Source: Candidatus Poribacteria bacterium
GTDB taxonomy: Bacteria > Poribacteria > WGA-4E > UBA9662
Assembly (NCBI GenBank): GCA_012963885.1
Contig: DTUY01000182.1
Span: forward strand, 1-64,000
DNA: 64,000 nt
Direction: 5' to 3'
Made by a program: the position numbers and the translations under genes
Shown: positions 1 through 64,000 of the stretch, piece after piece
Layout: each line of letters begins with the position of its first letter
Position numbering within the stretch: the stretch's first letter is position 1
The notes under the pieces: model-generated
What the model was told of the DNA's origin: nothing
The model's input: the letters and a program-made list of their open reading frames with translations, nothing else
Database searches by the model: none

Positions 1-159
1 TGGTCTTTCCTCCAATGGCCATAGAAGACACTAACGATGAATGAATGTTAACAGATCCTAGCAATTAGAAAATTGATATAGTCGTATGGGTTGCACTTTT
101 GCGGATTCATTCCTCAACTGCATAATTCCTAATAAATATTTAATTTGAACACAGTTTTA

Positions 160-289
160 TAATAGACCTCTTGCATAAGTCAAAGAAATAAAAGTTCGGA
201 GATTTTTAAGCCCACGTATTCAATGAATTTAGGTGCCTCTCGGCTATAGAATTCTGGTGAGTTTTACTACTTATGCAAGAGGTCTAATA
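160..289. mobile_element. MITE-like element, 120 bp with 16-bp perfect terminal inverted repeats
   Basis: The left end GACCTCTTGCATAAGT at 165-180 is repeated in perfect reverse complement at 269-284. The same 5 bases, TAATA, flank both outer edges (160-164 and 285-289), as expected of a target-site duplication. The 88-bp interior has no ORF. Short length, perfect ends and no transposase point to a non-autonomous miniature inverted-repeat element moved in trans; no matching transposase is present in the window. The parental IS family is not assigned. The same structure could also fold as a hairpin in RNA. Confidence 0.75.
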
Positions 290-314
290 ACCTAGTATAA
301 AAGCCCTCTTCGGA

Positions 315-343
315 TTGAGTATCCTGGTCGGTTTGGTTATAAT
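315..343 (+). promoter_or_regulatory. Sigma-70 type promoter for the BNR-repeat gene
   Basis: TTGAGT at 315-320 and TATAAT at 338-343 are separated by 17 bases, and the ATG of the next gene follows at 376 with a GGAGGA ribosome binding site at 364-369. The promoter begins 26 bases after the MITE-like element, so the insertion may have changed upstream control. Motif match only. Confidence 0.55.
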
Positions 344-375
344 ACTGTAACCCTGAGTGGAACGGAGGATTTTGT

Positions 376-1299
376 ATGAATGAAAGAAAGATAGTCTGGC
401 TGCTTTCTGCGGAAGGTATTCTGGACCAAAGTGGCAAACTAATCCCAGATACTCCATTTGGTGAATCATCTATTATTGTTGGAGACGTTGGACAAGATTG
501 TTTGGCCGTCATTGTTGACAATCACGATGTATGGACGTTTGTTTCGCAAACTTGGCAACAGGCTACTTCTGCGAATATTGCTTTGAATTGTCTTTGTTGG
601 ACTGCTGGCAATCGGTTACTTGTGGGTACCGAAAGCGCCCGTTTGGCATGGATCGCCAATGGAGACCTGCACTTTATTGATGGTTTTGACTCGATTGCGG
701 AACGTAAATTTTGGAAGACACCGTGGGGAGGACCTCCTGATGTTCGTTCACTAGCGGTTTCCACGGATGGGACAATATACGCTAATATTCATGTCGGTTG
801 GATTGCTCATTCCAGAGATGAGGGGGGGACTTGGCAAGCCTCTCGAGAAGGCTTAGAAATGGATGTGCATCAAGTGGCTACTCACCCGTCTAGTCCAAAT
901 GAGGTCTTTGCTGCCACAGCTAATGGTTTTTATCTGAGTGGTGATTATGGTCAGACATTTACTCGTCAAGGTAATGGCATGTCCTATTACTATCAGCGAG
1001 CTTGTGCCTGTTTCGCCGATCAGGATATCTATCTGGTTTCTACCTCCAGAGGGCCTCATGGTCAAGCGGGTGCACTACTTTACCGAAGCGGAAATGCTGG
1101 AAGGGACTGGGTTTTAGCCAAAGGGTTACCCAAAAACATAGACAAGAACATAGATACCTTTCAGATTATTATTGTTGACGGAGCCCATGCACTGGTAATT
1201 ATTGAGGATACCATTTTATATGAAACTCGTGATTGGGGAGTAATCTGGAATAAAGTAGGAGACAATTATCCCAGATTATTCGGTGCCCTTGTTTTATAA
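376..1299 (+). CDS. BNR/Asp-box repeat beta-propeller protein
   Basis: A 307-residue protein with Asp-box (BNR) turns of the S-x-D-x-G-x-T-W type: clear at S146-W153 and S188-F195, degenerate at S238-W245. These motifs mark blades of sialidase/sortilin-like beta-propellers, often annotated as WD40/YVTN/BNR-like or exo-alpha-sialidase-like. No signal peptide is visible at the N terminus and no sialidase catalytic set (Arg triad, Tyr/Glu pair) can be recognised, so an enzymatic role is not claimed; binding or scaffolding is more likely. The start is supported by GGAGGA 6 bases upstream. It stands alone, convergent with the sigma factor gene. Function unknown. Confidence 0.8.
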   Translation: MNERKIVWLLSAEGILDQSGKLIPDTPFGESSIIVGDVGQDCLAVIVDNHDVWTFVSQTWQQATSANIALNCLCWTAGNRLLVGTESARLAWIANGDLHFIDGFDSIAERKFWKTPWGGPPDVRSLAVSTDGTIYANIHVGWIAHSRDEGGTWQASREGLEMDVHQVATHPSSPNEVFAATANGFYLSGDYGQTFTRQGNGMSYYYQRACACFADQDIYLVSTSRGPHGQAGALLYRSGNAGRDWVLAKGLPKNIDKNIDTFQIIIVDGAHALVIIEDTILYETRDWGVIWNKVGDNYPRLFGALVL

Positions 1300-1471
1300 A
1301 TTGAGATTATGCCATGACGATGCTACTGGATCAAGGCAATAATTCTACCAAAAAGTATGGATAGGAATAACCAGGGTTAATACATTAGGCAGACAAACTA
1401 ATCGGCTACAGTTCGTCGATGGAAGCGCCATCAAGAGCTAGCTAACGCTCATCGGAGCATCAATTTAGGAC

Positions 1472-2881
1472 TTAGAGTAGCTCTTTAAGGTACTGAATAC
1501 GTGATGCATGACGAAGTTTACGGAGTGCTTCGTCTTCGATTTGTCGAACTCGTTCACGACTAATGTCGAGTCGACGTCCGATCTCTGCCAGTGTGTACTC
1601 TGTCCCATCCCTTAATCCATAGCGCCATTTAATAACATCTTTCTCTCGTTCGGACAGTGTGCTTAGAACACGTTCAAGTGATTCTTTCTCTGAACTCACG
1701 AGTAATTCTTGTTCTGGTAGGGTCTGGTCTTCATCCGGCAAAAGGTCTGAGACTGTCGCGTCCGACGAAGAATCACTAATAGGTGAATCAAGGGACACTG
1801 TACTACGCGTACTCTGCAAAATCTCTATAACACGTGACTCGCTTAGATTTACTACTTCCGCTATTTCTTTCGGGTTTGGATCCCTTTCTAATTCGCGTGA
1901 TAATTTTGACTGCGCTTGCCGAATTGATCTACGGGTTTCGCCAACGTAGCAAGGAATTCGAATAATTTGACTCTGCTGATCGAGTGCGCGTTTAATTGCC
2001 TGCATAATCCACCAAGTGGCGTATGTACTGAAACGAAAACCCCGTTTGAGATCAAATTTCTCAACTGCCTTCATCAAACCAATACTTCCTTCCTGCATCA
2101 GGTCCAGAAAAGAGAGAGAAGATCTGTTAAAGTTATGCTTTTTTGCAATACTGGCAACAAGTAACAGGTTCGCTTCAACAATACACATTTTTGCATATTG
2201 TACTTCTCCAGCAGCAATCTTTAACACTTCCCAGAAGGAGTTAAAAAAATCAAAATTGGACAAATCCTTATCTAGAACGTCAACAATCGCCGGAGAATGA
2301 AAAGTTCCAACTTCAATTTGATACTTTTTAATTTCTATCTCGATACGCTTCAATATAAGATCCAAATCCATAGGACTCCACCAATCTGGATCTTCTTCTG
2401 TTTTGTGTTTCGCTCCGCGACGCCGTTTAATTTTGAGCCGAACGCGTTCGATGATGACTGGTGGCAGTTGCTGAAAAAGCTTAGTGACCTGCTCCTTACC
2501 TCGGTTGAAATCCTGAAAGAGTTCTACTTCTTGTTTTGGTTTTAGCAATGGGGTACGAGCAATTTCTTGCAAATAAGAAAAGGCTTCATCTCTAGTGCCA
2601 TCCATCCCATCTCCAGCTCTCGGCTTATACTTAGAGATAAGATCATCCCCTTCATTAAGATCATCCCCTTCATTAAGATCACCCCCTTCATTAAGATCAC
2701 CCCCTTCATTAAGATCACCCCCATACGTATTACCCAGTGATTCATCCGTTGGTTGACTCAGAATCGGATTTTCATCGTCATACCTTCCTTCAGAATCTGA
2801 TTGACTATAATTTATAGAGCCCTCTTCGAAATCTTGATCACCCGAATCTTCGTGTTCTCTTATTTTTGTTCCCTCAGACAT
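1472..2881 (-). CDS. rpoD: RNA polymerase sigma factor, RpoD/SigA family
   Basis: A 469-residue sigma-70 factor. Region 1.2 lies at about 98-130 ([16 protein letters not shown]), region 2 at about 236-305 with the -10 reading segment [15 protein letters not shown], region 3 at about 315-370, and region 4 at about 400-465 with the helix-turn-helix [19 protein letters not shown]. This is the architecture of a primary factor directing core RNA polymerase to -10/-35 promoters. The segment after region 2.4 reads [10 protein letters not shown] where principal factors usually have IRIPVHM-E, so a group-2 paralogue is possible. The first 95 residues are very acidic and hold a DLNEG repeat encoded by an 18-bp tandem array instead of a recognisable region 1.1. 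Monocistronic, divergent from the pentapeptide gene. Confidence 0.9.
2641..2722. repeat. 18-bp tandem repeat, about 4.5 copies, inside the sigma factor gene
   Basis: The unit GATCAYCCCCTTCATTAA repeats head to tail at 2641, 2659, 2677 and 2695, with a 10-base partial copy at 2713-2722. The first two units differ from the next two at one base (T/C). On the coding strand it encodes a D-L-N-E-G-(D/G) hexapeptide repeat near residues 55-80. An 18-bp unit keeps the frame, so copy number can change by slippage without breaking the gene. Confidence 0.95.
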
Positions 2882-3017
2882 TTATGTAACTACCTCTAAT
2901 AGGTTTTCCTGTAGATCAATTGTATTTTTAGTAGACATTCTACTTAACTTTATCATAGAATTTGCTAAAGTCCTAGAGTGTATTTTGTAATATATTTGTA
3001 AAAAAATCAACACAACA

Positions 3018-3623
3018 GTGTGCCAAATGAACAAATCTGATGTCCTTAAAGGCTATGAAGCAGGTAACTCTTTCAAAGGTGAAGAATTGATAAGAATAGA
3101 CCTCAGCCACATTAAGTTAGTAAAAGTTGATTTCTCAGAAGCCAATTTACAGTTCGCAGAATTCAAAGACACCAATCTGAGCGAATCTAATTTTAACTAT
3201 GCAGACCTATCTAATGCCAATTTATCAGGTGCCATTTTAAGGAAAGCTTTTCTTGTCGGTGCTAACCTAACTAATGCTAATCTAGAACGAACTGATCTTC
3301 GCGGTGCATTTTTAGGAGGCTCGACGCTTAGCAGTACGAATTTCCGTGATGCTAACTTAAAAGGCGCCATTATCGGATCCCCAAATTGGATTGCACTAGA
3401 TACCTTCAGTGCCCATACTAACTTCGAAGGGGCAAACCTTGAAAATACGATCTTTGGCGAAACAACTCCAAAGGGTGTTTCAATGCTAGGTGCCAAGCTC
3501 ACAAATGCATATCTTTACGAAGTTAACTTTTCCGAATCGGTGTATCACCCACAGCAACTTGAGGAAGCTATTATAAACAAGATTGTACAAAGTTCACCTG
3601 TAAAACCCGCACAACTCAAGTAG
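3018..3623 (+). CDS. Pentapeptide-repeat protein
   Basis: About 200 residues dominated by A(N/D)Lxx repeats from about residue 33 to 165 (for example ADLSNANLSGAIL), the signature of a right-handed quadrilateral beta-helix. Family members are diverse (some protect gyrase by mimicking DNA, others are structural), so no function is assigned. No signal peptide or membrane segment. The frame opens with GTG at 3018 (M-C-Q-M); the ATG at 3027 is an equally plausible start, and neither has a good ribosome binding site. It lies 136 bases from the divergent sigma factor gene and is convergent with the ABC exporter. Confidence 0.8.
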   Translation: MCQMNKSDVLKGYEAGNSFKGEELIRIDLSHIKLVKVDFSEANLQFAEFKDTNLSESNFNYADLSNANLSGAILRKAFLVGANLTNANLERTDLRGAFLGGSTLSSTNFRDANLKGAIIGSPNWIALDTFSAHTNFEGANLENTIFGETTPKGVSMLGAKLTNAYLYEVNFSESVYHPQQLEEAIINKIVQSSPVKPAQLK

Positions 3624-3633
3624 AGACGTACTT

Positions 3634-3661
3634 TTAACCAAAAAGGTTTACAGTTTTTTTT
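3634..3661. terminator. Possible weak terminator between convergent genes
   Basis: A 4-bp stem AACC/GGTT around five A residues (3636-3648) is followed after 4 bases by a run of eight T (3654-3661). The stem is short, so this is a weak candidate for ending the pentapeptide-repeat transcript. Confidence 0.25.
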
Positions 3662-3695
3662 GTGATTTACAAATTTTATTTGCTCTTCGTTAGAA

Positions 3696-5507
3696 TTAAC
3701 GGAGCTGAATTTCGGTTAGTTTCTGGTAAAGACCACTTCTACTAACCAGTTCTTGGTGTGTTCCCCTTTCAACAATTTTCCCTTTACCCAGCACAAAAAT
3801 CTCATCTGCATTAATGATTGTCGAGAGCCTATGGGCAATGATAAATGTTGTTCGTCCTTTCATCAGGTACGATAATGACTCTTGAATAAGTGATTCAGAT
3901 TCGCTGTCTAGTTCAGAAGTTGCTTCATCAAGAAGAAGAATCCGTGGATTCTTAACAATCGCACGGGCGATTGAAATTCGTTGTCTTTCACCTCCTGATA
4001 GGTTAAGACCCGATTCTCCAACTTCCGTTTTGTAACCATTTGGCAGCCCAACAATGAAGTCATGCGCATTGGCTAATTTTGTCGCTTTGATAATCTCAGA
4101 ATCCGTTATGCTCGTTTTGCCGTAGGCGATGTTGGCACTTACGGTTCCAGCAAAAAGTATTGTTTCCTGCGTTACAATTGCAATTTGTTTTCGTAGCGAT
4201 TCTAAACTAAAATCACTTATTCGGTAACCATCAATCAAAATTTCGCCTAAAGTTACCTCATAAAACCTTAGGATTAAATTTACCAGTGTTGTTTTGCCGT
4301 TTCCGCTTGGTCCTACTAAAGCGACAACCTTCCCTGACTCAACACGAAAACTGATGTCGTCGACAACCTTTTCTTGATCGTCGTAGGTGAATGACACGTT
4401 GCGGAACTCGATTTCACCACGTACGAAAGGAAGATTTGGTTCTTTTTTCTGCTCCTGCCTTTCATCTTTAAAATCAAGTATATGAAAAACTCGATCAGCT
4501 GATGCGAGGCTTTGCTGTAAAATTGTATTGAATTGGCTGATGGTCCTTATCGGCTTAAACATCAAACTGATCATGGCGACGTAACCAATAAATTCACCTG
4601 TGCCAAGATTACCGAGAATTACTTGCCTACATCCAAGACCAAAAACTACTACCACTCCGATTGCGCTAATTAACTCAACCAGAGGGCCGAGCAATGAAGT
4701 TAAGCGGATTCGCTTGATTGTAGTATGATATTGGCGTCCTGTAGTATCCAAGAATCTGTCACGTTCAAATATTTCAGCAGTAAAACTCTTAATTATTTGA
4801 GTTCCATATATTGTTTCCTTGAGTTGGGAGGATAGATCCGCCGTATGCTGTTGGATTTCTCCAGACGCATCGCGAATCCTTTTTCCAAACTGATTGACTA
4901 GATACACAAGCGGAGGAAAAATTAACAGTACCAGGATTGTTAGCTTGAAGCTGCTGATTAACATTGCAACTATAAAAACTGGGAGGTAGATAATCGCGCG
5001 TATCACGCTTGAGGTAGAACCGATGGCTCTGTGTAGAGATCTTATATCATCGGTCATTCGGGCAATTAAGTCTCCTGATCGATGATCTTTCAGTATTCCT
5101 ACAGGAGCAAATACAATCTTCTCATAAACTTCGTTTCTCAGTTGAGTAATCAGTTTCAAGCCGACCAGATCCATTAGGAAACTGTTGAAGTAGGAGAAAA
5201 CTCCTTTCACCAATACTAGGCAGAATGCACCTCCTAAAACATATCCGATCAAGTGGAGTGCTATCCGTCGATCTGGAATCGAAAGTGGGATGCCATTAAA
5301 AATTCCGTTAACTTTAAAAAATCCGATGATCAGTGGATTCTCATCAAATGTGTGTGTTTCTATTGATTTTAATGCGTCAATTGTGTTCGCCAGAACTTGT
5401 ATATAGCCAAGATCCCCGATCGCAATTACAAAGGAACAGACCATCGATAAGCAGATCAGACCAATGTAGGTTCTCAGATATTTGGCAAGGCGGTTGAATG
5501 TTTTCAT
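3696..5507 (-). CDS. ABC exporter, fused permease-ATPase (MsbA/lipid-multidrug type)
   Basis: 603 residues: a six-helix exporter membrane domain (about 15-325) followed by an ATPase domain with Walker A GPSGNGKTT (399-407), signature LSGGERQ (503-509), Walker B ILLLDE (523-528) and the switch His in IIAHRLST (about 559). Fused exporters of this type dimerise and push lipids, lipid-linked sugars or drugs across the inner membrane. The gene lies 209 bases downstream of sppA at the end of the exopolysaccharide/SecA run on the same strand, so export of a glycan precursor or lipid A-like lipid is possible, but substrate cannot be read from sequence. A second exporter of the same class is at 26323-28065. 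Confidence 0.9.
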   Translation of the reverse strand: MKTFNRLAKYLRTYIGLICLSMVCSFVIAIGDLGYIQVLANTIDALKSIETHTFDENPLIIGFFKVNGIFNGIPLSIPDRRIALHLIGYVLGGAFCLVLVKGVFSYFNSFLMDLVGLKLITQLRNEVYEKIVFAPVGILKDHRSGDLIARMTDDIRSLHRAIGSTSSVIRAIIYLPVFIVAMLISSFKLTILVLLIFPPLVYLVNQFGKRIRDASGEIQQHTADLSSQLKETIYGTQIIKSFTAEIFERDRFLDTTGRQYHTTIKRIRLTSLLGPLVELISAIGVVVVFGLGCRQVILGNLGTGEFIGYVAMISLMFKPIRTISQFNTILQQSLASADRVFHILDFKDERQEQKKEPNLPFVRGEIEFRNVSFTYDDQEKVVDDISFRVESGKVVALVGPSGNGKTTLVNLILRFYEVTLGEILIDGYRISDFSLESLRKQIAIVTQETILFAGTVSANIAYGKTSITDSEIIKATKLANAHDFIVGLPNGYKTEVGESGLNLSGGERQRISIARAIVKNPRILLLDEATSELDSESESLIQESLSYLMKGRTTFIIAHRLSTIINADEIFVLGKGKIVERGTHQELVSRSGLYQKLTEIQLR

Positions 5508-5716
5508 GTCTAATTTATCTTCTGATGATTAAATTGAATAACGTGCATATGTTCAGCAGCGATTGACTTACATAATACGTGCGGTTGACGTATTTTGAAG
5601 TCTATTAAGCTAGTTTAGTCGATGGCGATCACTAGGTTAGTTCGACTAAGCATAGCAGTTTGTCGATTCTCAAAGTAAGCGGGCGTTTGTATTGTCAGAT
5701 GAAGCTTTACAGGGGG

Positions 5717-6580
5717 TCACTGTGTTGAGAAATTTAATTCATAACGGAATGACGTTGATGGTAGGGTTCTTTGATTCAAACTATTTGTGAGATTAAGAAA
5801 TTTTTCAAGTAACGTTGGTTTTTGTTTAATGCGTGTTACTTTGGGCACTCCTTTGATCCCAACGACATGAGCAGCATGAGCGACTGTGTCTTGCAAATTA
5901 CCGAGTCGATCAATTAATGTCTCCTCAAATGCTTGTTTTCCGGTGAAGATTCGTCCATCGGCAAAAGCCTCGATCTGATCCCGCGTCAGCCGATCGTTAC
6001 GGCTTTCAACAATTGCCTGAATGAATTGAGATCTTACGTCGTCGACAGTTGTTTGAATTAAATCTCTTTCCGCCGGCGTCATATCGCGCTGCGCTGTTCC
6101 AATATCTTTATATTTTCCACTTTTAACGATTTGATATTCAATTCCTATTTTATCGTATAGTTCCTTCATCTTCATAAATTGCATGACGGCACCAATACTA
6201 CCGGTAAGTGTCCCTGGATTTGCGAAGATTTCTTTTGCAGCACAGGCAATATAGTAACCACCAGACGCAGCAGTACTGCCCATTGATGCAAAAATTGGTT
6301 TGTTCTTCAGTTTTTTAAGCTCACTGTAAATCTCTTGGACAGGAGCAACTCCTCCTCCAGGCGAATCAATTCGCAATACGATGGCCTTTACACTGGAGTT
6401 ATCACGATGATGATGAATATGTTTAATAGTTTCTTCTGAATCATTAATTACACCAAGGATCTCAATGACTGCTACTTTATCCCCGATTGTTTCTAGGTTG
6501 ATTAGCATTCGGCCAAAAAATAGCATGAAAATTAAGATTGCACCTGTAATTAAAATAGTATATTTGACTTTGCGAGACAT
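5717..6580 (-). CDS. sppA: Signal peptide peptidase SppA, 36-kDa type (S49 family)
   Basis: 287 residues with one N-terminal transmembrane helix (about 8-27) and a single S49 domain. The Ser nucleophile is in STAASGGYY (S106) and the general-base Lys in SGKYKDIG (K158), matching the Ser/Lys dyad of short SppA; the IDSPGGG motif is at about 71-77. The enzyme cleaves leftover signal peptides in the inner membrane, active site outward. A GGGAGA ribosome binding site precedes the ATG. It begins 15 bases after galU and is the last closely spaced gene of the minus-strand run, fitting with SecA upstream. Confidence 0.92.
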   Translation of the reverse strand: MSRKVKYTILITGAILIFMLFFGRMLINLETIGDKVAVIEILGVINDSEETIKHIHHHRDNSSVKAIVLRIDSPGGGVAPVQEIYSELKKLKNKPIFASMGSTAASGGYYIACAAKEIFANPGTLTGSIGAVMQFMKMKELYDKIGIEYQIVKSGKYKDIGTAQRDMTPAERDLIQTTVDDVRSQFIQAIVESRNDRLTRDQIEAFADGRIFTGKQAFEETLIDRLGNLQDTVAHAAHVVGIKGVPKVTRIKQKPTLLEKFLNLTNSLNQRTLPSTSFRYELNFSTQ

Positions 6581-6595
6581 AACAAAATTTCTCCC

Positions 6596-7477
6596 TTAAA
6601 TTTCTAGCATCTTTGTTGCATACTCCCGAAATTCTGAACCGAATTCCGGATCTGCCAGGGAAAATCTAAAGAACGCTTCGAAATAAGCACGATAATTTCC
6701 AATATCAAACCGTTTTTCGTCATGATCGAGTTTCAGACCAAAAACTCTGCCTTGATCCTTTAATGCAAGCTGAATTGAATCGGTAATCTGAATCTCGTTA
6801 TTTTTACCGGGTTTTGTCTGACGGATATAATCGAAAATTTCAGGAGAAAACACATACCGTGCTGCAACTGCTAAGTTGCTCGGAGCTTTATCAACACTAG
6901 GTTTTTCAACAAGACCCACAACTGAAAAAGCTAGACCTTTCTCAAACTTGGGTGTTCCAATACCATACTTAACAACAGACTCAAATGCGACTTCTTCGAA
7001 TAATACGGTTACATTGGCCTGATTTTCCATGTGTGTTTCTATCAAATTTTCCAATATGTTACTTGTTGGTTTGGACTGGATGATGGAATCGCCTAAACAA
7101 ACAACAAAGGGCTCATTACCAACAAAAGTCTCTGCTTTACTAATTGCGTCAGCTAACCCCTTTGGATGACTCTGGCGTGTATAGAAAAATTCAATATCGC
7201 CATCAACTTCTGAGGTCTGACTGAAATGATCTAAATTTGAATCGAAGTGGTCTTCTAATGTTCGTTTTTTCTGATTTGTGACAATCAGAATCTTGTTAAT
7301 CCCGGTAGCTTGTATTTCTTCCACTACATACTGGATTACTGGTTTGCGACCAACTAATAACATTTCTTTAGGTTGAGACTTTGTTGCGGGTAATAGGCGG
7401 GTCCCAAAACCTGCCGCGGGAATTACAGCTTTTCTCGGTCTTTGTTGTGTTTGATGAATGTTCATCCCTAATATCAC
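6596..7477 (-). CDS. galU: UTP-glucose-1-phosphate uridylyltransferase
   Basis: 293 residues, the usual size for GalU. The nucleotide-binding loop is visible at about 19-31 (PAAGFGTRLLPAT), followed by the conserved QPKEMLL and KPVIQYVVEE segments, then LVEKPS and the KRFDIGN segment near the end. The enzyme makes UDP-glucose from UTP and glucose-1-phosphate, the donor for surface polysaccharides. The frame opens with GTG at 7477, overlapping the stop of the sugar transferase (GTGA), which implies translational coupling; an in-frame ATG at 7465 is an alternative. Its place in a polysaccharide gene run supports the call. Confidence 0.94.
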   Translation of the reverse strand: MILGMNIHQTQQRPRKAVIPAAGFGTRLLPATKSQPKEMLLVGRKPVIQYVVEEIQATGINKILIVTNQKKRTLEDHFDSNLDHFSQTSEVDGDIEFFYTRQSHPKGLADAISKAETFVGNEPFVVCLGDSIIQSKPTSNILENLIETHMENQANVTVLFEEVAFESVVKYGIGTPKFEKGLAFSVVGLVEKPSVDKAPSNLAVAARYVFSPEIFDYIRQTKPGKNNEIQITDSIQLALKDQGRVFGLKLDHDEKRFDIGNYRAYFEAFFRFSLADPEFGSEFREYATKMLEI

Positions 7478-8067
7478 TTAAATATAAAGATACCTAGAAT
7501 AGTGCGAGCAATCCATAACATGTCAGAATAGAAAGTTTGCGTTTTTATGTATTCTAGATCTATCTTCAATTTCTCTGGCATAAGTATATGGATATAAAAC
7601 TGTTCCGGGTCGGATTTACCTCTTAGCTTTTCTTCTTCGTTGCGGTTCATAAATTGGGAAGGTCCGGTGATACCAGGACGCACGTGCAATACTCGTTGCT
7701 GGTTCCGTGTATAGTACTGAACATAAGCTGGGGATTCGGGGCGCGGCCCAATGATACTCATTTCACCTTTGATGATGTTAACTAGTTGCGGAATTTCATC
7801 GAGTTTCCACCGTCTTAGGAAGAAGCCAGTCGGCGTAATGCGAGGATCACAATAAGCAGTAAGTTTTTGACCAAAAAGGTCAGCATTAGCGACCATTGTT
7901 CGGAACTTATACATTTCAAAAATGTGACCATATTGCCCAACTCTCTTAGCCTTGTAGAGGATGGGACCAGGTGATTGTAATTTCACTAATATGGCGACTA
8001 CTAAAAAAATTGGTGATAGGCAGATCAAAGTTGGACCTGCGAATACAAGATCAATGATCCTCCTCAT
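7474..8067 (-). CDS. Undecaprenyl-phosphate sugar-1-phosphate transferase (WcaJ/RfbP C-terminal type)
   Basis: 197 residues, a minimal bacterial sugar transferase with one N-terminal hydrophobic segment (about 8-30) and the family motifs KFRTM, RRWKLDEIPQL and IIGPRPE. Enzymes of this type move a sugar-1-phosphate from a UDP-sugar to undecaprenyl phosphate on the cytoplasmic face, the first committed step of exopolysaccharide or O-antigen repeat assembly. It lacks the extra N-terminal membrane domain of long WcaJ-type proteins, like PglC-type enzymes. It starts 2 bases after the CapD-like gene and overlaps galU by 4 bases, so these three are almost certainly co-translated. The sugar used is unknown; the CapD-like neighbour suggests a 6-deoxy or amino sugar. 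Confidence 0.9.
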   Translation of the reverse strand: MRRIIDLVFAGPTLICLSPIFLVVAILVKLQSPGPILYKAKRVGQYGHIFEMYKFRTMVANADLFGQKLTAYCDPRITPTGFFLRRWKLDEIPQLVNIIKGEMSIIGPRPESPAYVQYYTRNQQRVLHVRPGITGPSQFMNRNEEEKLRGKSDPEQFYIHILMPEKLKIDLEYIKTQTFYSDMLWIARTILGIFIFK

Positions 8068-8069
8068 TT

Positions 8070-10034
8070 CTACCTGACAGCTGATAAATCAATTACGTCA
8101 GCTTTAGTCTTCCGACTAATAGTACTAAGCGGTTCGTTAGCAAAAGACCGATTTGGCACATAAGTTGGTACAATCTTCTGGAGCTCATTTATAATCTCAT
8201 CAGTTTTCAGATGATTAGCAAGTTCATCCAACTTCTGGATTTGATCCAGCAACCTTTTCTCCTCGATAGCTTCAAGGTGTGCGACGAAAATCCGCTGGTG
8301 TTTGGTTGCTCTTACGCCTTCCTCTGCTGTCAAAAGCTCTTCGTATAACTTCTCTCCTGGTTCTAATCCCGTAAATTCTATTGGGATATCACGATTCACT
8401 TCAAGCCCAGACAGGCGGATTAGATCGTGTGCAAGATCGAGAATTTTAATTGGCTCTCCCATATCCAAGATAAAGATCTCTCCCCCATTTCCCATTGCTC
8501 CAGCTTGAAGTAGCAGTTGAACCGATTCAGGGATAGTCATGAAATATCTTGTAACGTCACGGTGTGTTACAGTCACTGGACCACCTTTTTCTATCTGACG
8601 TTTGAACTTAGGTAAAACACTCCCTCGACTATCAATGACGTTTCCAAAGCGAACTGCGCCAAATTTCGTGCTGTTATGGTACGCTTTGCTTTCGATCAGC
8701 TTTTCTGTTACCCGTTTGGATGCCCCCATTACACTAGATGGATTGACTGCTTTGTCAGAAGATACAAGGATAAACGATTCAACGCGATGATGTACAGCGG
8801 CATCAACTAAATTCTTGGTACCCAGAATATTATTTTTAACCGCTTCGTCGGGATTGAGCTCCATGAATGTTACGTGCTTATGTGCAGCGGCATGGAAAAT
8901 AATTTGTGGTTGATAGCGATCGATAATTCTAAAAACCTTAAGTCGGTCACGGATATCACCAATGATGATTACACGGTTTAGGGTTGGGAGGAGCTCGGCT
9001 AATTCATGCTCAATGTGATACAGGCTATTTTCACCACGGGCGTAAAGAATCAATTGTTCCGGATTAAACTGTGCAATCTGCCGACATAACTCGGAACCAA
9101 TTGACCCTCCAGCACCAGTTACCATTACCCGTTTACCGGATAGAGACTTAGAAACTTCAGCCAGATCAATCTGAGCAGTCTGTCGATTCAGCAAATCCTC
9201 AACTTGAACACTCCGAATCTGACTGATGCTAACGTCTCCTGAAAGAATCGCGTCAATGCTCGGCACTATCTTGAACGCACATCCTTTTTGCTCACAGAGG
9301 CGGATAATCTCACGTACTTTTGTTCCTGCAGCGTTTGGCATTGCAATAACCACAGTATCAATCTGACGTCGTCGAACAATATAGGTCAAATCACGTGTGG
9401 TGCCAAGGATATCGAGTCCGTGAATTCGTTTGCCTACTTTTTCCTGATTATCATCAATAAACCCAATCGGAAAATACCCTTTATCTGGATTTCTACGTAT
9501 ACTGCGTAAGACGCTGACCCCCACCTCCCCAGCACCAATAATTAAGATGCGTTTGCGGGGAACCACAACCTGTCTTCTTTGCCATTCCTCTGATAAACGC
9601 AACGAAAATTTCACGCCACCGATAAGGATAAAATTATAAAACCCATCAACTAGCAGAAGTGCGGTGATATCGCCAAGCGGAGAACCTTCGGCAATATTGT
9701 TTATGACCATAAACAATATTGGAATAAGCAGAACTGTAGAAAGCCCAATAGTGGCAGTTAGCAATGTGAATTCGTATACGCTGGCAAAACGCCATATCTG
9801 TTTGTGGCATTGGAATACCAAAGAAATCGCCATTCGTATCACAATAACAGTGACGATAATAGCAAAGAGATTTCCCGAAAAGTCTCCCTGCATTTTTAGT
9901 TTCTGGATGAAGTCTAGGCTTAAAAGCTTACCAGTATAGAGAGTGAGTAAAAAAGCAATACTAATTAACATAAAATCAATTAAAACTGAGCTAATCAATC
10001 TAGCCCGTAACTTCCTAGCTCGTAACTTCAGCAT
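8070..10034 (-). CDS. CapD/WbpM-like nucleotide-sugar 4,6-dehydratase, membrane-bound
   Basis: 654 residues: about four transmembrane helices (15-145), a CoA-binding-like Rossmann domain with GAGEVG (167-172), and a C-terminal SDR domain with TGAGGSIG (306-313) and the catalytic-loop region SSDKAVNPSSVMGASK (425-440). Family members convert UDP-GlcNAc to a 4-keto-6-deoxy sugar with NAD(P), feeding synthesis of amino/deoxy sugars such as QuiNAc or bacillosamine. The long SDR form with SMK-type loop matches WbpM/FlaA1/PglF rather than simple epimerases. Its start overlaps the preceding glycosyltransferase by 7 bases and a GAAAGGAAAG ribosome site lies before the ATG. Confidence 0.92.
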   Translation of the reverse strand: MLKLRARKLRARLISSVLIDFMLISIAFLLTLYTGKLLSLDFIQKLKMQGDFSGNLFAIIVTVIVIRMAISLVFQCHKQIWRFASVYEFTLLTATIGLSTVLLIPILFMVINNIAEGSPLGDITALLLVDGFYNFILIGGVKFSLRLSEEWQRRQVVVPRKRILIIGAGEVGVSVLRSIRRNPDKGYFPIGFIDDNQEKVGKRIHGLDILGTTRDLTYIVRRRQIDTVVIAMPNAAGTKVREIIRLCEQKGCAFKIVPSIDAILSGDVSISQIRSVQVEDLLNRQTAQIDLAEVSKSLSGKRVMVTGAGGSIGSELCRQIAQFNPEQLILYARGENSLYHIEHELAELLPTLNRVIIIGDIRDRLKVFRIIDRYQPQIIFHAAAHKHVTFMELNPDEAVKNNILGTKNLVDAAVHHRVESFILVSSDKAVNPSSVMGASKRVTEKLIESKAYHNSTKFGAVRFGNVIDSRGSVLPKFKRQIEKGGPVTVTHRDVTRYFMTIPESVQLLLQAGAMGNGGEIFILDMGEPIKILDLAHDLIRLSGLEVNRDIPIEFTGLEPGEKLYEELLTAEEGVRATKHQRIFVAHLEAIEEKRLLDQIQKLDELANHLKTDEIINELQKIVPTYVPNRSFANEPLSTISRKTKADVIDLSAVR

Positions 10035-11215
10035 GCTTTCCTTTCGGTTATTTGGGAGTAAACCTCATTTAGTCGTTTCCCTAAAATTTGCCAATCGTAC
10101 TTCTCTTCAATCAATTTCCTACCTGAATTGCCAATTGACTCGCGGAGTTCTCGATCGTTGAGCAACATGTTTACATGGCTCGCAAAATCATGTGGCGTGT
10201 CAGCTACTAACAAATCTTGACTTGCTATTGCTTCGATACCCATCGCCCCAATTGTTGTTGTCACGATAGGAACACCCATTGCCATCGCTTCAAGATGCTT
10301 TACCTGCAAGCCTGATCCTGATCGCATCGGTGATACAAAGACCGTTGCTCGGTTAAAGTAAACACGCACGTCGGGAACATAGCCAGTTACAGTTACATTG
10401 TCGCTTGCAAGTTGCTTAACTTGATTGGTTGGATTGTTGCCAACAATTGAGAAAGTTACTTCTGAATGTTTGGCAACAATCAGTGGTAAAATTTCGTTGT
10501 GGAAATAAATCGCTGCGTCGTAATTTGGGAAATAATCCATTGTCCCTGTAAATAACAGATTCAATCCCCCATCTGTGTTGCTCGGCTGAAAATAATCAAG
10601 ATCAATACCAACCGGAATGACTGATAGGTTAAGATCTGAATCTTGTTTAAGCAAATAATCGTGGTCACACTGCGCTACCACCGTGCTGTGATCGAAAACC
10701 CGGGCGATTTCTACCTCATAATCGCGTACCCGCTTCTGTTCCATCTTGAGAAGGGGTAAAATAGCACTACGATCGATTTCGATCCGGCGGCTTAAATTCA
10801 ATGCCATTGAATCGCAAAGATCAAGCATCTTCGGAACTCCTTCACAATCGGCAACATACTGCCCCATTCGAAAGAGGTGCGCGTGCACAAGCTCGAAATC
10901 CATCTGTTGCAGAAGATTGTCGATCATCCTTTGCATCTTAGTTGATCTCCAATAATGTATTTGGAGCGGGTTCTTGGAGAAAAAATTGAAAATACAATTC
11001 TTTCTCGCTTGCAAGCGGCTAAAAGGTACCAACTCAGCCCGCTCACAAAACGACCTGAGTTCTTTAATATTATTAGTCTCTTCCCTAGATTCGGCAAAGG
11101 AAACAACTGTAACAGCATGATCCTTCGCCAGTTGCTTAATAAAACTATAGTTACGAATTCGATCCCCGCGATGTGGTGGAAATGGGCACCTAAGACTTAG
11201 AAATAAGATTCTCAT
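10028..11215 (-). CDS. GT4-type glycosyltransferase (resembles PEP-CTERM/exosortase-associated sugar transferase family)
   Basis: 395 residues from the ATG at 11215; the frame extends to GTG 11236 but family members begin at MRILFLSLR. N-terminal PFPPHRGDRIRNYSF resembles the TIGR03087-type sugar transferases found with exosortase systems, and the C-terminal domain carries the GT4 signature (FTGTMDYFPNYDA, then SGLQVKHLEAMAMGVPIV). It should transfer a sugar from a nucleotide donor to a growing lipid-linked glycan. No exosortase or PEP-CTERM substrate is visible in the window, so that association is only by family likeness. The start overlaps the Trm112-like gene by 26 bases and its end overlaps the CapD-like gene. 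Confidence 0.82.
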   Translation of the reverse strand: MRILFLSLRCPFPPHRGDRIRNYSFIKQLAKDHAVTVVSFAESREETNNIKELRSFCERAELVPFSRLQARKNCIFNFFSKNPLQIHYWRSTKMQRMIDNLLQQMDFELVHAHLFRMGQYVADCEGVPKMLDLCDSMALNLSRRIEIDRSAILPLLKMEQKRVRDYEVEIARVFDHSTVVAQCDHDYLLKQDSDLNLSVIPVGIDLDYFQPSNTDGGLNLLFTGTMDYFPNYDAAIYFHNEILPLIVAKHSEVTFSIVGNNPTNQVKQLASDNVTVTGYVPDVRVYFNRATVFVSPMRSGSGLQVKHLEAMAMGVPIVTTTIGAMGIEAIASQDLLVADTPHDFASHVNMLLNDRELRESIGNSGRKLIEEKYDWQILGKRLNEVYSQITERKAC

Positions 11216-11465
11216 CACCGATGGGAATTCCCTCACTCGGAATCATATTCGGTATATCAGAAGTTACTCGATAGACTGTCTTCGTATCTACTGTAATTAA
11301 TCCCTCTTCAAGTGGTTCTTCGACAATTTCACCACCCACATTTCTTACTAAGCCTTTTTGGATTTTCTCATTTAATTCAACCTGCATTTCGTTGGTCAGT
11401 ATTTCCAGACCGACCTTAGTAACCGGACAACATAAAATCTCCAACAGATCTTGTTTAACTGGCAT
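11190..11465 (-). CDS. Trm112-like small protein
   Basis: 91 residues from ATG 11465 (an upstream in-frame ATG at 11480 lacks space for a ribosome site, while GAGG sits 8 bases before 11465). It opens with DLLEILCCPVTK and ends with the TSDIPNMIPSEG segment, both typical of the Trm112/YcaR family. Eukaryotic and archaeal Trm112 activate methyltransferases; the role of bacterial versions is not established. Only the first pair-half of a zinc site (CC-P) is seen. An insertion (about 30-60) makes it longer than YcaR. Lies between secA and the glycosyltransferase, overlapping the latter. Confidence 0.75.
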   Translation of the reverse strand: MPVKQDLLEILCCPVTKVGLEILTNEMQVELNEKIQKGLVRNVGGEIVEEPLEEGLITVDTKTVYRVTSDIPNMIPSEGIPIGDENLISKS

Positions 11466-11502
11466 ATTCTGCCTCAACATTCCTTAAATTCTTCTTTGTT
11501 CT

Positions 11503-14112
11503 CTATCTTTTCCGTCTTTTCGGGCGATTACTTCTAGTGGCCCTCCGCCTGGGCATAGCTTGCTTTTTGTCCTTTGGGCGGGCTGGTGTTCTACTTCGTT
11601 TTTCTTCTCTGGATTCGATGTTAAGCTGGGCTTTAAAAACGTATTCGCAAACTTCCTCTTCTATACGTTGATGCATGGATTCAAAAACGCCGAGCGCTTC
11701 ATTCTTGAAAACAACAATTGGATCCTTACCGCCATAACCGCGAAGATGAATTCCTTCTTCAAGATAGTCGATGTTGTAAAGGTGGTCCTTCCAATGACTA
11801 TCGATCCGATCGAGAAGTATCATGCGTTCCAACTCACGCATGATCTCAACTCCCATCTCTTTCTCACGTAGTGCATATATGCTTTGCAAAGATTCAATAA
11901 TACAACTCCGAATTTGATTTGGTTCCTGTTGATCAATGGGTGGCAACCATGTGGATAAGTCAATCGGAAATGTTCGAGTCAACCACTTGGCAAAAACTTC
12001 AACACCACTCTCTTCTTCGGGATCGGGATTGATCAAGTAAAAATCGAGATGATCGTCAACAAGGTTTTCGATCATCTCCCATATCTTATTTGTTAATTCG
12101 TCGCCATGGAGGATTTCGTCACGGAGTGAGTAAATCGTTTGGCGTTGTACCGTCATCACGTCGTCGAATTTCAGCAAATTCTTACGGATTTCGAAATGTT
12201 TGTCCTCAACACGTTTTTGTGCTTTTTCGATAGCTTTAGTAATCCAAGTGTGTTCGATTGGAATTTCGTCATCCATACCAACCTTATCCATCATTCCTTG
12301 CAGTCGGTCTTGACCAAACTTACGCATTAAGTCATCTTCAAGAGACAGGTAAAACCGGGAAGAACCGGGATCCCCTTGCCGGCCAGATCGGCCTCGGAGC
12401 TGATTGTCGATCCGACGTGATTCATGCCGTTCAGTACCGATGATATGCAATCCGCCAGCAACCAGAATTTTTTCACGGTTTTCGGCACAGACAGCGTTAG
12501 CTTCCTGAAACGCCGATGTCCACTCCTCAGATTCCTGATCCGTCGCATCTGGGTTCAGGCGTCTTTTTCGCAGGAACTGTCTGGTGATAATATCGGGACT
12601 ACCGCCGAGTAAAATGTCAACGCCACGACCTGCCATGTTTGTCGCAATCGTCACTGCGCCTGGCATTCCTGCTTGAGCTATGATGGTTGCTTCACGGGCA
12701 TGCTCTTTGGCATTTAACACTTGGTGATCCAAATTTCGGTTTTTTACCTTCAGCATTCTGCTCAGCTTTTCGGAGTTTTCGATCGAAATCGTACCGACCA
12801 AAACGGGGCAACCCTGTTCATGTTTTTCGAGGATATCCGTAATTACTGCATTGAATTTTGCTTTTTCAGTCTTGTAAATTTGATCGGCGAGATCCATGCG
12901 AACCATGGGACGGTTCGTTGGCACCACGACAACATCCAAACTATAGATTTGGGCGAACTCATTTGCTTCGGTTGCGGCTGTACCGGTCATGCCCGATAGT
13001 TTATCGTACATGCGGAAATAGTTCTGGTAGGAGATTCTTGCTCCTGTTTGGCTTTCCTGCACAATCCGAACGTTTTCTTTCGCTTCAAGTGCCTGATGCA
13101 ACCCTTCGCTGTACCGTCTTCCTTCTTGCATCCTCCCGGTAAATTCGTCAACAATGACCACCTCTCCGCCTTTCACTACATAATCGATATCACGCTTGTA
13201 GAGAGCATGTGCAATCAATGCTTGATTGACGTGATGGATGACGTCCATATTGTCGTGGCTGTAAAGATCTTCTACCCCCAATAACCTTTGAACCTCATCA
13301 ACCCCAAGATCAGTTAGCACTACCGTCCCGCGTTTACTGCCCTTTTCGTCAATCTCATAATGGTCATTCAGCCGAAGCCTGACAATGGCACGACGGATCT
13401 TTTGATATCGCTCAACCGGCTCACCATGAGGTTCAGCGATAATTAATGGTACACGTGCCTCATCAATCAGGACACTGTCCACTTCATCTATAATTGCAAA
13501 GTTATGGTTGCGCTGGACTTTACCTTCCAAATGACGGGCCTTGTTGCCCCACAAGTAATCAAAGCCGAATTCGCTATGTACACCGTATGTGATATCAGAC
13601 TTATAGCCGAGTCTTTTCTCCTCATGCGACATGCCACTAACCGTTAGGCCAACCGATAAACCGAGGAAGTTATAGATTTGTCCCATCCATTCTGCATCAC
13701 GCTTCGCTAAGTAATCATTAACTGTAGCGAGATGAATACCTTTTCCTTCAAGTGCATTCAAGTACACAGCCAAGGTGGATGTTAGTGTTTTCCCTTCACC
13801 AGTTTTCATCTCGGCGATACTGCCTTGATGAAGAGCTATTCCTCCGATAAGTTGGACGTCAAAATGTCTCTGACCAAGAGCACGTACCGCTGTCTCTCGG
13901 ACAACAGCAAACGCTTCAGGCAAAAGGTCATTTAATGAAACCCCATTGTATAATTGTTGGCGCAAATCGGGCGTTTTCGATTTCAGTTCGACATCCGACA
14001 GCTTTTGAATCGATGGTTCAAGCTGGTTGATCTGTTCGACCAATGGCTGAAAACGCTTAAAATCCCTATCTTCTTTGTTGCCAAAAAACCTTGTTAATAC
14101 TCTTTGAAACAC
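11503..14112 (-). CDS. secA: Protein translocase ATPase SecA
   Basis: 869 residues from a GTG at 14112; the open frame extends to an ATG at 14163, but AAGGAAG sits 6 bases before the GTG and homologues begin with the LTRFFGNKEDRD segment just after it. Walker A MKTGEGKTL, DEAD-type DEVDSVLIDEA, the TGTAATEANEF motif and the LRGRSGRQGDPG motif VI are all present. SecA drives secretory preproteins through SecYEG. The C terminus lacks the usual cysteine-rich zinc motif and ends in a very basic Arg/Lys-rich tail (last ~30 residues). It follows the membrane protein gene by 71 bases and precedes the Trm112-like gene. Confidence 0.96.
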   Translation of the reverse strand: MFQRVLTRFFGNKEDRDFKRFQPLVEQINQLEPSIQKLSDVELKSKTPDLRQQLYNGVSLNDLLPEAFAVVRETAVRALGQRHFDVQLIGGIALHQGSIAEMKTGEGKTLTSTLAVYLNALEGKGIHLATVNDYLAKRDAEWMGQIYNFLGLSVGLTVSGMSHEEKRLGYKSDITYGVHSEFGFDYLWGNKARHLEGKVQRNHNFAIIDEVDSVLIDEARVPLIIAEPHGEPVERYQKIRRAIVRLRLNDHYEIDEKGSKRGTVVLTDLGVDEVQRLLGVEDLYSHDNMDVIHHVNQALIAHALYKRDIDYVVKGGEVVIVDEFTGRMQEGRRYSEGLHQALEAKENVRIVQESQTGARISYQNYFRMYDKLSGMTGTAATEANEFAQIYSLDVVVVPTNRPMVRMDLADQIYKTEKAKFNAVITDILEKHEQGCPVLVGTISIENSEKLSRMLKVKNRNLDHQVLNAKEHAREATIIAQAGMPGAVTIATNMAGRGVDILLGGSPDIITRQFLRKRRLNPDATDQESEEWTSAFQEANAVCAENREKILVAGGLHIIGTERHESRRIDNQLRGRSGRQGDPGSSRFYLSLEDDLMRKFGQDRLQGMMDKVGMDDEIPIEHTWITKAIEKAQKRVEDKHFEIRKNLLKFDDVMTVQRQTIYSLRDEILHGDELTNKIWEMIENLVDDHLDFYLINPDPEEESGVEVFAKWLTRTFPIDLSTWLPPIDQQEPNQIRSCIIESLQSIYALREKEMGVEIMRELERMILLDRIDSHWKDHLYNIDYLEEGIHLRGYGGKDPIVVFKNEALGVFESMHQRIEEEVCEYVFKAQLNIESREEKRSRTPARPKDKKQAMPRRRATRSNRPKRRKR

Positions 14113-14183
14113 GAGAAACTTCCTTGAGTTAATTCGGAACCAGTTGGTACACTCTAAAAGCAAAAATAAATTGTCAGTAAAAC

Positions 14184-15419
14184 CTACTCTTCTGTTTTCC
14201 CTTCCTCATTGGTTTCCACTGGATCGATTGCAATTTCACCTCGAGGCGTCTCAGAAACTTCTGAAGCCGACTCTGCATTTTCTTGCGTTCCACCGGAATC
14301 TGTTTCCTCTTGACCTTTATCCGGAAATGTTGGAACTAGATCTTCCTTGTCTTCAAGCAAATTTTCACCGTCAGTCCGTTTCCTTAAAATCGAGTAGATA
14401 ACCGTATTTCCGACTGAAGCAATCGATAAAACGTAAGCCATAATCAAGGCCAGGATTGACAATATCGTAATTGCTATAATAAAGCCTGTAATCTTGAGTG
14501 CAACCGGGTCAGTACTCTGCGGAGTCACAAGGTCAAAAACTGCCATTTGACCAACGGAATTTGGCAGTTTTTGAATCAGGTTGCCGAGGAATCCATTGGC
14601 ATGCGCCATGAAAATTCCCACTTCGTTGTGAATCAGAAAGCGAATCGGAAGGAGTATTAGAACAAAACCAATCAGACAGAAAAACGACCAAACTAGGCCA
14701 CAAACTGTTTTTGTTAACAGAAGGAGGCCTTCGTAAACAACGATTCGCCAAGGCTGGTTCCAAATTATTGAGAAATGCTGTTCGATAGTTTCAAAAACAT
14801 CCGAATCAGCCGCCGCAATTACTGAGGGAACAAAAAGTAGCCCTATTCCGAAAACAATGATTAAGTATGCCATCAGCAAGCCCATGAAAAAGGCTATTGG
14901 CATGAGGATCGATGACAGCATTACAATCCAATGACCGACTACGGGAATCATGCCGAGCAAGCCAATCGTGATTGGTGTTATTAAAACAAGGGCAAAGATC
15001 AGTGCAACCCCAATAAAGGTGCCGAAAATTACCTTCCAATTTTTTTTAGTGAAGACAACAGATTCACCAATTGAAAAGAAGTGATCGCCTCGCAACTGCT
15101 GAATAGTAACCTTAGAGACCATTGTGCTGGTTAAAAAAAAGGCTGCAAAATAAACAAACATCCCCACCCACATTACAATTTTTGTAATCGGCTCGAAATC
15201 GCCATAATCGGTAATGAATGGACAAGTTGGCAATAAGGCATAATTACCCCAGAACTCCTTAGCACTATCTATACTGGTAATAAGTAAACTCAAATAAATC
15301 AGAATCTCATAGATTATATAAGCAATTAGAAGACCGACGAAGTGAATAAATATTTTCTTTGCGCTGAAACCCAATCGTCCGGATCTAAAAATATCCCGAA
15401 AATCGAAGTGAAAATCCAT
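14184..15419 (-). CDS. Multi-pass membrane protein of unknown function
   Basis: 411 residues with about six to seven transmembrane segments (roughly 25-47, 82-102, 133-153, 165-205, 228-255 and 310-335) and a hydrophilic acidic tail from about 345. No family is recognised with confidence; the topology and cytosolic polar tail recall uncharacterised proteins with glycerophosphoryl-transferase-like membrane domains. An AAGGAGGG ribosome site and a consensus promoter (15474-15502) lie upstream, and secA follows at once on the same strand, so the two are probably co-transcribed. A role in membrane or secretion biology is an inference from position only. Confidence 0.65.
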   Translation of the reverse strand: MDFHFDFRDIFRSGRLGFSAKKIFIHFVGLLIAYIIYEILIYLSLLITSIDSAKEFWGNYALLPTCPFITDYGDFEPITKIVMWVGMFVYFAAFFLTSTMVSKVTIQQLRGDHFFSIGESVVFTKKNWKVIFGTFIGVALIFALVLITPITIGLLGMIPVVGHWIVMLSSILMPIAFFMGLLMAYLIIVFGIGLLFVPSVIAAADSDVFETIEQHFSIIWNQPWRIVVYEGLLLLTKTVCGLVWSFFCLIGFVLILLPIRFLIHNEVGIFMAHANGFLGNLIQKLPNSVGQMAVFDLVTPQSTDPVALKITGFIIAITILSILALIMAYVLSIASVGNTVIYSILRKRTDGENLLEDKEDLVPTFPDKGQEETDSGGTQENAESASEVSETPRGEIAIDPVETNEEGKTEE

Positions 15420-15473
15420 AATCCCTCCTTCATTTTAGTCCCATTCATAGGGATTATAATGCACCATTTTGTT

Positions 15474-15502
15474 ATGATACACTAGCTGAAATTTTCTGTC
15501 AA
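15474..15502 (-). promoter_or_regulatory. Strong sigma-70 promoter for the membrane protein-secA-polysaccharide run
   Basis: Read on the minus strand, TTGACA (15502-15497), a 17-base spacer and TATCAT (15479-15474). Transcription would begin near 15467, leaving a leader of about 48 bases before the ATG at 15419. All genes from here to sppA share the strand with gaps under 75 bases or overlaps, so it may be an operon promoter. Confidence 0.65.
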
Positions 15503-15615
15503 TTACATTGGTTTAGTTTGTTGAAATCAGTTTCGGCTTGACTTTGACCTCAAGGCACACTAAAATCGAATCTCAAACCCCACCAAATTCTTACCAAAAT
15601 TGAGGATAATTAGGT

Positions 15616-15903
15616 ATGGCGAGTCCAAAATTAACCACATCACAGATTGAGAATCAAATTTCAGACCTATCGGGATGGACAGTACAAGACGAGAAACTTC
15701 ATAAGCAGTATCAGTTTAACTCTTTTGTTGAGGCATTTGGTTTTATGTCAAGTGTTGCACTAGTTGCGGAATCAATGAACCATCATCCTGATTGGTCTAA
15801 TGTCTATAACCGTGTTACTATAGATCTAAATACCCACGACTCTGGCGGAATTAGTAGCCTCGATTTTGAATTTGCCAAGAGAGCTGACGAGATTGCAGGT
15901 TAG
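15616..15903 (+). CDS. phhB: Pterin-4a-carbinolamine dehydratase
   Basis: 95 residues, full length for the family, with the active-site block AESMNHHPDWSNVYNRV: paired histidines followed by P-x-W, then the DLNTHDSGG segment. The enzyme dehydrates 4a-hydroxytetrahydrobiopterin formed by aromatic amino acid hydroxylases; many bacteria carry it without a hydroxylase, where its role is unclear. No phenylalanine hydroxylase is in the window. It precedes the acyltransferase gene by 29 bases and may share its transcript. Confidence 0.93.
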   Translation: MASPKLTTSQIENQISDLSGWTVQDEKLHKQYQFNSFVEAFGFMSSVALVAESMNHHPDWSNVYNRVTIDLNTHDSGGISSLDFEFAKRADEIAG

Positions 15904-15932
15904 TCATTTCCCTCTTGCTAAATAGAGATTTA

Positions 15933-16802
15933 ATGGAGGTTTTGGCTTTCCGATGCGTCGCCACAATATTTCAGTTATTACCGAGAAAGGTGGCCTTAGC
16001 ACTTGGTGTGTGGATCGGTAATCTCTCGTATATCGTATTGAAGCGACGGCGGCGCATAGCGATTTCAAACTTGAAAATCGCTTTTGCCAAAAAATTCTCG
16101 GATCAAGAGATTCAGCGAATATGTCGTAAAAGTTTTCAAGGCCTTGGCAAAAACTTAGCTGAGTTTTTGCAATTCCCTCAATTAACAACTGAGAATATCT
16201 GGGAGCTGGTTAATGTTGAAGGTAAAGAAAACCTAGATATCGCTCTTAGTCAGGGCAAAGGAGCAATAATATTTGTTCCGCATTTCGGCAACTGGGAACT
16301 TACAGGCCTCATTACTGGTGTGTTAATACCCAACCGTATAAAAGCCATCGTTTTTGAACTTAGGAACAAACGTCTTAATCAATTGGTTTGGAAATATCGA
16401 CAACATCTTAGTGCTGAACTTATCCCTAAAAAAAGAGCCATTCGAAGGATTATACTTGCGCTTCAGCAAAATTGTGCAATCGGTTTTTTCGCTGATCAAG
16501 ATGCAGGAGATAGCGGTGTATTTGTTGACTTTTTTGGTAAGCCTGCTTCTGCAGTTCGTAGTCCGATGATACTTGCACTTAAAACTGGAGCACCGATATT
16601 ATTCTCAGTCTGTATTCGTCAGCCTAACAACCAACACTTGGTCAAAATTTATGAACCGTTTTATATTGAAATTTCGAAGAACCTCGAACACGATGTACAG
16701 TACAATACTGAGCGTTTATTAAAAATTCTTGAAAGGGAAATTCGAAAATATCCAGACCAATGGCTATGGCTTCATAACCGCTGGAAGACACAACCCACAT
16801 AG
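15933..16802 (+). CDS. Lysophospholipid/lipid A acyltransferase, LpxL/HtrB family
   Basis: 289 residues from ATG 15933 (the frame also offers TTG at 15915). One N-terminal hydrophobic segment, then the HX4E catalytic motif HFGNWE (about 121-126), FFADQDAG and the C-terminal WLWLHNRWK, all hallmarks of Kdo-lipid IVA late acyltransferases. These inner-membrane enzymes add secondary acyl chains to lipid A using acyl-ACP, which implies a lipopolysaccharide-bearing outer membrane if function is conserved. Some family members acylate other glycolipids (for example ornithine lipids or PIMs), so the substrate is not certain. No other lipid A gene is in the window. Confidence 0.88.
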   Translation: MEVLAFRCVATIFQLLPRKVALALGVWIGNLSYIVLKRRRRIAISNLKIAFAKKFSDQEIQRICRKSFQGLGKNLAEFLQFPQLTTENIWELVNVEGKENLDIALSQGKGAIIFVPHFGNWELTGLITGVLIPNRIKAIVFELRNKRLNQLVWKYRQHLSAELIPKKRAIRRIILALQQNCAIGFFADQDAGDSGVFVDFFGKPASAVRSPMILALKTGAPILFSVCIRQPNNQHLVKIYEPFYIEISKNLEHDVQYNTERLLKILEREIRKYPDQWLWLHNRWKTQPT

Positions 16803-16805
16803 AAA

Positions 16806-16835
16806 TTGTCAAGTATCTAGCTAAGATGTTATAAT
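16806..16835 (+). promoter_or_regulatory. Sigma-70 promoter for ctpA
   Basis: TTGTCA (16806-16811), 18-base spacer, perfect TATAAT (16830-16835); transcription would begin near 16842, 34 bases before the ATG of the processing peptidase gene. Confidence 0.55.
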
Positions 16836-16875
16836 TGTGTGGTATTTAAAATTTTTGAAGTAATTAAGGATCGTC

Positions 16876-18381
16876 ATGGTTCAATACAATAGAAAATGCA
16901 CTATTTCAATTGTTGCTTTAACTGCAATTGCGGTGGTTTCAGTTCTCCTCTTCAATACTATTGGCAAAAGTGCACTAAGTGGTCGTGAAGAAAGAATAAC
17001 GACCATGACGCTGATTAATAAACTGAATGAAGCAATAGCAAAAGCGGAAACCTTTTATTACAAAGATGTAGACCGCCAGAAAATTTACGAAGGTGCAGTT
17101 AAAGGTGCACTGGCGGCGCTTGGTGATCCTTATTCTTTTTATCAATCCCCAGAGTCCTTTCAACGTGAACGCGAAGATCTCATTACTGCTAAATTCGGTG
17201 GATTAGGAATCCGAATTTATGTGGACAAAGGTTTGGTGAAAATTTTATCCGTCTTACCTTATACTCCGGCAATGAAAGCGGGCCTACAAGCAGGTGATTA
17301 CATTACCAAGATCGGGGGAGAAGCAATTAACATTGGAATTACAAGTGGTAAAACACTTAATGATGTCGTTAGCATTCTCAGGGGAAGAATTGGAACCAAA
17401 GTCACAATTTCGATTCACCGTCGAGGAAGTTCTGATCCCTTCGATGTCACTTTAACACGTGGAGAAATCAAAACTGATAGTGTTGAAAAGGCTATGGTTA
17501 ACGATGAAATTGCCTATATACGAATTACCAACTTTACTGGACGAACTAATGAAGAATTCCACCAAGCCATGATGGATCTTTTTAATTCAGGTAATATAAA
17601 ACCCAAAGCACTAATTTTAGATCTCCGTAATAATCCTGGTGGCCTTCTTGACTCGGCCTATTATGTCTCAGATGCTCTTATTTCTGAGGGGATGATTGTT
17701 TCGACCAGAGGGCGTCATCCCCAGTCTAATAAAGAATATAAATCTAAATCAAAAACCCTTTGTCCAGACGATGTAGAACTTGTTGTGCTGATAAACGAAT
17801 ACAGTGCAAGCGGATCAGAGATAGTGGCAGGGGCAATTAAGGACCATATTCGTGGTGTTCTTCTGGGGAAAAAAACTTTTGGCAAGGGTGTTGTTCAACA
17901 ACGCATCCCTTTAAAGCATGGAGGGGCGGTATCATTAACCATTTCAACCTATTACACTCCAAACGGCACTTCAATTAATGAGAAAGGTATTGAACCACAA
18001 ATTGATATTGATGCAACAAAACTCGAAATAGCGGATGCTGAGATGCGACAGAAAATGCGTAATGGTCGTTATGTGAATGATTTTGTTGAAGCGTGGATTG
18101 AAGAGGAAGAAAAGATCACTGGAAAGACACCTCAGGATTTTTCAAAACTTGAGGCTAATCTCAGTCCACTATTTGAAATACTAAAACAAAATAATATATC
18201 ATTGCGCGCGGATTTAGTAAAGCTAGATGCTAAACGGGTTTTTAATAATAATGTTGGAATATATCAGCTAATTGATCTTGATCATGATAACCAGCTTGTA
18301 AAAGCAATTCGTATTATCGAAACTGGTGAGGTCCAGAAATTAATTGCATCAAAGATCGCAGGTGCCACAGCCGATTTGTGA
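16876..18381 (+). CDS. ctpA: C-terminal processing peptidase, S41 family
   Basis: 501 residues: an N-terminal signal anchor (about 8-27), a PDZ domain (about 100-185) with the carboxylate-binding GGLGI loop, and the S41 protease core with the Ser region YSASGSEIVAGA (309-320) and the Lys in TFGKGVVQ (K337). CtpA-type enzymes trim exported proteins at the C terminus in the periplasm. The roughly 100 residues after the core are a family-variable tail. Own promoter upstream (16806-16835). Followed after 210 bases by the MBL hydrolase gene. Confidence 0.93.
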   Translation: MVQYNRKCTISIVALTAIAVVSVLLFNTIGKSALSGREERITTMTLINKLNEAIAKAETFYYKDVDRQKIYEGAVKGALAALGDPYSFYQSPESFQREREDLITAKFGGLGIRIYVDKGLVKILSVLPYTPAMKAGLQAGDYITKIGGEAINIGITSGKTLNDVVSILRGRIGTKVTISIHRRGSSDPFDVTLTRGEIKTDSVEKAMVNDEIAYIRITNFTGRTNEEFHQAMMDLFNSGNIKPKALILDLRNNPGGLLDSAYYVSDALISEGMIVSTRGRHPQSNKEYKSKSKTLCPDDVELVVLINEYSASGSEIVAGAIKDHIRGVLLGKKTFGKGVVQQRIPLKHGGAVSLTISTYYTPNGTSINEKGIEPQIDIDATKLEIADAEMRQKMRNGRYVNDFVEAWIEEEEKITGKTPQDFSKLEANLSPLFEILKQNNISLRADLVKLDAKRVFNNNVGIYQLIDLDHDNQLVKAIRIIETGEVQKLIASKIAGATADL

Positions 18382-18591
18382 GTTGGCGGTCTCGATACGG
18401 TACATAATATTCCTGTTGGATCTATCGAAGTCATTTTCCGGAATATTGGCAGGCAAGGCGTCCAGTGTTGTAACTAGTTTCACTCCTGAGTCCCGCATTA
18501 AAGACATTCCTACTGAATTTCAATCTTGTAGACTTATTAGACTCATGTCTGTAAAGCATGAGCTGTGTTGAGGATACGACTAAATATTATT

Positions 18592-19413
18592 ATGAAATTA
18601 CAGTTTGTAATGTTAGGAAGTGGCGCGGTACGGGATAATCCGCACCGAGGTGGTCCATCGCAAATACTGAATATTGATAATGAGATCCTCATGTTCGATT
18701 GTGGTCGGTCAGCTAGCACCAACCTTGCTCGGACAGGAATAGGATGTGAGGCAGTAGATCGGTTGTTCCTAACACACCTACATTTTGATCATATTGTGGA
18801 TGTTCCTTATTTAGTGTTTGTAGGCTGGATAAAGAAACGAAAAAATCGGTTGCAGATTTATGGTCCAAATGGAACTAAAGATTTTGTAACAAAGATTATT
18901 CGACCGCCTTTTCAGCAAGATATTGAAAGTCGCTTGAAGCATGGGAAGGACATTACGTTATTAGATCCAGTGGTGTATGAAGTGCATCAGGCCAGCCAAT
19001 TTCTCCTAGCCAATAGATACCAAATATCTTCAACATTTATTGATCACGCTGGAATCCCTACCTTAGCTTATCGAATAAACGTAGGAAATAAACGAATCGT
19101 TATTACAGGAGATGGAATCCCTGATGAAAAATTCCCTGAGTTTTGTCACGGAGCTGACCTGCTATCTATTGAATGTTCAGGAACATCCGAATTCTTAGAT
19201 CAACAAGCGTGGGGTAGTTGGCATATCGGGCCGGCAGATATTGCTCAAATTGCGTCGGAGGCGGGAATAAAGATAGTGATCATCAAGCATTTGGTGATTG
19301 AAGATATTACAGGGGACCGTACAATTGGTAATTCGATGGCCAAACAGATTCAATCACATTACAGTGGAGAAGTGATAGTTGCAGAGGATGGATTAACAAT
19401 CAATCTAAGCTAA
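18592..19413 (+). CDS. MBL-fold metallo-hydrolase, RNase Z-like
   Basis: 273 residues from ATG 18592 (frame opens at TTG 18565, but the conserved core begins MKLQFVMLGSG). The metal-binding motif LTHLHFDH (HxHxDH) and a late His in IIKHLVIE are present, as in RNase Z/arylsulfatase-type enzymes acting on phosphodiesters or sulfates. The flexible-arm insert of true tRNase Z is not obvious, so the substrate is left open. No close partner gene. Confidence 0.82.
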   Translation: MKLQFVMLGSGAVRDNPHRGGPSQILNIDNEILMFDCGRSASTNLARTGIGCEAVDRLFLTHLHFDHIVDVPYLVFVGWIKKRKNRLQIYGPNGTKDFVTKIIRPPFQQDIESRLKHGKDITLLDPVVYEVHQASQFLLANRYQISSTFIDHAGIPTLAYRINVGNKRIVITGDGIPDEKFPEFCHGADLLSIECSGTSEFLDQQAWGSWHIGPADIAQIASEAGIKIVIIKHLVIEDITGDRTIGNSMAKQIQSHYSGEVIVAEDGLTINLS

Positions 19414-19578
19414 ATGTAGATGGATTAGACAAATTCAGTACTGAACTTTACTGCGACATACTTAGAGAATCCAACAAATTGCTTATAATTAATAGGCACG
19501 AGCTAGAACAAATTTTTATGATCTGATGTTGTGCCAATTAGCTGATTTAAGGAAACACGCATTCCGTTTTTTCTAACT

Positions 19579-19806
19579 ATGAAATTCTTCGGTGCTATTG
19601 ATGCTTACCACCAGTTTCGTAAAGTCCTAATTGATACGTCATTTTTTGAGAGGAATGCTGTTCATGAAATGAGTCAATCCTTTCATGTATACGTAAACCG
19701 AAAGTGGGGTGGGGTTTCAAAGGAAATTATTCTCTTAATGATGATTTGTGTAATAGGGATCCTAGGATATATTCTGAAAATTTATAAAGTGAAGAAGATA
19801 AAATAG
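19579..19806 (+). CDS. Small hypothetical protein with one C-terminal membrane helix
   Basis: A 75-residue frame with one hydrophobic segment (about 48-67) followed by a Lys-rich end, consistent with a tail-anchored protein, positive side inside. No family recognised and no clear ribosome site. It lies 52 bases upstream of the pyruvate kinase gene on the same strand. Could be a chance ORF. Confidence 0.35.
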   Translation: MKFFGAIDAYHQFRKVLIDTSFFERNAVHEMSQSFHVYVNRKWGGVSKEIILLMMICVIGILGYILKIYKVKKIK

Positions 19807-19858
19807 TATCTACACATTTTTGTTAAATCCATTGGAGAGCAATTGAAGATATTTTTAG

Positions 19859-21277
19859 ATGGATAGTAAACGTACGAAAATTGTCTGTACCATCGGTCCT
19901 GCTAGTAAGTCGGTTGAGCTGATTAAATCACTGGTTGTTTCAGGCATGGATATGGCCCGAGTTTCATTTTCGCACGGAACACATGCTGATCATGCTGAAA
20001 CCATTAAGAATATTAAAACAGCAGAAACGCTGTTAGATATGAGGATTCCAATCCTGCAGGATCTTTCTGGACCGAAAGTGCGGATTGGTGCGTTTGAGTC
20101 AGGCTCAGTTGAACTCGTCGAGGCCTCTCAATTTGCACTGATGGCTGAACAGATTGTTGGTGACGCAACCAAAGTGTCGGTCAATTCACCTGAATTCATC
20201 AATGCACTGTCTGCTGGAGATCAAATATTATTAGCAGATGGAGAGATTCAACTTCAAGTAAGATCAACTGCGACAACCCATGTCGATTGCGTAGTGGTTG
20301 CTGGTGGAGAATTAAGTTCAAAGAAAGGAATTACTGTGCCTGGAATTGGACTTGACGTAGCAATTCCAACCCCAAAGGATATTGAGGACCTTCTATTTGG
20401 CAAAGAACTTGGTGTGGATTGGATTGCCCAATCTTTTGTTCGAAATGTGGATGATGTGAAAAATCTTAAATCGATTCTCGATCAATATAAGTTTGATATC
20501 CCGGTGATTGTCAAACTGGAGAAGCGGGAAGCTCTTGACGAGCTGGAAGGTATTATTTCAGAAGCCGACGGTGTCATGATTGCCAGAGGAGATCTAGGCC
20601 TAGAAATTCCTCTGCAAGAAGTCCCCGCCGTTCAAAAAAAAATAACAAAATTAACAAACGATCGGGGCAAACCTGTTATCACCGCAACTCAGATGCTTGA
20701 ATCTATGGTTCATAATCCGCGACCGACACGGGCCGAAGTTACCGACATTGCAAATGCAATTATAGATGGAACCTCGGCACTGATGCTTTCTGCTGAAACT
20801 GCAATCGGTAAATATCCAACGGCATCAGTTAAGATGATGAAAGAAGTTGCTTTGGCAACCGAGTCAAAAATTGATTATCTGGAGTCCTTCAAACGCCAGC
20901 CGATTACTATCGGCGATAAGATTCCAGACGCTATTGTCCATTCAGCCTGTCACACTGCCTTGGAAATAGGGGCTAAGCTTATCATTTGTTGCACTCGCTA
21001 TGGTGACACAGCAAGGCAGGTTTCCAAGTATAGGCCATCTGCCAAGATTGCTGTTGTCAGTCCATACGAGCAAACTTTACGGAAGTCCATGCTTTATTGG
21101 GGAACATCTGCTGTTACGACTAGGTATATTGAAAGTATTGATCAAATGATTAATGAATCGAAAGCAAGCATCTTAAAAGCTGGCCTTGGTTACTCAGGAG
21201 ACAGAGTCGTAATTGTTGGTGGAATGCCAGTTGGATACTCTAGCTCAACAAACATGCTCAAAGCTGATATACTCTAG
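19859..21277 (+). CDS. pyk: Pyruvate kinase
   Basis: 472 residues, the standard bacterial size without an extra C-terminal PEP-utiliser domain. Recognised by the N-terminal KIVCTIGPAS, the catalytic VIVKLEKREALDEL with the active-site Lys, GVMIARGDLGLEIP and ITATQMLESM. It catalyses the last step of glycolysis, PEP plus ADP to pyruvate and ATP. Stands alone; ribosome site weak (GAAGA). Confidence 0.97.
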   Translation: MDSKRTKIVCTIGPASKSVELIKSLVVSGMDMARVSFSHGTHADHAETIKNIKTAETLLDMRIPILQDLSGPKVRIGAFESGSVELVEASQFALMAEQIVGDATKVSVNSPEFINALSAGDQILLADGEIQLQVRSTATTHVDCVVVAGGELSSKKGITVPGIGLDVAIPTPKDIEDLLFGKELGVDWIAQSFVRNVDDVKNLKSILDQYKFDIPVIVKLEKREALDELEGIISEADGVMIARGDLGLEIPLQEVPAVQKKITKLTNDRGKPVITATQMLESMVHNPRPTRAEVTDIANAIIDGTSALMLSAETAIGKYPTASVKMMKEVALATESKIDYLESFKRQPITIGDKIPDAIVHSACHTALEIGAKLIICCTRYGDTARQVSKYRPSAKIAVVSPYEQTLRKSMLYWGTSAVTTRYIESIDQMINESKASILKAGLGYSGDRVVIVGGMPVGYSSSTNMLKADIL

Positions 21278-21302
21278 CAAAAGAATGGTTGCCTGCTATC
21301 AA

Positions 21303-21333
21303 AACCAACCTGTTTTATGTTTAGATGTTGGTT
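21303..21333 (+). terminator. Possible transcription stop hairpin after pyk
   Basis: A 7-bp inverted repeat, AACCAAC (21303-21309) and GTTGGTT (21327-21333), lies 26 bases after the pyruvate kinase stop codon. The loop is 17 bases and no T-run follows, so a rho-independent terminator is uncertain. Confidence 0.25.
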
Positions 21334-21513
21334 CCTGCCCAACCTTATTTCCCTTCCATGCCTAGAATCTCAGAATCAACGACAGTTAGTCTTTAGTCAA
21401 GGGACCATAGATCCCTCAGAAACCTCTTAGATTGACTCTTATGACGACGATACCAGGGAACTAACGAACGTACATACACAATTGCTTTACGATAACAATT
21501 TTTCAGTCAGAAA

Positions 21514-21672
21514 TTGGCAGAGACGAAACCCATCAAGGAACTGATTAAAGTCATGGCTATACTGCAAAGTAAGATAAAAATTCTGGAGATTAAGGCCGTG
21601 GTTGAATCCAAGAGCCTCCTCAATCCGGAACAACTAAAACACCTTATTTACCAATCGAAAGAGGCTCATTAA
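21514..21672 (+). pseudogene. Remnant resembling the C terminus of a Spy/CpxP-like periplasmic protein
   Basis: In one frame 21514-21672 reads KPIKELIKVMAILQSKIKIL, then LEIKAVVESKSLLNPEQLKH and a stop. The amphipathic helix with a late L-x-PEQ segment resembles the C-terminal LTXXQ-type region of Spy/CpxP or zinc-resistance-like proteins. The frame is closed just upstream by TAA with no good start, so this is most likely a gene tail. The rest of 21278-21856 shows nothing recognisable. Confidence 0.35.
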
Positions 21673-21856
21673 ACTGAAGGGGAAACACAGATAAATCGGT
21701 GTGGTCGTAGGTCTTCAATTTGTCGGTAGTTTCTGCGTTAGAAATAAGGAGTAATCGTTCCAACTGATGCCATTGTGGCTCAAGTTGGTTTGTTGTGTTA
21801 AGTTAAAACTAAAATACAATAAGATTCAAACGCTTATCGCTTATAAGTAGAATATC

Positions 21857-23032
21857 ATGGTTAAGAAATCAGTTGTCGTGTTGCTAGTGCTGATGGTTTT
21901 CTTCTGCTGCCTCTTTCAAACACAATTGAGGAGTGAAGATAATAATGTCCAATCCCAAAAAATCCTTAACCAAGCTCTTCAACACTATGAAGACGATCAT
22001 TTGATACAAGCATTGATCAAGTTTAAACAAGCACAAAACCTAGCACCAAATTCAGCCATGCCTTATGTGGGTCTGGGATTGATCTATGCAACGCAAAACC
22101 ATCTGGATAAAGGGATTGAAGCGATGCAGAAAGCGCTATCTATCCAGCCAGATTTGGCTGTCGCACACCAGGAACTTGGTTCCCTTTTCTGGCGAAAGCG
22201 GGAGTTTAATCTAGCTGAGACCTACTATCGGCAGGCAATTTCGTTGAATTCAAAGATGGTGTTGGCGTATATGGGACTAGGACTAAATTTCGTGTCACAA
22301 CGCAATTTTACTAACGCAATGGTACAGTTCCGACAGGCGATTAAAGTCGAACCCACACTACACGCTCCATATCACAGCTTAGGACAGACCTATGCATGGA
22401 TGGGGGATCTGTCTAAAGCGGTTGAGATGTACCAAACCGCAATTCAGTTGGAACCAAACCGAATCGAGTCTTACTATGAACTCGGCGTTACCTACATGCG
22501 TCTTAAAGATTACCCGAAGGCTATCACTGTTTTGGAAAAGGTTGTTGCGTTGAAGCCTCGACATAAGTCGGCTCACTACAATCTAGCAAAGGCTTATGCC
22601 AAAGTCGGCAGAAAACAGCTTGCTGAAACGGAAACTAGGTTGTTCGAAGCCTGGCATCAGGTTGATGAGAAAATCAAACCTTATAGTCGCAGACTGCAAG
22701 GCAACCCAGAAGATTTGCAAGCGCGATACGCTATGGTACAAATTTATCAGAAACATGGTTGGTTGCAGGAGGCTGAAGAGCAATGCCAGTTGATGCTTTC
22801 AATCCAATCAGATTTCATCCCCGCTTACGTTGCCTTAGTTGAGACTCATATATCGCAGAAACGGTTTCAGAACGCCTATTTTTGGGCGAAGCAACTGACT
22901 CAGATCCGTCCCAAACTCGCCTTGGGATATTCCTATCTGGGCTTAACCTCCGTTGAACTTGAACGGGTTGATTCGGCTATTGAGGCGTATCAGAAAGCCA
23001 TTGAGCTTGAACTGGATTCACCCAAAGTATAA
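21857..23032 (+). CDS. Secreted or membrane-anchored TPR-repeat protein
   Basis: 391 residues: an N-terminal signal sequence (about 5-24, VVVLLVLMVFFCCLF) followed by at least eight tetratricopeptide repeats (about 35-390) with the usual 34-residue pattern ending in P at turn positions (for example SIQPDLAVAHQELGSLFW). TPR arrays mediate protein-protein contacts; partner unknown. The protein ends inside a repeat (AIELELDSPKV) with no capping helix, and the DNA beyond is a graveyard of broken genes, so a C-terminal truncation is possible. Confidence 0.78.
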   Translation: MVKKSVVVLLVLMVFFCCLFQTQLRSEDNNVQSQKILNQALQHYEDDHLIQALIKFKQAQNLAPNSAMPYVGLGLIYATQNHLDKGIEAMQKALSIQPDLAVAHQELGSLFWRKREFNLAETYYRQAISLNSKMVLAYMGLGLNFVSQRNFTNAMVQFRQAIKVEPTLHAPYHSLGQTYAWMGDLSKAVEMYQTAIQLEPNRIESYYELGVTYMRLKDYPKAITVLEKVVALKPRHKSAHYNLAKAYAKVGRKQLAETETRLFEAWHQVDEKIKPYSRRLQGNPEDLQARYAMVQIYQKHGWLQEAEEQCQLMLSIQSDFIPAYVALVETHISQKRFQNAYFWAKQLTQIRPKLALGYSYLGLTSVELERVDSAIEAYQKAIELELDSPKV

Positions 23033-23040
23033 GTGTATCC

Positions 23041-23466
23041 CCATTCACCCTCTCCCAAACAGACCAAATCCCATTCTTCTTTTGTGCTATTCCATACCAT
23101 CTTATCGATTCTGACGTTTTCCCTCAGCTGAAGGGCAACCATATCAAGCTACTGTTGGTGATTGACAGGTATCGCAACTTGAAATTGAAGCAACGCAAGT
23201 TTGATCAGGTACTTTTGTCAGGCTGGACTATTTCAATTTCACAGCAAGTTCTAGCCGATAAATGTAAATTACAGCGACCCACTGTAAAATTGAAGAATTG
23301 ATTGATTTGGGTTTACTGGAAAAGGAACTGGTGGGTAGATCCAAGAAGTACAGATACCGCTTAACCTTCTATGATGTGACTTCAAAACAAGTTTGGGAAA
23401 TGCAGTCCAATGGTATCCAAGATGAAGAAATTCATCGAATAATGAATAATCCAACCAAATTACAAC
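23041..23466 (+). pseudogene. Frameshifted winged-helix (HTH) DNA-binding protein remnant
   Basis: From 23041 to about 23289 one frame reads through IPYHLIDSDVFPQLKGN and SISQQVLADKCKLQRPTV, an N-terminal domain plus recognition helix like replication/plasmid-type winged-helix proteins. At an A4 run (23286-23289) the homology jumps by one base into the frame KIEELIDLGLLEKELVGRSK, which is the wing, and continues to about 23466. Neither half alone makes a domain; joined they do. No start codon is evident and the C-terminal part runs into the broken P-loop gene from the other strand. Confidence 0.6.
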
Positions 23467-23730
23467 TTGGGTTTTCTCCCATTCGATTGGGATTGTACGA
23501 GTGTAATTACCATCTAAGGCCCAAGACTGACGCGAAAGTTCATCAGAAGATAACTTTGAAAAGAACATATCTTCGTCAGGCTCCTGCAGTTTTGTTCCTA
23601 GAAAATCGTATCCATTTCAATGCAGGGAATAGCAAGGACATTTGATAATGCTTGACCGAAGGTTGATTTCCCGCTGCCACTTGCACCAACGACATTGATT
23701 CGATTGAATTGTTTTTTTTAGTTGATTCAT
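23433..23730 (-). pseudogene. Broken P-loop kinase gene (topology-modulation/adenylate kinase-like)
   Basis: Minus strand from ATG 23730. MNQLKK is followed by an A8 run where one extra A breaks the frame; the frame then reads RINVVGASGSGKSTFGQALS (Walker A) and IPCIEMDTIF, hits TAG where relatives have Trp, shifts again by one base, and continues QEPDEDMFFSKLSSDEL, WALDGNYTRT and VVIWLDYS. These are the ordered motifs of the FlaR/topology-modulation small kinases. Three independent lesions make this a true pseudogene. Homology stops at about 23433, next to the end of the plus-strand winged-helix remnant. Confidence 0.75.
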
Positions 23731-24415
23731 TTTATCAATGATAGTAATTTGGATTTGAGAAATAAGTCTAGGTATGAGTGATTGGAGATAGCTTGTACTT
23801 AAATACCAAAACCACGTACCAGTTTTTTTATCATCTGGAAATTATTTTTGCAAATTGCCTAGCTGTCGGTAGACATGGTGTCGGATCTTCCAGCCGAGCG
23901 CCGTTTGCCCTGCCTTCCAATACGAAAGGAACCAATTTTACATCTATCGTTTTTCTTAATAAAGATATCCTTACTCTATGGATGATACAGATTATATCTT
24001 GTATGCCAGATTAGGATTCATCCAAGGAACAACTCGACTACGCTGAAGAGATCGACAACGGGAGTGCTGTCCAACGTTTTTCTCCATCCCCCAATCAAAT
24101 CAATGTTTCTCTAAGATTGCCAATCAAGGACCATTCCAAAACGTCGTGGTATTGATGTCCCAGCGTCTGACGGCTTTGGCAGTGATTCGATCGACACGTT
24201 CATGAAGCTAGTACCGTGTTTCTCATGGAACAATCATGTCTCAGGTTCAATGATCGTCTGGATACCGCGCCAAAAGACCATCATCCCTAAAAATTGAGAA
24301 GGGTGCGTGAGATCTAGATAGTGGAAGACTTGGCGAGTTTATTCTGTTTCACCATTTTATGGCTCCAATTTCCCAGAAGGGAAACACCATGGAACCCAGT
24401 TAGGAGGGGAACCTT
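23731..24415. other. Gene-free stretch before the mannonate dehydratase-like gene
   Basis: No intact frame with a recognisable family was found; short frames at 23778-24014 do not resemble known proteins. The region is probably more decayed coding DNA. At its end a perfect 6-bp hairpin TTTCCC-AGAA-GGGAAA (24369-24384) precedes the ribosome site of the next gene and could affect its expression. Confidence 0.5.
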
Positions 24416-25384
24416 ATGAAATCCAAAATGCAACTTGGTTTATACCAGTTCAGTCAGTTGAACCAAGAGTGGCTAACTTTCACCAAACAATTAGGCATAG
24501 AGAAGGCAGTTATTGCAAATCCGAAACTCCCGGGCGAAGGTCACTGGGAGTTCATCGACCTGCTGCGGTTGCGAACGACGATCGAAGATGCCGGACTGAT
24601 GGTTGGTTCCATAGAAAATGTTCCAATTTCTTTCTACGACAAGATCATGCTTGGTCTTCCCGAGAGAGATGAACAGATTGAGAATATGGCCATCACAATT
24701 CGCAACATGGGCAGGGCTGGCATCAAAATCCTCGGATACCATTGGATGCCCAACGGTGTTTGGCGAACTTCATGGACTACACCCACTCGAGGAGGCGCAA
24801 GCGTTACCAGTTTTGATTATGACTTGGTGCAAAACGCACCGCTTTCACATGGGAAGGTCTTTACCGAAGCAGAGATGTGGGAATACTACGAATACTATAT
24901 GGAAGCAATCCTACCAGTTGCCGAGGAAGCCAATGTTAAGCTGGCACTTCACCCTGACGATCCGCCGGTAGAATCTCTGGCTGGGATTCCACGTCTTTTC
25001 CGTAGCTTTGAAGGTTTTAAACGAGGAATGGAGATTGGCAATAGTCCCATGCACGGGCTGAATTTTTGCGTCGGTTCTTGGTCTGAAATGGGACCTGATG
25101 TACTGGATGCCATCCAATATTTCGGTCAACAAAGCAGAATTTTCTACGTTCACTTTCGGGATGTTCAAGGTACTGTTCCCAAGTTCTCTGAAAGTTTTGT
25201 CAATGAAGGGAACTGCGACATGCTTCAGGTGATGAAAACATTGAAGAATGTTGGATTCGACGGTTTTATGATTCCCGATCATGTTCCACATATTATTGAT
25301 GATACCGAGTGGGAACACCGCGGGCGTGCCTATACCATCGGCTATATGACAGCTTTCCTTGAATTGCTGAACCTGGTAGCGTAA
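24416..25384 (+). CDS. Mannonate dehydratase-like protein (UxuA family, TIM barrel)
   Basis: 322 residues beginning KMQLGLYQF, with GIKILGYHWMPNGVWR, LALHPDDPP, FYVHFRDVQG and a late IPDHVPHI: the His/Asp metal-site pattern of UxuA within a xylose-isomerase-like barrel. UxuA dehydrates D-mannonate to 2-keto-3-deoxygluconate in glucuronate breakdown. It is shorter than typical UxuA (about 360-395), as are many of these homologues in marine heterotrophs, so the exact substrate may be another sugar acid. An AGGAGGGG ribosome site lies before the ATG. No other uronate gene is adjacent; related functions (UxaA-like, dehydrogenases) are elsewhere in the window. Confidence 0.83.
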   Translation: MKSKMQLGLYQFSQLNQEWLTFTKQLGIEKAVIANPKLPGEGHWEFIDLLRLRTTIEDAGLMVGSIENVPISFYDKIMLGLPERDEQIENMAITIRNMGRAGIKILGYHWMPNGVWRTSWTTPTRGGASVTSFDYDLVQNAPLSHGKVFTEAEMWEYYEYYMEAILPVAEEANVKLALHPDDPPVESLAGIPRLFRSFEGFKRGMEIGNSPMHGLNFCVGSWSEMGPDVLDAIQYFGQQSRIFYVHFRDVQGTVPKFSESFVNEGNCDMLQVMKTLKNVGFDGFMIPDHVPHIIDDTEWEHRGRAYTIGYMTAFLELLNLVA

Positions 25385-25564
25385 GGGTTATCATCAGAAT
25401 GAGTGGCTGATGTGATCCCTGACTGTAATCAGGTTTCGTTTTCCATAGGCGTCAACTCCAAACCAGATTGACAATGCAGAATAGTTCAGAAGTCCATTAG
25501 ATTTTAATAGTTTGATAATTTCAGATATCGAAACGGATGTCAGGACTTAATCGTTTTGATAAAT

Positions 25565-25960
25565 ATGGACATGATCGAACTTTTAACCACAAATCAAGCG
25601 GCTGAATTGCTAAAAATCACCCCTCGCGCTGTGGCTCGACGGATTAAGCAGCAACAACTGGACGCACAAAAGATCGGGCAATCATGGCTTGTTATTCTTG
25701 AATCAGTAAAGGCCCAGCCTGAATACCAATCCGACTCTCATTCGGGCAGATTCGGGCAAATCCGGACAACCCAGAAATGCTGGAACACCTTAAAACTGAA
25801 GATGGTCACTTAAGAAAACAGGTTGACTATATCCAAAGTGATCTATCCGAAAAAATCCCCTCAACTTGATCGTCTCCAACTCCAACTTGAGAGTGTGAAA
25901 AACACCATCCTTTACTCGGGCGTATACGCGCTAACCGGTATCATATCTACTATCCGAACC
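25565..25960 (+). pseudogene. Frameshifted excisionase/MerR-type HTH gene
   Basis: From ATG 25565 the frame encodes an intact helix-turn-helix domain of the excisionase type (LLTTNQAAELLKITPRAVAR, then QKIGQSWLV). At about 25755-25770, in a repeated TTCGGGCA tract, coding potential moves to another frame (NPDNPEMLEHLKTEDGHLRK), which ends in TGA and then reappears in a third frame (QLDRLQLQLESVK), the coiled coil expected at the C terminus. Two frameshifts; the 85-residue product of the first frame could still bind DNA. Such genes are common next to mobile regions. Confidence 0.6.
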
Positions 25961-26322
25961 TCTAATCGACTGAATCGTAAAACAGATATTGGTTATAAAG
26001 CCTTATTTTATACTCACTATTACATGCATTATAGCTGAACTGATAAACTCATCGGTATTTTACAGTAGAGACCATAGCGATTGTCGGAACTATATTCGTC
26101 ATCGGCTGGATAACCTGATCTACCAACACAACACACTGCCTGATAGGACCAATCGCGATCAGGCATCGATCTGAACACTCGACTAGTCACGCGTACGAAT
26201 TCCGGAAGAAGTGTAGCAAAGCTTGCAGTGACTGTTTTCATTGTTTGTGTTAGTTTGACCTGCTTTTTAGGTTGAGGATAGAGTAGCTCCATCCTCAGGC
26301 CGGTCAGTCGAGCTATCAGAAG
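25961..26322. other. Stretch without a recognisable gene
   Basis: A minus-strand 87-codon frame (26029-26292) has no recognisable motif or good ribosome site and is likely chance. Nothing else is supported between the HTH remnant and the convergent ABC exporter gene. Confidence 0.4.
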
Positions 26323-28065
26323 TCAGATAGTAATTAACTGTTGCTCTCCAAATTGTGCTTGATAAAGCCTTGCATATAATCCCGAATTCGACAATAATTC
26401 TCCGTGTGTGCCAAATTCCACAATCTTACGGTCATCCAACACTATGATTCGGTCTGCATGCTTAATAGTCGCAAGTCGATGGGCTATTGTTAACGTTGTG
26501 CGTTCCCTCAGCAGGTTCTCTAAACACTCTTGAATCAACACTTCCGATTCTGTATCAACGGATGATGTAGCCTCATCAAGAATCAGGATTGGAGGATCTT
26601 TAAGGATTGCACGAGCAATTGAAATACGTTGCTTTTGACCTCCAGACAACTTGACGCCACGTTCCCCCACAACAGTATCGAAGCGGTTAGGCAAGTCCAT
26701 GATGAAATCGAAAATGTTGGCGGCTTTAGCGGCCGATTCAATTTCTACCTGTGTGGCACTAGGCTTTCCATAGCCAATGTTATCTCGGATTGTTGTGTTA
26801 AATAGAAATGTTTCCTGTGGAACCACGCCAACCTGTCTTCGTAGAGCATCAATTTGCATTTCCCTGACATCGATGTTATCAACACATACTTGCCCCACAG
26901 TTACGTCATAAAATCTCGGTACCAATCCGGCGAGTGTAGTTTTACCAACCCCGCTAGGACCGACCAAAGCCACCGTTTCTCCTGAACTTATTTGGAGATT
27001 TATGTCTGTCAGTACCTCTTCATCAATGTACTTGAAAAATACATTTTGGAATCGAATATTACCTCGGATTTTACCAACCCAAGCGCGTGGAGAAACTTTA
27101 ATTTCAGGCTCTGTGTCGAGCAAACCCATTATACGCTCACCTGCGGCCAAGGCCTTCTGTAAACGCTCATTCTCGTGACTGGCCATCTCAATGGGAATAA
27201 ACAAGCGCCACAGATATCCCAGAAATATAAACAATTGTCCAACCGTCATGTTACTAGATCCGTGTACAATTTGCCAGCTGCCATACCATAGTATCGTGGT
27301 CCAACTAGTACCTAAAGCAAACTGAACTGCGGGACTCATATATGCCCACAATCGCACACCACGAATGATTGAGTTACGATAATCAGCGCAGATCTTAACA
27401 AACCTTCTCTCTTCATAAGATTCACGAGCAAAAGTCTTAATCTCAGTAATACCTGACAGATTATCTTGCAGACGAGCGTTAATATCCGAGAGCTTTGCCC
27501 TAACATCCCGAGAAATAGATCTAAGCCTGACACCAAATTGAAATATAAGATACCCCAAAATTGGCAGTGGAAACAATGTCAACATGGCCAAACGCCAGTT
27601 CATAACAAACAGTAAAATTGTGATACCTATAAATGTCAGTGTCTGTACGATAATTGCATGCGCACTGTGAGCAAGCATATCTCGCATAGCATCTATGTCA
27701 TCCACCGTACGTGTCATTAGATCACCAGTGCTATTGTCCTTGTGGAATCGAAATGAAAGCTTCTGCAAATGGCTATAAACCTGCGTCCTGATGTCATAGA
27801 TAACCTTTTCCGCAATCTCATGCGAAAGCCATTCTGAAATCATAACTCCGATACTCTTAGCCAGATAAATTCCAATCAGGAACAGAAGAATCCAATGTAA
27901 TTGACGCAAATCACCTTGTACAATAACCCTGTCAATGACAATTCTTCCGCTAACCCAGGTAGGCACAAGATTGCCAACAGAAACAACTAACATGGCCAGA
28001 ATGGAGATAATCACACTCTTCCAATAAGGCAAAACATAACTTAACAGGCGAAGGTATAGGTTCAT
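26323..28065 (-). CDS. ABC exporter, fused permease-ATPase (multidrug/lipid type)
   Basis: 580 residues: six-helix exporter domain (about 10-300) and ATPase domain with Walker A GPSGVGKTT (369-377), signature LSGGQ (473-477), Walker B ILILDE (493-498) and TIAHRL switch. A homodimeric half-transporter in the inner membrane, class MsbA/LmrA. It resembles the exporter at 3696-5507 in layout but is clearly a different gene, with the GERGVKLSGGQKQR form of the signature. Isolated between decayed regions, so substrate cannot be inferred. Confidence 0.9.
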   Translation of the reverse strand: MNLYLRLLSYVLPYWKSVIISILAMLVVSVGNLVPTWVSGRIVIDRVIVQGDLRQLHWILLFLIGIYLAKSIGVMISEWLSHEIAEKVIYDIRTQVYSHLQKLSFRFHKDNSTGDLMTRTVDDIDAMRDMLAHSAHAIIVQTLTFIGITILLFVMNWRLAMLTLFPLPILGYLIFQFGVRLRSISRDVRAKLSDINARLQDNLSGITEIKTFARESYEERRFVKICADYRNSIIRGVRLWAYMSPAVQFALGTSWTTILWYGSWQIVHGSSNMTVGQLFIFLGYLWRLFIPIEMASHENERLQKALAAGERIMGLLDTEPEIKVSPRAWVGKIRGNIRFQNVFFKYIDEEVLTDINLQISSGETVALVGPSGVGKTTLAGLVPRFYDVTVGQVCVDNIDVREMQIDALRRQVGVVPQETFLFNTTIRDNIGYGKPSATQVEIESAAKAANIFDFIMDLPNRFDTVVGERGVKLSGGQKQRISIARAILKDPPILILDEATSSVDTESEVLIQECLENLLRERTTLTIAHRLATIKHADRIIVLDDRKIVEFGTHGELLSNSGLYARLYQAQFGEQQLITI

Positions 28066-28894
28066 TATAAGGTGATTCCAGACTTGAAAACATAATGGAA
28101 ATAATCAACATTATAGCGCAATATCACGGTATCCATAATATTCAGAAACGAACCGAGTTGTTATCTGAACTGTTTTAACTCATGTTTAATAAACAGATCA
28201 AAACCACTATGGCTGAAGAAACAATCATTGACTTTTTATATTCAAATTCGAGAGAATGCTCAAATTCAAGCCCCTGGCAAATGGTTGCTTGCAAATTTTA
28301 AAACTAAATCAATCTCAAGTGCAACACCAATTTTTGTTAATCCTGAATCAGAAACTTTACTTAGTCGGACTCAAATTAAACCAAACGTCATCTGATTGTT
28401 GCCACCAATGGGATAGTCGACCAAGCTTTGCAAACTTATAATAGTCAAAAAAATGGTGCCAAACAAATAGAGTATCTTTGGCTATGTATTAAACTGTCTA
28501 CAATCCAGGGGCTGGAAGTGGTTAACTTGGGTTCAATTCCAATCGTCAGTCCACAAGCAGGAAAAACCTTTCCCTCAGCCAATTGAGGATTAGCAAAATA
28601 GGGCGTTGAGTTAATTAAAAAGCTATGGTTATCTAGTGTTTAAAACTGTTAGCAAATCTGTTGGACAATTGACGAATATCCCCGAAGGAATCAAGCAATG
28701 TGTTAGTATTAGGGAAGCTCAGGTTCAAAGGGCAGTGATCAAAGCAATCATATTGGTTTGGCAATCCGAAGCTTTTCTTTAGGTTCAAAGACTGACGTTG
28801 TTCATCGTTGTTTAACTCAGTCCCTTCATATCTTAACATCATCGACTGCATAACCCCGATCCTATGGTAGGTAAGATATATTCTCCTGTTATCT
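28066..28894. other. 829-base stretch with only short, broken coding traces
   Basis: Short stop-free segments look protein-like on the plus strand (for example APGKWLLANFKTKSISSATP near 28260-28330 and NGAKQIEYLWLCIKLSTIQ near 28455-28510), but no start, length or family supports a gene. Probably eroded coding DNA. A minus frame at 28633-28851 is not recognisable. Confidence 0.4.
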
Positions 28895-29932
28895 CTAGGT
28901 ATTCGAATGAATAATCACCTTGTTTCGCTCAGTTGAAGCCATAACGTCTAAGGCTTGGTTAATTTCAGATAGCGGAAACCTATGAGAAATCACTAGCCCG
29001 GGATCCACAAGATCTCGCTGCATCAACCGGATGGCCTGCTGCATAGCCAGCGGATTGGTTCCAAAGCTGGCATCCATTCGGGCTTCAAGAAAGTGCATCA
29101 GACCGCCATCTAACTTGAATTCTTCCGGCGTGGTGATACCGAATACGTTCCACCGGGTACCTCGACGGAGCAGACTCACCATCAACCTCACTGCTTCGAT
29201 GGGACCAGCGGCTTCAACTACCAGATCAGGCCCATCCGGCATAATGTCGTATATAGCCTGTCTGGCATCCACTTGCTTAGGATTAACAGTATGAGTAGCC
29301 CCTAGCCGCTTAGCCGTTGACAGCGAATAATCACTCAAATCCACCGCCACCAAACGGCCGGCTCCAGCGGCTTTTGCTACCATCAAACAATAGACTCCAA
29401 TGCTGCCTGTACCAATGATAACAACATCGTCTCCTACCCGCATTTCAGATTGGTGTATAATCCCTTTCCATGCTCCACTGACCGGTTCCGTCTGACAGGC
29501 AGCATCGAAATCGATCGACGCCGGTTTATGGTACACGGTATTAGCACCGGTTAGCGTATACTCTGCGAAGCTACCTGGCCGCACATCATCGGGGCTATCT
29601 CCACCGGTAGTATACGACTGCTGACAGTAGTGAGTCATCCCCATGCGGCAATATTGACAGAGCCCACAGTATCCGCTTGGTTGGATGATTACGGCATCAC
29701 CTTCTTTAACATGAGTGACGTGAGATCCCACACCCGCCACAATCCCGGCGGGTTCATGCCCAGGAATCAAGGGGAAATTTACGTTGCGACGGATACCGCG
29801 TATCGCCTTGAAGTCGGTAGCACAAAATCCGCAGGATTGAATCTGTATTAAGACTTCACCGGGCCCCGGATCTGGAATCGGGATATCTTCCAGCAACAGA
29901 TTATTGAAGTCACGTAATATCGCTGCTAACAC
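28895..29932 (-). CDS. Zinc-dependent medium-chain dehydrogenase (sorbitol/threonine dehydrogenase-like)
   Basis: 345 residues. Catalytic zinc ligands C37 and H59-E60 (GFCATD, PGHEPAG) and the structural zinc set C89-C92-C95-C103 are intact; the NAD-binding GTGSIGV loop is at about 174. The enzyme should oxidise a secondary alcohol of a polyol or sugar derivative with NAD(P). It is divergent from the CBM-like genes by 340 bases and stands alone; in this catabolic setting a sugar or inositol-type substrate is likely but not shown. Confidence 0.9.
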   Translation of the reverse strand: MLAAILRDFNNLLLEDIPIPDPGPGEVLIQIQSCGFCATDFKAIRGIRRNVNFPLIPGHEPAGIVAGVGSHVTHVKEGDAVIIQPSGYCGLCQYCRMGMTHYCQQSYTTGGDSPDDVRPGSFAEYTLTGANTVYHKPASIDFDAACQTEPVSGAWKGIIHQSEMRVGDDVVIIGTGSIGVYCLMVAKAAGAGRLVAVDLSDYSLSTAKRLGATHTVNPKQVDARQAIYDIMPDGPDLVVEAAGPIEAVRLMVSLLRRGTRWNVFGITTPEEFKLDGGLMHFLEARMDASFGTNPLAMQQAIRLMQRDLVDPGLVISHRFPLSEINQALDVMASTERNKVIIHSNT

Positions 29933-30272
29933 ATTTTATTCCATACAAAAGGGGCAATAAACCAAGGTGATATGCCTAATTAATATTGTGTAGGTTTAGA
30001 TGGTGTCTGCCCATCATATACTACCAATATTCTTTGCGTCAAATAATTTCTATGTTCATTCATTACTATGATCAAAAAGAATCCTGAGATAACAACATTC
30101 CAAAATCCGAATGAAGACAAAAAACACCATTGTTCAATAACTCAAAGTTAAGTTTTTGACTTACAAACACCGACTGAAAGGCTCAGTTTCTCAGCAAGCA
30201 GCCAAAGTTGCAATTTTTGACAGTCCGTCATACAATAGTTTCATCATTAATGTAATAGGAGGAGCAAATCTG
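29933..30272. other. Divergent intergenic region before the CBM-like genes
   Basis: 340 bases between two divergent genes; the frame upstream of 30273 is open from 30156 but unlikely to be translated because AGGAGG directly precedes 30273. No clear -35/-10 pair was found, though regulation of both genes must lie here. Confidence 0.4.
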
Positions 30273-30923
30273 ATGTTTAACAACAAAGTATCGGTAATTT
30301 GCACAATTATCTGTTCATTGCTCTTGATTAGTATTCCAGGTTTAACCTGGGACCGTGCCATCGAAGCGGAAAAGGCTGACAAGATTGAGGCTCCGATGAT
30401 TGTTTCTGATGATGCTAAGGCCTCTGGCGGTAAGTTTATTTGGATGGAAGGGAAACCCGCTACTGGCGGTGGCGGCAAGGGCTGGGCTGAGTTTATCATC
30501 AATTTACCTAAAGCAGGAACCTATGCCCTATGGGGAAAGGTACTTGCCTGGGATGGCAATAGCGACTCCCTCTGGGTGACTTGGCAACCTGCCGATCCGA
30601 ATGAGGATGCGCAAGCCACACAGAATGTACAGTTCCGTTGGGGTGTGACACAAGGAAACGACTGGCATTGGGACCGAATCAATCATTGGTTGGATGCCGG
30701 CACGTTTGATCGTGAATGGAAATTTAACCAAACTGGTAAAACGACCCTGCGGCTAGCTGTGCGGGAAGATGCCACCATGTTGGATGTCATATTCATTACG
30801 GACAATTTATCCGCTGAGGAAGCCGAAGCTAAACCACGCACCCCTAATGCCAGTGATGCCGCTACTCCCGTTGAGGTCAAAGGGAAATTAACATCAACTT
30901 GGGCTCAGATGAAAAACCGATAG
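30273..30923 (+). CDS. Secreted carbohydrate-binding-module-like protein, copy 1
   Basis: 216 residues from the ATG at 30273, set by an AGGAGG site 10 bases upstream and by a signal peptide (about 5-24, VSVICTIICSLLLISI). The body is one beta-sandwich-like domain that starts with an E-A-E segment and carries GGKFIWMEGKPATGGGGKG, the Trp-rich WDGNSDSLWVTW and WHWDRINHWLDAG. The pattern fits CBM6/35-type or related glycan-binding domains; no catalytic domain. A tandem paralogue follows at 31011. A role in holding sugar polymers outside the cell is inferred. Confidence 0.72.
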   Translation: MFNNKVSVICTIICSLLLISIPGLTWDRAIEAEKADKIEAPMIVSDDAKASGGKFIWMEGKPATGGGGKGWAEFIINLPKAGTYALWGKVLAWDGNSDSLWVTWQPADPNEDAQATQNVQFRWGVTQGNDWHWDRINHWLDAGTFDREWKFNQTGKTTLRLAVREDATMLDVIFITDNLSAEEAEAKPRTPNASDAATPVEVKGKLTSTWAQMKNR

Positions 30924-31010
30924 CATACCATCTTGTTTGTGTGCCGTTGATTGTACGAAATTAACGGTACGCAGACACACTAAATTTTCAGAATAGAGAG
31001 AAGAAAAACA

Positions 31011-31685
31011 GTGAAAAAACTAATTGTTTTTGCCATAATCATTAGCCTTTTCTCCTTCGTATCCATCAATGGAAAGGAGATCGAAATCGCTTTGGAAGCG
31101 GAACTGGCACAAAAGATTCAAGACCCCATGATAGTTGATGATGATGACGTGGGAAAGGATGCATCCAACGGTAAGTTTATTTGGATGGAAGGAAAACCTG
31201 CTACTGGTGGTGGTGGTAAAGGCTGGGCTGAGTTTAGCATCAATTTACCTGAATCAGGAAAGTATGCCCTATGGGGACACGTTATTGCCTGGGATGGCAA
31301 TAGCGATTCTTTCTGGGTGACTTGGCAACCTGCCGATCCAGATGAGGATGCGCAAGCCACACAGAATGTACAGTTCCGTTGGGGTGTTCAACAAGGACCT
31401 GTGTGGCACTGGGATCGCATTAATCACTGGCTGGATGCCGGGACATTTGACCGCGAATGGAAATTCAAGGAAAAAGGAGAAACCGTTTTGCGGATAGCTG
31501 TGCGGGAAGATGCCACCATGTTGGATGCAATTTTTGTAACTTCCAACGTGAAGGCTAAAAATCCAGGGGAAGCGAATGTTCGACTACCAACTAAAAAGGA
31601 CATCAAGATCCAAGTTGAAGGACTTGCGGTAAATCAAAGAGGGAAAATCACCACCACTTGGGCCAGGATTAAATCTTTGCCATAG
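31011..31685 (+). CDS. Secreted carbohydrate-binding-module-like protein, copy 2
   Basis: 224 residues, GTG start with GAGAGAAG upstream, signal peptide about 1-20 (LIVFAIIISLFSFVS). Over most of its length it is nearly the same as the protein at 30273-30923: shared GKFIWMEGKPATGGGGKGWA, AWDGNSDSFWVTWQPAD and WHWDRINHWLDAGTFDREW. N and C termini differ. The high similarity of the DNA and 87-base spacing show a recent tandem duplication. Function as for copy 1; the pair could bind different glycans or form a complex. Confidence 0.75.
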   Translation: MKKLIVFAIIISLFSFVSINGKEIEIALEAELAQKIQDPMIVDDDDVGKDASNGKFIWMEGKPATGGGGKGWAEFSINLPESGKYALWGHVIAWDGNSDSFWVTWQPADPDEDAQATQNVQFRWGVQQGPVWHWDRINHWLDAGTFDREWKFKEKGETVLRIAVREDATMLDAIFVTSNVKAKNPGEANVRLPTKKDIKIQVEGLAVNQRGKITTTWARIKSLP

Positions 31686-31750
31686 TAAAGGCATTCCAAT
31701 ATAATATTGCTATCAGCAGTTGTTGTTCCATTGAAGGAAATGACAATATT

Positions 31751-32551
31751 ATGTCAATAAAACCGGAACGGGTTTTTGTAATTGGTATTGATGGTGCCAT
31801 GGGAAGTGCGGTACGTGATGGCAAAACCCCCAATATCGATGCTTTGGTAGCTGATGGTGTAGTTAGCTATTCGGCCCAAGCGGTCTTACCCTCTGCCAGC
31901 TACCAGAATTGGGGAGCACTCCTACACGGAGTAGGGGCAGAAAAACATGGGATAAACGGTGAAAATCCAATTTCCGAGGACGTTCCATGGCCCTCCTACC
32001 TCAAGGTACTACAAGAAACATATCCTAACATGACATGTGCTCTATTCAGTTGTTGGAATCCGATTAACCTACATATAATTGAACAATCGATTGAAGCACA
32101 CCGCGTTTCATTGCCGGATCCCGAACTTGCAGTTTCTGCAGCAGACTATATCCGCCAACATGTTCCGGATCTCTTTTTTATGCAGTTTGATCTGGTTGAT
32201 GCTGCTGGACATGCACATGGATACGGCTCTGAAAAATATTTCGAGCAAATTGAGATTAATGATGCCGAAATTGGTCAGGTGATTGATGCAATCAAGAATG
32301 CCGGAGTTTACGAAGACAGCCTGATTATGATTATCTCCGATCACGGAGGAATTGGAACCGGGCACGGTGGGGACGAACCGGAATGCTTGGAAATACTCTG
32401 GAGTGCCCGTGGTCCCGGCATCGCCCAAGGAATTGAACTTGGTGGTGAAATCTCAATTAAAGATACACCGGCAATTATTCTTTATACCTTTAGTGTTCCA
32501 ATACCGGATGGATATGACAGTGTCATCGCTGAAGGGGTTTTCGCCAAATAA
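31751..32551 (+). CDS. Alkaline phosphatase superfamily protein (nucleotide pyrophosphatase/phosphodiesterase type)
   Basis: 266 residues. The N terminus VFVIGIDGAMG carries the first metal Asp, FMQFDLVDAAGHAHGYG the second metal region, and ISDHGGIGTGHGG the DHG metal motif, as in type I phosphodiesterase/NPP proteins. The nucleophile (Thr/Ser) lies in a PSASYQNW-type segment where NPPs have PT-x-P-N. Hydrolysis of a phosphodiester, phosphonate or sulfate ester is expected. No signal peptide, so cytoplasmic. It follows the CBM-like pair by 65 bases. Confidence 0.8.
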   Translation: MSIKPERVFVIGIDGAMGSAVRDGKTPNIDALVADGVVSYSAQAVLPSASYQNWGALLHGVGAEKHGINGENPISEDVPWPSYLKVLQETYPNMTCALFSCWNPINLHIIEQSIEAHRVSLPDPELAVSAADYIRQHVPDLFFMQFDLVDAAGHAHGYGSEKYFEQIEINDAEIGQVIDAIKNAGVYEDSLIMIISDHGGIGTGHGGDEPECLEILWSARGPGIAQGIELGGEISIKDTPAIILYTFSVPIPDGYDSVIAEGVFAK

Positions 32552-32680
32552 TTCTGATGGGACAAAGGAAAAGCGACATTAGCCACAGGTTAAGAATCTA
32601 CATACTTGCATTCCTTTAATGTTTATATTTCGTTTTTGATCTAATCCGGTAAGCACTAAGTAATAAATGTAGGAGTTAAA

Positions 32681-34045
32681 ATGAAATCCAAAAAACCGAT
32701 TTTACTTACTGATGAGCAAATGCAGAATTTCATTGTCAACGGATATATTGTTTTCAAAACAGACTTGCCAACAGCTTTGCATCAGGAGATCTTTGAGAAA
32801 ACCGAACAGGTTTTTGAGGAAGAAGGTAATCCGGGTAATAATCTTTTGCCTCGTCTTCCGGAGATTCAAGAGATTTTTGATCATCCCCACGTTGATGGTG
32901 CGTTAACTAGTATTATGGGTGAGAATTACTTGATGCATGCGCATCGTCATTGCCATTATAATCCGCCGAAAAGTGGTGGACAGGGAATGCATAAAGACAG
33001 TTGGGCAAAGTTTCATCATCATACGAGATGGGCAATGGTCTTGTACTATCCTCAGGACACGCCACCCGAAATTGGTCCAACCGCAGTGGCTCCAGGTAGC
33101 CAATACTATAACACCAAAGCTGCTGATGGTAACGAAGTTCAACTGCATGGTGAAGCCGGTACCATTGCTATTATTCACTATGACCTCTGGCATCGCGCTA
33201 CACCCAATTTGACTGACGATAAAAAGCGTTTCATGATGAAATTTCTCTTTACACGCATGGAAGAGCCGGAAAAACCAAGTTGGGAGAACAAAACGGATCA
33301 ATGGTTATCCGACAAAGACAGTCCTGATTATCCCATGTGGCATGAGATATGGAATTGGCATCGTGGAGAACCTAATCCAATAAAAATGGATCGTCAGCAA
33401 TCTATTAGTGAGCTTATTGAGAACCTTCAAAGCGAAGACGAGTCTACTTGCCTCCGATCAGCCTACGCCCTTGGTGGAAGTGGTCAATCGGCAATCCCAA
33501 ATTTAGTTGATACCCTGCAAAACGAGTCAAAAACTGTACGTCGAAATGTCACTTATGCGCTGAGTTCAATGAACCAAGTGGCTGTTCCAGCATTAATTGA
33601 AGCTACCAAAGATACAAATGCGAATGTACGTGCCGGTGTGACGGACGCACTCGGTGATATCAGTTTGAAAGCGCAAGATGCAACTTCAGTACTAATCGAT
33701 GCCGCAACGGATTCTGATACAACTGTTCGTCAATTATCAACTGATGCATTGGGGCTAGTTGGTCAAAAATCTTCCGCCGCGGTACCTGTGCTAGCCGGCA
33801 ATTTACAGGATTCTGACGATTGGGTTCGGCGAAATGCATCACTTGCATTGGCCAGACTTGGGTCACATGCAGAAGAGGCGGTTCCTGATTTAAAATCAGC
33901 ACTGAAGGATGAGAATCGTTATGTTTGTGCTAATTCTCTGGAAGCAATGAAGCGAATCAATACCCCTAAGTCGGAAACAGCGGTGCTTGACTTTCTAATA
34001 ACTTCGCGTTGGTGTCCTATTACGAGCAAAAAAAGTACATTTTAG
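32681..34045 (+). CDS. Phytanoyl-CoA dioxygenase-family protein fused to HEAT repeats
   Basis: 454 residues. The N-terminal 190 form a PhyH Fe(II)/2-oxoglutarate dioxygenase: facial triad H104-x-D106 (GMHKDSW) and H171 (DLWHRA), with R183 for 2-oxoglutarate. From about 235 to 430 come at least five HEAT/PBS-lyase-type repeats (A-x-x-LG, VR-N-x-x-LAL), then a short C-terminal LDFLITSRWCPITSK. Hydroxylation of a small molecule bound via the HEAT scaffold is an inference. Start supported by TAGGAG before the ATG. Another PhyH is at 56413 and a broken one at 34305-34884. Confidence 0.85.
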   Translation: MKSKKPILLTDEQMQNFIVNGYIVFKTDLPTALHQEIFEKTEQVFEEEGNPGNNLLPRLPEIQEIFDHPHVDGALTSIMGENYLMHAHRHCHYNPPKSGGQGMHKDSWAKFHHHTRWAMVLYYPQDTPPEIGPTAVAPGSQYYNTKAADGNEVQLHGEAGTIAIIHYDLWHRATPNLTDDKKRFMMKFLFTRMEEPEKPSWENKTDQWLSDKDSPDYPMWHEIWNWHRGEPNPIKMDRQQSISELIENLQSEDESTCLRSAYALGGSGQSAIPNLVDTLQNESKTVRRNVTYALSSMNQVAVPALIEATKDTNANVRAGVTDALGDISLKAQDATSVLIDAATDSDTTVRQLSTDALGLVGQKSSAAVPVLAGNLQDSDDWVRRNASLALARLGSHAEEAVPDLKSALKDENRYVCANSLEAMKRINTPKSETAVLDFLITSRWCPITSKKSTF

Positions 34046-34304
34046 AAGTAAAAGATCCAACTGATATAAGTGGTAAATGCTCAATCTGGCGGATTGAGTT
34101 TGAAGCCCGAAACTGACTAGACTGGAACAAACGCAGGGTTTAAAATCTGTCGGCCATTCCCACCTGGGAACCTTCAGATTTAGACAACGCATTCGGTGAG
34201 AAACAACACGGCGATGAGTACTTTCAGGTACCTGACTTATTGAAGGTGCAAATAACCGACTTCAATTCATGCCTTGCAATATAATTCTCAGCGCCTCTTT
34301 GAAC

Positions 34305-34884
34305 TCAAGTGCTTACTTGATAATGAAATCGCAGCGTCACACGCATTGCCCCGTTTTTGACCGTTTGCTCGTCGATGTGGATTCTTAAATGATTGTTCGC
34401 TTATAATAGTCTTTTCCAAAATTCATCTAGAGCATGCTAACATGGAGGTAGCCGAATTAGTACCGGTGTCCCTCGAGGTTGAATTCTCGGTTTTCAGGTA
34501 GCTCAAGAACAAAGAAAGTATCTTGGTACCATCCGATCTGATGGTCACTATTGGCAACTTTGTCGAACAGGGTTCCGATGCTAAAGTGCACGGCTGGTTC
34601 GCCCAGCGTTGTCTCCAGTACCTTTAGGATCACAGGATGTCGAGTAAACGACAATCCGTCTTAGCAGACAGCATATAAAAATCCCAGAGCAACCAGACTG
34701 TACCCTTAGCCCAAGTCAACAGCTTATCGGCAGGCCGTTTGTAAATTTGACCTGAGACACTCTTTGACTGTCTTGCCTAGATGTCCGCGGAATTCGACTA
34801 TCTCCTGTTCCGAGAATACGCCTTCCATAGTGACATACCCTGCGTCTTCAGAGTATCGACCACTTCAGTCAGTGAATAGCCCAT
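34305..34884 (-). pseudogene. Phytanoyl-CoA dioxygenase pseudogene
   Basis: Read on the minus strand from ATG 34884: LTEVVDTLKTQG in one frame, then YVTMEGVFSEQEIVEFRGHL in the next, then RHPVILKVLETTLGEPAVHF and DHQIGWYQDTFF in a third, and finally HIDEQTVKNGAMRV in a fourth segment near 34310-34370. In order these are the N-terminal domain, core and iron-ligand region (H-x-D, in WYQDTFF the His is already lost) of a PhyH protein. At least three frame breaks and stops; clearly dead. The remaining 34046-35212 shows no other gene. Confidence 0.7.
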
Positions 34885-35212
34885 TTTCACCTTTTTTTCG
34901 TTCGTATTCTCAGGCGATATGCAGAACTTAATTATTTTATCAACGGAGAAACAAACATTAAGCCAACTTAGGCTTGAATGCTATATCATTAGACTTGTGC
35001 TAAAATTAAAATACAATCCCAATTATGCGTTTATAAAGGTGATTGAAGGACGCGTTGTGCAGAGGCTTAGCAAATTAGTTGGACTCAGCCTACATTTTGT
35101 TGAAGATAAATAAATTTGCATTTGTTGCCACTTAGGTATTTGAATTTATCCTATCAGCAACTCGCAATTACTGAAGTGTTCCTGCAGCTCATAACAGTAG
35201 AAGGGTTCAAAA
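34885..35212. other. Intergenic stretch upstream of the TolB-like gene
   Basis: No gene is supported. A 64-codon plus-strand frame (34919-35113) has no recognisable motif. It holds the promoter region of the TolB-like gene, but no convincing hexamer pair was identified. Confidence 0.35.
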
Positions 35213-36265
35213 ATGAGAATCAAAAATCTGTTTGGCATCGCTGTCGTTGTCATGGCAACATATTTTGCTGCCGATTGGGTCAACGGCCAATCTGAAGGCA
35301 AAGGGGAAATTGTGTTTGCCGCTCGAAAACCATTTCGAAATCTCAACGGTTTTCGGATAACAACCGAAACGCTTCGAAGCGCGAACCGAAAGAATTGGTG
35401 GGAATTTTATGCTTACAATATCTGCACTATTAATCCAGATGGAACGGATTTGAAACAACTAACCGATGATGATATCAGTCGACGACCGCGCTGGTCTCCC
35501 AACGGAAATTGGATTGCATATGTTTCCGGTTTGGATTTCAAAGAATCGCTGGTAGTTATGAAACCGGATGGTACAAATAATAAAGAATTGTTGAAGCGAC
35601 AGTACCGAATAATTGATTTTTGGTGGTCGCCCGATAGCCAGACACTTCTAGTTGCACTGGAAGTGGACAGACCAAGGGATCCAATCGAGAACGTTGTCGT
35701 CACGCTTAAAGGGGGTAAGGAAGGCCGAAGACGGATGCCAAGATGGACCGAGGGGTGGTACCATTGGAACGCAAATTCTGAAGTGGTTAAACCAAAACAA
35801 AAGCTTATTAAAGCACTTCCCAAAGAAGTCAGTTGGCCCGAATGGTCACCTGATGGAAATTGGATTGCATTTGTGACAGACAATTTACTGGCGATAGCTG
35901 AAGTTGAAACAACAGGTGCCACAGGTGTGTGGTTTCAACAATATTCTGAACCTGTGTGTCAAAAAATCGAGAAATGGTCGCCATCTGGAGATCGCATTCT
36001 TTTTTACACTAAAGTCAAAGATAATAAGCCAGGAGAGATATGTGTTGCCTCTATTAATCAAGGTAAATTTGTGGAGATTGTTAATTTGAGTATGATGCCA
36101 GGTTGGGATGCAACATGGAGTCCAGATGGGGATTGGGTTGCATTTATCTCTCGTGATCAAAGACAACGCCGAGTAAATCAGATATTCGTTATGGATACGT
36201 TTACAGGTCAAGTTGATCAAATTACCTTCACAAATTATGACCATTTCGATACTCACTGGAAATAA
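35213..36265 (+). CDS. Secreted TolB-like beta-propeller (PD40/WD40-like) protein
   Basis: 350 residues with a signal peptide (about 1-25, FGIAVVVMATYFAADWVNG) and repeated blades of the form NPDGTDLKQLTDD, RWSPNGNWIAY, EWSPDGNWIAF and TWSPDGDWVAF. This is the PD40 repeat of TolB and related periplasmic propellers. It is a bare propeller without the TolB N-terminal alpha/beta domain, so a peptidoglycan/outer-membrane Tol role is unlikely; a periplasmic sensor or binding role is possible. Stands alone. Confidence 0.82.
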   Translation: MRIKNLFGIAVVVMATYFAADWVNGQSEGKGEIVFAARKPFRNLNGFRITTETLRSANRKNWWEFYAYNICTINPDGTDLKQLTDDDISRRPRWSPNGNWIAYVSGLDFKESLVVMKPDGTNNKELLKRQYRIIDFWWSPDSQTLLVALEVDRPRDPIENVVVTLKGGKEGRRRMPRWTEGWYHWNANSEVVKPKQKLIKALPKEVSWPEWSPDGNWIAFVTDNLLAIAEVETTGATGVWFQQYSEPVCQKIEKWSPSGDRILFYTKVKDNKPGEICVASINQGKFVEIVNLSMMPGWDATWSPDGDWVAFISRDQRQRRVNQIFVMDTFTGQVDQITFTNYDHFDTHWK

Positions 36266-36420
36266 TATGACTTTACAGTTGAGAAGACGATTATTCTCCC
36301 AACTACAACGAGAAACCGAATAACAATTAGTTTCTATCGACTGATGAACTTACGACACATCTCTAACTGATGAGAGAGATCCTTTACCAATCTCTATAAA
36401 CTTCATATACCCTCACCTGA

Positions 36421-36450
36421 TTGACATTACTTAATCTGCTACAGTATAGT
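36421..36450 (+). promoter_or_regulatory. Consensus sigma-70 promoter of the UGA-containing thioredoxin-like gene
   Basis: Perfect TTGACA (36421-36426), 18-base spacer, TATAGT (36445-36450), giving a start near 36457 and a 65-base leader. Its quality argues that the downstream gene, interrupted by one UGA, is still transcribed. Confidence 0.6.
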
Positions 36451-36521
36451 GAATTTAACAACGAATACATATTTACCGCAACACAAGAAAAGTAGGCGTT
36501 GTTAATTTACCTACACTCATC

Positions 36522-37670
36522 ATGCTGACAAAACTAAATATCAACGAGTTTGAAACACTCCATACTTCAGTCATTCCACCTAAGGAAACGTGGACAAAAA
36601 TTAATTGGGAAATCGATCTCTGGAAGGCTCGTCGGCAAGCATACCAGACTGGCAAGCCGATCTTCATGTGGGCGATGGATGGACACCCGCTAGGATGTAC
36701 CTGAAACAACGGAGTGACAGACCGTGTGTCTATGTTTTCAGACCCGAAATTGATTCAACTTGTCCAGAAAAATTTTGTGCCGGTAGCCATCGACATCTGG
36801 TACTTGCGGCGGCAGGAAGACGAAAAAGGCAGGTTCGTTCACAACCTAATTCAACAACATTACGATAAACCGGTGATGCAGGAACAGATTCGACAAGGAA
36901 TCTATCATTTTACAGCCGACGGCACGCTTCTCAACTTTCGAAACCATCGGGATCCAGAAATCGTAAAATCACTCATCGACGACTCATTAATTAAATTCTG
37001 TGCAGGTCAAATCTATGAAGACACACTCCAATTCCATGCCGATGCCAGGTACGATCGACAACCGCCGCCAAACGGTATTATCCTCAACACGTACAGTAGG
37101 ATACTTCTGACGAAAAGCGAACTTGGTCTTTCCACTGATCAATGGTCACGGAACCTCTCCACCGGTCGTGATCACGTTTGGTTAACCGAAGAGGAATGGC
37201 GCTCCATGTTTTCACAGCCAGCAGAATTAGGCGATCAATATCCAATACCGAAGTCAATTCTTGAACGGATTGTACGGTTTCACCTTGTTGATAATGTACG
37301 AGGCGAGCCATCGATGTGGAATACAGATAACATCAAAGATGCTGAAATGAACTTAACCGTTATGGAAAAAACACCTGAAAACGTTTCACTTTCTGTGGAA
37401 GGTTCCGCGTGTCTTGAAGCGGACGAAAAAGATCGCGGTTTTGTAACACATCTAAGCGGTATCTTGGAATATAATGTAACCCAGAAACAGTTCGAGCGCT
37501 TTGATCTTCTGGCTAAGGGAAATTTTTGGGGTGAAGGACTATATACGGGAGGTGCTCCGAAAGGTAAATTCCCTCTGGTTATTGCCTTCCAACTTGCTGA
37601 CAGTCATATCGTTGCGGGCTCAGTGCCCCCTCAAGGTACAAGATCACCAAAAGAATATTTTGGTAATTGA
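36522..37670 (+). CDS. Thioredoxin-like protein with an in-frame UGA (possible selenoprotein)
   Basis: One continuous frame of 383 codons interrupted once, by TGA at 36702-36704 (codon 61). Upstream: ARRQAYQTGKPIFMWAMDGH then PLGCT; downstream: NNGVTDRVSMFSDP then NFVPVAIDIWY. This is the N-terminal part of a thioredoxin fold (K-P-I-x-x-W, redox centre, then FSDP-x(8-10)-NFVPV-x-ID), and the UGA falls at a redox-cysteine position, Cys59-Thr60-UGA61. The next 320 codons are intact, with no frameshift. A weak 4-bp hairpin follows (AGAC/GTCT, 36719-36731, loop beginning 18 bases after UGA). Reading: either selenocysteine insertion, or a single Cys-to-stop point mutation (TGT/TGC to TGA). A GTG at 36714 could restart a truncated product. 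No good ribosome site at 36522. No selenium genes in the window. Confidence 0.6.
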
Positions 37671-37963
37671 GAGTCAAAAACTGAACATGTATTATAAAAG
37701 TCTATCTTTTCTATACTGGATTTTCGCACATTTAAGTTTCGCAAAAATCCGAGAGTATCTCTAAACTCGGGATGTTTCGGAGTAAAATGCTATCTTGGGT
37801 CAGTGTAGCTGTTGTTAATTTTCCCGGTACGCGATTTCTAGTTGGTTCGACTGCGCGGATGGGTTTTTCCGATTTACCCCTGGTTAATGTAGGTATTATA
37901 GTGGTGGCTGTCAATTTAGATTTTTTATTGATCTGTCCTAGCCTTAACTACAAGGAGTAATCT

Positions 37964-40615
37964 ATGGCTTGGCGAACACCTCTTTCACTGACAAATTTTT
38001 GTCAAAAAACTTTGCCATTACTGGACCATCATGTAAAAGAGGACCGAATAATGGAGGCTGTAGCTACAATCATTGAAACCGATCAGTGGAATTCCTTTAA
38101 TCGTTTTCATGATACCACTAAGACGTTGGTCCGTTACTACCAAGAAGCTGGAGTAGATGTGGAGGTTGCTTCCTTACCAACTGGTGGGGAAATGGGCTCA
38201 GGTCGCTGGATTATTCATCAGGCAGCTGATATCAATAAGGCAACGGTCGATATCATTAATCCGGTAGGTCAACGATTGCTGGATTACCAGGACAATCCGT
38301 GGCATCTCATTCAATGGAGTGGTTCCACACCTGCTGCAGGCATAGAAAGCAAGATAGTCATTATTGATTCGCGGAAAGAACTCGACCGAATCTCCGCCAA
38401 AGGGTTAGTAGGTAAGATGGTGCTGACAGACTTAAATCCTCGCCACCATCTACAAAAATTGATTGACACAGGAGCTGTTGGAGTCATAACAGATCGGCCA
38501 ATCCCCAACTTATCCGATGCGATCGGCTGGACTAAATTTGGTTGGGGTGGCATTCCTATTGGTGTAACAGGAAACCAACAAGATTTTGTAGGATTAGTGA
38601 TTTCAAAGACACAAGGTGCTGAATTGCGTCAATTGCTCAAGGAGCACGGCAAAGTGGTGGTACGTACTCAAGTCGATATTGATCGGTACCATGGTTCGCA
38701 CGATGTGGTCAGTGGAATCATCCGTGGTGCAGACGATCCGCAAGATGAACTCTGGGTATTGGCCCATAGCGCAGAACCCGGAGCACATGACAATGCTTCC
38801 GGAGTGGCGTTGTGCGTTGAAATTGCTCGAATAATGGCAGAGTTGATCGCCCAAAAACTGCTGCCGCGTCCCAAGCGCAGTATCCGTTTACTTAGCGCTT
38901 ATGAATGCTATGGTTTCTTCAAATACCTTGAGGATACCAGATACCTTCAGACGCCACTTGCCGGTGTGGTTGTCGACACTATTGGATCAAAATCTGAGGT
39001 CTGCGACGGTAGGTTGGAATGGCATGCCACGATTCCGATGTCAGCCGGTTTTGTCGACCGAGTGGGTGAAGCTATCATTCATGCGACCCTTAACCTGAGC
39101 AGTCCGGGGTACCAACTTTATTTGGAACCGTTTGTTTCAACTTCCGATACGCTGATTGGCGATCCTAAGTACGGTTTTCCGGCACCTTGGCTGACTACTC
39201 ATCATCAAGATCAGAACATAGGTTTTGATGCCTACCATTCTTCAGCCGACACCATCAATCTAATCGATCCAAAAGGATTAGTCACCTGTGTAACCGCTAT
39301 AGCGGGATATCTTTACTATTTGGCTGACGCGGGCAGTCAGGAAGTGATTGAACTGGCAACAGCCGAAACTGATCGGACAATTAGTCAATTACGGAAATCA
39401 CCTCAAAGATTAAAAGCCAAAGTAGATTATATTTGTCACGGTCATCGAGAGACAATTAATCGTCTGAAACGCTGGATGTGGGGAGGAGATCGGAAAGAGA
39501 TTCTAGTTCATTTGGACAATTGCCAACATCAAGTACAAGAAGCGGCTTCAAGTATTATGTCCCGACCTGTTACCTTCAGAAAAGCACGAACTCAGAAAGG
39601 AGAGATCAATAATCAAGTTTATCCGCATCGAACAGCTGTTCTCTCACCTGATTGGGGAAATAACACTAATTCAGAGATACGGTTAAAAATGGAGAAATCC
39701 CGCCTCAAACCTTGGGCACTATTCTGGGCAGATAGCAACAGATCCTTAGAAGAAATTGCTGATGCACTTTCAGTTGAGTACGGGAAAAAAGTCACTTTGC
39801 GACAAGTTACAAATTTCTTTGAAGCCCACCAAGAACTTGGGTATGTCAAATTAATCAAAGCCAAAGATAGGATCTCAAAATCACAATTAGTTACCAACCT
39901 GCATCAACTCGGCTTAGAATCCGGAATGAATTTGATGGTCCACAGTTCTTTGTCTCAGATTGGCTACCCTATCGGCGGTGCCAACATGGTTGTCGAAGCC
40001 TTGCTAGAAGTGATCGGTGATCAGGGAACCCTAATGATGCCGTCATTTAATCATCGGAGTGCTGAGATTTTTAATCCGATGACTACGCCGACTATCAATG
40101 GTGCGATTCCAGAGGCAATGTGGCGGAGGATGGAGGCAGTGCGCAGCCTCCATCCAACCCATGCCGTAACTGCTATCGGCCCCAAAGCAGCAGAATATTG
40201 CGAGGGTCACCTTGAAATCGGTATCTGGGCCGAAGACAGTCCAATCGGTAGGCTCATCCACGGTGGTGGATATATTTTGTCTTTGGGTGTCACACATGAA
40301 TCCAGTACCGCCTATCACGTAGCTGAAGTGTCGATGCCGTGTGGTTGTATTGATCCTTTTGGCAATATTGATCGCGTTGTAACATCGGATGGTACGGTGG
40401 CAGAGGTCAAGGGACTGGCTTTTCGCGCCGGAGTTTGTCCCGTCTCACCTGCTGAACTGGATACTGCTCTTAACAACCTCGGCTTACAACGACTGGGTAA
40501 AGTAGGTAAGGCTGACGCAGCCTTGGTTAAAGCGTCAGACCTCTGGGAAATCCGACGCCAGCACCTAAAAGATGCGTGTCCGAATTGCACCATCCAGCCT
40601 AGCATTCGCAAATGA
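37964..40615 (+). CDS. M28-like peptidase/PA-domain protein fused to an AAC(3)-family acetyltransferase
   Basis: 883 residues, AAGGAG before the ATG. Residues about 30-460: a peptidase-like unit with a PA-type insert (about 125-215) and M28-like metal motifs H268 (AHSAEPGAHDNASG with D276), E314 (SAYECYGF) and H425 (AYHSSADT); the usual first H-x-D is changed to H-S. Residues 590-640: a helical, winged-helix-like linker. Residues 650-870: an aminoglycoside N(3)-acetyltransferase-family domain with VHSSLSQIG, GDQGTLMMPSF and HPTHAV. AAC(3)/YokD enzymes use acetyl-CoA on an amino group. The join suggests one protein that both cleaves and acetylates an amino-containing compound. Substrate unknown. 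Confidence 0.8.
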   Translation: MAWRTPLSLTNFCQKTLPLLDHHVKEDRIMEAVATIIETDQWNSFNRFHDTTKTLVRYYQEAGVDVEVASLPTGGEMGSGRWIIHQAADINKATVDIINPVGQRLLDYQDNPWHLIQWSGSTPAAGIESKIVIIDSRKELDRISAKGLVGKMVLTDLNPRHHLQKLIDTGAVGVITDRPIPNLSDAIGWTKFGWGGIPIGVTGNQQDFVGLVISKTQGAELRQLLKEHGKVVVRTQVDIDRYHGSHDVVSGIIRGADDPQDELWVLAHSAEPGAHDNASGVALCVEIARIMAELIAQKLLPRPKRSIRLLSAYECYGFFKYLEDTRYLQTPLAGVVVDTIGSKSEVCDGRLEWHATIPMSAGFVDRVGEAIIHATLNLSSPGYQLYLEPFVSTSDTLIGDPKYGFPAPWLTTHHQDQNIGFDAYHSSADTINLIDPKGLVTCVTAIAGYLYYLADAGSQEVIELATAETDRTISQLRKSPQRLKAKVDYICHGHRETINRLKRWMWGGDRKEILVHLDNCQHQVQEAASSIMSRPVTFRKARTQKGEINNQVYPHRTAVLSPDWGNNTNSEIRLKMEKSRLKPWALFWADSNRSLEEIADALSVEYGKKVTLRQVTNFFEAHQELGYVKLIKAKDRISKSQLVTNLHQLGLESGMNLMVHSSLSQIGYPIGGANMVVEALLEVIGDQGTLMMPSFNHRSAEIFNPMTTPTINGAIPEAMWRRMEAVRSLHPTHAVTAIGPKAAEYCEGHLEIGIWAEDSPIGRLIHGGGYILSLGVTHESSTAYHVAEVSMPCGCIDPFGNIDRVVTSDGTVAEVKGLAFRAGVCPVSPAELDTALNNLGLQRLGKVGKADAALVKASDLWEIRRQHLKDACPNCTIQPSIRK

Positions 40616-40642
40616 TAAGTTCTTGCCTCATTCAGTACAGTT

Positions 40643-41722
40643 CTAATCTTTCAATTCGTTACAGTAAGCACAGACCCTAACCATCGGTTGGCTACAGATG
40701 ACCTCTGACTTCGAAAGAATATAGCCTTCCTGACTGGTGATACAATTCGGATTTCCACACTGTTGCAAATCTTCCATAATCTCTTGTTCTGGCGGTTTGG
40801 TCAGAACCAAATGTTCTAAACCCAGCAGGCTGACCATCAGTGCCATTCTTATCGGTACACCGTTTGCCGATTGTTCAAAGTAGGCTGCTCGTGGATCGCT
40901 ATCTAACTCATATGCCAATTCGTTAACGCGCGGTAATGGATGCATAATCATAGATGACAATTTGGCTTCTTCCATGATCGTTGCGTTCAGCTGATAAGCT
41001 TTCTGTGCCGACTGCGGGTCTATTTCCGGTGGAAGCCGTTCTGCTTGCAACCGATTGACGTAGATTACATCGAGATCACCGATGACTTCGGAAATTCGGC
41101 CTGCCTCCACGGGTTCAGCATCATAAACATATTTCAGCTTGGTAAGAACCCATTCTGGCATTTGAAACTCTGAAGGAGCGATATGAACCAATTGTCCGCC
41201 AAATCTGGCGACTCCGATAGCCAAAGAATGCGAGGCACGGCTGTATCGGAGATCCCCGCAAATACCAATAGTTTTTTTCTGGATAGTTCCCTGCCGTTTT
41301 ACAATTGTGTAGAGATCGATCAACCCTTGGGTTGGGTGACTGTGCCCACCATCACCACAGTTTATGACCGGGACTTGTGCATATTCTGCCATCACACGTG
41401 CTGAACCAGCCCAGTTGTGCCGAATAGCGATCAGGTCAGCATAATTGGCAACCATTCGTGCTGTATCCGCAATGGTCTCGCCTTTGGCGATTGAGGAGGA
41501 GGCCGGATCGGCAAAACCCAACGCCCGACCATCAAGCCGGCCAATCGCGCTTTCAAACGAAAGTCGAGTCCGTGTACTGGGTTCAAAAAACAGGGTAGCT
41601 AAAATTTTCCCTTTACAGAAACCCGACCAAGTAGCAGTTTGCTCTTTCATCTGGTCTGCCAATCGAAAAATTTGTTCAATCTCAAAATTTGATAGATCGT
41701 CAAGCGTGACAAAATCCCTCAT
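40643..41722 (-). CDS. pyrB: Aspartate carbamoyltransferase with fused PyrI-type zinc domain
   Basis: 359 residues. The catalytic part (1-305) has the carbamoyl-phosphate loop FFEPSTRTRLSFE (S49-R53) and the aspartate-domain HPLPR. The last 55 residues carry C322-x4-C327-x23-C351-x2-C354, the same spacing as the four zinc cysteines of E. coli PyrI. The nucleotide-binding allosteric domain of PyrI is absent. The zinc domain in PyrI holds catalytic and regulatory chains together; here it may keep the trimers assembled without feedback control. The start overlaps pyrD by 4 bases (ATGA), so both are translated together. Converges with the peptidase-AAC(3) gene. Confidence 0.95.
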   Translation of the reverse strand: MRDFVTLDDLSNFEIEQIFRLADQMKEQTATWSGFCKGKILATLFFEPSTRTRLSFESAIGRLDGRALGFADPASSSIAKGETIADTARMVANYADLIAIRHNWAGSARVMAEYAQVPVINCGDGGHSHPTQGLIDLYTIVKRQGTIQKKTIGICGDLRYSRASHSLAIGVARFGGQLVHIAPSEFQMPEWVLTKLKYVYDAEPVEAGRISEVIGDLDVIYVNRLQAERLPPEIDPQSAQKAYQLNATIMEEAKLSSMIMHPLPRVNELAYELDSDPRAAYFEQSANGVPIRMALMVSLLGLEHLVLTKPPEQEIMEDLQQCGNPNCITSQEGYILSKSEVICSQPMVRVCAYCNELKD

Positions 41723-42648
41723 GCTACGACCTCCAAACTGCCGATCAGTTTTTGAAGCGAACCTATCTGGTGTTGATTCAGATATTTCCGAATTCCGGCC
41801 ACAATATCAATTGAAGCGCTGGGATTGACAAAATTGGCTGTACCAACCGCTACAGCTGACGCACCTGCTACAAAAAATTCAATGGCGTCCTCCGCTGTCA
41901 TAATGCCACCCATTCCGATGATCGGGATTTTTACCGTATTGTAAACCTGCCATACCACTCTCAAGGCAACCGGTTTAATCGCTGGACCAGACAGACCAGC
42001 GACCATATTGGCAATCAACGGTTTGCGGGTCTTAATGTCAATTCCCATGCCAAGTAATGTGTTAATAGCCGAGAGCCCATCGGCGCCTGCATCCTCCGCT
42101 GCTATCGCAATTTCGGTGACATCGGTTACATTGGGCGATAATTTTACCAGCAACGGCAGATCCGTCCTTTCCCGAACACGCTGAACAAGCTGATACGTCA
42201 GATTGGGATCAACCCCAAAACTCATCCCTCCACAATTCAGATTCGGACAGGAGATATTGAGTTCAATGGATGCTATATTTCCTGCCTCAGACAGTTTCTC
42301 AACAACTTCAATATACTCTTCCTCCATCTTGCCGCAGACATTGACAATTACGGGGACATCAAAGGACCTGAGATAAGGCAGTTTTTCATCGATAAACCGT
42401 TCAACACCCACATTCTGCAACCCAATTGAATTCAGCATCCCCTGAGGCGTTTCAGCAATACGCGGCATTTCATTACCAGTCCACGGGACATTAGTAATAC
42501 CTTTGACCACGATAGCACCAAGTTGATTAAGATCAACAAAGTCAGTATATTCACTGCCGTATCCAAACGTTCCCGAAGCTGTCATAACCGGTGTTTTCAT
42601 CTTAATACCATTAATATTAACAGCTATAGGGATATCGTTTTCTTCCAC
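41719..42648 (-). CDS. pyrD: Dihydroorotate dehydrogenase, class 1B-like catalytic subunit
   Basis: 309 residues. Recognised by MKTPVMTASGTFGYG, NISCPNLNCGG, LLVKLSPNVTDV, GLSGPAIKPVALR and IGMGGI with FMN-binding residues. Class 1B enzymes pass electrons to NAD+ via an electron-transfer subunit PyrK; no pyrK is in the window, so the assignment to 1B is by similarity only. Converts dihydroorotate to orotate. Overlaps pyrB at its 3' end; 31 bases after the LamG-HEAT gene on the same strand. Confidence 0.95.
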   Translation of the reverse strand: MEENDIPIAVNINGIKMKTPVMTASGTFGYGSEYTDFVDLNQLGAIVVKGITNVPWTGNEMPRIAETPQGMLNSIGLQNVGVERFIDEKLPYLRSFDVPVIVNVCGKMEEEYIEVVEKLSEAGNIASIELNISCPNLNCGGMSFGVDPNLTYQLVQRVRERTDLPLLVKLSPNVTDVTEIAIAAEDAGADGLSAINTLLGMGIDIKTRKPLIANMVAGLSGPAIKPVALRVVWQVYNTVKIPIIGMGGIMTAEDAIEFFVAGASAVAVGTANFVNPSASIDIVAGIRKYLNQHQIGSLQKLIGSLEVVA

Positions 42649-42679
42649 AATGATTCACCTTTTTGTTTTGGCTTTCTTC

Positions 42680-44542
42680 TTAATCATTCACGGACTTGAC
42701 CGGAGGAGCGATGCTGATTTTTTTCAGAGCTGAAGCAGCATAGACACGAACAATCGGATCTTCGTCCTCTAGAGTTCTTTTGAGGTTTACAATGGCGTCT
42801 TTAGCTTTAAGTTTCCCGAGTGCTTCAACAGCAACTATCCTAACACGACTATCACGATCTTTAAGAAGTTTAATTAAATCATGAATTGCGGATTGGGCTC
42901 TAATCTCTCCTAAAGTGGAGGCGGTTTGGTAACGCACTTCACTATCCGGGTCTTCTAGCCTTTCTATCAAATTTGGGATAATCGAACCGATTTCTCCTTT
43001 AAACTTACCTAACGTTTGCACGGCACTTGATCGAACATACGCACTTTCGTCACTCAGCAGATGTTCTAGGTTTGAGATTGCTGAGACGGCATGAATCTTC
43101 CCCAATGCGAGCGTCGCATTCCCACGTACAGACCCATTCGGATCATTTAACACCTTGACCAGCACGGGAACTGCGGCAGAAGCAGCTTCACCGATTTCAC
43201 CCAGTGCCTCAACTGCTTCTGCACGAACCAACCAATCTGGTTCCTGTACTAACTCAATTAGTACAGGAACTGCGGGACTTGCATCCTGACCGATACGGCT
43301 GAGCACTTGAATTGAGGAAATAGTTGCTGTGGTATCTGCTGTGGAACCAATTTCTTGTAACAGTTGGATAATGAACATGACAGTATTTTTGCCAATCCCA
43401 ACTAGCAAATCGGCTGCCATCTCACTAACGCTCTTATCTGATGATTGAAGGGCAGGGATTACCTGCGATATGATGTCATTACGTACCGACGATGAATCAA
43501 TTTCATAAAGCTTAGAAGCAATTTGAGTTCGCAGATTTAGATCGCTAACTTTTAAGCTCTCAATCAGAACAGGAACAACCGTTCCTTTTGTTGAAGGATC
43601 AATCTTATACAGTGCTGAAGCAATTTGAAGTTGAACCTTTGGATTGTCGACACCAAGTTCAGCTTGTAAAAAAGGCACAGCATCAGTCGCTTTCGACCCA
43701 AGCTGACTGAGAGTTTCAGCTATCTCTCCAAAATTCTTGGTGTCTGTCTGTGTCAACGCACGAACTAAGGCGGCTGAAAATGGCTCATTCGAACCGGCAA
43801 GTATTAGATCCGCTGAGACAATTTCAGCCCCGTCGTGCAACTGACCGTGATTAGCGTAAATTGAGCGATCAGTTGGACTTCCATCGTCAAAATTCCAATA
43901 TCCAACTAATCCAGCTTCATCACCTTTCAGGCGTCTATGCATTGTGGCTTTAATCTGGTCAGAGGACCGTGTGACGCTCCAAAGCCGAACTTCATCGATC
44001 ATTCCACTCCAACGAAAATTCTCATCATTATCCTGAAATCTTCCAATGCTAAGATTGTTAGACGGATCATAATCAATTCCGTCTGATTCAACTGCTTGCC
44101 CATCCTTTTCTTCGCCATTAACGTATAGCCGCATCTTTAGGCCATCATAAGTTGCGGCAACATGATGCCAGCGTTTGAGCGTGATCGTATCAGGAGCAGT
44201 GGGCAAAAGAGCACCATAACCACTTGGAACAAATTCAAACATTAACCCACTCTTCCCATCTGACATTAGAGCATATCCGCCTTCACTGCTTCCGGTATCC
44301 CAGACACAGGAAAAAATACCGGACCATACAGGTAAAGGTTCTTCCTGATAGACCCAAGCTTCCAGCGTGATCTGTCTATTCCTGATCTTAAAGTGATCTT
44401 TTTCCTGTAGGTCGACGTAACCTCCGTTGGCTAGAAGCACCTTATTGCCTTGAGCAACTATCGCTGATGAGATATTTAAAACAATAAATAGTGTGGTCAA
44501 GTACTTAAATGAACCAGAAAATGTAATTGGCACCAAATTCAC
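42680..44542 (-). CDS. Secreted LamG-domain plus HEAT-repeat protein
   Basis: 620 residues with a signal peptide (about 1-31), a LamG/concanavalin-like domain (about 38-215; RQITLEAWVYQ, WHHVAATYDGLKMRLYVNG, VGYWNFDDG) and about ten HEAT/PBS-type repeats (about 265-610; LV-EPDWLVRAEAVEALGEIG). LamG domains bind sugars or proteins; the HEAT array is a binding scaffold. The combination is like the PhyH-HEAT protein in the same window, where the HEAT array serves an enzyme. Its start overlaps the preceding Gfo/Idh gene by 4 bases. Function unknown. Confidence 0.82.
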   Translation of the reverse strand: MNLVPITFSGSFKYLTTLFIVLNISSAIVAQGNKVLLANGGYVDLQEKDHFKIRNRQITLEAWVYQEEPLPVWSGIFSCVWDTGSSEGGYALMSDGKSGLMFEFVPSGYGALLPTAPDTITLKRWHHVAATYDGLKMRLYVNGEEKDGQAVESDGIDYDPSNNLSIGRFQDNDENFRWSGMIDEVRLWSVTRSSDQIKATMHRRLKGDEAGLVGYWNFDDGSPTDRSIYANHGQLHDGAEIVSADLILAGSNEPFSAALVRALTQTDTKNFGEIAETLSQLGSKATDAVPFLQAELGVDNPKVQLQIASALYKIDPSTKGTVVPVLIESLKVSDLNLRTQIASKLYEIDSSSVRNDIISQVIPALQSSDKSVSEMAADLLVGIGKNTVMFIIQLLQEIGSTADTTATISSIQVLSRIGQDASPAVPVLIELVQEPDWLVRAEAVEALGEIGEAASAAVPVLVKVLNDPNGSVRGNATLALGKIHAVSAISNLEHLLSDESAYVRSSAVQTLGKFKGEIGSIIPNLIERLEDPDSEVRYQTASTLGEIRAQSAIHDLIKLLKDRDSRVRIVAVEALGKLKAKDAIVNLKRTLEDEDPIVRVYAASALKKISIAPPVKSVND

Positions 44543-45600
44543 TGGACGTCAACTCGTGTTTTTAGTTCAATTACTTGGCCAGTATTTGATGATTCAATTC
44601 CGGCCAGCATAATTTCAGTCACGTGACGGGCAGCATAAGCATTTGATAGCGGCGGCTGTGTTCCTTCACGAATATGTTGAGCGAAGTGCTCATGCATTCC
44701 TCCCGGATTGCCGTCTGAACAGTCAATTGCCTTGACGTCAACAGGTGCGTGTTCCCGCGTATAAGACGTCGGAGTGAACTGACTCAGCGCTGCGCCGTCT
44801 CTGCCGGGGAAGGTGAACTTCCCTGCCGTACCATGGATACTGCCTTCAGAAGTGCGCGAAGGATCACACCAACTGGTTTCAGCAGTAACGATTCCACCCT
44901 CCTCTGTTTCCAGCACCAGCGTTGCCACATCCTCCAGATCCGTTGGTTTATCAAAAGTGGACACAAAACCAGTAAGACGCTTAAACGTGCCAAGTATGGC
45001 CACAAGACTCGATATGCCATACACACCCATGTCAAATAGAGCACCGACGCTGGCCCGTTTTGAATCGAAAAACCATAGATCATCAGATTTCTCACCAAAC
45101 AAGTCCCGAATTTCAGCGTAATATATCTCTGGTCCTCCGTGACTGGACCGCCATCTGGCGCCTGAAACCCTACCAATAGCACCATCAGCGATGAGTTGTT
45201 TGGCTTTGTAAACCGGAGCGCCAAAATGCGGTAAGCACATAATCGTACGATCACTTTTTTTTACAGCTTCTACGAAATCATTTGCTTCTACCATATCGCC
45301 ACAGAGTGGTTTTTGCATTAACACATGCTTACCGGCCTCTATGGCCTTTATGCCCCAAGATACGTGTTGTGGGTGCGGTGTCCCAACAATAATCCCTTGG
45401 ATAGAATCATCGGAGACAACAGCTTCATAGTCTTGTGTACAATGCGGAATACCGAATTCCTCTACCTGCTGTTTTAAGCGATGTTCTTTCCTACCACTAA
45501 TAACTGTCACTTCAAAATCATCTCCTTTTGCAATATCAGGCAGATGTAGACGGCGAACAATCCCTCCAGCCCCAATGATGCCAAGTTTAATTTTGCCCAT
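44539..45600 (-). CDS. Gfo/Idh/MocA family oxidoreductase
   Basis: 353 residues. The N-terminal Rossmann fold begins LGIIGAGGIVRRLHL, followed by the family's motif region HVLMQKPLCGDM, where the usual E-K-P is Q-K-P, and a C-terminal substrate domain with the MGVYGISSL metal/substrate-binding-like segment and SWCDPSR. Family members oxidise or reduce sugars and inositols with NAD(P). The changed Glu does not touch the catalytic Lys. ATGA-type overlap with the LamG-HEAT gene suggests they act together, possibly on a bound carbohydrate. Confidence 0.87.
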   Translation of the reverse strand: MGKIKLGIIGAGGIVRRLHLPDIAKGDDFEVTVISGRKEHRLKQQVEEFGIPHCTQDYEAVVSDDSIQGIIVGTPHPQHVSWGIKAIEAGKHVLMQKPLCGDMVEANDFVEAVKKSDRTIMCLPHFGAPVYKAKQLIADGAIGRVSGARWRSSHGGPEIYYAEIRDLFGEKSDDLWFFDSKRASVGALFDMGVYGISSLVAILGTFKRLTGFVSTFDKPTDLEDVATLVLETEEGGIVTAETSWCDPSRTSEGSIHGTAGKFTFPGRDGAALSQFTPTSYTREHAPVDVKAIDCSDGNPGGMHEHFAQHIREGTQPPLSNAYAARHVTEIMLAGIESSNTGQVIELKTRVDVQ

Positions 45601-46176
45601 TTGGCTATCTCCTTTAATTTTTTGAATAAAAACGTAAATCTACTATAGATCAAGAATCGCACTGATTGCCAGCCAACTACCTGCTACGGATAAAAGCTTC
45701 ATGGATTAATCTCTGGAAAAAAGCAGTCCCTGTTGGTTTGTAAACCATTCTGTTTTTGGAATTCACCACACTCGAAGTCAAATTTCTGGCACCGAGGTTG
45801 CTGGATCCAAATAACAACGGAAGATTCGTTCTACAATCCATCCCTTCAAAATCGTGAGCCGAAAGTCCTAACTCAATACGAATTTGGATAATTGTAATAG
45901 CATAGGACACAACAAGAATGACACCAAATAGTCCGTAATAAGCTGTATAAAAGTTTACCAAGATCAAACTCAACGCAGACAATTTCAATGCTAAAATCTA
46001 CAGAACTACAGAAATTATTGCAAGCCCAATTTAGATTGGCATTATCCAGAATTAGGTTTCTATCAACTATTATTTGCACAATTTATCCAGTGTCCTAATC
46101 TTTAAGCTTGTTGGATTTATAATCTACTTAACTTTTGTGCGCTTACCCTAATAATGTGTTCAAATTCTCGTTCCTT
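45601..46176. other. 576-base stretch, no firm gene
   Basis: A minus frame at 45677-45988 (103 codons) has one hydrophobic segment and no motif or ribosome site; it is listed as a doubtful ORF only. No convincing promoter pair, RNA gene or repeat was found. Likely decayed DNA. Confidence 0.35.
45677..45988 (-). CDS. Doubtful small membrane-protein ORF
   Basis: 103 codons with one hydrophobic segment (about 14-35, AYYGLFGVILVVSYAITII) and no recognised motif. No clear ribosome site; it may be the remains of a membrane protein gene. Kept at low confidence. Confidence 0.2.
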   Translation of the reverse strand: MKLSALSLILVNFYTAYYGLFGVILVVSYAITIIQIRIELGLSAHDFEGMDCRTNLPLLFGSSNLGARNLTSSVVNSKNRMVYKPTGTAFFQRLIHEAFIRSR

Positions 46177-47418
46177 CTAAGAAACAAGTCGATGAAAATC
46201 TGATCCCGACGGGTTCTGGAAGACTTTTAAGTCAAACTCCGGCACAACTGCCAGTAGGTGGTCGAAGATATCAGCTTGAATACCTTCATAGTTAGCCCAA
46301 ATTGTGTCTTTACTGAAGACGTAGATCTCGATCGGTAGGCCGTACCCGGCTGGTGCCAAGTGCCGTACCAGAAAAGTCATCTCCTGACTAATCATTGGAT
46401 GGTTTCTTAAATAAGCTACGGTATAGGCACGAAAAGTACCCACATTGGTTAATCTTCTTCCATTAGCTAAGCTGGTGTTGTCAACTTCATTTTCGTCGTT
46501 GTAGGTGGAGAGTTCTTCCTTTTTGATCTGGATATAGTTAGCAATGTATTGGATTTCAGAAAATCGTTTCAGCATTTCCTCATTGCAAAACTTAATGGTT
46601 GAGACATCGATATTAATGGTCCGCTTGATCCGGCGACCACCCGACTCTTTCATACCACGCCAATTCTTGAACGATTCCCCAATCAGCGCATAGGTAGGAA
46701 TGGTGGCAATGGTTTTATCCCAGTTCTGTACTTTGACAGTGGTCAACGCAATTTCGATGACATCTCCATCGGCGTCGTATTTGGGCATCTCAATCCAGTC
46801 ACCTTTAGCTACCATTCGGTTGGCAATCAGCTGAATACCTGCCACGAAACCGAGGATTGAATCTCGGAAAACCAGCAAGAGTACCGCTCCTAACGCACTC
46901 AGACCGCTGAGCAGATACAGAGGTGTTTTGTTTAGGATAAGTGAGACAATGAAGATCCCGCAGACGAAGTAAACAACAATTTTGATCACCTGTACTGTGG
47001 CTTTGAGTGGAATGTCATGCGAGGTCTTAGAGGAACCATAAATAGTCAGAAATAAGTCAAGAAACGAACTAATAACAAGGGTGCCAACCAGTATGAGACA
47101 AACCATATTGATGTTTCTAGCCAACTGGATGACCGTGTTATAGCCGATCAATATGAAAGGCAAAGCGGCGTAGGAAATACAAGCAAAAAAGAAAAGTGTC
47201 AGACGCTTGGCAAGCCTATGTTCATTAAGATCTAAGTTCTCCTTGATAATCCAAGCTAAAAGTCGGTCGAACGTGGCATAGATCAATCGTCGACTGACCG
47301 AATACAAGATCGGATACAGTATAATCAATAAAATAATGCCAACAATCCGTCCTGCAAGTTCGAACTGTGCACCGACACCAAGCACCAATTGTGACCAATG
47401 TTCAATCAATTTATCCAT
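46177..47418 (-). CDS. Mechanosensitive ion channel, MscS family (YbdG-like)
   Basis: 413 residues with five predicted transmembrane segments (about 20-45, 72-92, 100-120, 143-163, 166-190) and the MscS pore-lining region LSALGAVLLLVFRDSILGFV, followed by the beta domain NRMVAKGDWIEMP and NWDKTIATIPTY. This extended layout matches YbdG/MscM rather than minimal MscS. The channel opens when the membrane is stretched and releases solutes during osmotic downshift. Isolated gene, 98 bases from the dehydrogenase gene on the same strand. Confidence 0.9.
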   Translation of the reverse strand: MDKLIEHWSQLVLGVGAQFELAGRIVGIILLIILYPILYSVSRRLIYATFDRLLAWIIKENLDLNEHRLAKRLTLFFFACISYAALPFILIGYNTVIQLARNINMVCLILVGTLVISSFLDLFLTIYGSSKTSHDIPLKATVQVIKIVVYFVCGIFIVSLILNKTPLYLLSGLSALGAVLLLVFRDSILGFVAGIQLIANRMVAKGDWIEMPKYDADGDVIEIALTTVKVQNWDKTIATIPTYALIGESFKNWRGMKESGGRRIKRTINIDVSTIKFCNEEMLKRFSEIQYIANYIQIKKEELSTYNDENEVDNTSLANGRRLTNVGTFRAYTVAYLRNHPMISQEMTFLVRHLAPAGYGLPIEIYVFSKDTIWANYEGIQADIFDHLLAVVPEFDLKVFQNPSGSDFHRLVS

Positions 47419-47516
47419 AAGATTCTTTTAATTTTTACTAACATCCTTTAGATTTGGTGGTAACGAAACGGGCTGTTAATCGAAGATGGTCATGCTTTCT
47501 GCCGCAACAATCTAGA

Positions 47517-48623
47517 TTACTGATCCCAATCAACAATAATCTTCAGGCTGTCAGAATCAGCCGCACGAGCAATGGCTTTATCCAGTTCAGTATGTTGAAA
47601 GCGTTCTGTTTCGTTAGTCATCAAGCCGATCTTTGGTAGGCGGCCTTCTGTCAAGAACTGATGTGCTAAACGAATGCCGTGCATACTGGAACCGTGGGTG
47701 GCCTGATAGCATTGTAGACGGTAGTGGATGTCGTTGTTGAGATCGACCTGATGTGAAATTCGCGGTTTACCTGATGCACCTTTGACACCTGCGTGGCCGT
47801 CGAGGACCGTGCCGTACCCCATCAGATTTGGCGCCAACTCATAGGCCTCCCGGCATGGGGCATTGACCATTACGAAATGAGGTTCATTGAATGGTTGGCA
47901 GGCTTTGAAAACGTTATCCACAACCTGTTCATCCCAACGAATCCCCAACACGTTGTCATCGCCGAAGTCATTCATCACTCGTTCAAGACGTTCTTGCCCC
48001 CGGTTAATGACGATGATCTTGCGAGCGTTCATTGCCTGTGCGCATTGCAGAGCGTAGGTGCTTTGTGATCCAGCCCCGATGAGTACCACGATCCGGTTTT
48101 CGATGCAATTGTTGACACGCGTCATGCCCTCAAGACAGCAGGCTAACGGTTCCAATTGACAAGCGTAACTCGGATCAAAATCTTCGGGGAATTTAACGAT
48201 GGGACCCAGCTTAACGAACCAATCAGGCAGAATGGCATACAAGCGTGCAAAGCCCGGGAACTCGTGGCCTGTAGCCTGAGTGTCAGGACAACTAGTCCAA
48301 TCTCCAGTACCGTTGGTTCCACAGTAGATGCAATTCAGGTCGCCACATGGGATGTCACATCCTAATCCCACCAGGTCACCGGGGGCGTAGTCCTCGACTC
48401 TTCCACCCACCGCGTCGATTACGCAACAGGCCTCATGAAAGAGAATGGCAGGCCACTGCTTGATCCTCGGTAGTCCTTGCCGATGTATGACAACATCTGA
48501 CTGGCAAACTGAGGTTTTGAGGGTACGTAAACGAATTTCACCCGGACCAGGCTCAGGAATCAATCCGGTGGCAGCAGTGAAGATGCCACCGGGTTGATCA
48601 AGAAAATAGGTCAAATTGTTCAT
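47517..48623 (-). CDS. Medium-chain Zn-dependent dehydrogenase-like protein
   Basis: 368 residues from ATG 48623 (the frame is open to 48686, but the family starts at MNNLTYFL). Catalytic zinc-type Cys in TSVCQSDVV and the FHEACCVI (His-Glu) segment are present, plus a cysteine-rich lobe (CGDLNCIYCGTNGTGDWTSC) resembling the structural zinc site, and a Rossmann GAGSQ turn in place of G-x-G-x-x-G (LIGAGSQSTYAL). The long insert with DFDPSYACQLEPLACC recalls bacterial L-sorbose/galactitol or theronine-type enzymes. Substrate unknown. The gene is divergent from the large membrane protein gene. Confidence 0.8.
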   Translation of the reverse strand: MNNLTYFLDQPGGIFTAATGLIPEPGPGEIRLRTLKTSVCQSDVVIHRQGLPRIKQWPAILFHEACCVIDAVGGRVEDYAPGDLVGLGCDIPCGDLNCIYCGTNGTGDWTSCPDTQATGHEFPGFARLYAILPDWFVKLGPIVKFPEDFDPSYACQLEPLACCLEGMTRVNNCIENRIVVLIGAGSQSTYALQCAQAMNARKIIVINRGQERLERVMNDFGDDNVLGIRWDEQVVDNVFKACQPFNEPHFVMVNAPCREAYELAPNLMGYGTVLDGHAGVKGASGKPRISHQVDLNNDIHYRLQCYQATHGSSMHGIRLAHQFLTEGRLPKIGLMTNETERFQHTELDKAIARAADSDSLKIIVDWDQ

Positions 48624-48975
48624 GGCTATCTCTTCAGCATCTATACACCTGCGTAACCCGCATATGTTTCTTTTTCTTTGGCTCAATAAATGACTTTCGT
48701 TTTAAATGGTCCGGAGCCACATACAACACAAGACTTTAGATATTTGGATATCAGGAAGTTATGGTAATTTTAAAGACTGAACTTTCATAGTATCATTTTA
48801 TCATGAAGAGATGGTAAGTATTTCAATGCTATTCGTGTTCGTGATAAACTTAAACCTATGAAAATGTTATATTGAAATTGTTCCAGATTGTTCTGTTGGA
48901 ACGCTTCAGCAGATTCTTGGAAGTAAAGTAGATCTCAACGGTATCATTCTCGATTTGACAGATGGAGAGGATGCA

Positions 48976-50928
48976 ATGGATTTGTCTAAGCCTGCCTTTC
49001 AACACGATATTTCCCTTCGTTCCATAGTAATCGGTTTGGCCTGTGTTGTCTTATTTTGTATTGTGGTGCCTTACAACGATTTCCTGATCGAAGGTACTTT
49101 TTTGGCAGGAAATCATTTTCCGATAGGATCAATTTTTCTGCTCATCCTAATTTTGCTGTTGGTTAACCCAATTTTGAAGGTTATCCGTCACAAGTGGATG
49201 CTGCGCGAGACAGAATTGGTCACCATCTGGTGTATGATGTTGGTCTCAATTGGGATTCCAACAGTTGGATTAGCAAGATGGGTGTTTCCACTCTTGGTTG
49301 GGTTTCGATATTTCGCTACACCAGAAAACGATTGGCAGACACTTTTCGGGCCCTATTTCTCGAACTGGTTGGCACCAACAGACCCCGATACGATCCGTTT
49401 TTTCTATGAAAAAATGCCGGAAGGAATGCCAATTCCCTATTTTTCCTGGATCAAACCACTCGTTTTTTGGATGAGCGTTATCGGTGGGTTGTGGTTATTG
49501 ATGATCACCTTGAGTGTGATTTTTCGCCGGCAGTGGATCGAACGCGAAAAATATATTTTTCCCCTAGCACAACTACCAAATGAGATGATATCTCCACCCG
49601 CACCGGTCAACTACTTCAATTCGCTCTTTCAGAATCGGTTGTTGTGGATAGGGTTCTCAATTCCAGTACTAATACACGCTTGCAATGGTCTGAACTTTTA
49701 TTTTCCATCTTTCCCGATCCTTCCCTTAAAACTACGTTTAGATCCCTATTTAAGCGAAAAACCGTGGAACGCTCTCCGCCCATTATGGCTGTACTTTTTT
49801 CCTTCTATGATTGGATTCACCTACCTAATTCGCTTGGACGTGGCCTTAAGCATTTGGGTCTTTTTCTTACTTTATCGACTGCAATTGGTCATTGGTACTG
49901 CTTTTGCCATACCGATGAAAGTATCAATGGGCTATGGCAGCCGCGCTTATGCTTCGCACATGGAGATGGGAGGTTACATTGTATCCGTAGTTTACTTTGT
50001 TTGGGTTGGAAGACACCATCTGCTTCGAATGCTAGGAACATTTTTTAATCGAAAAGAGCTAGATCCAAGCGAACCGATCTCGGAACCGTGGATCCTACCA
50101 TGCCTTTTACTCGGTATTTTAATTCCCTCTATTTTACTACACTTGGCAGGTGCATCACTCGCCCTCTGTTTCGGTGTGGTTGCTTTGATGGGAATCTCCT
50201 CAATCATGCTAACCTATATGGTAATTGCCGGTGGCATCTTGCACATCAACAGTTCCTTCCGTGCTTTTGATTTGTACCATACTGCCTTGGGGTCTGGAGG
50301 CATTGGACGAAATAGCCTATCGGTTTTGACCATACCTGCGGCAATTTTTCGGACCAAGCGTGGTTTCTTGATGCCCCATGTCAGTAACATATTCAAGATG
50401 GCAGATACTGCTAAAGTTAACGGGAAACAATTGCTCATGTCAATAGTGCTTGCACTAACCTTAGCAGTTGTCTTAACTTGTATTACCTTCCTGTGGATCG
50501 TCTACCGAACAGGCGCATTGAACATGCAACATTGGACTTTTGTCACTGCACCACAAACTCCGTTCCGATGGTTGGAAACGCAGTTTCAACTACCAACCGA
50601 AACCAATTGGGTGAACCTCAGTTTTATCGGCGTTGGTGCAATTATAATGGCTGGTCTATATTGGATACGTAACAATTTTATCTGGTGGCCATTACACCCA
50701 ATCGGATTTGTTTCTTCACCAGGAGAATGGCCACTGAACAACCTATGGTTTTCAATCTTTATCGGATGGTTGGTCAAGTCTACGTTGCTTAAGTATGGAG
50801 GTTTAAAACAGTTCCAGCAGGCGAAACCATTCTTTTTCGGACTGGTTCTTGGTGATTGCTTTATCGGCGGTGTATGGGCGGTTTTTGGTATGATTGCAGG
50901 AGATGGATACACCATGCTGCCGGGGTAA
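48976..50928 (+). CDS. Large multi-pass membrane protein (DUF6785-like)
   Basis: 650 residues from ATG 48976, chosen because GGAGAGG sits 5 bases upstream; the frame opens at 48955. At least ten hydrophobic segments span the protein (for example about 20-40, 52-75, 165-185, 250-272, 288-320, 370-395, 470-490, 560-577). It starts with a polar stretch, carries R-Q-W-I-E-R-E-K at about 190 and has G-rich segments. Similar large proteins in Poribacteria and planctomycetes are listed as DUF6785; I assign that family by overall look only. A transport-like role is likely; no motif of a known transporter is seen. Confidence 0.65.
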   Translation: MDLSKPAFQHDISLRSIVIGLACVVLFCIVVPYNDFLIEGTFLAGNHFPIGSIFLLILILLLVNPILKVIRHKWMLRETELVTIWCMMLVSIGIPTVGLARWVFPLLVGFRYFATPENDWQTLFGPYFSNWLAPTDPDTIRFFYEKMPEGMPIPYFSWIKPLVFWMSVIGGLWLLMITLSVIFRRQWIEREKYIFPLAQLPNEMISPPAPVNYFNSLFQNRLLWIGFSIPVLIHACNGLNFYFPSFPILPLKLRLDPYLSEKPWNALRPLWLYFFPSMIGFTYLIRLDVALSIWVFFLLYRLQLVIGTAFAIPMKVSMGYGSRAYASHMEMGGYIVSVVYFVWVGRHHLLRMLGTFFNRKELDPSEPISEPWILPCLLLGILIPSILLHLAGASLALCFGVVALMGISSIMLTYMVIAGGILHINSSFRAFDLYHTALGSGGIGRNSLSVLTIPAAIFRTKRGFLMPHVSNIFKMADTAKVNGKQLLMSIVLALTLAVVLTCITFLWIVYRTGALNMQHWTFVTAPQTPFRWLETQFQLPTETNWVNLSFIGVGAIIMAGLYWIRNNFIWWPLHPIGFVSSPGEWPLNNLWFSIFIGWLVKSTLLKYGGLKQFQQAKPFFFGLVLGDCFIGGVWAVFGMIAGDGYTMLPG

Positions 50929-51064
50929 TAATGTTCGCTAGAATTGACAATCTATCAAATTACTATCATTATTTATCACTTAGGTAACTCCCACTTAACC
51001 GTTCGCTATCGCTGAAAAGTCGAGCCCCCAGGGCAGGCTTGTTCACGTATTGATAGGTTCAATA

Positions 51065-51290
51065 TACGTAGAGTTCATCGTTTTTTCCGGCAAACTTAAA
51101 CTTTTCGCCTTGTTCATGCAAGTAACACACTATCGAGATGGATTCTTTTTGTCTTACCATCATAAGTTCCCATAATATGATGCCGTTTCTGTCTTCCATT
51201 TTGTCGCGCAACTAAGTGATTTTTTGGGCTATCTGTCGCACCCCAACATCATTAAAGATCAGATAAAGAACAATGCCTCCATCAAGCACA
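51065..51290 (-). pseudogene. LamG-domain fragment
   Basis: On the minus strand HHIMGTYDGKTKRIHLDSV is read at 51180-51124 then LLA and TGA; one base later the frame continues EQGEKFKFAGKNDELYV, the expected next strands of a LamG fold. So one frameshift splits a LamG remnant of at least 75 codons. Upstream, DGGIVLYLIFNDVGVRQIA may belong to the same domain. The rest of 50929-51586 shows no gene. Confidence 0.55.
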
Positions 51291-51586
51291 ACATCTAATA
51301 AATTAACCGAAATTAGAGCTGGAGTTAAAATCATCACACAGGATCTCATCACACACCCCTCTTACTTTAATTTTCTTTTGTTTGCTTACAGATAAAATTT
51401 AATAATGGTATAAACCATAGGGAAAAAGCAAATGTGAAAAATTAAATTGGTGTGTGCAAACCTTGAATTTAAACCCAGTAACAGTTGTTACTTTAGACGC
51501 CAATTAATGACAATAGCTTAAATCAAAATGATCAGCCATAGAAAACGGTAAGAACATCAAATGGAAATTAAGTTGTTGAGCGATTT

Positions 51587-52148
51587 CTACAGCAGGCGAT
51601 CTATTACCGAGTCATCCAGAGAAGACTTATCAATCAACCCGGATAATATGTCAATATAGGGATAGTTCTGTCCATTAAACAGTTCGAAAAAGTGATTGGT
51701 AAGATTGATCGGTTGGAAAAGATGATTTAAAAATTGGATATTCATATCATCTGGGTTGGGTTGACTGGCTTCAATGTTGGCCTGAATCATAGCTCCATAA
51801 ATAGAAATCGCCGGCTGTATAATACTATGCCGGCTGTGAAACTGATTACGCCAGATCCAAAGCCTGTTTTAAATTATCATTAACTGACAGACCTAACGAC
51901 GGTAAAAGTGATGTTAACTGTTTTTGCATCCTTGGTGAATCGGGTAAAAGATATGCTGCTACTGAATCTACCTGATCAGTATTAATGTTGGCATCAATAT
52001 CCACCATTTGGTCGGGCTCAGTTTTTCCCTTATTAGGCTTCAACCGGGATTGACTATCAGCAAACAGCTTGCGAACAAAGTTTGCTGAAATGCTTGAAAT
52101 GTTCATCACCCAACCTCTGTTAACATTTAAGAAAATGGTAGCAAACAA
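51587..52148 (-). pseudogene. Frameshifted small protein gene
   Basis: Two frames join into one protein: from ATG 52148 (or 52106, MNISSISANFV) to TAA at 51846-51848 (ends DNLKQALDLA), then one base later NQFHSRHSIIQPAIS and MIQANIEASQPNPDDMN, ending DDSVIDRLL at 51587. The overall reading is of one roughly 175-residue protein with a single frame break at GCG-TAA. A GC hairpin (GCCGGC at 51829-51834 and 51810-51815) follows the break by 12 bases. Family unknown. Either a recent frameshift or, less likely, programmed. Confidence 0.5.
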
Positions 52149-52549
52149 ATAAAAATTAAAGAATTAAACAGTAACTACCAACAAAAAAACACATCTGTCA
52201 CAGATATTTGTTAAACTAACCTAATGAGTTTTTTCAAACCGTGTTCTGAGGCGATATGCCTTTATATATCGACAGTTATTCAGACATATTGAGAATCTAT
52301 ATGCCCAAATTCTTTACCCATCATCAACATAGGGATTCAACTGTAATTATCCAGAGGCAATCTTGGTCTGTTTGGTGGATGGCTTGAGGGCAAAAATCAA
52401 GAGCAGGAGAACAAACGGCTCTTGTCAGATCAGAGATTGCATCATAAGTGCGGTATGGAAATTGACGATGCTGGATAAAGCCGATGAGACATTTTTCGTT
52501 ACCGGCTTTTAAAAAAACGCATACAAATCAATGAGGAAATAGATATTTC
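52149..52549. other. Intergenic region upstream of the UxaA-like gene
   Basis: 401 bases between divergent genes without a supported ORF, repeat or RNA. It must carry the control of the UxaA-like gene, but no convincing -35/-10 pair was seen. Confidence 0.4.
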
Positions 52550-55225
52550 ATGGCCGAAAAATACGAATTCAGTGAGATTGGACTACTTCCAGCATTAGGT
52601 GATAATGTTGCAATCGCCACACAGGTCGTTGAAGTTGGATCAGAAATTCGCTACAACGATCAAACCTTTGCCATTTCACATACTATCCTGGAAGGACATC
52701 GGTTTGCTGTTGACTTAATTCCAATCAGGCAGCATCTACTTTCATGGGGGTTACCGTTTGGAACAGCTATTGAACAGATTAATCCCGGTGATTACGTGTC
52801 TAATGAAAAAATGCTGGAATCGCTTTCAATCAGAAATCTGGATTTCGAACTGCCGGACAGACCAAACTTTGGTAATGATATTCCCCGTTATAAACTTGAT
52901 CCAACGACGTTTCAATCTGGCACACAAGTTTCAAGATACGATTCTGATCACCAATTTGAAGGATACAAAAGATCCAGTAACCGAGGAGTTGGCACACGGA
53001 ACTTCATCGGGATCCTTGGTACGACATCCAAAACTGCCAGTTTTGCCAAGATCATTGAGGAACGGTTTCTTGGTGCAGCCAGTGATTTAGACCAAATCGA
53101 TGGTATCGTATCTATAACTCATACTGAAGGCGGTGAAGCAAATACTCCCAATAATCTCAGTCTACTGCTTCAAACACTTGCCGGATTCATAGTGCATCCG
53201 AACATAGGTGCATGTATTGCTATTGACTATGAAAATGAAATGGTGACTAACAAGATGCTTTACGACTATTTGGTTAAAAATAACTATCCAATCAGCGACG
53301 TTTTGCATCAATTCTTTTCGATTAGCGGCGGTTTCGATCAGAGTTTAGACCAAGCAGAAAATATTGTAAAATCTTGGCTTGAACCAGTCAATAAGATGAG
53401 CCGAACATCCCAGCCGTTCTCAAACCTGAAGATCGCACTTCAGTGTGGCGGATCTGATGCCTTTTCTGGTGTTTCTGGTAATCCACTAGCGGCCTATGTA
53501 GCCAAAGAGGTGATTCGTTATGGAGGAAGTGCAAATTTGGCTGAAACAGATGAACTTATCGGAGCAGAAAGTTACGTTCTACAAAATGTGAGATCAATTC
53601 AGGTCGCTCGGAAATTTTTGTCAACTGTTGAACAGTTTCAAGAAAAAGCCAGTTGGCATGGCCACTCAGCAGAAGGAAACCCCTCTGGAGGAAATAATTT
53701 TCGTGGACTTTACAATATTGCCATCAAGTCAATCGGCGCCGCAATGAAACGGCACCCTGATGTGTGTCTTGACTATGTCATTGAGTATGGGGAGCCGATG
53801 CGTGATGCCGGCTATTATTTCATGGATAGCCCAGGCAATGATCTTGAAAGCATTGCAGGTCAGGTTGCTTCAGGTAGTAACATGATCTTTTTTGTCACTG
53901 GTAACGGTTCGATTACCAATTTTCCGTTTGTACCAACAATCAAGATCGTTACCACTACGGATAGATTCAACTTGCTTGAGAAGGATATGGATGTTAATGC
54001 TGGTGCTTATCAAGACGGCACACCCATGGAAAAGCTAGGCACCGACATGCTCAGTCTGACTGCTGACATAGCGTCTGGGACACCAAGCGTTGGAGAGAAA
54101 GCAGGGCATTCTCAAGTTTCGATATGGCGCAATTGGCAACAAAACGATGCCAGCAAAACAGCCCAGATCTTGAATATGGTCAAACCCAACGGCCGATCAA
54201 TCTCAGTTCATAATACAAAGAATTCTAACAGGAAATTTTTAGCTGTTCAAACTGAGAGTGGGCCCAAAACGGATCAGATTGGTCTTGTCTTACCAACCAG
54301 CCTTTGTTCTGGTCAGATCGCCCAGTTAATTACCAAACGGTTGAATCAGAAGAAACTGGGACAGGATCGAGGCATTTCACGCTTCGTTTCTCTAGCACAC
54401 ACCGAAGGTTGTGGTGTTTCAGGTGGAAGCTCAGAAAGATTGTATGCCCAAACGCTAATTGGACATTTGCTTCATCCAATGGTTGGTTTGGGCGTCTTGC
54501 TTGAACACGGTTGCGAAAAAACGCATAACGATTACATTAAGAACGACTTAGCACAACTTGGAATCAACGGTGGAAAATATGGTTGGGCTAGCGTTCAACT
54601 CGATGGCGGTATCGATGCCGTAGCTGAGAAAATAGAACGATGGTTTGATCAATCAGTTGCTGAACTGCAAGATCTCACATATAGTGAGGGATTTCTGCGA
54701 GATCTACATATCGGGCTGACGTCAATAGGTGAAATAACGGGTCACACTGCATCCAGCTTGGCTGATTTCACCCAAACTATTATTGGTGAAGGTGGTACAA
54801 TCGTCATTCCAAAAAATGCAACCCTGTCAGAATCTTTCATCTACACGACAGAGGTGATCGGCAACCAAGATTGGGAGCCAACGATATCCTACGGAGAAAG
54901 CCAAATCGAGCCGGGACTCCACATTATGGAAACTCCAACCAGCCACGTAGTTGAAACGATGACGGGACTGGGAGCAACCGGCGTTGACATGATGGTCGCC
55001 CATATAGTTGGGCACCCAATTCAATCCCATCGGATGATACCACTGCTCCAGATCTCAATGGATCCCGTTACTCAATCAACTTATAGTTCAGATCTGGATC
55101 AGATCGAAACCAACCTCCTTGATCTAGTTTTGGAAGTTGCCTCACGTCGATACATACCAAAACTGTTCGCAAAAGGAAACACGGACTTCCAATTCACCCG
55201 TGGGTTGTTAGGAATTTCGCTTTAA
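52550..55225 (+). CDS. UxaA-family altronate/sugar-acid dehydratase-like protein with duplicated core
   Basis: 891 residues against about 500 in UxaA. Residues about 1-115 form a SAF-like domain, then GYKRSSNRGVGTRNFIGILG marks the start of the catalytic core (about 135-520) with SITHTEGGEANTPNN, ASGSNMIFFVTGNGS and the late TIKIVTTTDRF and VNAGAY. A second core-like copy follows (about 560-880): IGLVLPTSLCSGQIAQLI, SLAHTEGCGVSGG, VETMTGLGATG. The Cys-bearing HTEGCG occurs only in the second copy; the first has HTEGGE. UxaA/GarD enzymes are iron-dependent dehydratases of altronate or galactarate. Convergent, with stop overlap, to the Gfo/Idh gene. Substrate unproven. Confidence 0.82.
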   Translation: MAEKYEFSEIGLLPALGDNVAIATQVVEVGSEIRYNDQTFAISHTILEGHRFAVDLIPIRQHLLSWGLPFGTAIEQINPGDYVSNEKMLESLSIRNLDFELPDRPNFGNDIPRYKLDPTTFQSGTQVSRYDSDHQFEGYKRSSNRGVGTRNFIGILGTTSKTASFAKIIEERFLGAASDLDQIDGIVSITHTEGGEANTPNNLSLLLQTLAGFIVHPNIGACIAIDYENEMVTNKMLYDYLVKNNYPISDVLHQFFSISGGFDQSLDQAENIVKSWLEPVNKMSRTSQPFSNLKIALQCGGSDAFSGVSGNPLAAYVAKEVIRYGGSANLAETDELIGAESYVLQNVRSIQVARKFLSTVEQFQEKASWHGHSAEGNPSGGNNFRGLYNIAIKSIGAAMKRHPDVCLDYVIEYGEPMRDAGYYFMDSPGNDLESIAGQVASGSNMIFFVTGNGSITNFPFVPTIKIVTTTDRFNLLEKDMDVNAGAYQDGTPMEKLGTDMLSLTADIASGTPSVGEKAGHSQVSIWRNWQQNDASKTAQILNMVKPNGRSISVHNTKNSNRKFLAVQTESGPKTDQIGLVLPTSLCSGQIAQLITKRLNQKKLGQDRGISRFVSLAHTEGCGVSGGSSERLYAQTLIGHLLHPMVGLGVLLEHGCEKTHNDYIKNDLAQLGINGGKYGWASVQLDGGIDAVAEKIERWFDQSVAELQDLTYSEGFLRDLHIGLTSIGEITGHTASSLADFTQTIIGEGGTIVIPKNATLSESFIYTTEVIGNQDWEPTISYGESQIEPGLHIMETPTSHVVETMTGLGATGVDMMVAHIVGHPIQSHRMIPLLQISMDPVTQSTYSSDLDQIETNLLDLVLEVASRRYIPKLFAKGNTDFQFTRGLLGISL

Positions 55226-56364
55226 TCAACTTGAGTCGACAACCAATTTCCATAATCACGCGGCAGTGGTTCCAAATCCCCTAAGCCAGCTTCAGAACGC
55301 CAACGCAACAACGGATGTCCCCGATCTGTTTGTGGGAGGTCAACCCGCCTTCTATAAGCCGCTGATTCAAAAATCCCCATCATAACTTCGAGTACATGCC
55401 GACCTTGATAACCACTGCATTCGTGTTCATCATCTTTATCAAGTGCGCGAACATAATCATCAACAAAACAATAATCCTCCGGATCTGATCGGTTTTCTGA
55501 TTTATAGTGATCTGGAAATATAAGATCGAGATCTTCCCATTGTTGACCATTTGGCAGATAGTGCGGCTGCGGTAGCCACCATGCGCTACTTCCCTTCCAA
55601 AAAAGACGTCCTTCGCTGCCGTATATCTCCATTACATAAGCAGAAGTATCCATTCTATCGAACCGATGCTGCAGTAATGTCGCAGTGACATCATCATCAA
55701 ATTGAAGAGTGGCGGTAAGATGTTCACACGCGATTGTTCCCATACCACTCGGCGATGGAACCACATTTTGCGGAGTGATCGGTTGACCTTTTGTTGTCGC
55801 CTGAGCGACGACGCTTCGACAGACACCTCCAAATCTGAGCATATTGTTGATCATATGTGTACCGATATTCATCAGACCGTATCCACCGTAATATCCCTTG
55901 CCGCTACCGTATATGTAGCGTATTTTACCAATCTTCCCTTCATCGACGGCATGTTGTATCGCCTGCATGGCCGGACTCACCCGACCTTGATGATGCACAG
56001 CCACTTTGCTGCCTTGAAATTCTGCTTTCGAGATAACATCATCGGCTTGAACCAAGTCAATACACATCGGTTTTTCAACTTCAATATGGACGCCATGTTC
56101 CAACACATGCATACATAGACCATAATGAAATTCGGTTCCAGTCGGGATAGCGACGATATCGGGTGACGTTTGATCAATCATCTCATTTAAATCTGTAAAG
56201 CGTTCATTAACATCAACCTGCTGGCCAAGCGTATCTAAACGGTCCTCAATCAGATCACACAGACCAACAATTTTAGTACGAGGATGATCATAATATGCTA
56301 AAGCAGCAGCTTGCCCTCTTCCCCGACACCCTAGAATAGCCACTCGATAGGTATTTCCATTCAT
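55222..56364 (-). CDS. Gfo/Idh/MocA family oxidoreductase
   Basis: 380 residues from ATG 56364 (GGAG 7 bases upstream; frame open to 56391). Rossmann loop AILGCRGRGQAAAL, the E-K-P motif in VEVEKPMCID, and a C-terminal substrate domain with GTHMINNMLRFGG, which holds the usual His of the family. It should act on a sugar or inositol with NAD(P). Converges with the UxaA-like gene and follows the PhyH gene by 48 bases, so it may belong to one unit with it. Confidence 0.88.
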   Translation of the reverse strand: MNGNTYRVAILGCRGRGQAAALAYYDHPRTKIVGLCDLIEDRLDTLGQQVDVNERFTDLNEMIDQTSPDIVAIPTGTEFHYGLCMHVLEHGVHIEVEKPMCIDLVQADDVISKAEFQGSKVAVHHQGRVSPAMQAIQHAVDEGKIGKIRYIYGSGKGYYGGYGLMNIGTHMINNMLRFGGVCRSVVAQATTKGQPITPQNVVPSPSGMGTIACEHLTATLQFDDDVTATLLQHRFDRMDTSAYVMEIYGSEGRLFWKGSSAWWLPQPHYLPNGQQWEDLDLIFPDHYKSENRSDPEDYCFVDDYVRALDKDDEHECSGYQGRHVLEVMMGIFESAAYRRRVDLPQTDRGHPLLRWRSEAGLGDLEPLPRDYGNWLSTQVD

Positions 56365-56412
56365 TGTTTTACTCCAAATATTTGTCTTCATTTTAAAGGC
56401 TGGTAACAGCCC

Positions 56413-57147
56413 TCAATTCAAGGGAACTATTGGATCATAACCAGTATTATAACTGGTTGAATCCGCCGGAATATAGTGACAGATGAAGGCTTTTCGGAAT
56501 CGTGTACTTGAACGATTCGGTCTTGATCCATGAATTAATCGTCCATGAAAGAAGAGTAAGTCTCCTTTCTCCATTTCAACCAGATGTTCGGCATACTGAT
56601 CAGGTGGTTGAACCGCAGTATCGGTGAAAGATCGGCTGGTGTCTATCGGGCTCATTGGCAGAATGTCCTCAGCGTTCGATCCTGGTAACACAACCAACCC
56701 CCCATTTTCTTCATCAATATAATCCAAGGCCATCCAGGCAGCGATACAGGCATTCGGTTCTGTCCGAAGGTAATAGTCATCTTGATGGAAGTCCTGCCCC
56801 CGTGCACCGGGTGGTTTCCAGTAGAACATTGTTTGCAGTCCGATTGCCTCACTACCCAGTAGAACCCGAAGAACCTCGACAATTCGCGGATGTTTCAGAA
56901 AATGAAGAGAGAGATCGTCGACACGATGGGGATGCATCATCCGCGGATAGGTTCGGAGTGGATCGCCATCCGATTCCGATTCCAGTACGCTGTGGAAGCA
57001 TCCTGGAACTGACTTTCTGGCATGCAATGCTAACGAACGTTCAATCAATTTGTCACACTCTTGCATTGAAAACAGCTGCTTAATTAAGACATATCCATTA
57101 TTTTGATATTGGTTCTTAATATTGGACGGAATCTGTATTCCTGGCAT
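56413..57147 (-). CDS. Phytanoyl-CoA dioxygenase-family protein
   Basis: 244 residues from ATG 57147, preceded by a GAGG ribosome site 9 bases upstream; the open frame extends to 57255 but the domain begins at QNNGYVLIKQLF. Iron ligands H121-x-D123 (DFHQDDYYL) and H206 (GRLIHGSRPNRS) and the 2-oxoglutarate Arg in STRFRKAFICHY are intact. A free-standing PhyH of the size of bacterial small-molecule hydroxylases such as ectoine hydroxylase, substrate unknown. Same strand as the Gfo/Idh gene. Confidence 0.88.
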   Translation of the reverse strand: MPGIQIPSNIKNQYQNNGYVLIKQLFSMQECDKLIERSLALHARKSVPGCFHSVLESESDGDPLRTYPRMMHPHRVDDLSLHFLKHPRIVEVLRVLLGSEAIGLQTMFYWKPPGARGQDFHQDDYYLRTEPNACIAAWMALDYIDEENGGLVVLPGSNAEDILPMSPIDTSRSFTDTAVQPPDQYAEHLVEMEKGDLLFFHGRLIHGSRPNRSSTRFRKAFICHYIPADSTSYNTGYDPIVPLN

Positions 57148-57258
57148 TATTGAATCCTCATTTTCCACACAATTCGAAGTATAATTTATCAAGATAATAT
57201 CCTTTTTGTCTTCACCAACGAACAAGGATAAACAACGTGAAAGAATGCGACTCAAGTA

Positions 57259-58248
57259 TCAAGGGAATGCATCCTTGACACAACGGAACCCTACGTTATT
57301 GCTAGTAAATTTTGGAGGAACGCCATTTCGATAAGAAACCCGCACACGAAAATTATAGCTATTCCAAGCACCACCTCGTAAAACACGAGGTGTGGTGATA
57401 GCAGAAAAACCCTTCATGATGTCGACAATTTTGCCTCCAGAAAATGGGTTGCGGGTAGGCCCCTTCCTAACATCTTCATTATCTTTACATTTCTGATAGA
57501 AATCAGCATCCCATTCATCTAAGCACCACTCAGATACATTTGCCGCCATGTTCTTTAACCCATAACTGGCCGCCTTTTTTTCCAAATCATCCTCCTTCAG
57601 TGTTCTCGGTGCAGGTGCGCCAGACGGTGGTGGCCCTGCGAGTCTAGGTGCATAGGCGCCAGGAGATGATGTGCCTCCAACACCACTCCCGTAATTTGCC
57701 AACGTCATGTCTAAATAGTTGCCCCACGGATAGCGTAAGCCAATTTGGCCGCCACGGGCTGCATATTCCCATTCGGCTTCGGTTGGCAACCTTTTTCCCG
57801 CCCAAGTAGCATACTGCATGGCATCGTACCAACTCACATATATCATTGGATGCTGATCCGTTGTAGAATACCCCTCAATTTCCCCCCAACCTGGTTGAGA
57901 GAAAATTGATTCACTGCTATCTCTATCTTCCAGGTTATTACTATATTTTTCTTCTAGAAATTTCCTGTATTGACCAACTGTTACTTCGCCGATATCCATG
58001 TAGAATGAATGCAGGTAGACTTGATGTTTCGGCAGTTCGTTTTTATTGCCTTCTCTAAGGTAATCTCCCATCTCAAACTCTCCACCTGGAATATACTTCA
58101 TATGGCTACCATCTTTGTCACTTATAATGGTTTGGTCGTATTTTATCTCAGGTTGCTTTACCTTCTCGTCTTCCTTCTTGCTGCAACCAACTATTAATAC
58201 AATAGGAAGCAATAGCCCAAAAATAGAAACTCGCAAAATAACCTTCAT
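57259..58248 (-). CDS. Formylglycine-generating-enzyme-fold lipoprotein
   Basis: 329 residues with a lipoprotein signal peptide (LLPIVLIVGC, Cys22) and a SUMF1-type domain: GGEFEMGDYLREGNKNELP, YMDIGEVTVGQYRKF, YVSWYDAMQYATWAGKRLP, TEAEWEYAARGGQ, LRGGAWNSYNFRVRV and the end GFRCVKD. Most FGE-like proteins in this setting lack the catalytic cysteines; the C-terminal C-x-x-R-N-x-x-x-x-x pattern with active Cys is not clear here. Likely a surface or periplasmic binding or sensing module and not a sulfatase activator. Its end lies 111 bases from the PhyH gene. Confidence 0.85.
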   Translation of the reverse strand: MKVILRVSIFGLLLPIVLIVGCSKKEDEKVKQPEIKYDQTIISDKDGSHMKYIPGGEFEMGDYLREGNKNELPKHQVYLHSFYMDIGEVTVGQYRKFLEEKYSNNLEDRDSSESIFSQPGWGEIEGYSTTDQHPMIYVSWYDAMQYATWAGKRLPTEAEWEYAARGGQIGLRYPWGNYLDMTLANYGSGVGGTSSPGAYAPRLAGPPPSGAPAPRTLKEDDLEKKAASYGLKNMAANVSEWCLDEWDADFYQKCKDNEDVRKGPTRNPFSGGKIVDIMKGFSAITTPRVLRGGAWNSYNFRVRVSYRNGVPPKFTSNNVGFRCVKDAFP

Positions 58249-58439
58249 AACACACGTAAAACCGAGAACGGATATAATTTACACCGTTATATCTTTACTA
58301 TTGATCAAATCCTAGTTCCTTACCCAACCGGATGCTGGAATTATAGCAAAAACAGAAATACCAGACAACATTATAGTTATAGTAATACGCCCTAACTTTG
58401 GGAGACGCTAATCTGCCTACATGGATATCTACAAATGTG

Positions 58440-58468
58440 TTGAGATATGACTGAAAGGATGATATTCT
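58440..58468 (+). promoter_or_regulatory. Sigma-70 promoter of the PIG-L gene
   Basis: TTGAGA (58440-58445), 17-base spacer, TATTCT (58463-58468). The ATG at 58505 has GGAGAGG at 58490-58496. May also drive the VCBS and aldo/keto reductase genes that follow at short spacing. Confidence 0.5.
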
Positions 58469-58504
58469 TAGTTGTTACAGGAAATGAACGGAGAGGTTGG
58501 ATAG

Positions 58505-59326
58505 ATGTCACTTAAGCTTTTAGTTTTTGGAGCCCACCCTGATGACTGCGATATCCAGACTGGTGGTCTGGCCGCATTATACACCAAGCATGGGCACAAG
58601 GTTAAATTCGTTTCCATGACCAATGGAGATGCAGGACATCACCAAATGGGGGGAGCGTCTTTGGCACAGCGACGTAATGCCGAAGCGCAAGCCGCTGCGG
58701 AGGTTATAGGAATCGAATACCAACTATTGGATAATGGTGATGGCCGTCTTGAACCAACTCTTGAAAATCGATATCAAACAATTGAACTAATTCGTCAGTT
58801 TCAACCCGATCTGGTTATGACGCACAGACCCAATGATTATCATCCAGACCACCGTTATACCTCTATTCTAGTCCAAGATGCTGCCTATATGGTCACAGTT
58901 CCCAATATCTGTCCTTTCGTCCGTCATCTAGACCAGAATCCAATAATCATGTATACTCATGACCGTTTCTCAAAGCCGTGTCCATTTCAACCTGATGTGG
59001 CTATAAACATTGATAATGTGATCGAACAGAAACTTGATATGTTGCACTGCCATGAATCGCAATTTTACGAATGGCTACCCTACAATGCCGGCAGACTTGA
59101 TCAAGTTCCAGAAAATCCAATAGACAGACGCGAATGGCTTGCTCAACAGCGCTTAGACCGATTCAAGCGGATCGCTGACACACACCGCGATTTGTTGATC
59201 AAACTTTATGGTCAACAACAAGGTGGAAAAATTCAATACGCCGAAGCTTTTGAAACTTCAGAGTACGGATCGTATTTAACAGACGAGAAACGGGAAGAAT
59301 TGTTTCTCAGTGTCAGCATAACCTAG
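58505..59326 (+). CDS. PIG-L/LmbE-type deacetylase
   Basis: 273 residues. Zinc motif AHPDD (H11, D14) and HPDH (H113-x-x-H116) are intact, as in MshB, BshB and PIG-L de-N-acetylases. These remove an acetyl group from N-acetylglucosaminyl compounds. A substrate with an N-acetyl sugar fits the carbohydrate genes nearby but is not proven. First of a three-gene plus-strand run with 40- and 26-base gaps. Confidence 0.93.
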   Translation: MSLKLLVFGAHPDDCDIQTGGLAALYTKHGHKVKFVSMTNGDAGHHQMGGASLAQRRNAEAQAAAEVIGIEYQLLDNGDGRLEPTLENRYQTIELIRQFQPDLVMTHRPNDYHPDHRYTSILVQDAAYMVTVPNICPFVRHLDQNPIIMYTHDRFSKPCPFQPDVAINIDNVIEQKLDMLHCHESQFYEWLPYNAGRLDQVPENPIDRREWLAQQRLDRFKRIADTHRDLLIKLYGQQQGGKIQYAEAFETSEYGSYLTDEKREELFLSVSIT

Positions 59327-59366
59327 ACAAGCACGAGGCACAGACTATAATACTTGGAGACTCATA

Positions 59367-60764
59367 GTGAGAGCTAATGGTACCCATCGTTTAACCTCTC
59401 AACTGTTTTTTCGCGAAATTACACACTTGATTGAAGATAATTCAGAACAACTGAATTATGGAATCGCAATTATAGACATTGATACAGACGACGAATTTGA
59501 AGCCGTGGTGATGGGGTTCGGATATCCAAATGTAATCCTAAAACGTGACGGTGAAAAACTAGTAAATGTTGCCACTGGTTTGCTCAGTGACGAAGAAATG
59601 AACGCAATAGGCGTAGCCGGAGGAGATATTGATGGTGATGGCCAAGAAGAAATATATTTTCTCAATACAGGCACAGTTGGAGGAGAAAACCAGTTTTCCG
59701 ACCGATTAATCAGTTTTGAAAATGCTAAGTTCATCGATCTCTTTGAACTTAGCATTCATAAAAACATAAGGAACGTTGGGGCAGGTAGATCTGTTGCCTG
59801 TATTGATCGTACTGGAGACGGACAATATGGTTTTTTTATTGCTAATTATGCTTCCCCAATGAAATATTACGAGATGGATAATAACAACTATCTTCGTGAT
59901 ATTGCTCCAGAGCTTGGAATGAACATGGTTACTGGTGGCAGAAGCTTAATCGCCTTTCCAATACATTCAGATAAGACAGATCTTTTTGCTGGCAACGAAA
60001 TGGGGGCAAATTACCTGTTTATCAACCAGGGAAACGGTCAATTTACCGAGATGGCAAAGAGATTTGGTGTTCAGGATACTTATGAGGACGTCCGCGGAGT
60101 TTCTGCCTTGGATGTGAATGGGGACGGTGTCTTAGATCTGGTCTATGGTAACTGGAACGGTCCACACCGCATGTTCGTGAAGATTAACGATAAATTCGTC
60201 AACCAGGCCCCACCAAATCTGGCAGAACCATCCGCAATTCGAACAGTTATTGCTGCTGATTTGGATAATGATGGAGATGATGAAATATTTTTTAACAACA
60301 TCAATCAGCCCAATCGGCTTTTCAAGAGAATTGATGGTGAATGGAGACGTGTTGAACTTGGCACGGCAACCGAGCCAAACGGGTATGGCACCGGTGCCGC
60401 AGTTTGGGATTATGACAGTGACGGTACTCTTGAGTTACTTGTTTCTCATGGTGAACTGGAACCGCAGGCATTATCACTCTATAAATCCGTCAACTGCAAC
60501 AACTGGATTCGCATTATGCCGCTGACGCAATATGGCGCTCCAGCAAGAGGTTCTCTTGTACGACTAAGAGCAAAAAATCAAATAAAAATCAAACATATTG
60601 ATGCCGGCAGTAGTTATCTAGGACAAATGGAACCTGTTGCTCACTTTGGGTTAGGAAAGTTGAGCCAAGTTGATGAAATCGAAATTCAATGGCCCAATGG
60701 AATGCGAAAAAGCTACCCAACTCTTGAAATTAACACTTTTCATCGAATTGATTTTCCATTTTAA
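59367..60764 (+). CDS. FG-GAP/VCBS beta-propeller with UnbV/ASPIC C-terminal domain
   Basis: 465 residues, GTG start with TTGGAG upstream. Repeated calcium-type loops: DIDGDGQEE, DVNGDGVLD, DLDNDGDDE and DYDSDGTLE, the integrin-like FG-GAP/VCBS pattern, and a C-terminal domain with GAPARGSLVRL, VAHFGLGKLSQVDEI and WPNGMRKSY, typical of UnbV/ASPIC (CRTAC1-like). Such proteins are often secreted, yet no signal peptide is seen, so either export is non-classical or the true start is missing. Function unknown. Confidence 0.83.
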   Translation: MRANGTHRLTSQLFFREITHLIEDNSEQLNYGIAIIDIDTDDEFEAVVMGFGYPNVILKRDGEKLVNVATGLLSDEEMNAIGVAGGDIDGDGQEEIYFLNTGTVGGENQFSDRLISFENAKFIDLFELSIHKNIRNVGAGRSVACIDRTGDGQYGFFIANYASPMKYYEMDNNNYLRDIAPELGMNMVTGGRSLIAFPIHSDKTDLFAGNEMGANYLFINQGNGQFTEMAKRFGVQDTYEDVRGVSALDVNGDGVLDLVYGNWNGPHRMFVKINDKFVNQAPPNLAEPSAIRTVIAADLDNDGDDEIFFNNINQPNRLFKRIDGEWRRVELGTATEPNGYGTGAAVWDYDSDGTLELLVSHGELEPQALSLYKSVNCNNWIRIMPLTQYGAPARGSLVRLRAKNQIKIKHIDAGSSYLGQMEPVAHFGLGKLSQVDEIEIQWPNGMRKSYPTLEINTFHRIDFPF

Positions 60765-60790
60765 GCAACTGATGAAGCGAGAGAAGAACA

Positions 60791-62350
60791 ATGTTAAAAA
60801 AAGGGAATGCCTCCGCAGAAGGAACACAACGTTTTGTTAACCGTATGATGCAAGAATTCTCTACCTACAATCAAACTTCTTATCGTTGTCTCGGTGGTAC
60901 AAACTTGATGGTTTCAAAAGTGGGATATGGATCATATCGTGTCGATCAGCAGGTGGATGAACATATCGAGTCGCTAGAAGATTCTATGCGTTCTGGCTGT
61001 AATATTATAGATACTTCCAGTAATTATACAAATGGCGCGAGTGAATGCTTGATTGGAAGTGCGCTGACTAAGATGATTAATCAGGGGGAAGTTGAACGTG
61101 ATGAGATCATCCTGGTTTCAAAAACTGGTTACATCCAAGGGGATAATCTTGATCAAGCTATAAAACTCGAGAAAAGGGATCAGCCTTGGCCTGAAATTGT
61201 CAAATATACTGATGGATGTTGGCATTGCATTCATCCAGACTTCCTGATTGATCAATGGCAAAAAAGTGCGGATCGATTACAAGTTGGTACCATAGATGTT
61301 TACCTTCTACATAATCCGGAGTACTTTTTGTCCGAAGCGAAAAAAACAGGAAATCGGGAGTTCTTATCACAATTACGGGATGAGTTCTATCGACGAATCT
61401 TTCAGGCTTTCGTACAAATGGAGCGTTTTGTTGAAGAAGAAAAGATCCAGTTCTTTGGCGTTTCTGCTAACACGTTTGTCGCACCGCAACACGATTTCGA
61501 ACATGTTTCCTTGAGTCGAGTTCACGCAGAAGCTTTGAAAGCTGCTGAAACTATCCATGGGGCCCCAAACGTTAGCCATTTCAAAGTCATCCAACTCCCC
61601 TATAATTTACTGGAAACGGGTGCTTTACTGGAAAAAAACAATCAATTTGAAGACGAAACGTTAACTGTTCTTGAAATGGCAAAAGCCATAAACATCGGAG
61701 TTCTGGTCAATAGGCCACTAAACGCTTTTACCGAAGATCGGCTGTACCGTTTAGCTAGATACCCGCACGAACCACAATTTGATTATACGGCTCAAGTTAA
61801 AGCTAGCATTGAAATACTTAGTGAACAGGAAGACAAATTACGAACCCAGCTTAGGTCCGTGGGTAACCTAGATGATTCTGACGAAAGGAATCAGGATCCA
61901 TTTTTTAGTATGGGGGTTCTTTTGGACAACATCGTCAACCAAATAGAAGGCAGGGACCACTGGTTACAAATCGCACAGCGCTACTTGATTCCTCGGGTTA
62001 ATCACTGGATTAAGAACACTACGCAGAAATTATCCGACGCACAGCAGAAAAAATTAATCGCTCAAGTCGATCAATACGCCAAAGATGTTGAAAAGATTCT
62101 GTCCTTCATCACGCTGAAATTCAATCAAGCCGATTTTCAGCAAACCCAACCCATTGAAGATCGTTTAGACCCACATCTATCTGAACATGAAAAAAAATTG
62201 ACAATGTCACAAAAAGCGCTGAATTTCGTCTCTTCATCGCCAAGTGTTTCCGTCGTATTAAACGGGATGCGGCGTCCTGAGTATGTCGACGACGCGATGG
62301 GTATTATGAAAGTTGCCGATTTCGATTTTCCTGTTCAGAAAATGATATAG
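60791..62350 (+). CDS. Aldo/keto reductase-like protein, extended
   Basis: 519 residues, AGAGAAG before the ATG. Barrel features: TNLMVSKVGYGSYRVD, IIDTSSNYTNGASE, LVSKTGYI with the catalytic Lys, DVYLLHNPEYF (His), FFGVSANTF, and a late SVVLNGMRRPEY. The usual size is about 320 residues; the extra length is an insert between the NADPH-binding segments (about 330-480), predicted largely helical. NADP-dependent carbonyl reduction is expected; substrate unknown. Last gene of the run starting with PIG-L. Confidence 0.82.
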   Translation: MLKKGNASAEGTQRFVNRMMQEFSTYNQTSYRCLGGTNLMVSKVGYGSYRVDQQVDEHIESLEDSMRSGCNIIDTSSNYTNGASECLIGSALTKMINQGEVERDEIILVSKTGYIQGDNLDQAIKLEKRDQPWPEIVKYTDGCWHCIHPDFLIDQWQKSADRLQVGTIDVYLLHNPEYFLSEAKKTGNREFLSQLRDEFYRRIFQAFVQMERFVEEEKIQFFGVSANTFVAPQHDFEHVSLSRVHAEALKAAETIHGAPNVSHFKVIQLPYNLLETGALLEKNNQFEDETLTVLEMAKAINIGVLVNRPLNAFTEDRLYRLARYPHEPQFDYTAQVKASIEILSEQEDKLRTQLRSVGNLDDSDERNQDPFFSMGVLLDNIVNQIEGRDHWLQIAQRYLIPRVNHWIKNTTQKLSDAQQKKLIAQVDQYAKDVEKILSFITLKFNQADFQQTQPIEDRLDPHLSEHEKKLTMSQKALNFVSSSPSVSVVLNGMRRPEYVDDAMGIMKVADFDFPVQKMI

Positions 62351-62359
62351 ATCAATCGA

Positions 62360-64000
62360 TTATTGAACTTTCGCACCGTTAGGAATAGCCTTATCCAAAG
62401 TAAGAAGCGATAGATTCTTCTTGTTGACTGCAGCCAGTAACATCCCCTGCGATTCCAATCCGCGAATTCTTGCAGGTGTCAAATTGGCTACTAAAATCAC
62501 CTGTTTGCCGATTAAATCTTCAGGCTCATAACTCTGGGCTATACCAGCGATAACCTGGCGTTGCTCCTGCCCCAAATTCACCCTTAATTTCAGCAGTCTA
62601 TCGGCACCTTTTACTTTCTCTGCTTCAATTATCTGACAAACACGTAAATCGGTTTCCTTTACTTTGTCGATTGTAATGAGATTGCTTTCATTTACTGGTC
62701 CAGGATCTTTTGCTGTTTCCTTTTTGGACGGTGCGTCTTTTTTCGGAAATAGGGGTATCGGTTTGTGAATCGGGAGACCAGGAGGCAAACCACCCCATTC
62801 ACCTATTGAACCAAGATCCTGAGAGGAATCTCCAAGCCCCAGTTGCTGAAAAATTCTAACCGAAATTTCCGGCATAAATGGTAAAAGCAACACCGATACT
62901 ACACGTAAGCCTTCCATTGCATGATAGAGAATGGTACCCATTCGTTCGAGGTCATCTTTGAGTGACCAAACTTCGGTTTGCTGAATGTAACGATTGATCC
63001 GTCGAACATATTCAAAGATGGTTTCCAGTGCGGTATCAAAAGCAATAGATTCCATCAAACGATCGACCTGACCAATCAATTGAACTGCCATCTCCTTGAT
63101 CTCAGCATCAAATTCACCCGACTTGGTTGGTGCAGGTAAGGCCTCAAAATTTTTCCCCAGCAAGCCAAGTGCCCGATTCAAGAGATTTCCGAGATCATTT
63201 GCCAGATCCGCATTATACCGTGTTTCAAAACGTTCTTGCGTATAATCCCCATCATTGCCGAAACTAAATTCACGCATGAAGAAATAACGAAACGGATCAA
63301 GACCAAAGTCGTCGATTAGCCCATCTATATCAATAACGTTGCCGGTGGTTTTACTGATTTTCTCTCCATCTTTGGTCATCCAGCCGTGAGCAAAGATACG
63401 CTCTGGAAGAGGATGCTCAACTGCCATAAGCATGGCCGGCCAGATGATAACATGGAAACGGATAATCTCCTTGGCCATCATGTGCACATTTGCCGGCCAA
63501 AATCTATGATATAGGTCTCCATCTTCACAGTAGTCAAGCGCGGTAATATAATTGCACAACGCTTCAACCCAGACATAGATATTCTGGCTAGAATCAAATG
63601 GCAACGGAATCCCCCATTCCACCGACGAGCGGGAGATACTGATATCTTTCAATCCAGCCTTCAGTACTCCCATAATCTCATTTCGACGCGTTTCAGGTTG
63701 AATAAACTTGGGATTGGCCTCAATATGCGCAATCAACCGATCTTCATATTTTGAGAGTGCAAAAAAGTAATTGTCTTCTTGAACCAGATCAACCGGCAGT
63801 TTATGAATCGGACAATGGCTATCATCGGTAAGTTCCTTTTCAGTAAAAAACCTTTCGCATCTTCGACAGTAAAAACCTTCATATTTACCTTTGTAGATAT
63901 CACCACTTTGGTGCAGTCGAGTCAAAAATTTAGCCACACCTTTTTTGTGAAGCTCACTTGTTGTCCGAATGAAAAAGTTATGGGAAATATTTAACTTTTC
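62360..64000 (-). CDS. metG: Methionyl-tRNA synthetase, N terminus cut by the window edge
   Basis: Frame open to base 64000 (547 codons seen); the HIGH motif and first ~100 residues lie outside. Visible: zinc CxxC ... CxxH in FYCRRCERF and HCPIHK, the signature loop as KISKT (usually KMSKS), and after a Lys/Pro-rich linker a C-terminal tRNA-binding domain (ETDLRVCQIIEAEKVKG, ILVANLTPARIRG). The last domain is the one that lets MetRS dimerise and bind tRNA more strongly. Charges tRNA-Met. Converges with the aldo/keto reductase gene. Confidence 0.95.
   Translation of the reverse strand, partial: EKLNISHNFFIRTTSELHKKGVAKFLTRLHQSGDIYKGKYEGFYCRRCERFFTEKELTDDSHCPIHKLPVDLVQEDNYFFALSKYEDRLIAHIEANPKFIQPETRRNEIMGVLKAGLKDISISRSSVEWGIPLPFDSSQNIYVWVEALCNYITALDYCEDGDLYHRFWPANVHMMAKEIIRFHVIIWPAMLMAVEHPLPERIFAHGWMTKDGEKISKTTGNVIDIDGLIDDFGLDPFRYFFMREFSFGNDGDYTQERFETRYNADLANDLGNLLNRALGLLGKNFEALPAPTKSGEFDAEIKEMAVQLIGQVDRLMESIAFDTALETIFEYVRRINRYIQQTEVWSLKDDLERMGTILYHAMEGLRVVSVLLLPFMPEISVRIFQQLGLGDSSQDLGSIGEWGGLPPGLPIHKPIPLFPKKDAPSKKETAKDPGPVNESNLITIDKVKETDLRVCQIIEAEKVKGADRLLKLRVNLGQEQRQVIAGIAQSYEPEDLIGKQVILVANLTPARIRGLESQGMLLAAVNKKNLSLLTLDKAIPNGAKVQ

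Follow-up and report, generated by a model that had tools for sequence, protein, structure and literature searches.

A 2026 inventory lists 119 families of prokaryotic selenoproteins and also states that their discovery often depends on Cys/Sec pairs among homologues (PMC13188914), and selenoproteins in Planctomycetes are already known (PMC4807772). Among described systems, the VPGUxxT thioredoxin-like (seleno)protein (NF041383/NF041382, OS_HP5) has a thioredoxin-like N-terminal domain with selenocysteine (Sec) in the active-site region, and the inventory includes the thioredoxin-like selenoprotein Sec.1 and other families in which a thioredoxin-like or redox protein carries a CxU motif (PMC13188914). 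The gene analysed here shares these traits. It lies in a window of 64,000 nucleotides, contig C182 of a Candidatus Poribacteria-type genome (6.84-Mb assembly, 420 contigs), and the best NCBIfam match of its family is to the VPGUxxT models, over approximately 65 residues; weak N-terminal similarity is also seen to Thioredoxin_7 (PF13899) and Thioredox_DsbH (PF03190). Based on sequence comparison, we propose that this gene is almost certainly a functional selenoprotein gene, not a broken one, in which an internal UGA is read as Sec.

Reading frame and predicted protein

The following features, all on the plus strand, were delineated in the window:

36421–36450, plus strand: sigma-70-like promoter match (TTGACA-18-TATAGT), a consensus match only
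36522–37670, plus strand: predicted coding sequence of a 382-residue selenoprotein (Sec at position 61), ending in the stop codon TGA at 37668–37670
36585–36815, plus strand (limits approximate): thioredoxin-like domain with weak Thioredoxin_7/DsbH similarity and the predicted Sec in the loop following core strand one
36696–36698, plus strand: codon of Cys59, the likely resolving Cys of a CxU pair, with Ala in its place in one homologue (L021/L026)
36702–36704, plus strand: UGA predicted to encode Sec61, motif PLG-C-T-U-N-N-G; TGA in the own-genome paralogue and in 80/80 fetched loci
36719–36731, plus strand: core of a bSECIS-like hairpin (AGAC, loop CGUGU, GUCU), with 14 nt between the UGA and the core stem
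37074–37667, plus strand (limits approximate): C-terminal beta-rich domain of no recognised fold, with invariant H254, D257, R260 and G261

The frame contains a single internal TGA at codon 61, directly 3′ of Cys59–Thr60, with 60 open codons before it and 321 after it, and is closed by its own ordinary TGA. This confirms on the window sequence what an earlier note, made from the letters alone, had described. The note's contrast with multiply broken genes nearby is also fair, given the frameshifted minus-strand remnants seen by eye at approximately 34630–34980, whereas its perfect −35 and good −10 elements upstream are present (score 11/12) but constitute weak evidence, because eight promoter-like sites were found in this region against 3.1 expected. 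The minus-strand pieces at 34630–34980 resemble, by eye, a decayed phytanoyl-CoA-dioxygenase-like gene. Elsewhere in the window, a single open reading frame at 37964–40615 encodes both an M28 peptidase-like part and an aminoglycoside 3-N-acetyltransferase-like (Antibiotic_NAT) domain, and this fusion looks unusual.

A standard ORF call places the start of the gene at a GTG at 36714, four codons past the UGA, giving a product of 318 aa. This start, which ORF finders call, would suit an arrangement of two products, in which a 60-residue leader ends at the UGA, the 318-aa protein is made separately and the hairpin regulates its translation. Such a split would part the first thioredoxin core strand from the remaining domain; moreover, conservation runs across the UGA as a single motif, PLGCTUNNG, and carriers of the gene have Sec machinery. 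We therefore give this arrangement almost no credence and treat the frame as encoding one protein with Sec at position 61.

In two AlphaFold models (pLDDT 79 and 86), the N-terminal domain is thioredoxin-like, including the core of the fold, and is followed by a C-terminal domain rich in beta strands. The top Foldseek match in the PDB was 7tkv, a DsbH-domain protein (probability 1.00, low TM-score), although matches were weak, with a best E of 1.3e-3. These models and this match are in line with the reading of the UGA as lying in the redox loop of a thioredoxin-like fold. A sequence profile search of the PDB gave no match, and the best Pfam score was 18.6 bits (Thioredoxin_7/Thioredox_DsbH), below the gathering cut-off of 27. 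Across the family the active-site motif is PLG-C-(T/V)-U-N-N-G, in the forms PLGCxUNNG or UGNG. The CxU pair is the likely redox centre, since many members contain just one Cys besides Sec, two positions before it; this resolving Cys is not invariant. By eye, many Planctomycetota and Verrucomicrobiota members carry a hydrophobic, signal-like N-terminal stretch and probably act outside the cytoplasm, while no such stretch is found in the window copy.

Conservation of the UGA and distribution of the Sec machinery

The own-genome paralogue (39% identity) contains exactly one TGA, aligned with codon 61. A search of the phylum Poribacteria recovered full-length homologues (34–41% identity) and one more distant copy in four other genomes, each with exactly one TGA at the same codon. 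Searches of genome contigs and viral contigs with a single protein gave no match and an alignment query was needed; with this query, a scan of GTDB genomes using two search patterns, one of which required a Cys codon at the Sec site, yielded 80 loci that were kept. These come from at least seven phyla (Planctomycetota, Verrucomicrobiota, Kiritimatiellota, Latescibacterota, Gemmatimonadota, Chloroflexota and Poribacteria), and TGA occupies the aligned codon in every one of the 80. These fetched loci and the own-genome paralogue included no Cys orthologue, and the family appears, from these loci, to be Sec-only. The alignment thus upheld one half of the earlier expectation of Cys or Sec at this position: TGA is found throughout and never a codon for an unrelated residue, but the expected Cys homologues were not seen. 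Across 199 genomes of the class of locus L075, all 27 near-full-length matches (E below 1e-90) had exactly one TGA. The sole near relative lacking the TGA is a divergent paralogue (PLGNCRW) located approximately 5 kb from a Sec-bearing copy. No homologue of the family was found in plasmid sequences.

A pseudogene with one nonsense mutation, or a TGA introduced by assembly error, might be suspected from the single stop, from the presence of some decayed genes in this genome and from a decayed family copy in genome G024. This reading is refuted because the TGA is conserved across phyla, recurring in the 80 independent loci as well as in the paralogue; full-length conservation past the TGA and the covarying hairpin described below also stand against it, leaving it extremely improbable. 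The copy in G024 (L018, G024:C310), a genome of the same taxonomic family, is a C-terminal fragment with two TGA and one TAG. We considered decay following loss of the Sec machinery and dropped this explanation, because a full SelA is retained in G024, whose completeness is only 80%.

The earlier note had proposed a search for selA, selB, selC and selD, and all four have matches on other contigs of the genome: SelA (E 1.5e-154), tRNA-Sec (70 bits, anticodon tca) adjoining SelB (SelB wing match, E 4e-18), and SelD (E 5e-107; L114, G000:C46:18580-19500), which itself contains Sec through an in-frame TGA in CGUAAK (CGU30AAK). In the 85 genomes of the phylum, tRNA-Sec is detected in 73 and SelB in 77. 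The family also points to Sec use across Poribacteria, which no paper in the literature searched mentioned together with the term selenoprotein. A SelA match above the cut-off occurs in 28/28 other carrier genomes tested. One carrier, G015, lacks a full SelA match, has tRNA-Sec and SelB, and is assembled in approximately 730 contigs.

Low-level suppression is possible for any UGA, and the codon could in principle be read by near-cognate readthrough (for example, as Trp) or under a code in which UGA specifies Trp. However, an ordinary TGA stop ends the same gene, tRNA-Sec, SelA, SelB and SelD are all encoded, no fetched family locus has a Trp or Cys codon at the Sec site, and a covarying hairpin follows the UGA. 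Decoding other than by Sec is accordingly very hard to sustain, and reading of 36702–36704 as Sec is strongly supported by the machinery, the conservation of TGA and the hairpin.

Distant relatives in the sample from the class of L075 (L104, L105, L107, L108, L112 and L113) have an in-frame TGA in CU motifs (VCUAAG, RCUGMG, GCUMYA, RCUGGA and RCUGYA) and look like further unlisted selenoprotein subfamilies. A 556-codon ORF from Poribacteria (L019:697-2367) is a possible separate selenoprotein: its one in-frame TGA falls in SCUGSGKNFR, and neither Pfam nor NCBIfam gave a match. In the protein tree, the own-genome paralogue groups with other Poribacteria and the window copy clusters with a Planctomycetota/Verrucomicrobiota clade, although its exact place is unsure because its branch is long.

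The hairpin downstream of the UGA

The hairpin at 36719–36731 had been described in the earlier note as having only minimal bSECIS geometry, and it is indeed weak when taken alone: folded by itself, it does not outperform shuffled sequence (z +1.25), and it keeps four core pairs with a C17–A31 mismatch that also occurs in L020 and L053. The suggested RNA-folding check therefore gives no signal for the single copy, whereas covariation across homologues supports a bSECIS-like element. In an ungapped alignment of 48 bases from the TGA on, 85.7% of cells in stem columns 15–21/27–33 are paired, compared with 70.3% after shuffling and no more than 41.5% when the columns are slid; covariation of the stem is 0.56, against 0.30 after shuffling and a maximum of 0.14 for slid columns, and all seven pairs show changes on both sides. 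RNAalifold, unaided, recovers a five-pair core (17–21/27–31).

Columns 18 and 30, each at a third codon position, are paired in 77/77 sequences as CG, GC, UA, AU or GU, with at least five changes by parsimony on the protein tree. When bases were shuffled within residue class, a mean of 46/74 and a maximum of 58 were paired, and none of 10,000 shuffles reached the observed count. The Arg codon whose bases open the loop is CGT in all 77, while CGT makes up 15% of Arg codons elsewhere in the same genes. A hairpin just 3′ of the UGA with G/U in its apical loop, as expected of a bSECIS, is thus found as a covarying stem with the loop CGUGN, or AGUCU in a subgroup of three (L061, L076 and L086) whose stem is displaced by four bases. 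An Rfam search gave no match. We judge the hairpin real because the comparison shows it, which folding of the window copy alone does not; on this evidence it is a conserved element of which the window copy represents the weak end, explaining both its minimal appearance and its poor folding in isolation. As shown by comparison, the family evidently retains codon 61 as a sense UGA with a conserved hairpin after it, and co-occurs with the Sec machinery.

Putative function and relation to known families

From established bacterial Sec insertion, we infer that SelB with GTP and Sec-tRNA-Sec would bind the hairpin past the UGA and insert Sec, and that translation would end after 60 residues when selenium is absent. 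Fold and motif suggest that Sec sits in the active-site loop of the thioredoxin-like domain, forming a CxU selenol/thiol pair with Cys59 that could reduce an oxidised substrate (disulfide, peroxide or similar) via a Se–S intermediate. Binding of a substrate or partner probably falls to the C-terminal domain, in which HxxDxxRG is invariant. The likely role is that of a selenol/thiol oxidoreductase, probably exported in many relatives. Gene context yields no function, because no neighbouring genes are conserved beyond close relatives.

The family motif was not found in the literature searched, and no entry that the family matches by Pfam or NCBIfam model was seen in the accessible part of the inventory (PMC13188914); a single member may already be listed among the candidates of PMC4807772 (supplementary table). 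Seemingly constant use of Sec would explain the absence of the family from catalogues. For a widespread and seemingly Sec-only family, it follows that standard gene callers cut short its many genes in these phyla, and the family can serve to test why some enzymes cannot swap Sec for Cys.

Unlike VPGUxxT, whose models it scores at 11–17 bits against cut-offs of 275 and 350, the window family has the motif PLG-C-x-U-N-N-G, lacks the VPGUxxT motif and has an unmatched C-terminal part; none of the phylum's 85 genomes has a VPGUxxT type 2 match above cut-off. All Pfam and NCBIfam scores of the family lie far under the respective cut-offs. It differs from Thioredoxin_7 and Thioredox_DsbH in its sub-cut-off Pfam scores, its CxU motif and its other C-terminal domain, and no Pfam or NCBIfam match joins it to Sec.1 and the other CxU families in PMC13188914. 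We judge it to be a new, apparently Sec-only family among bacterial selenoproteins, widespread and absent from the catalogues checked. There is an even chance, in our view, that what is seen here represents a larger, so far uncatalogued set of Sec-dependent thioredoxin-like enzymes spread over Planctomycetota, Verrucomicrobiota and allied phyla. In such a group Sec would be invariant and Cys orthologues lacking, several CxU/CU subfamilies would exist and the C-terminal domain would be new; methods relying on Cys/Sec pairs could have overlooked it for that reason, and its chemistry may go beyond what Cys allows.
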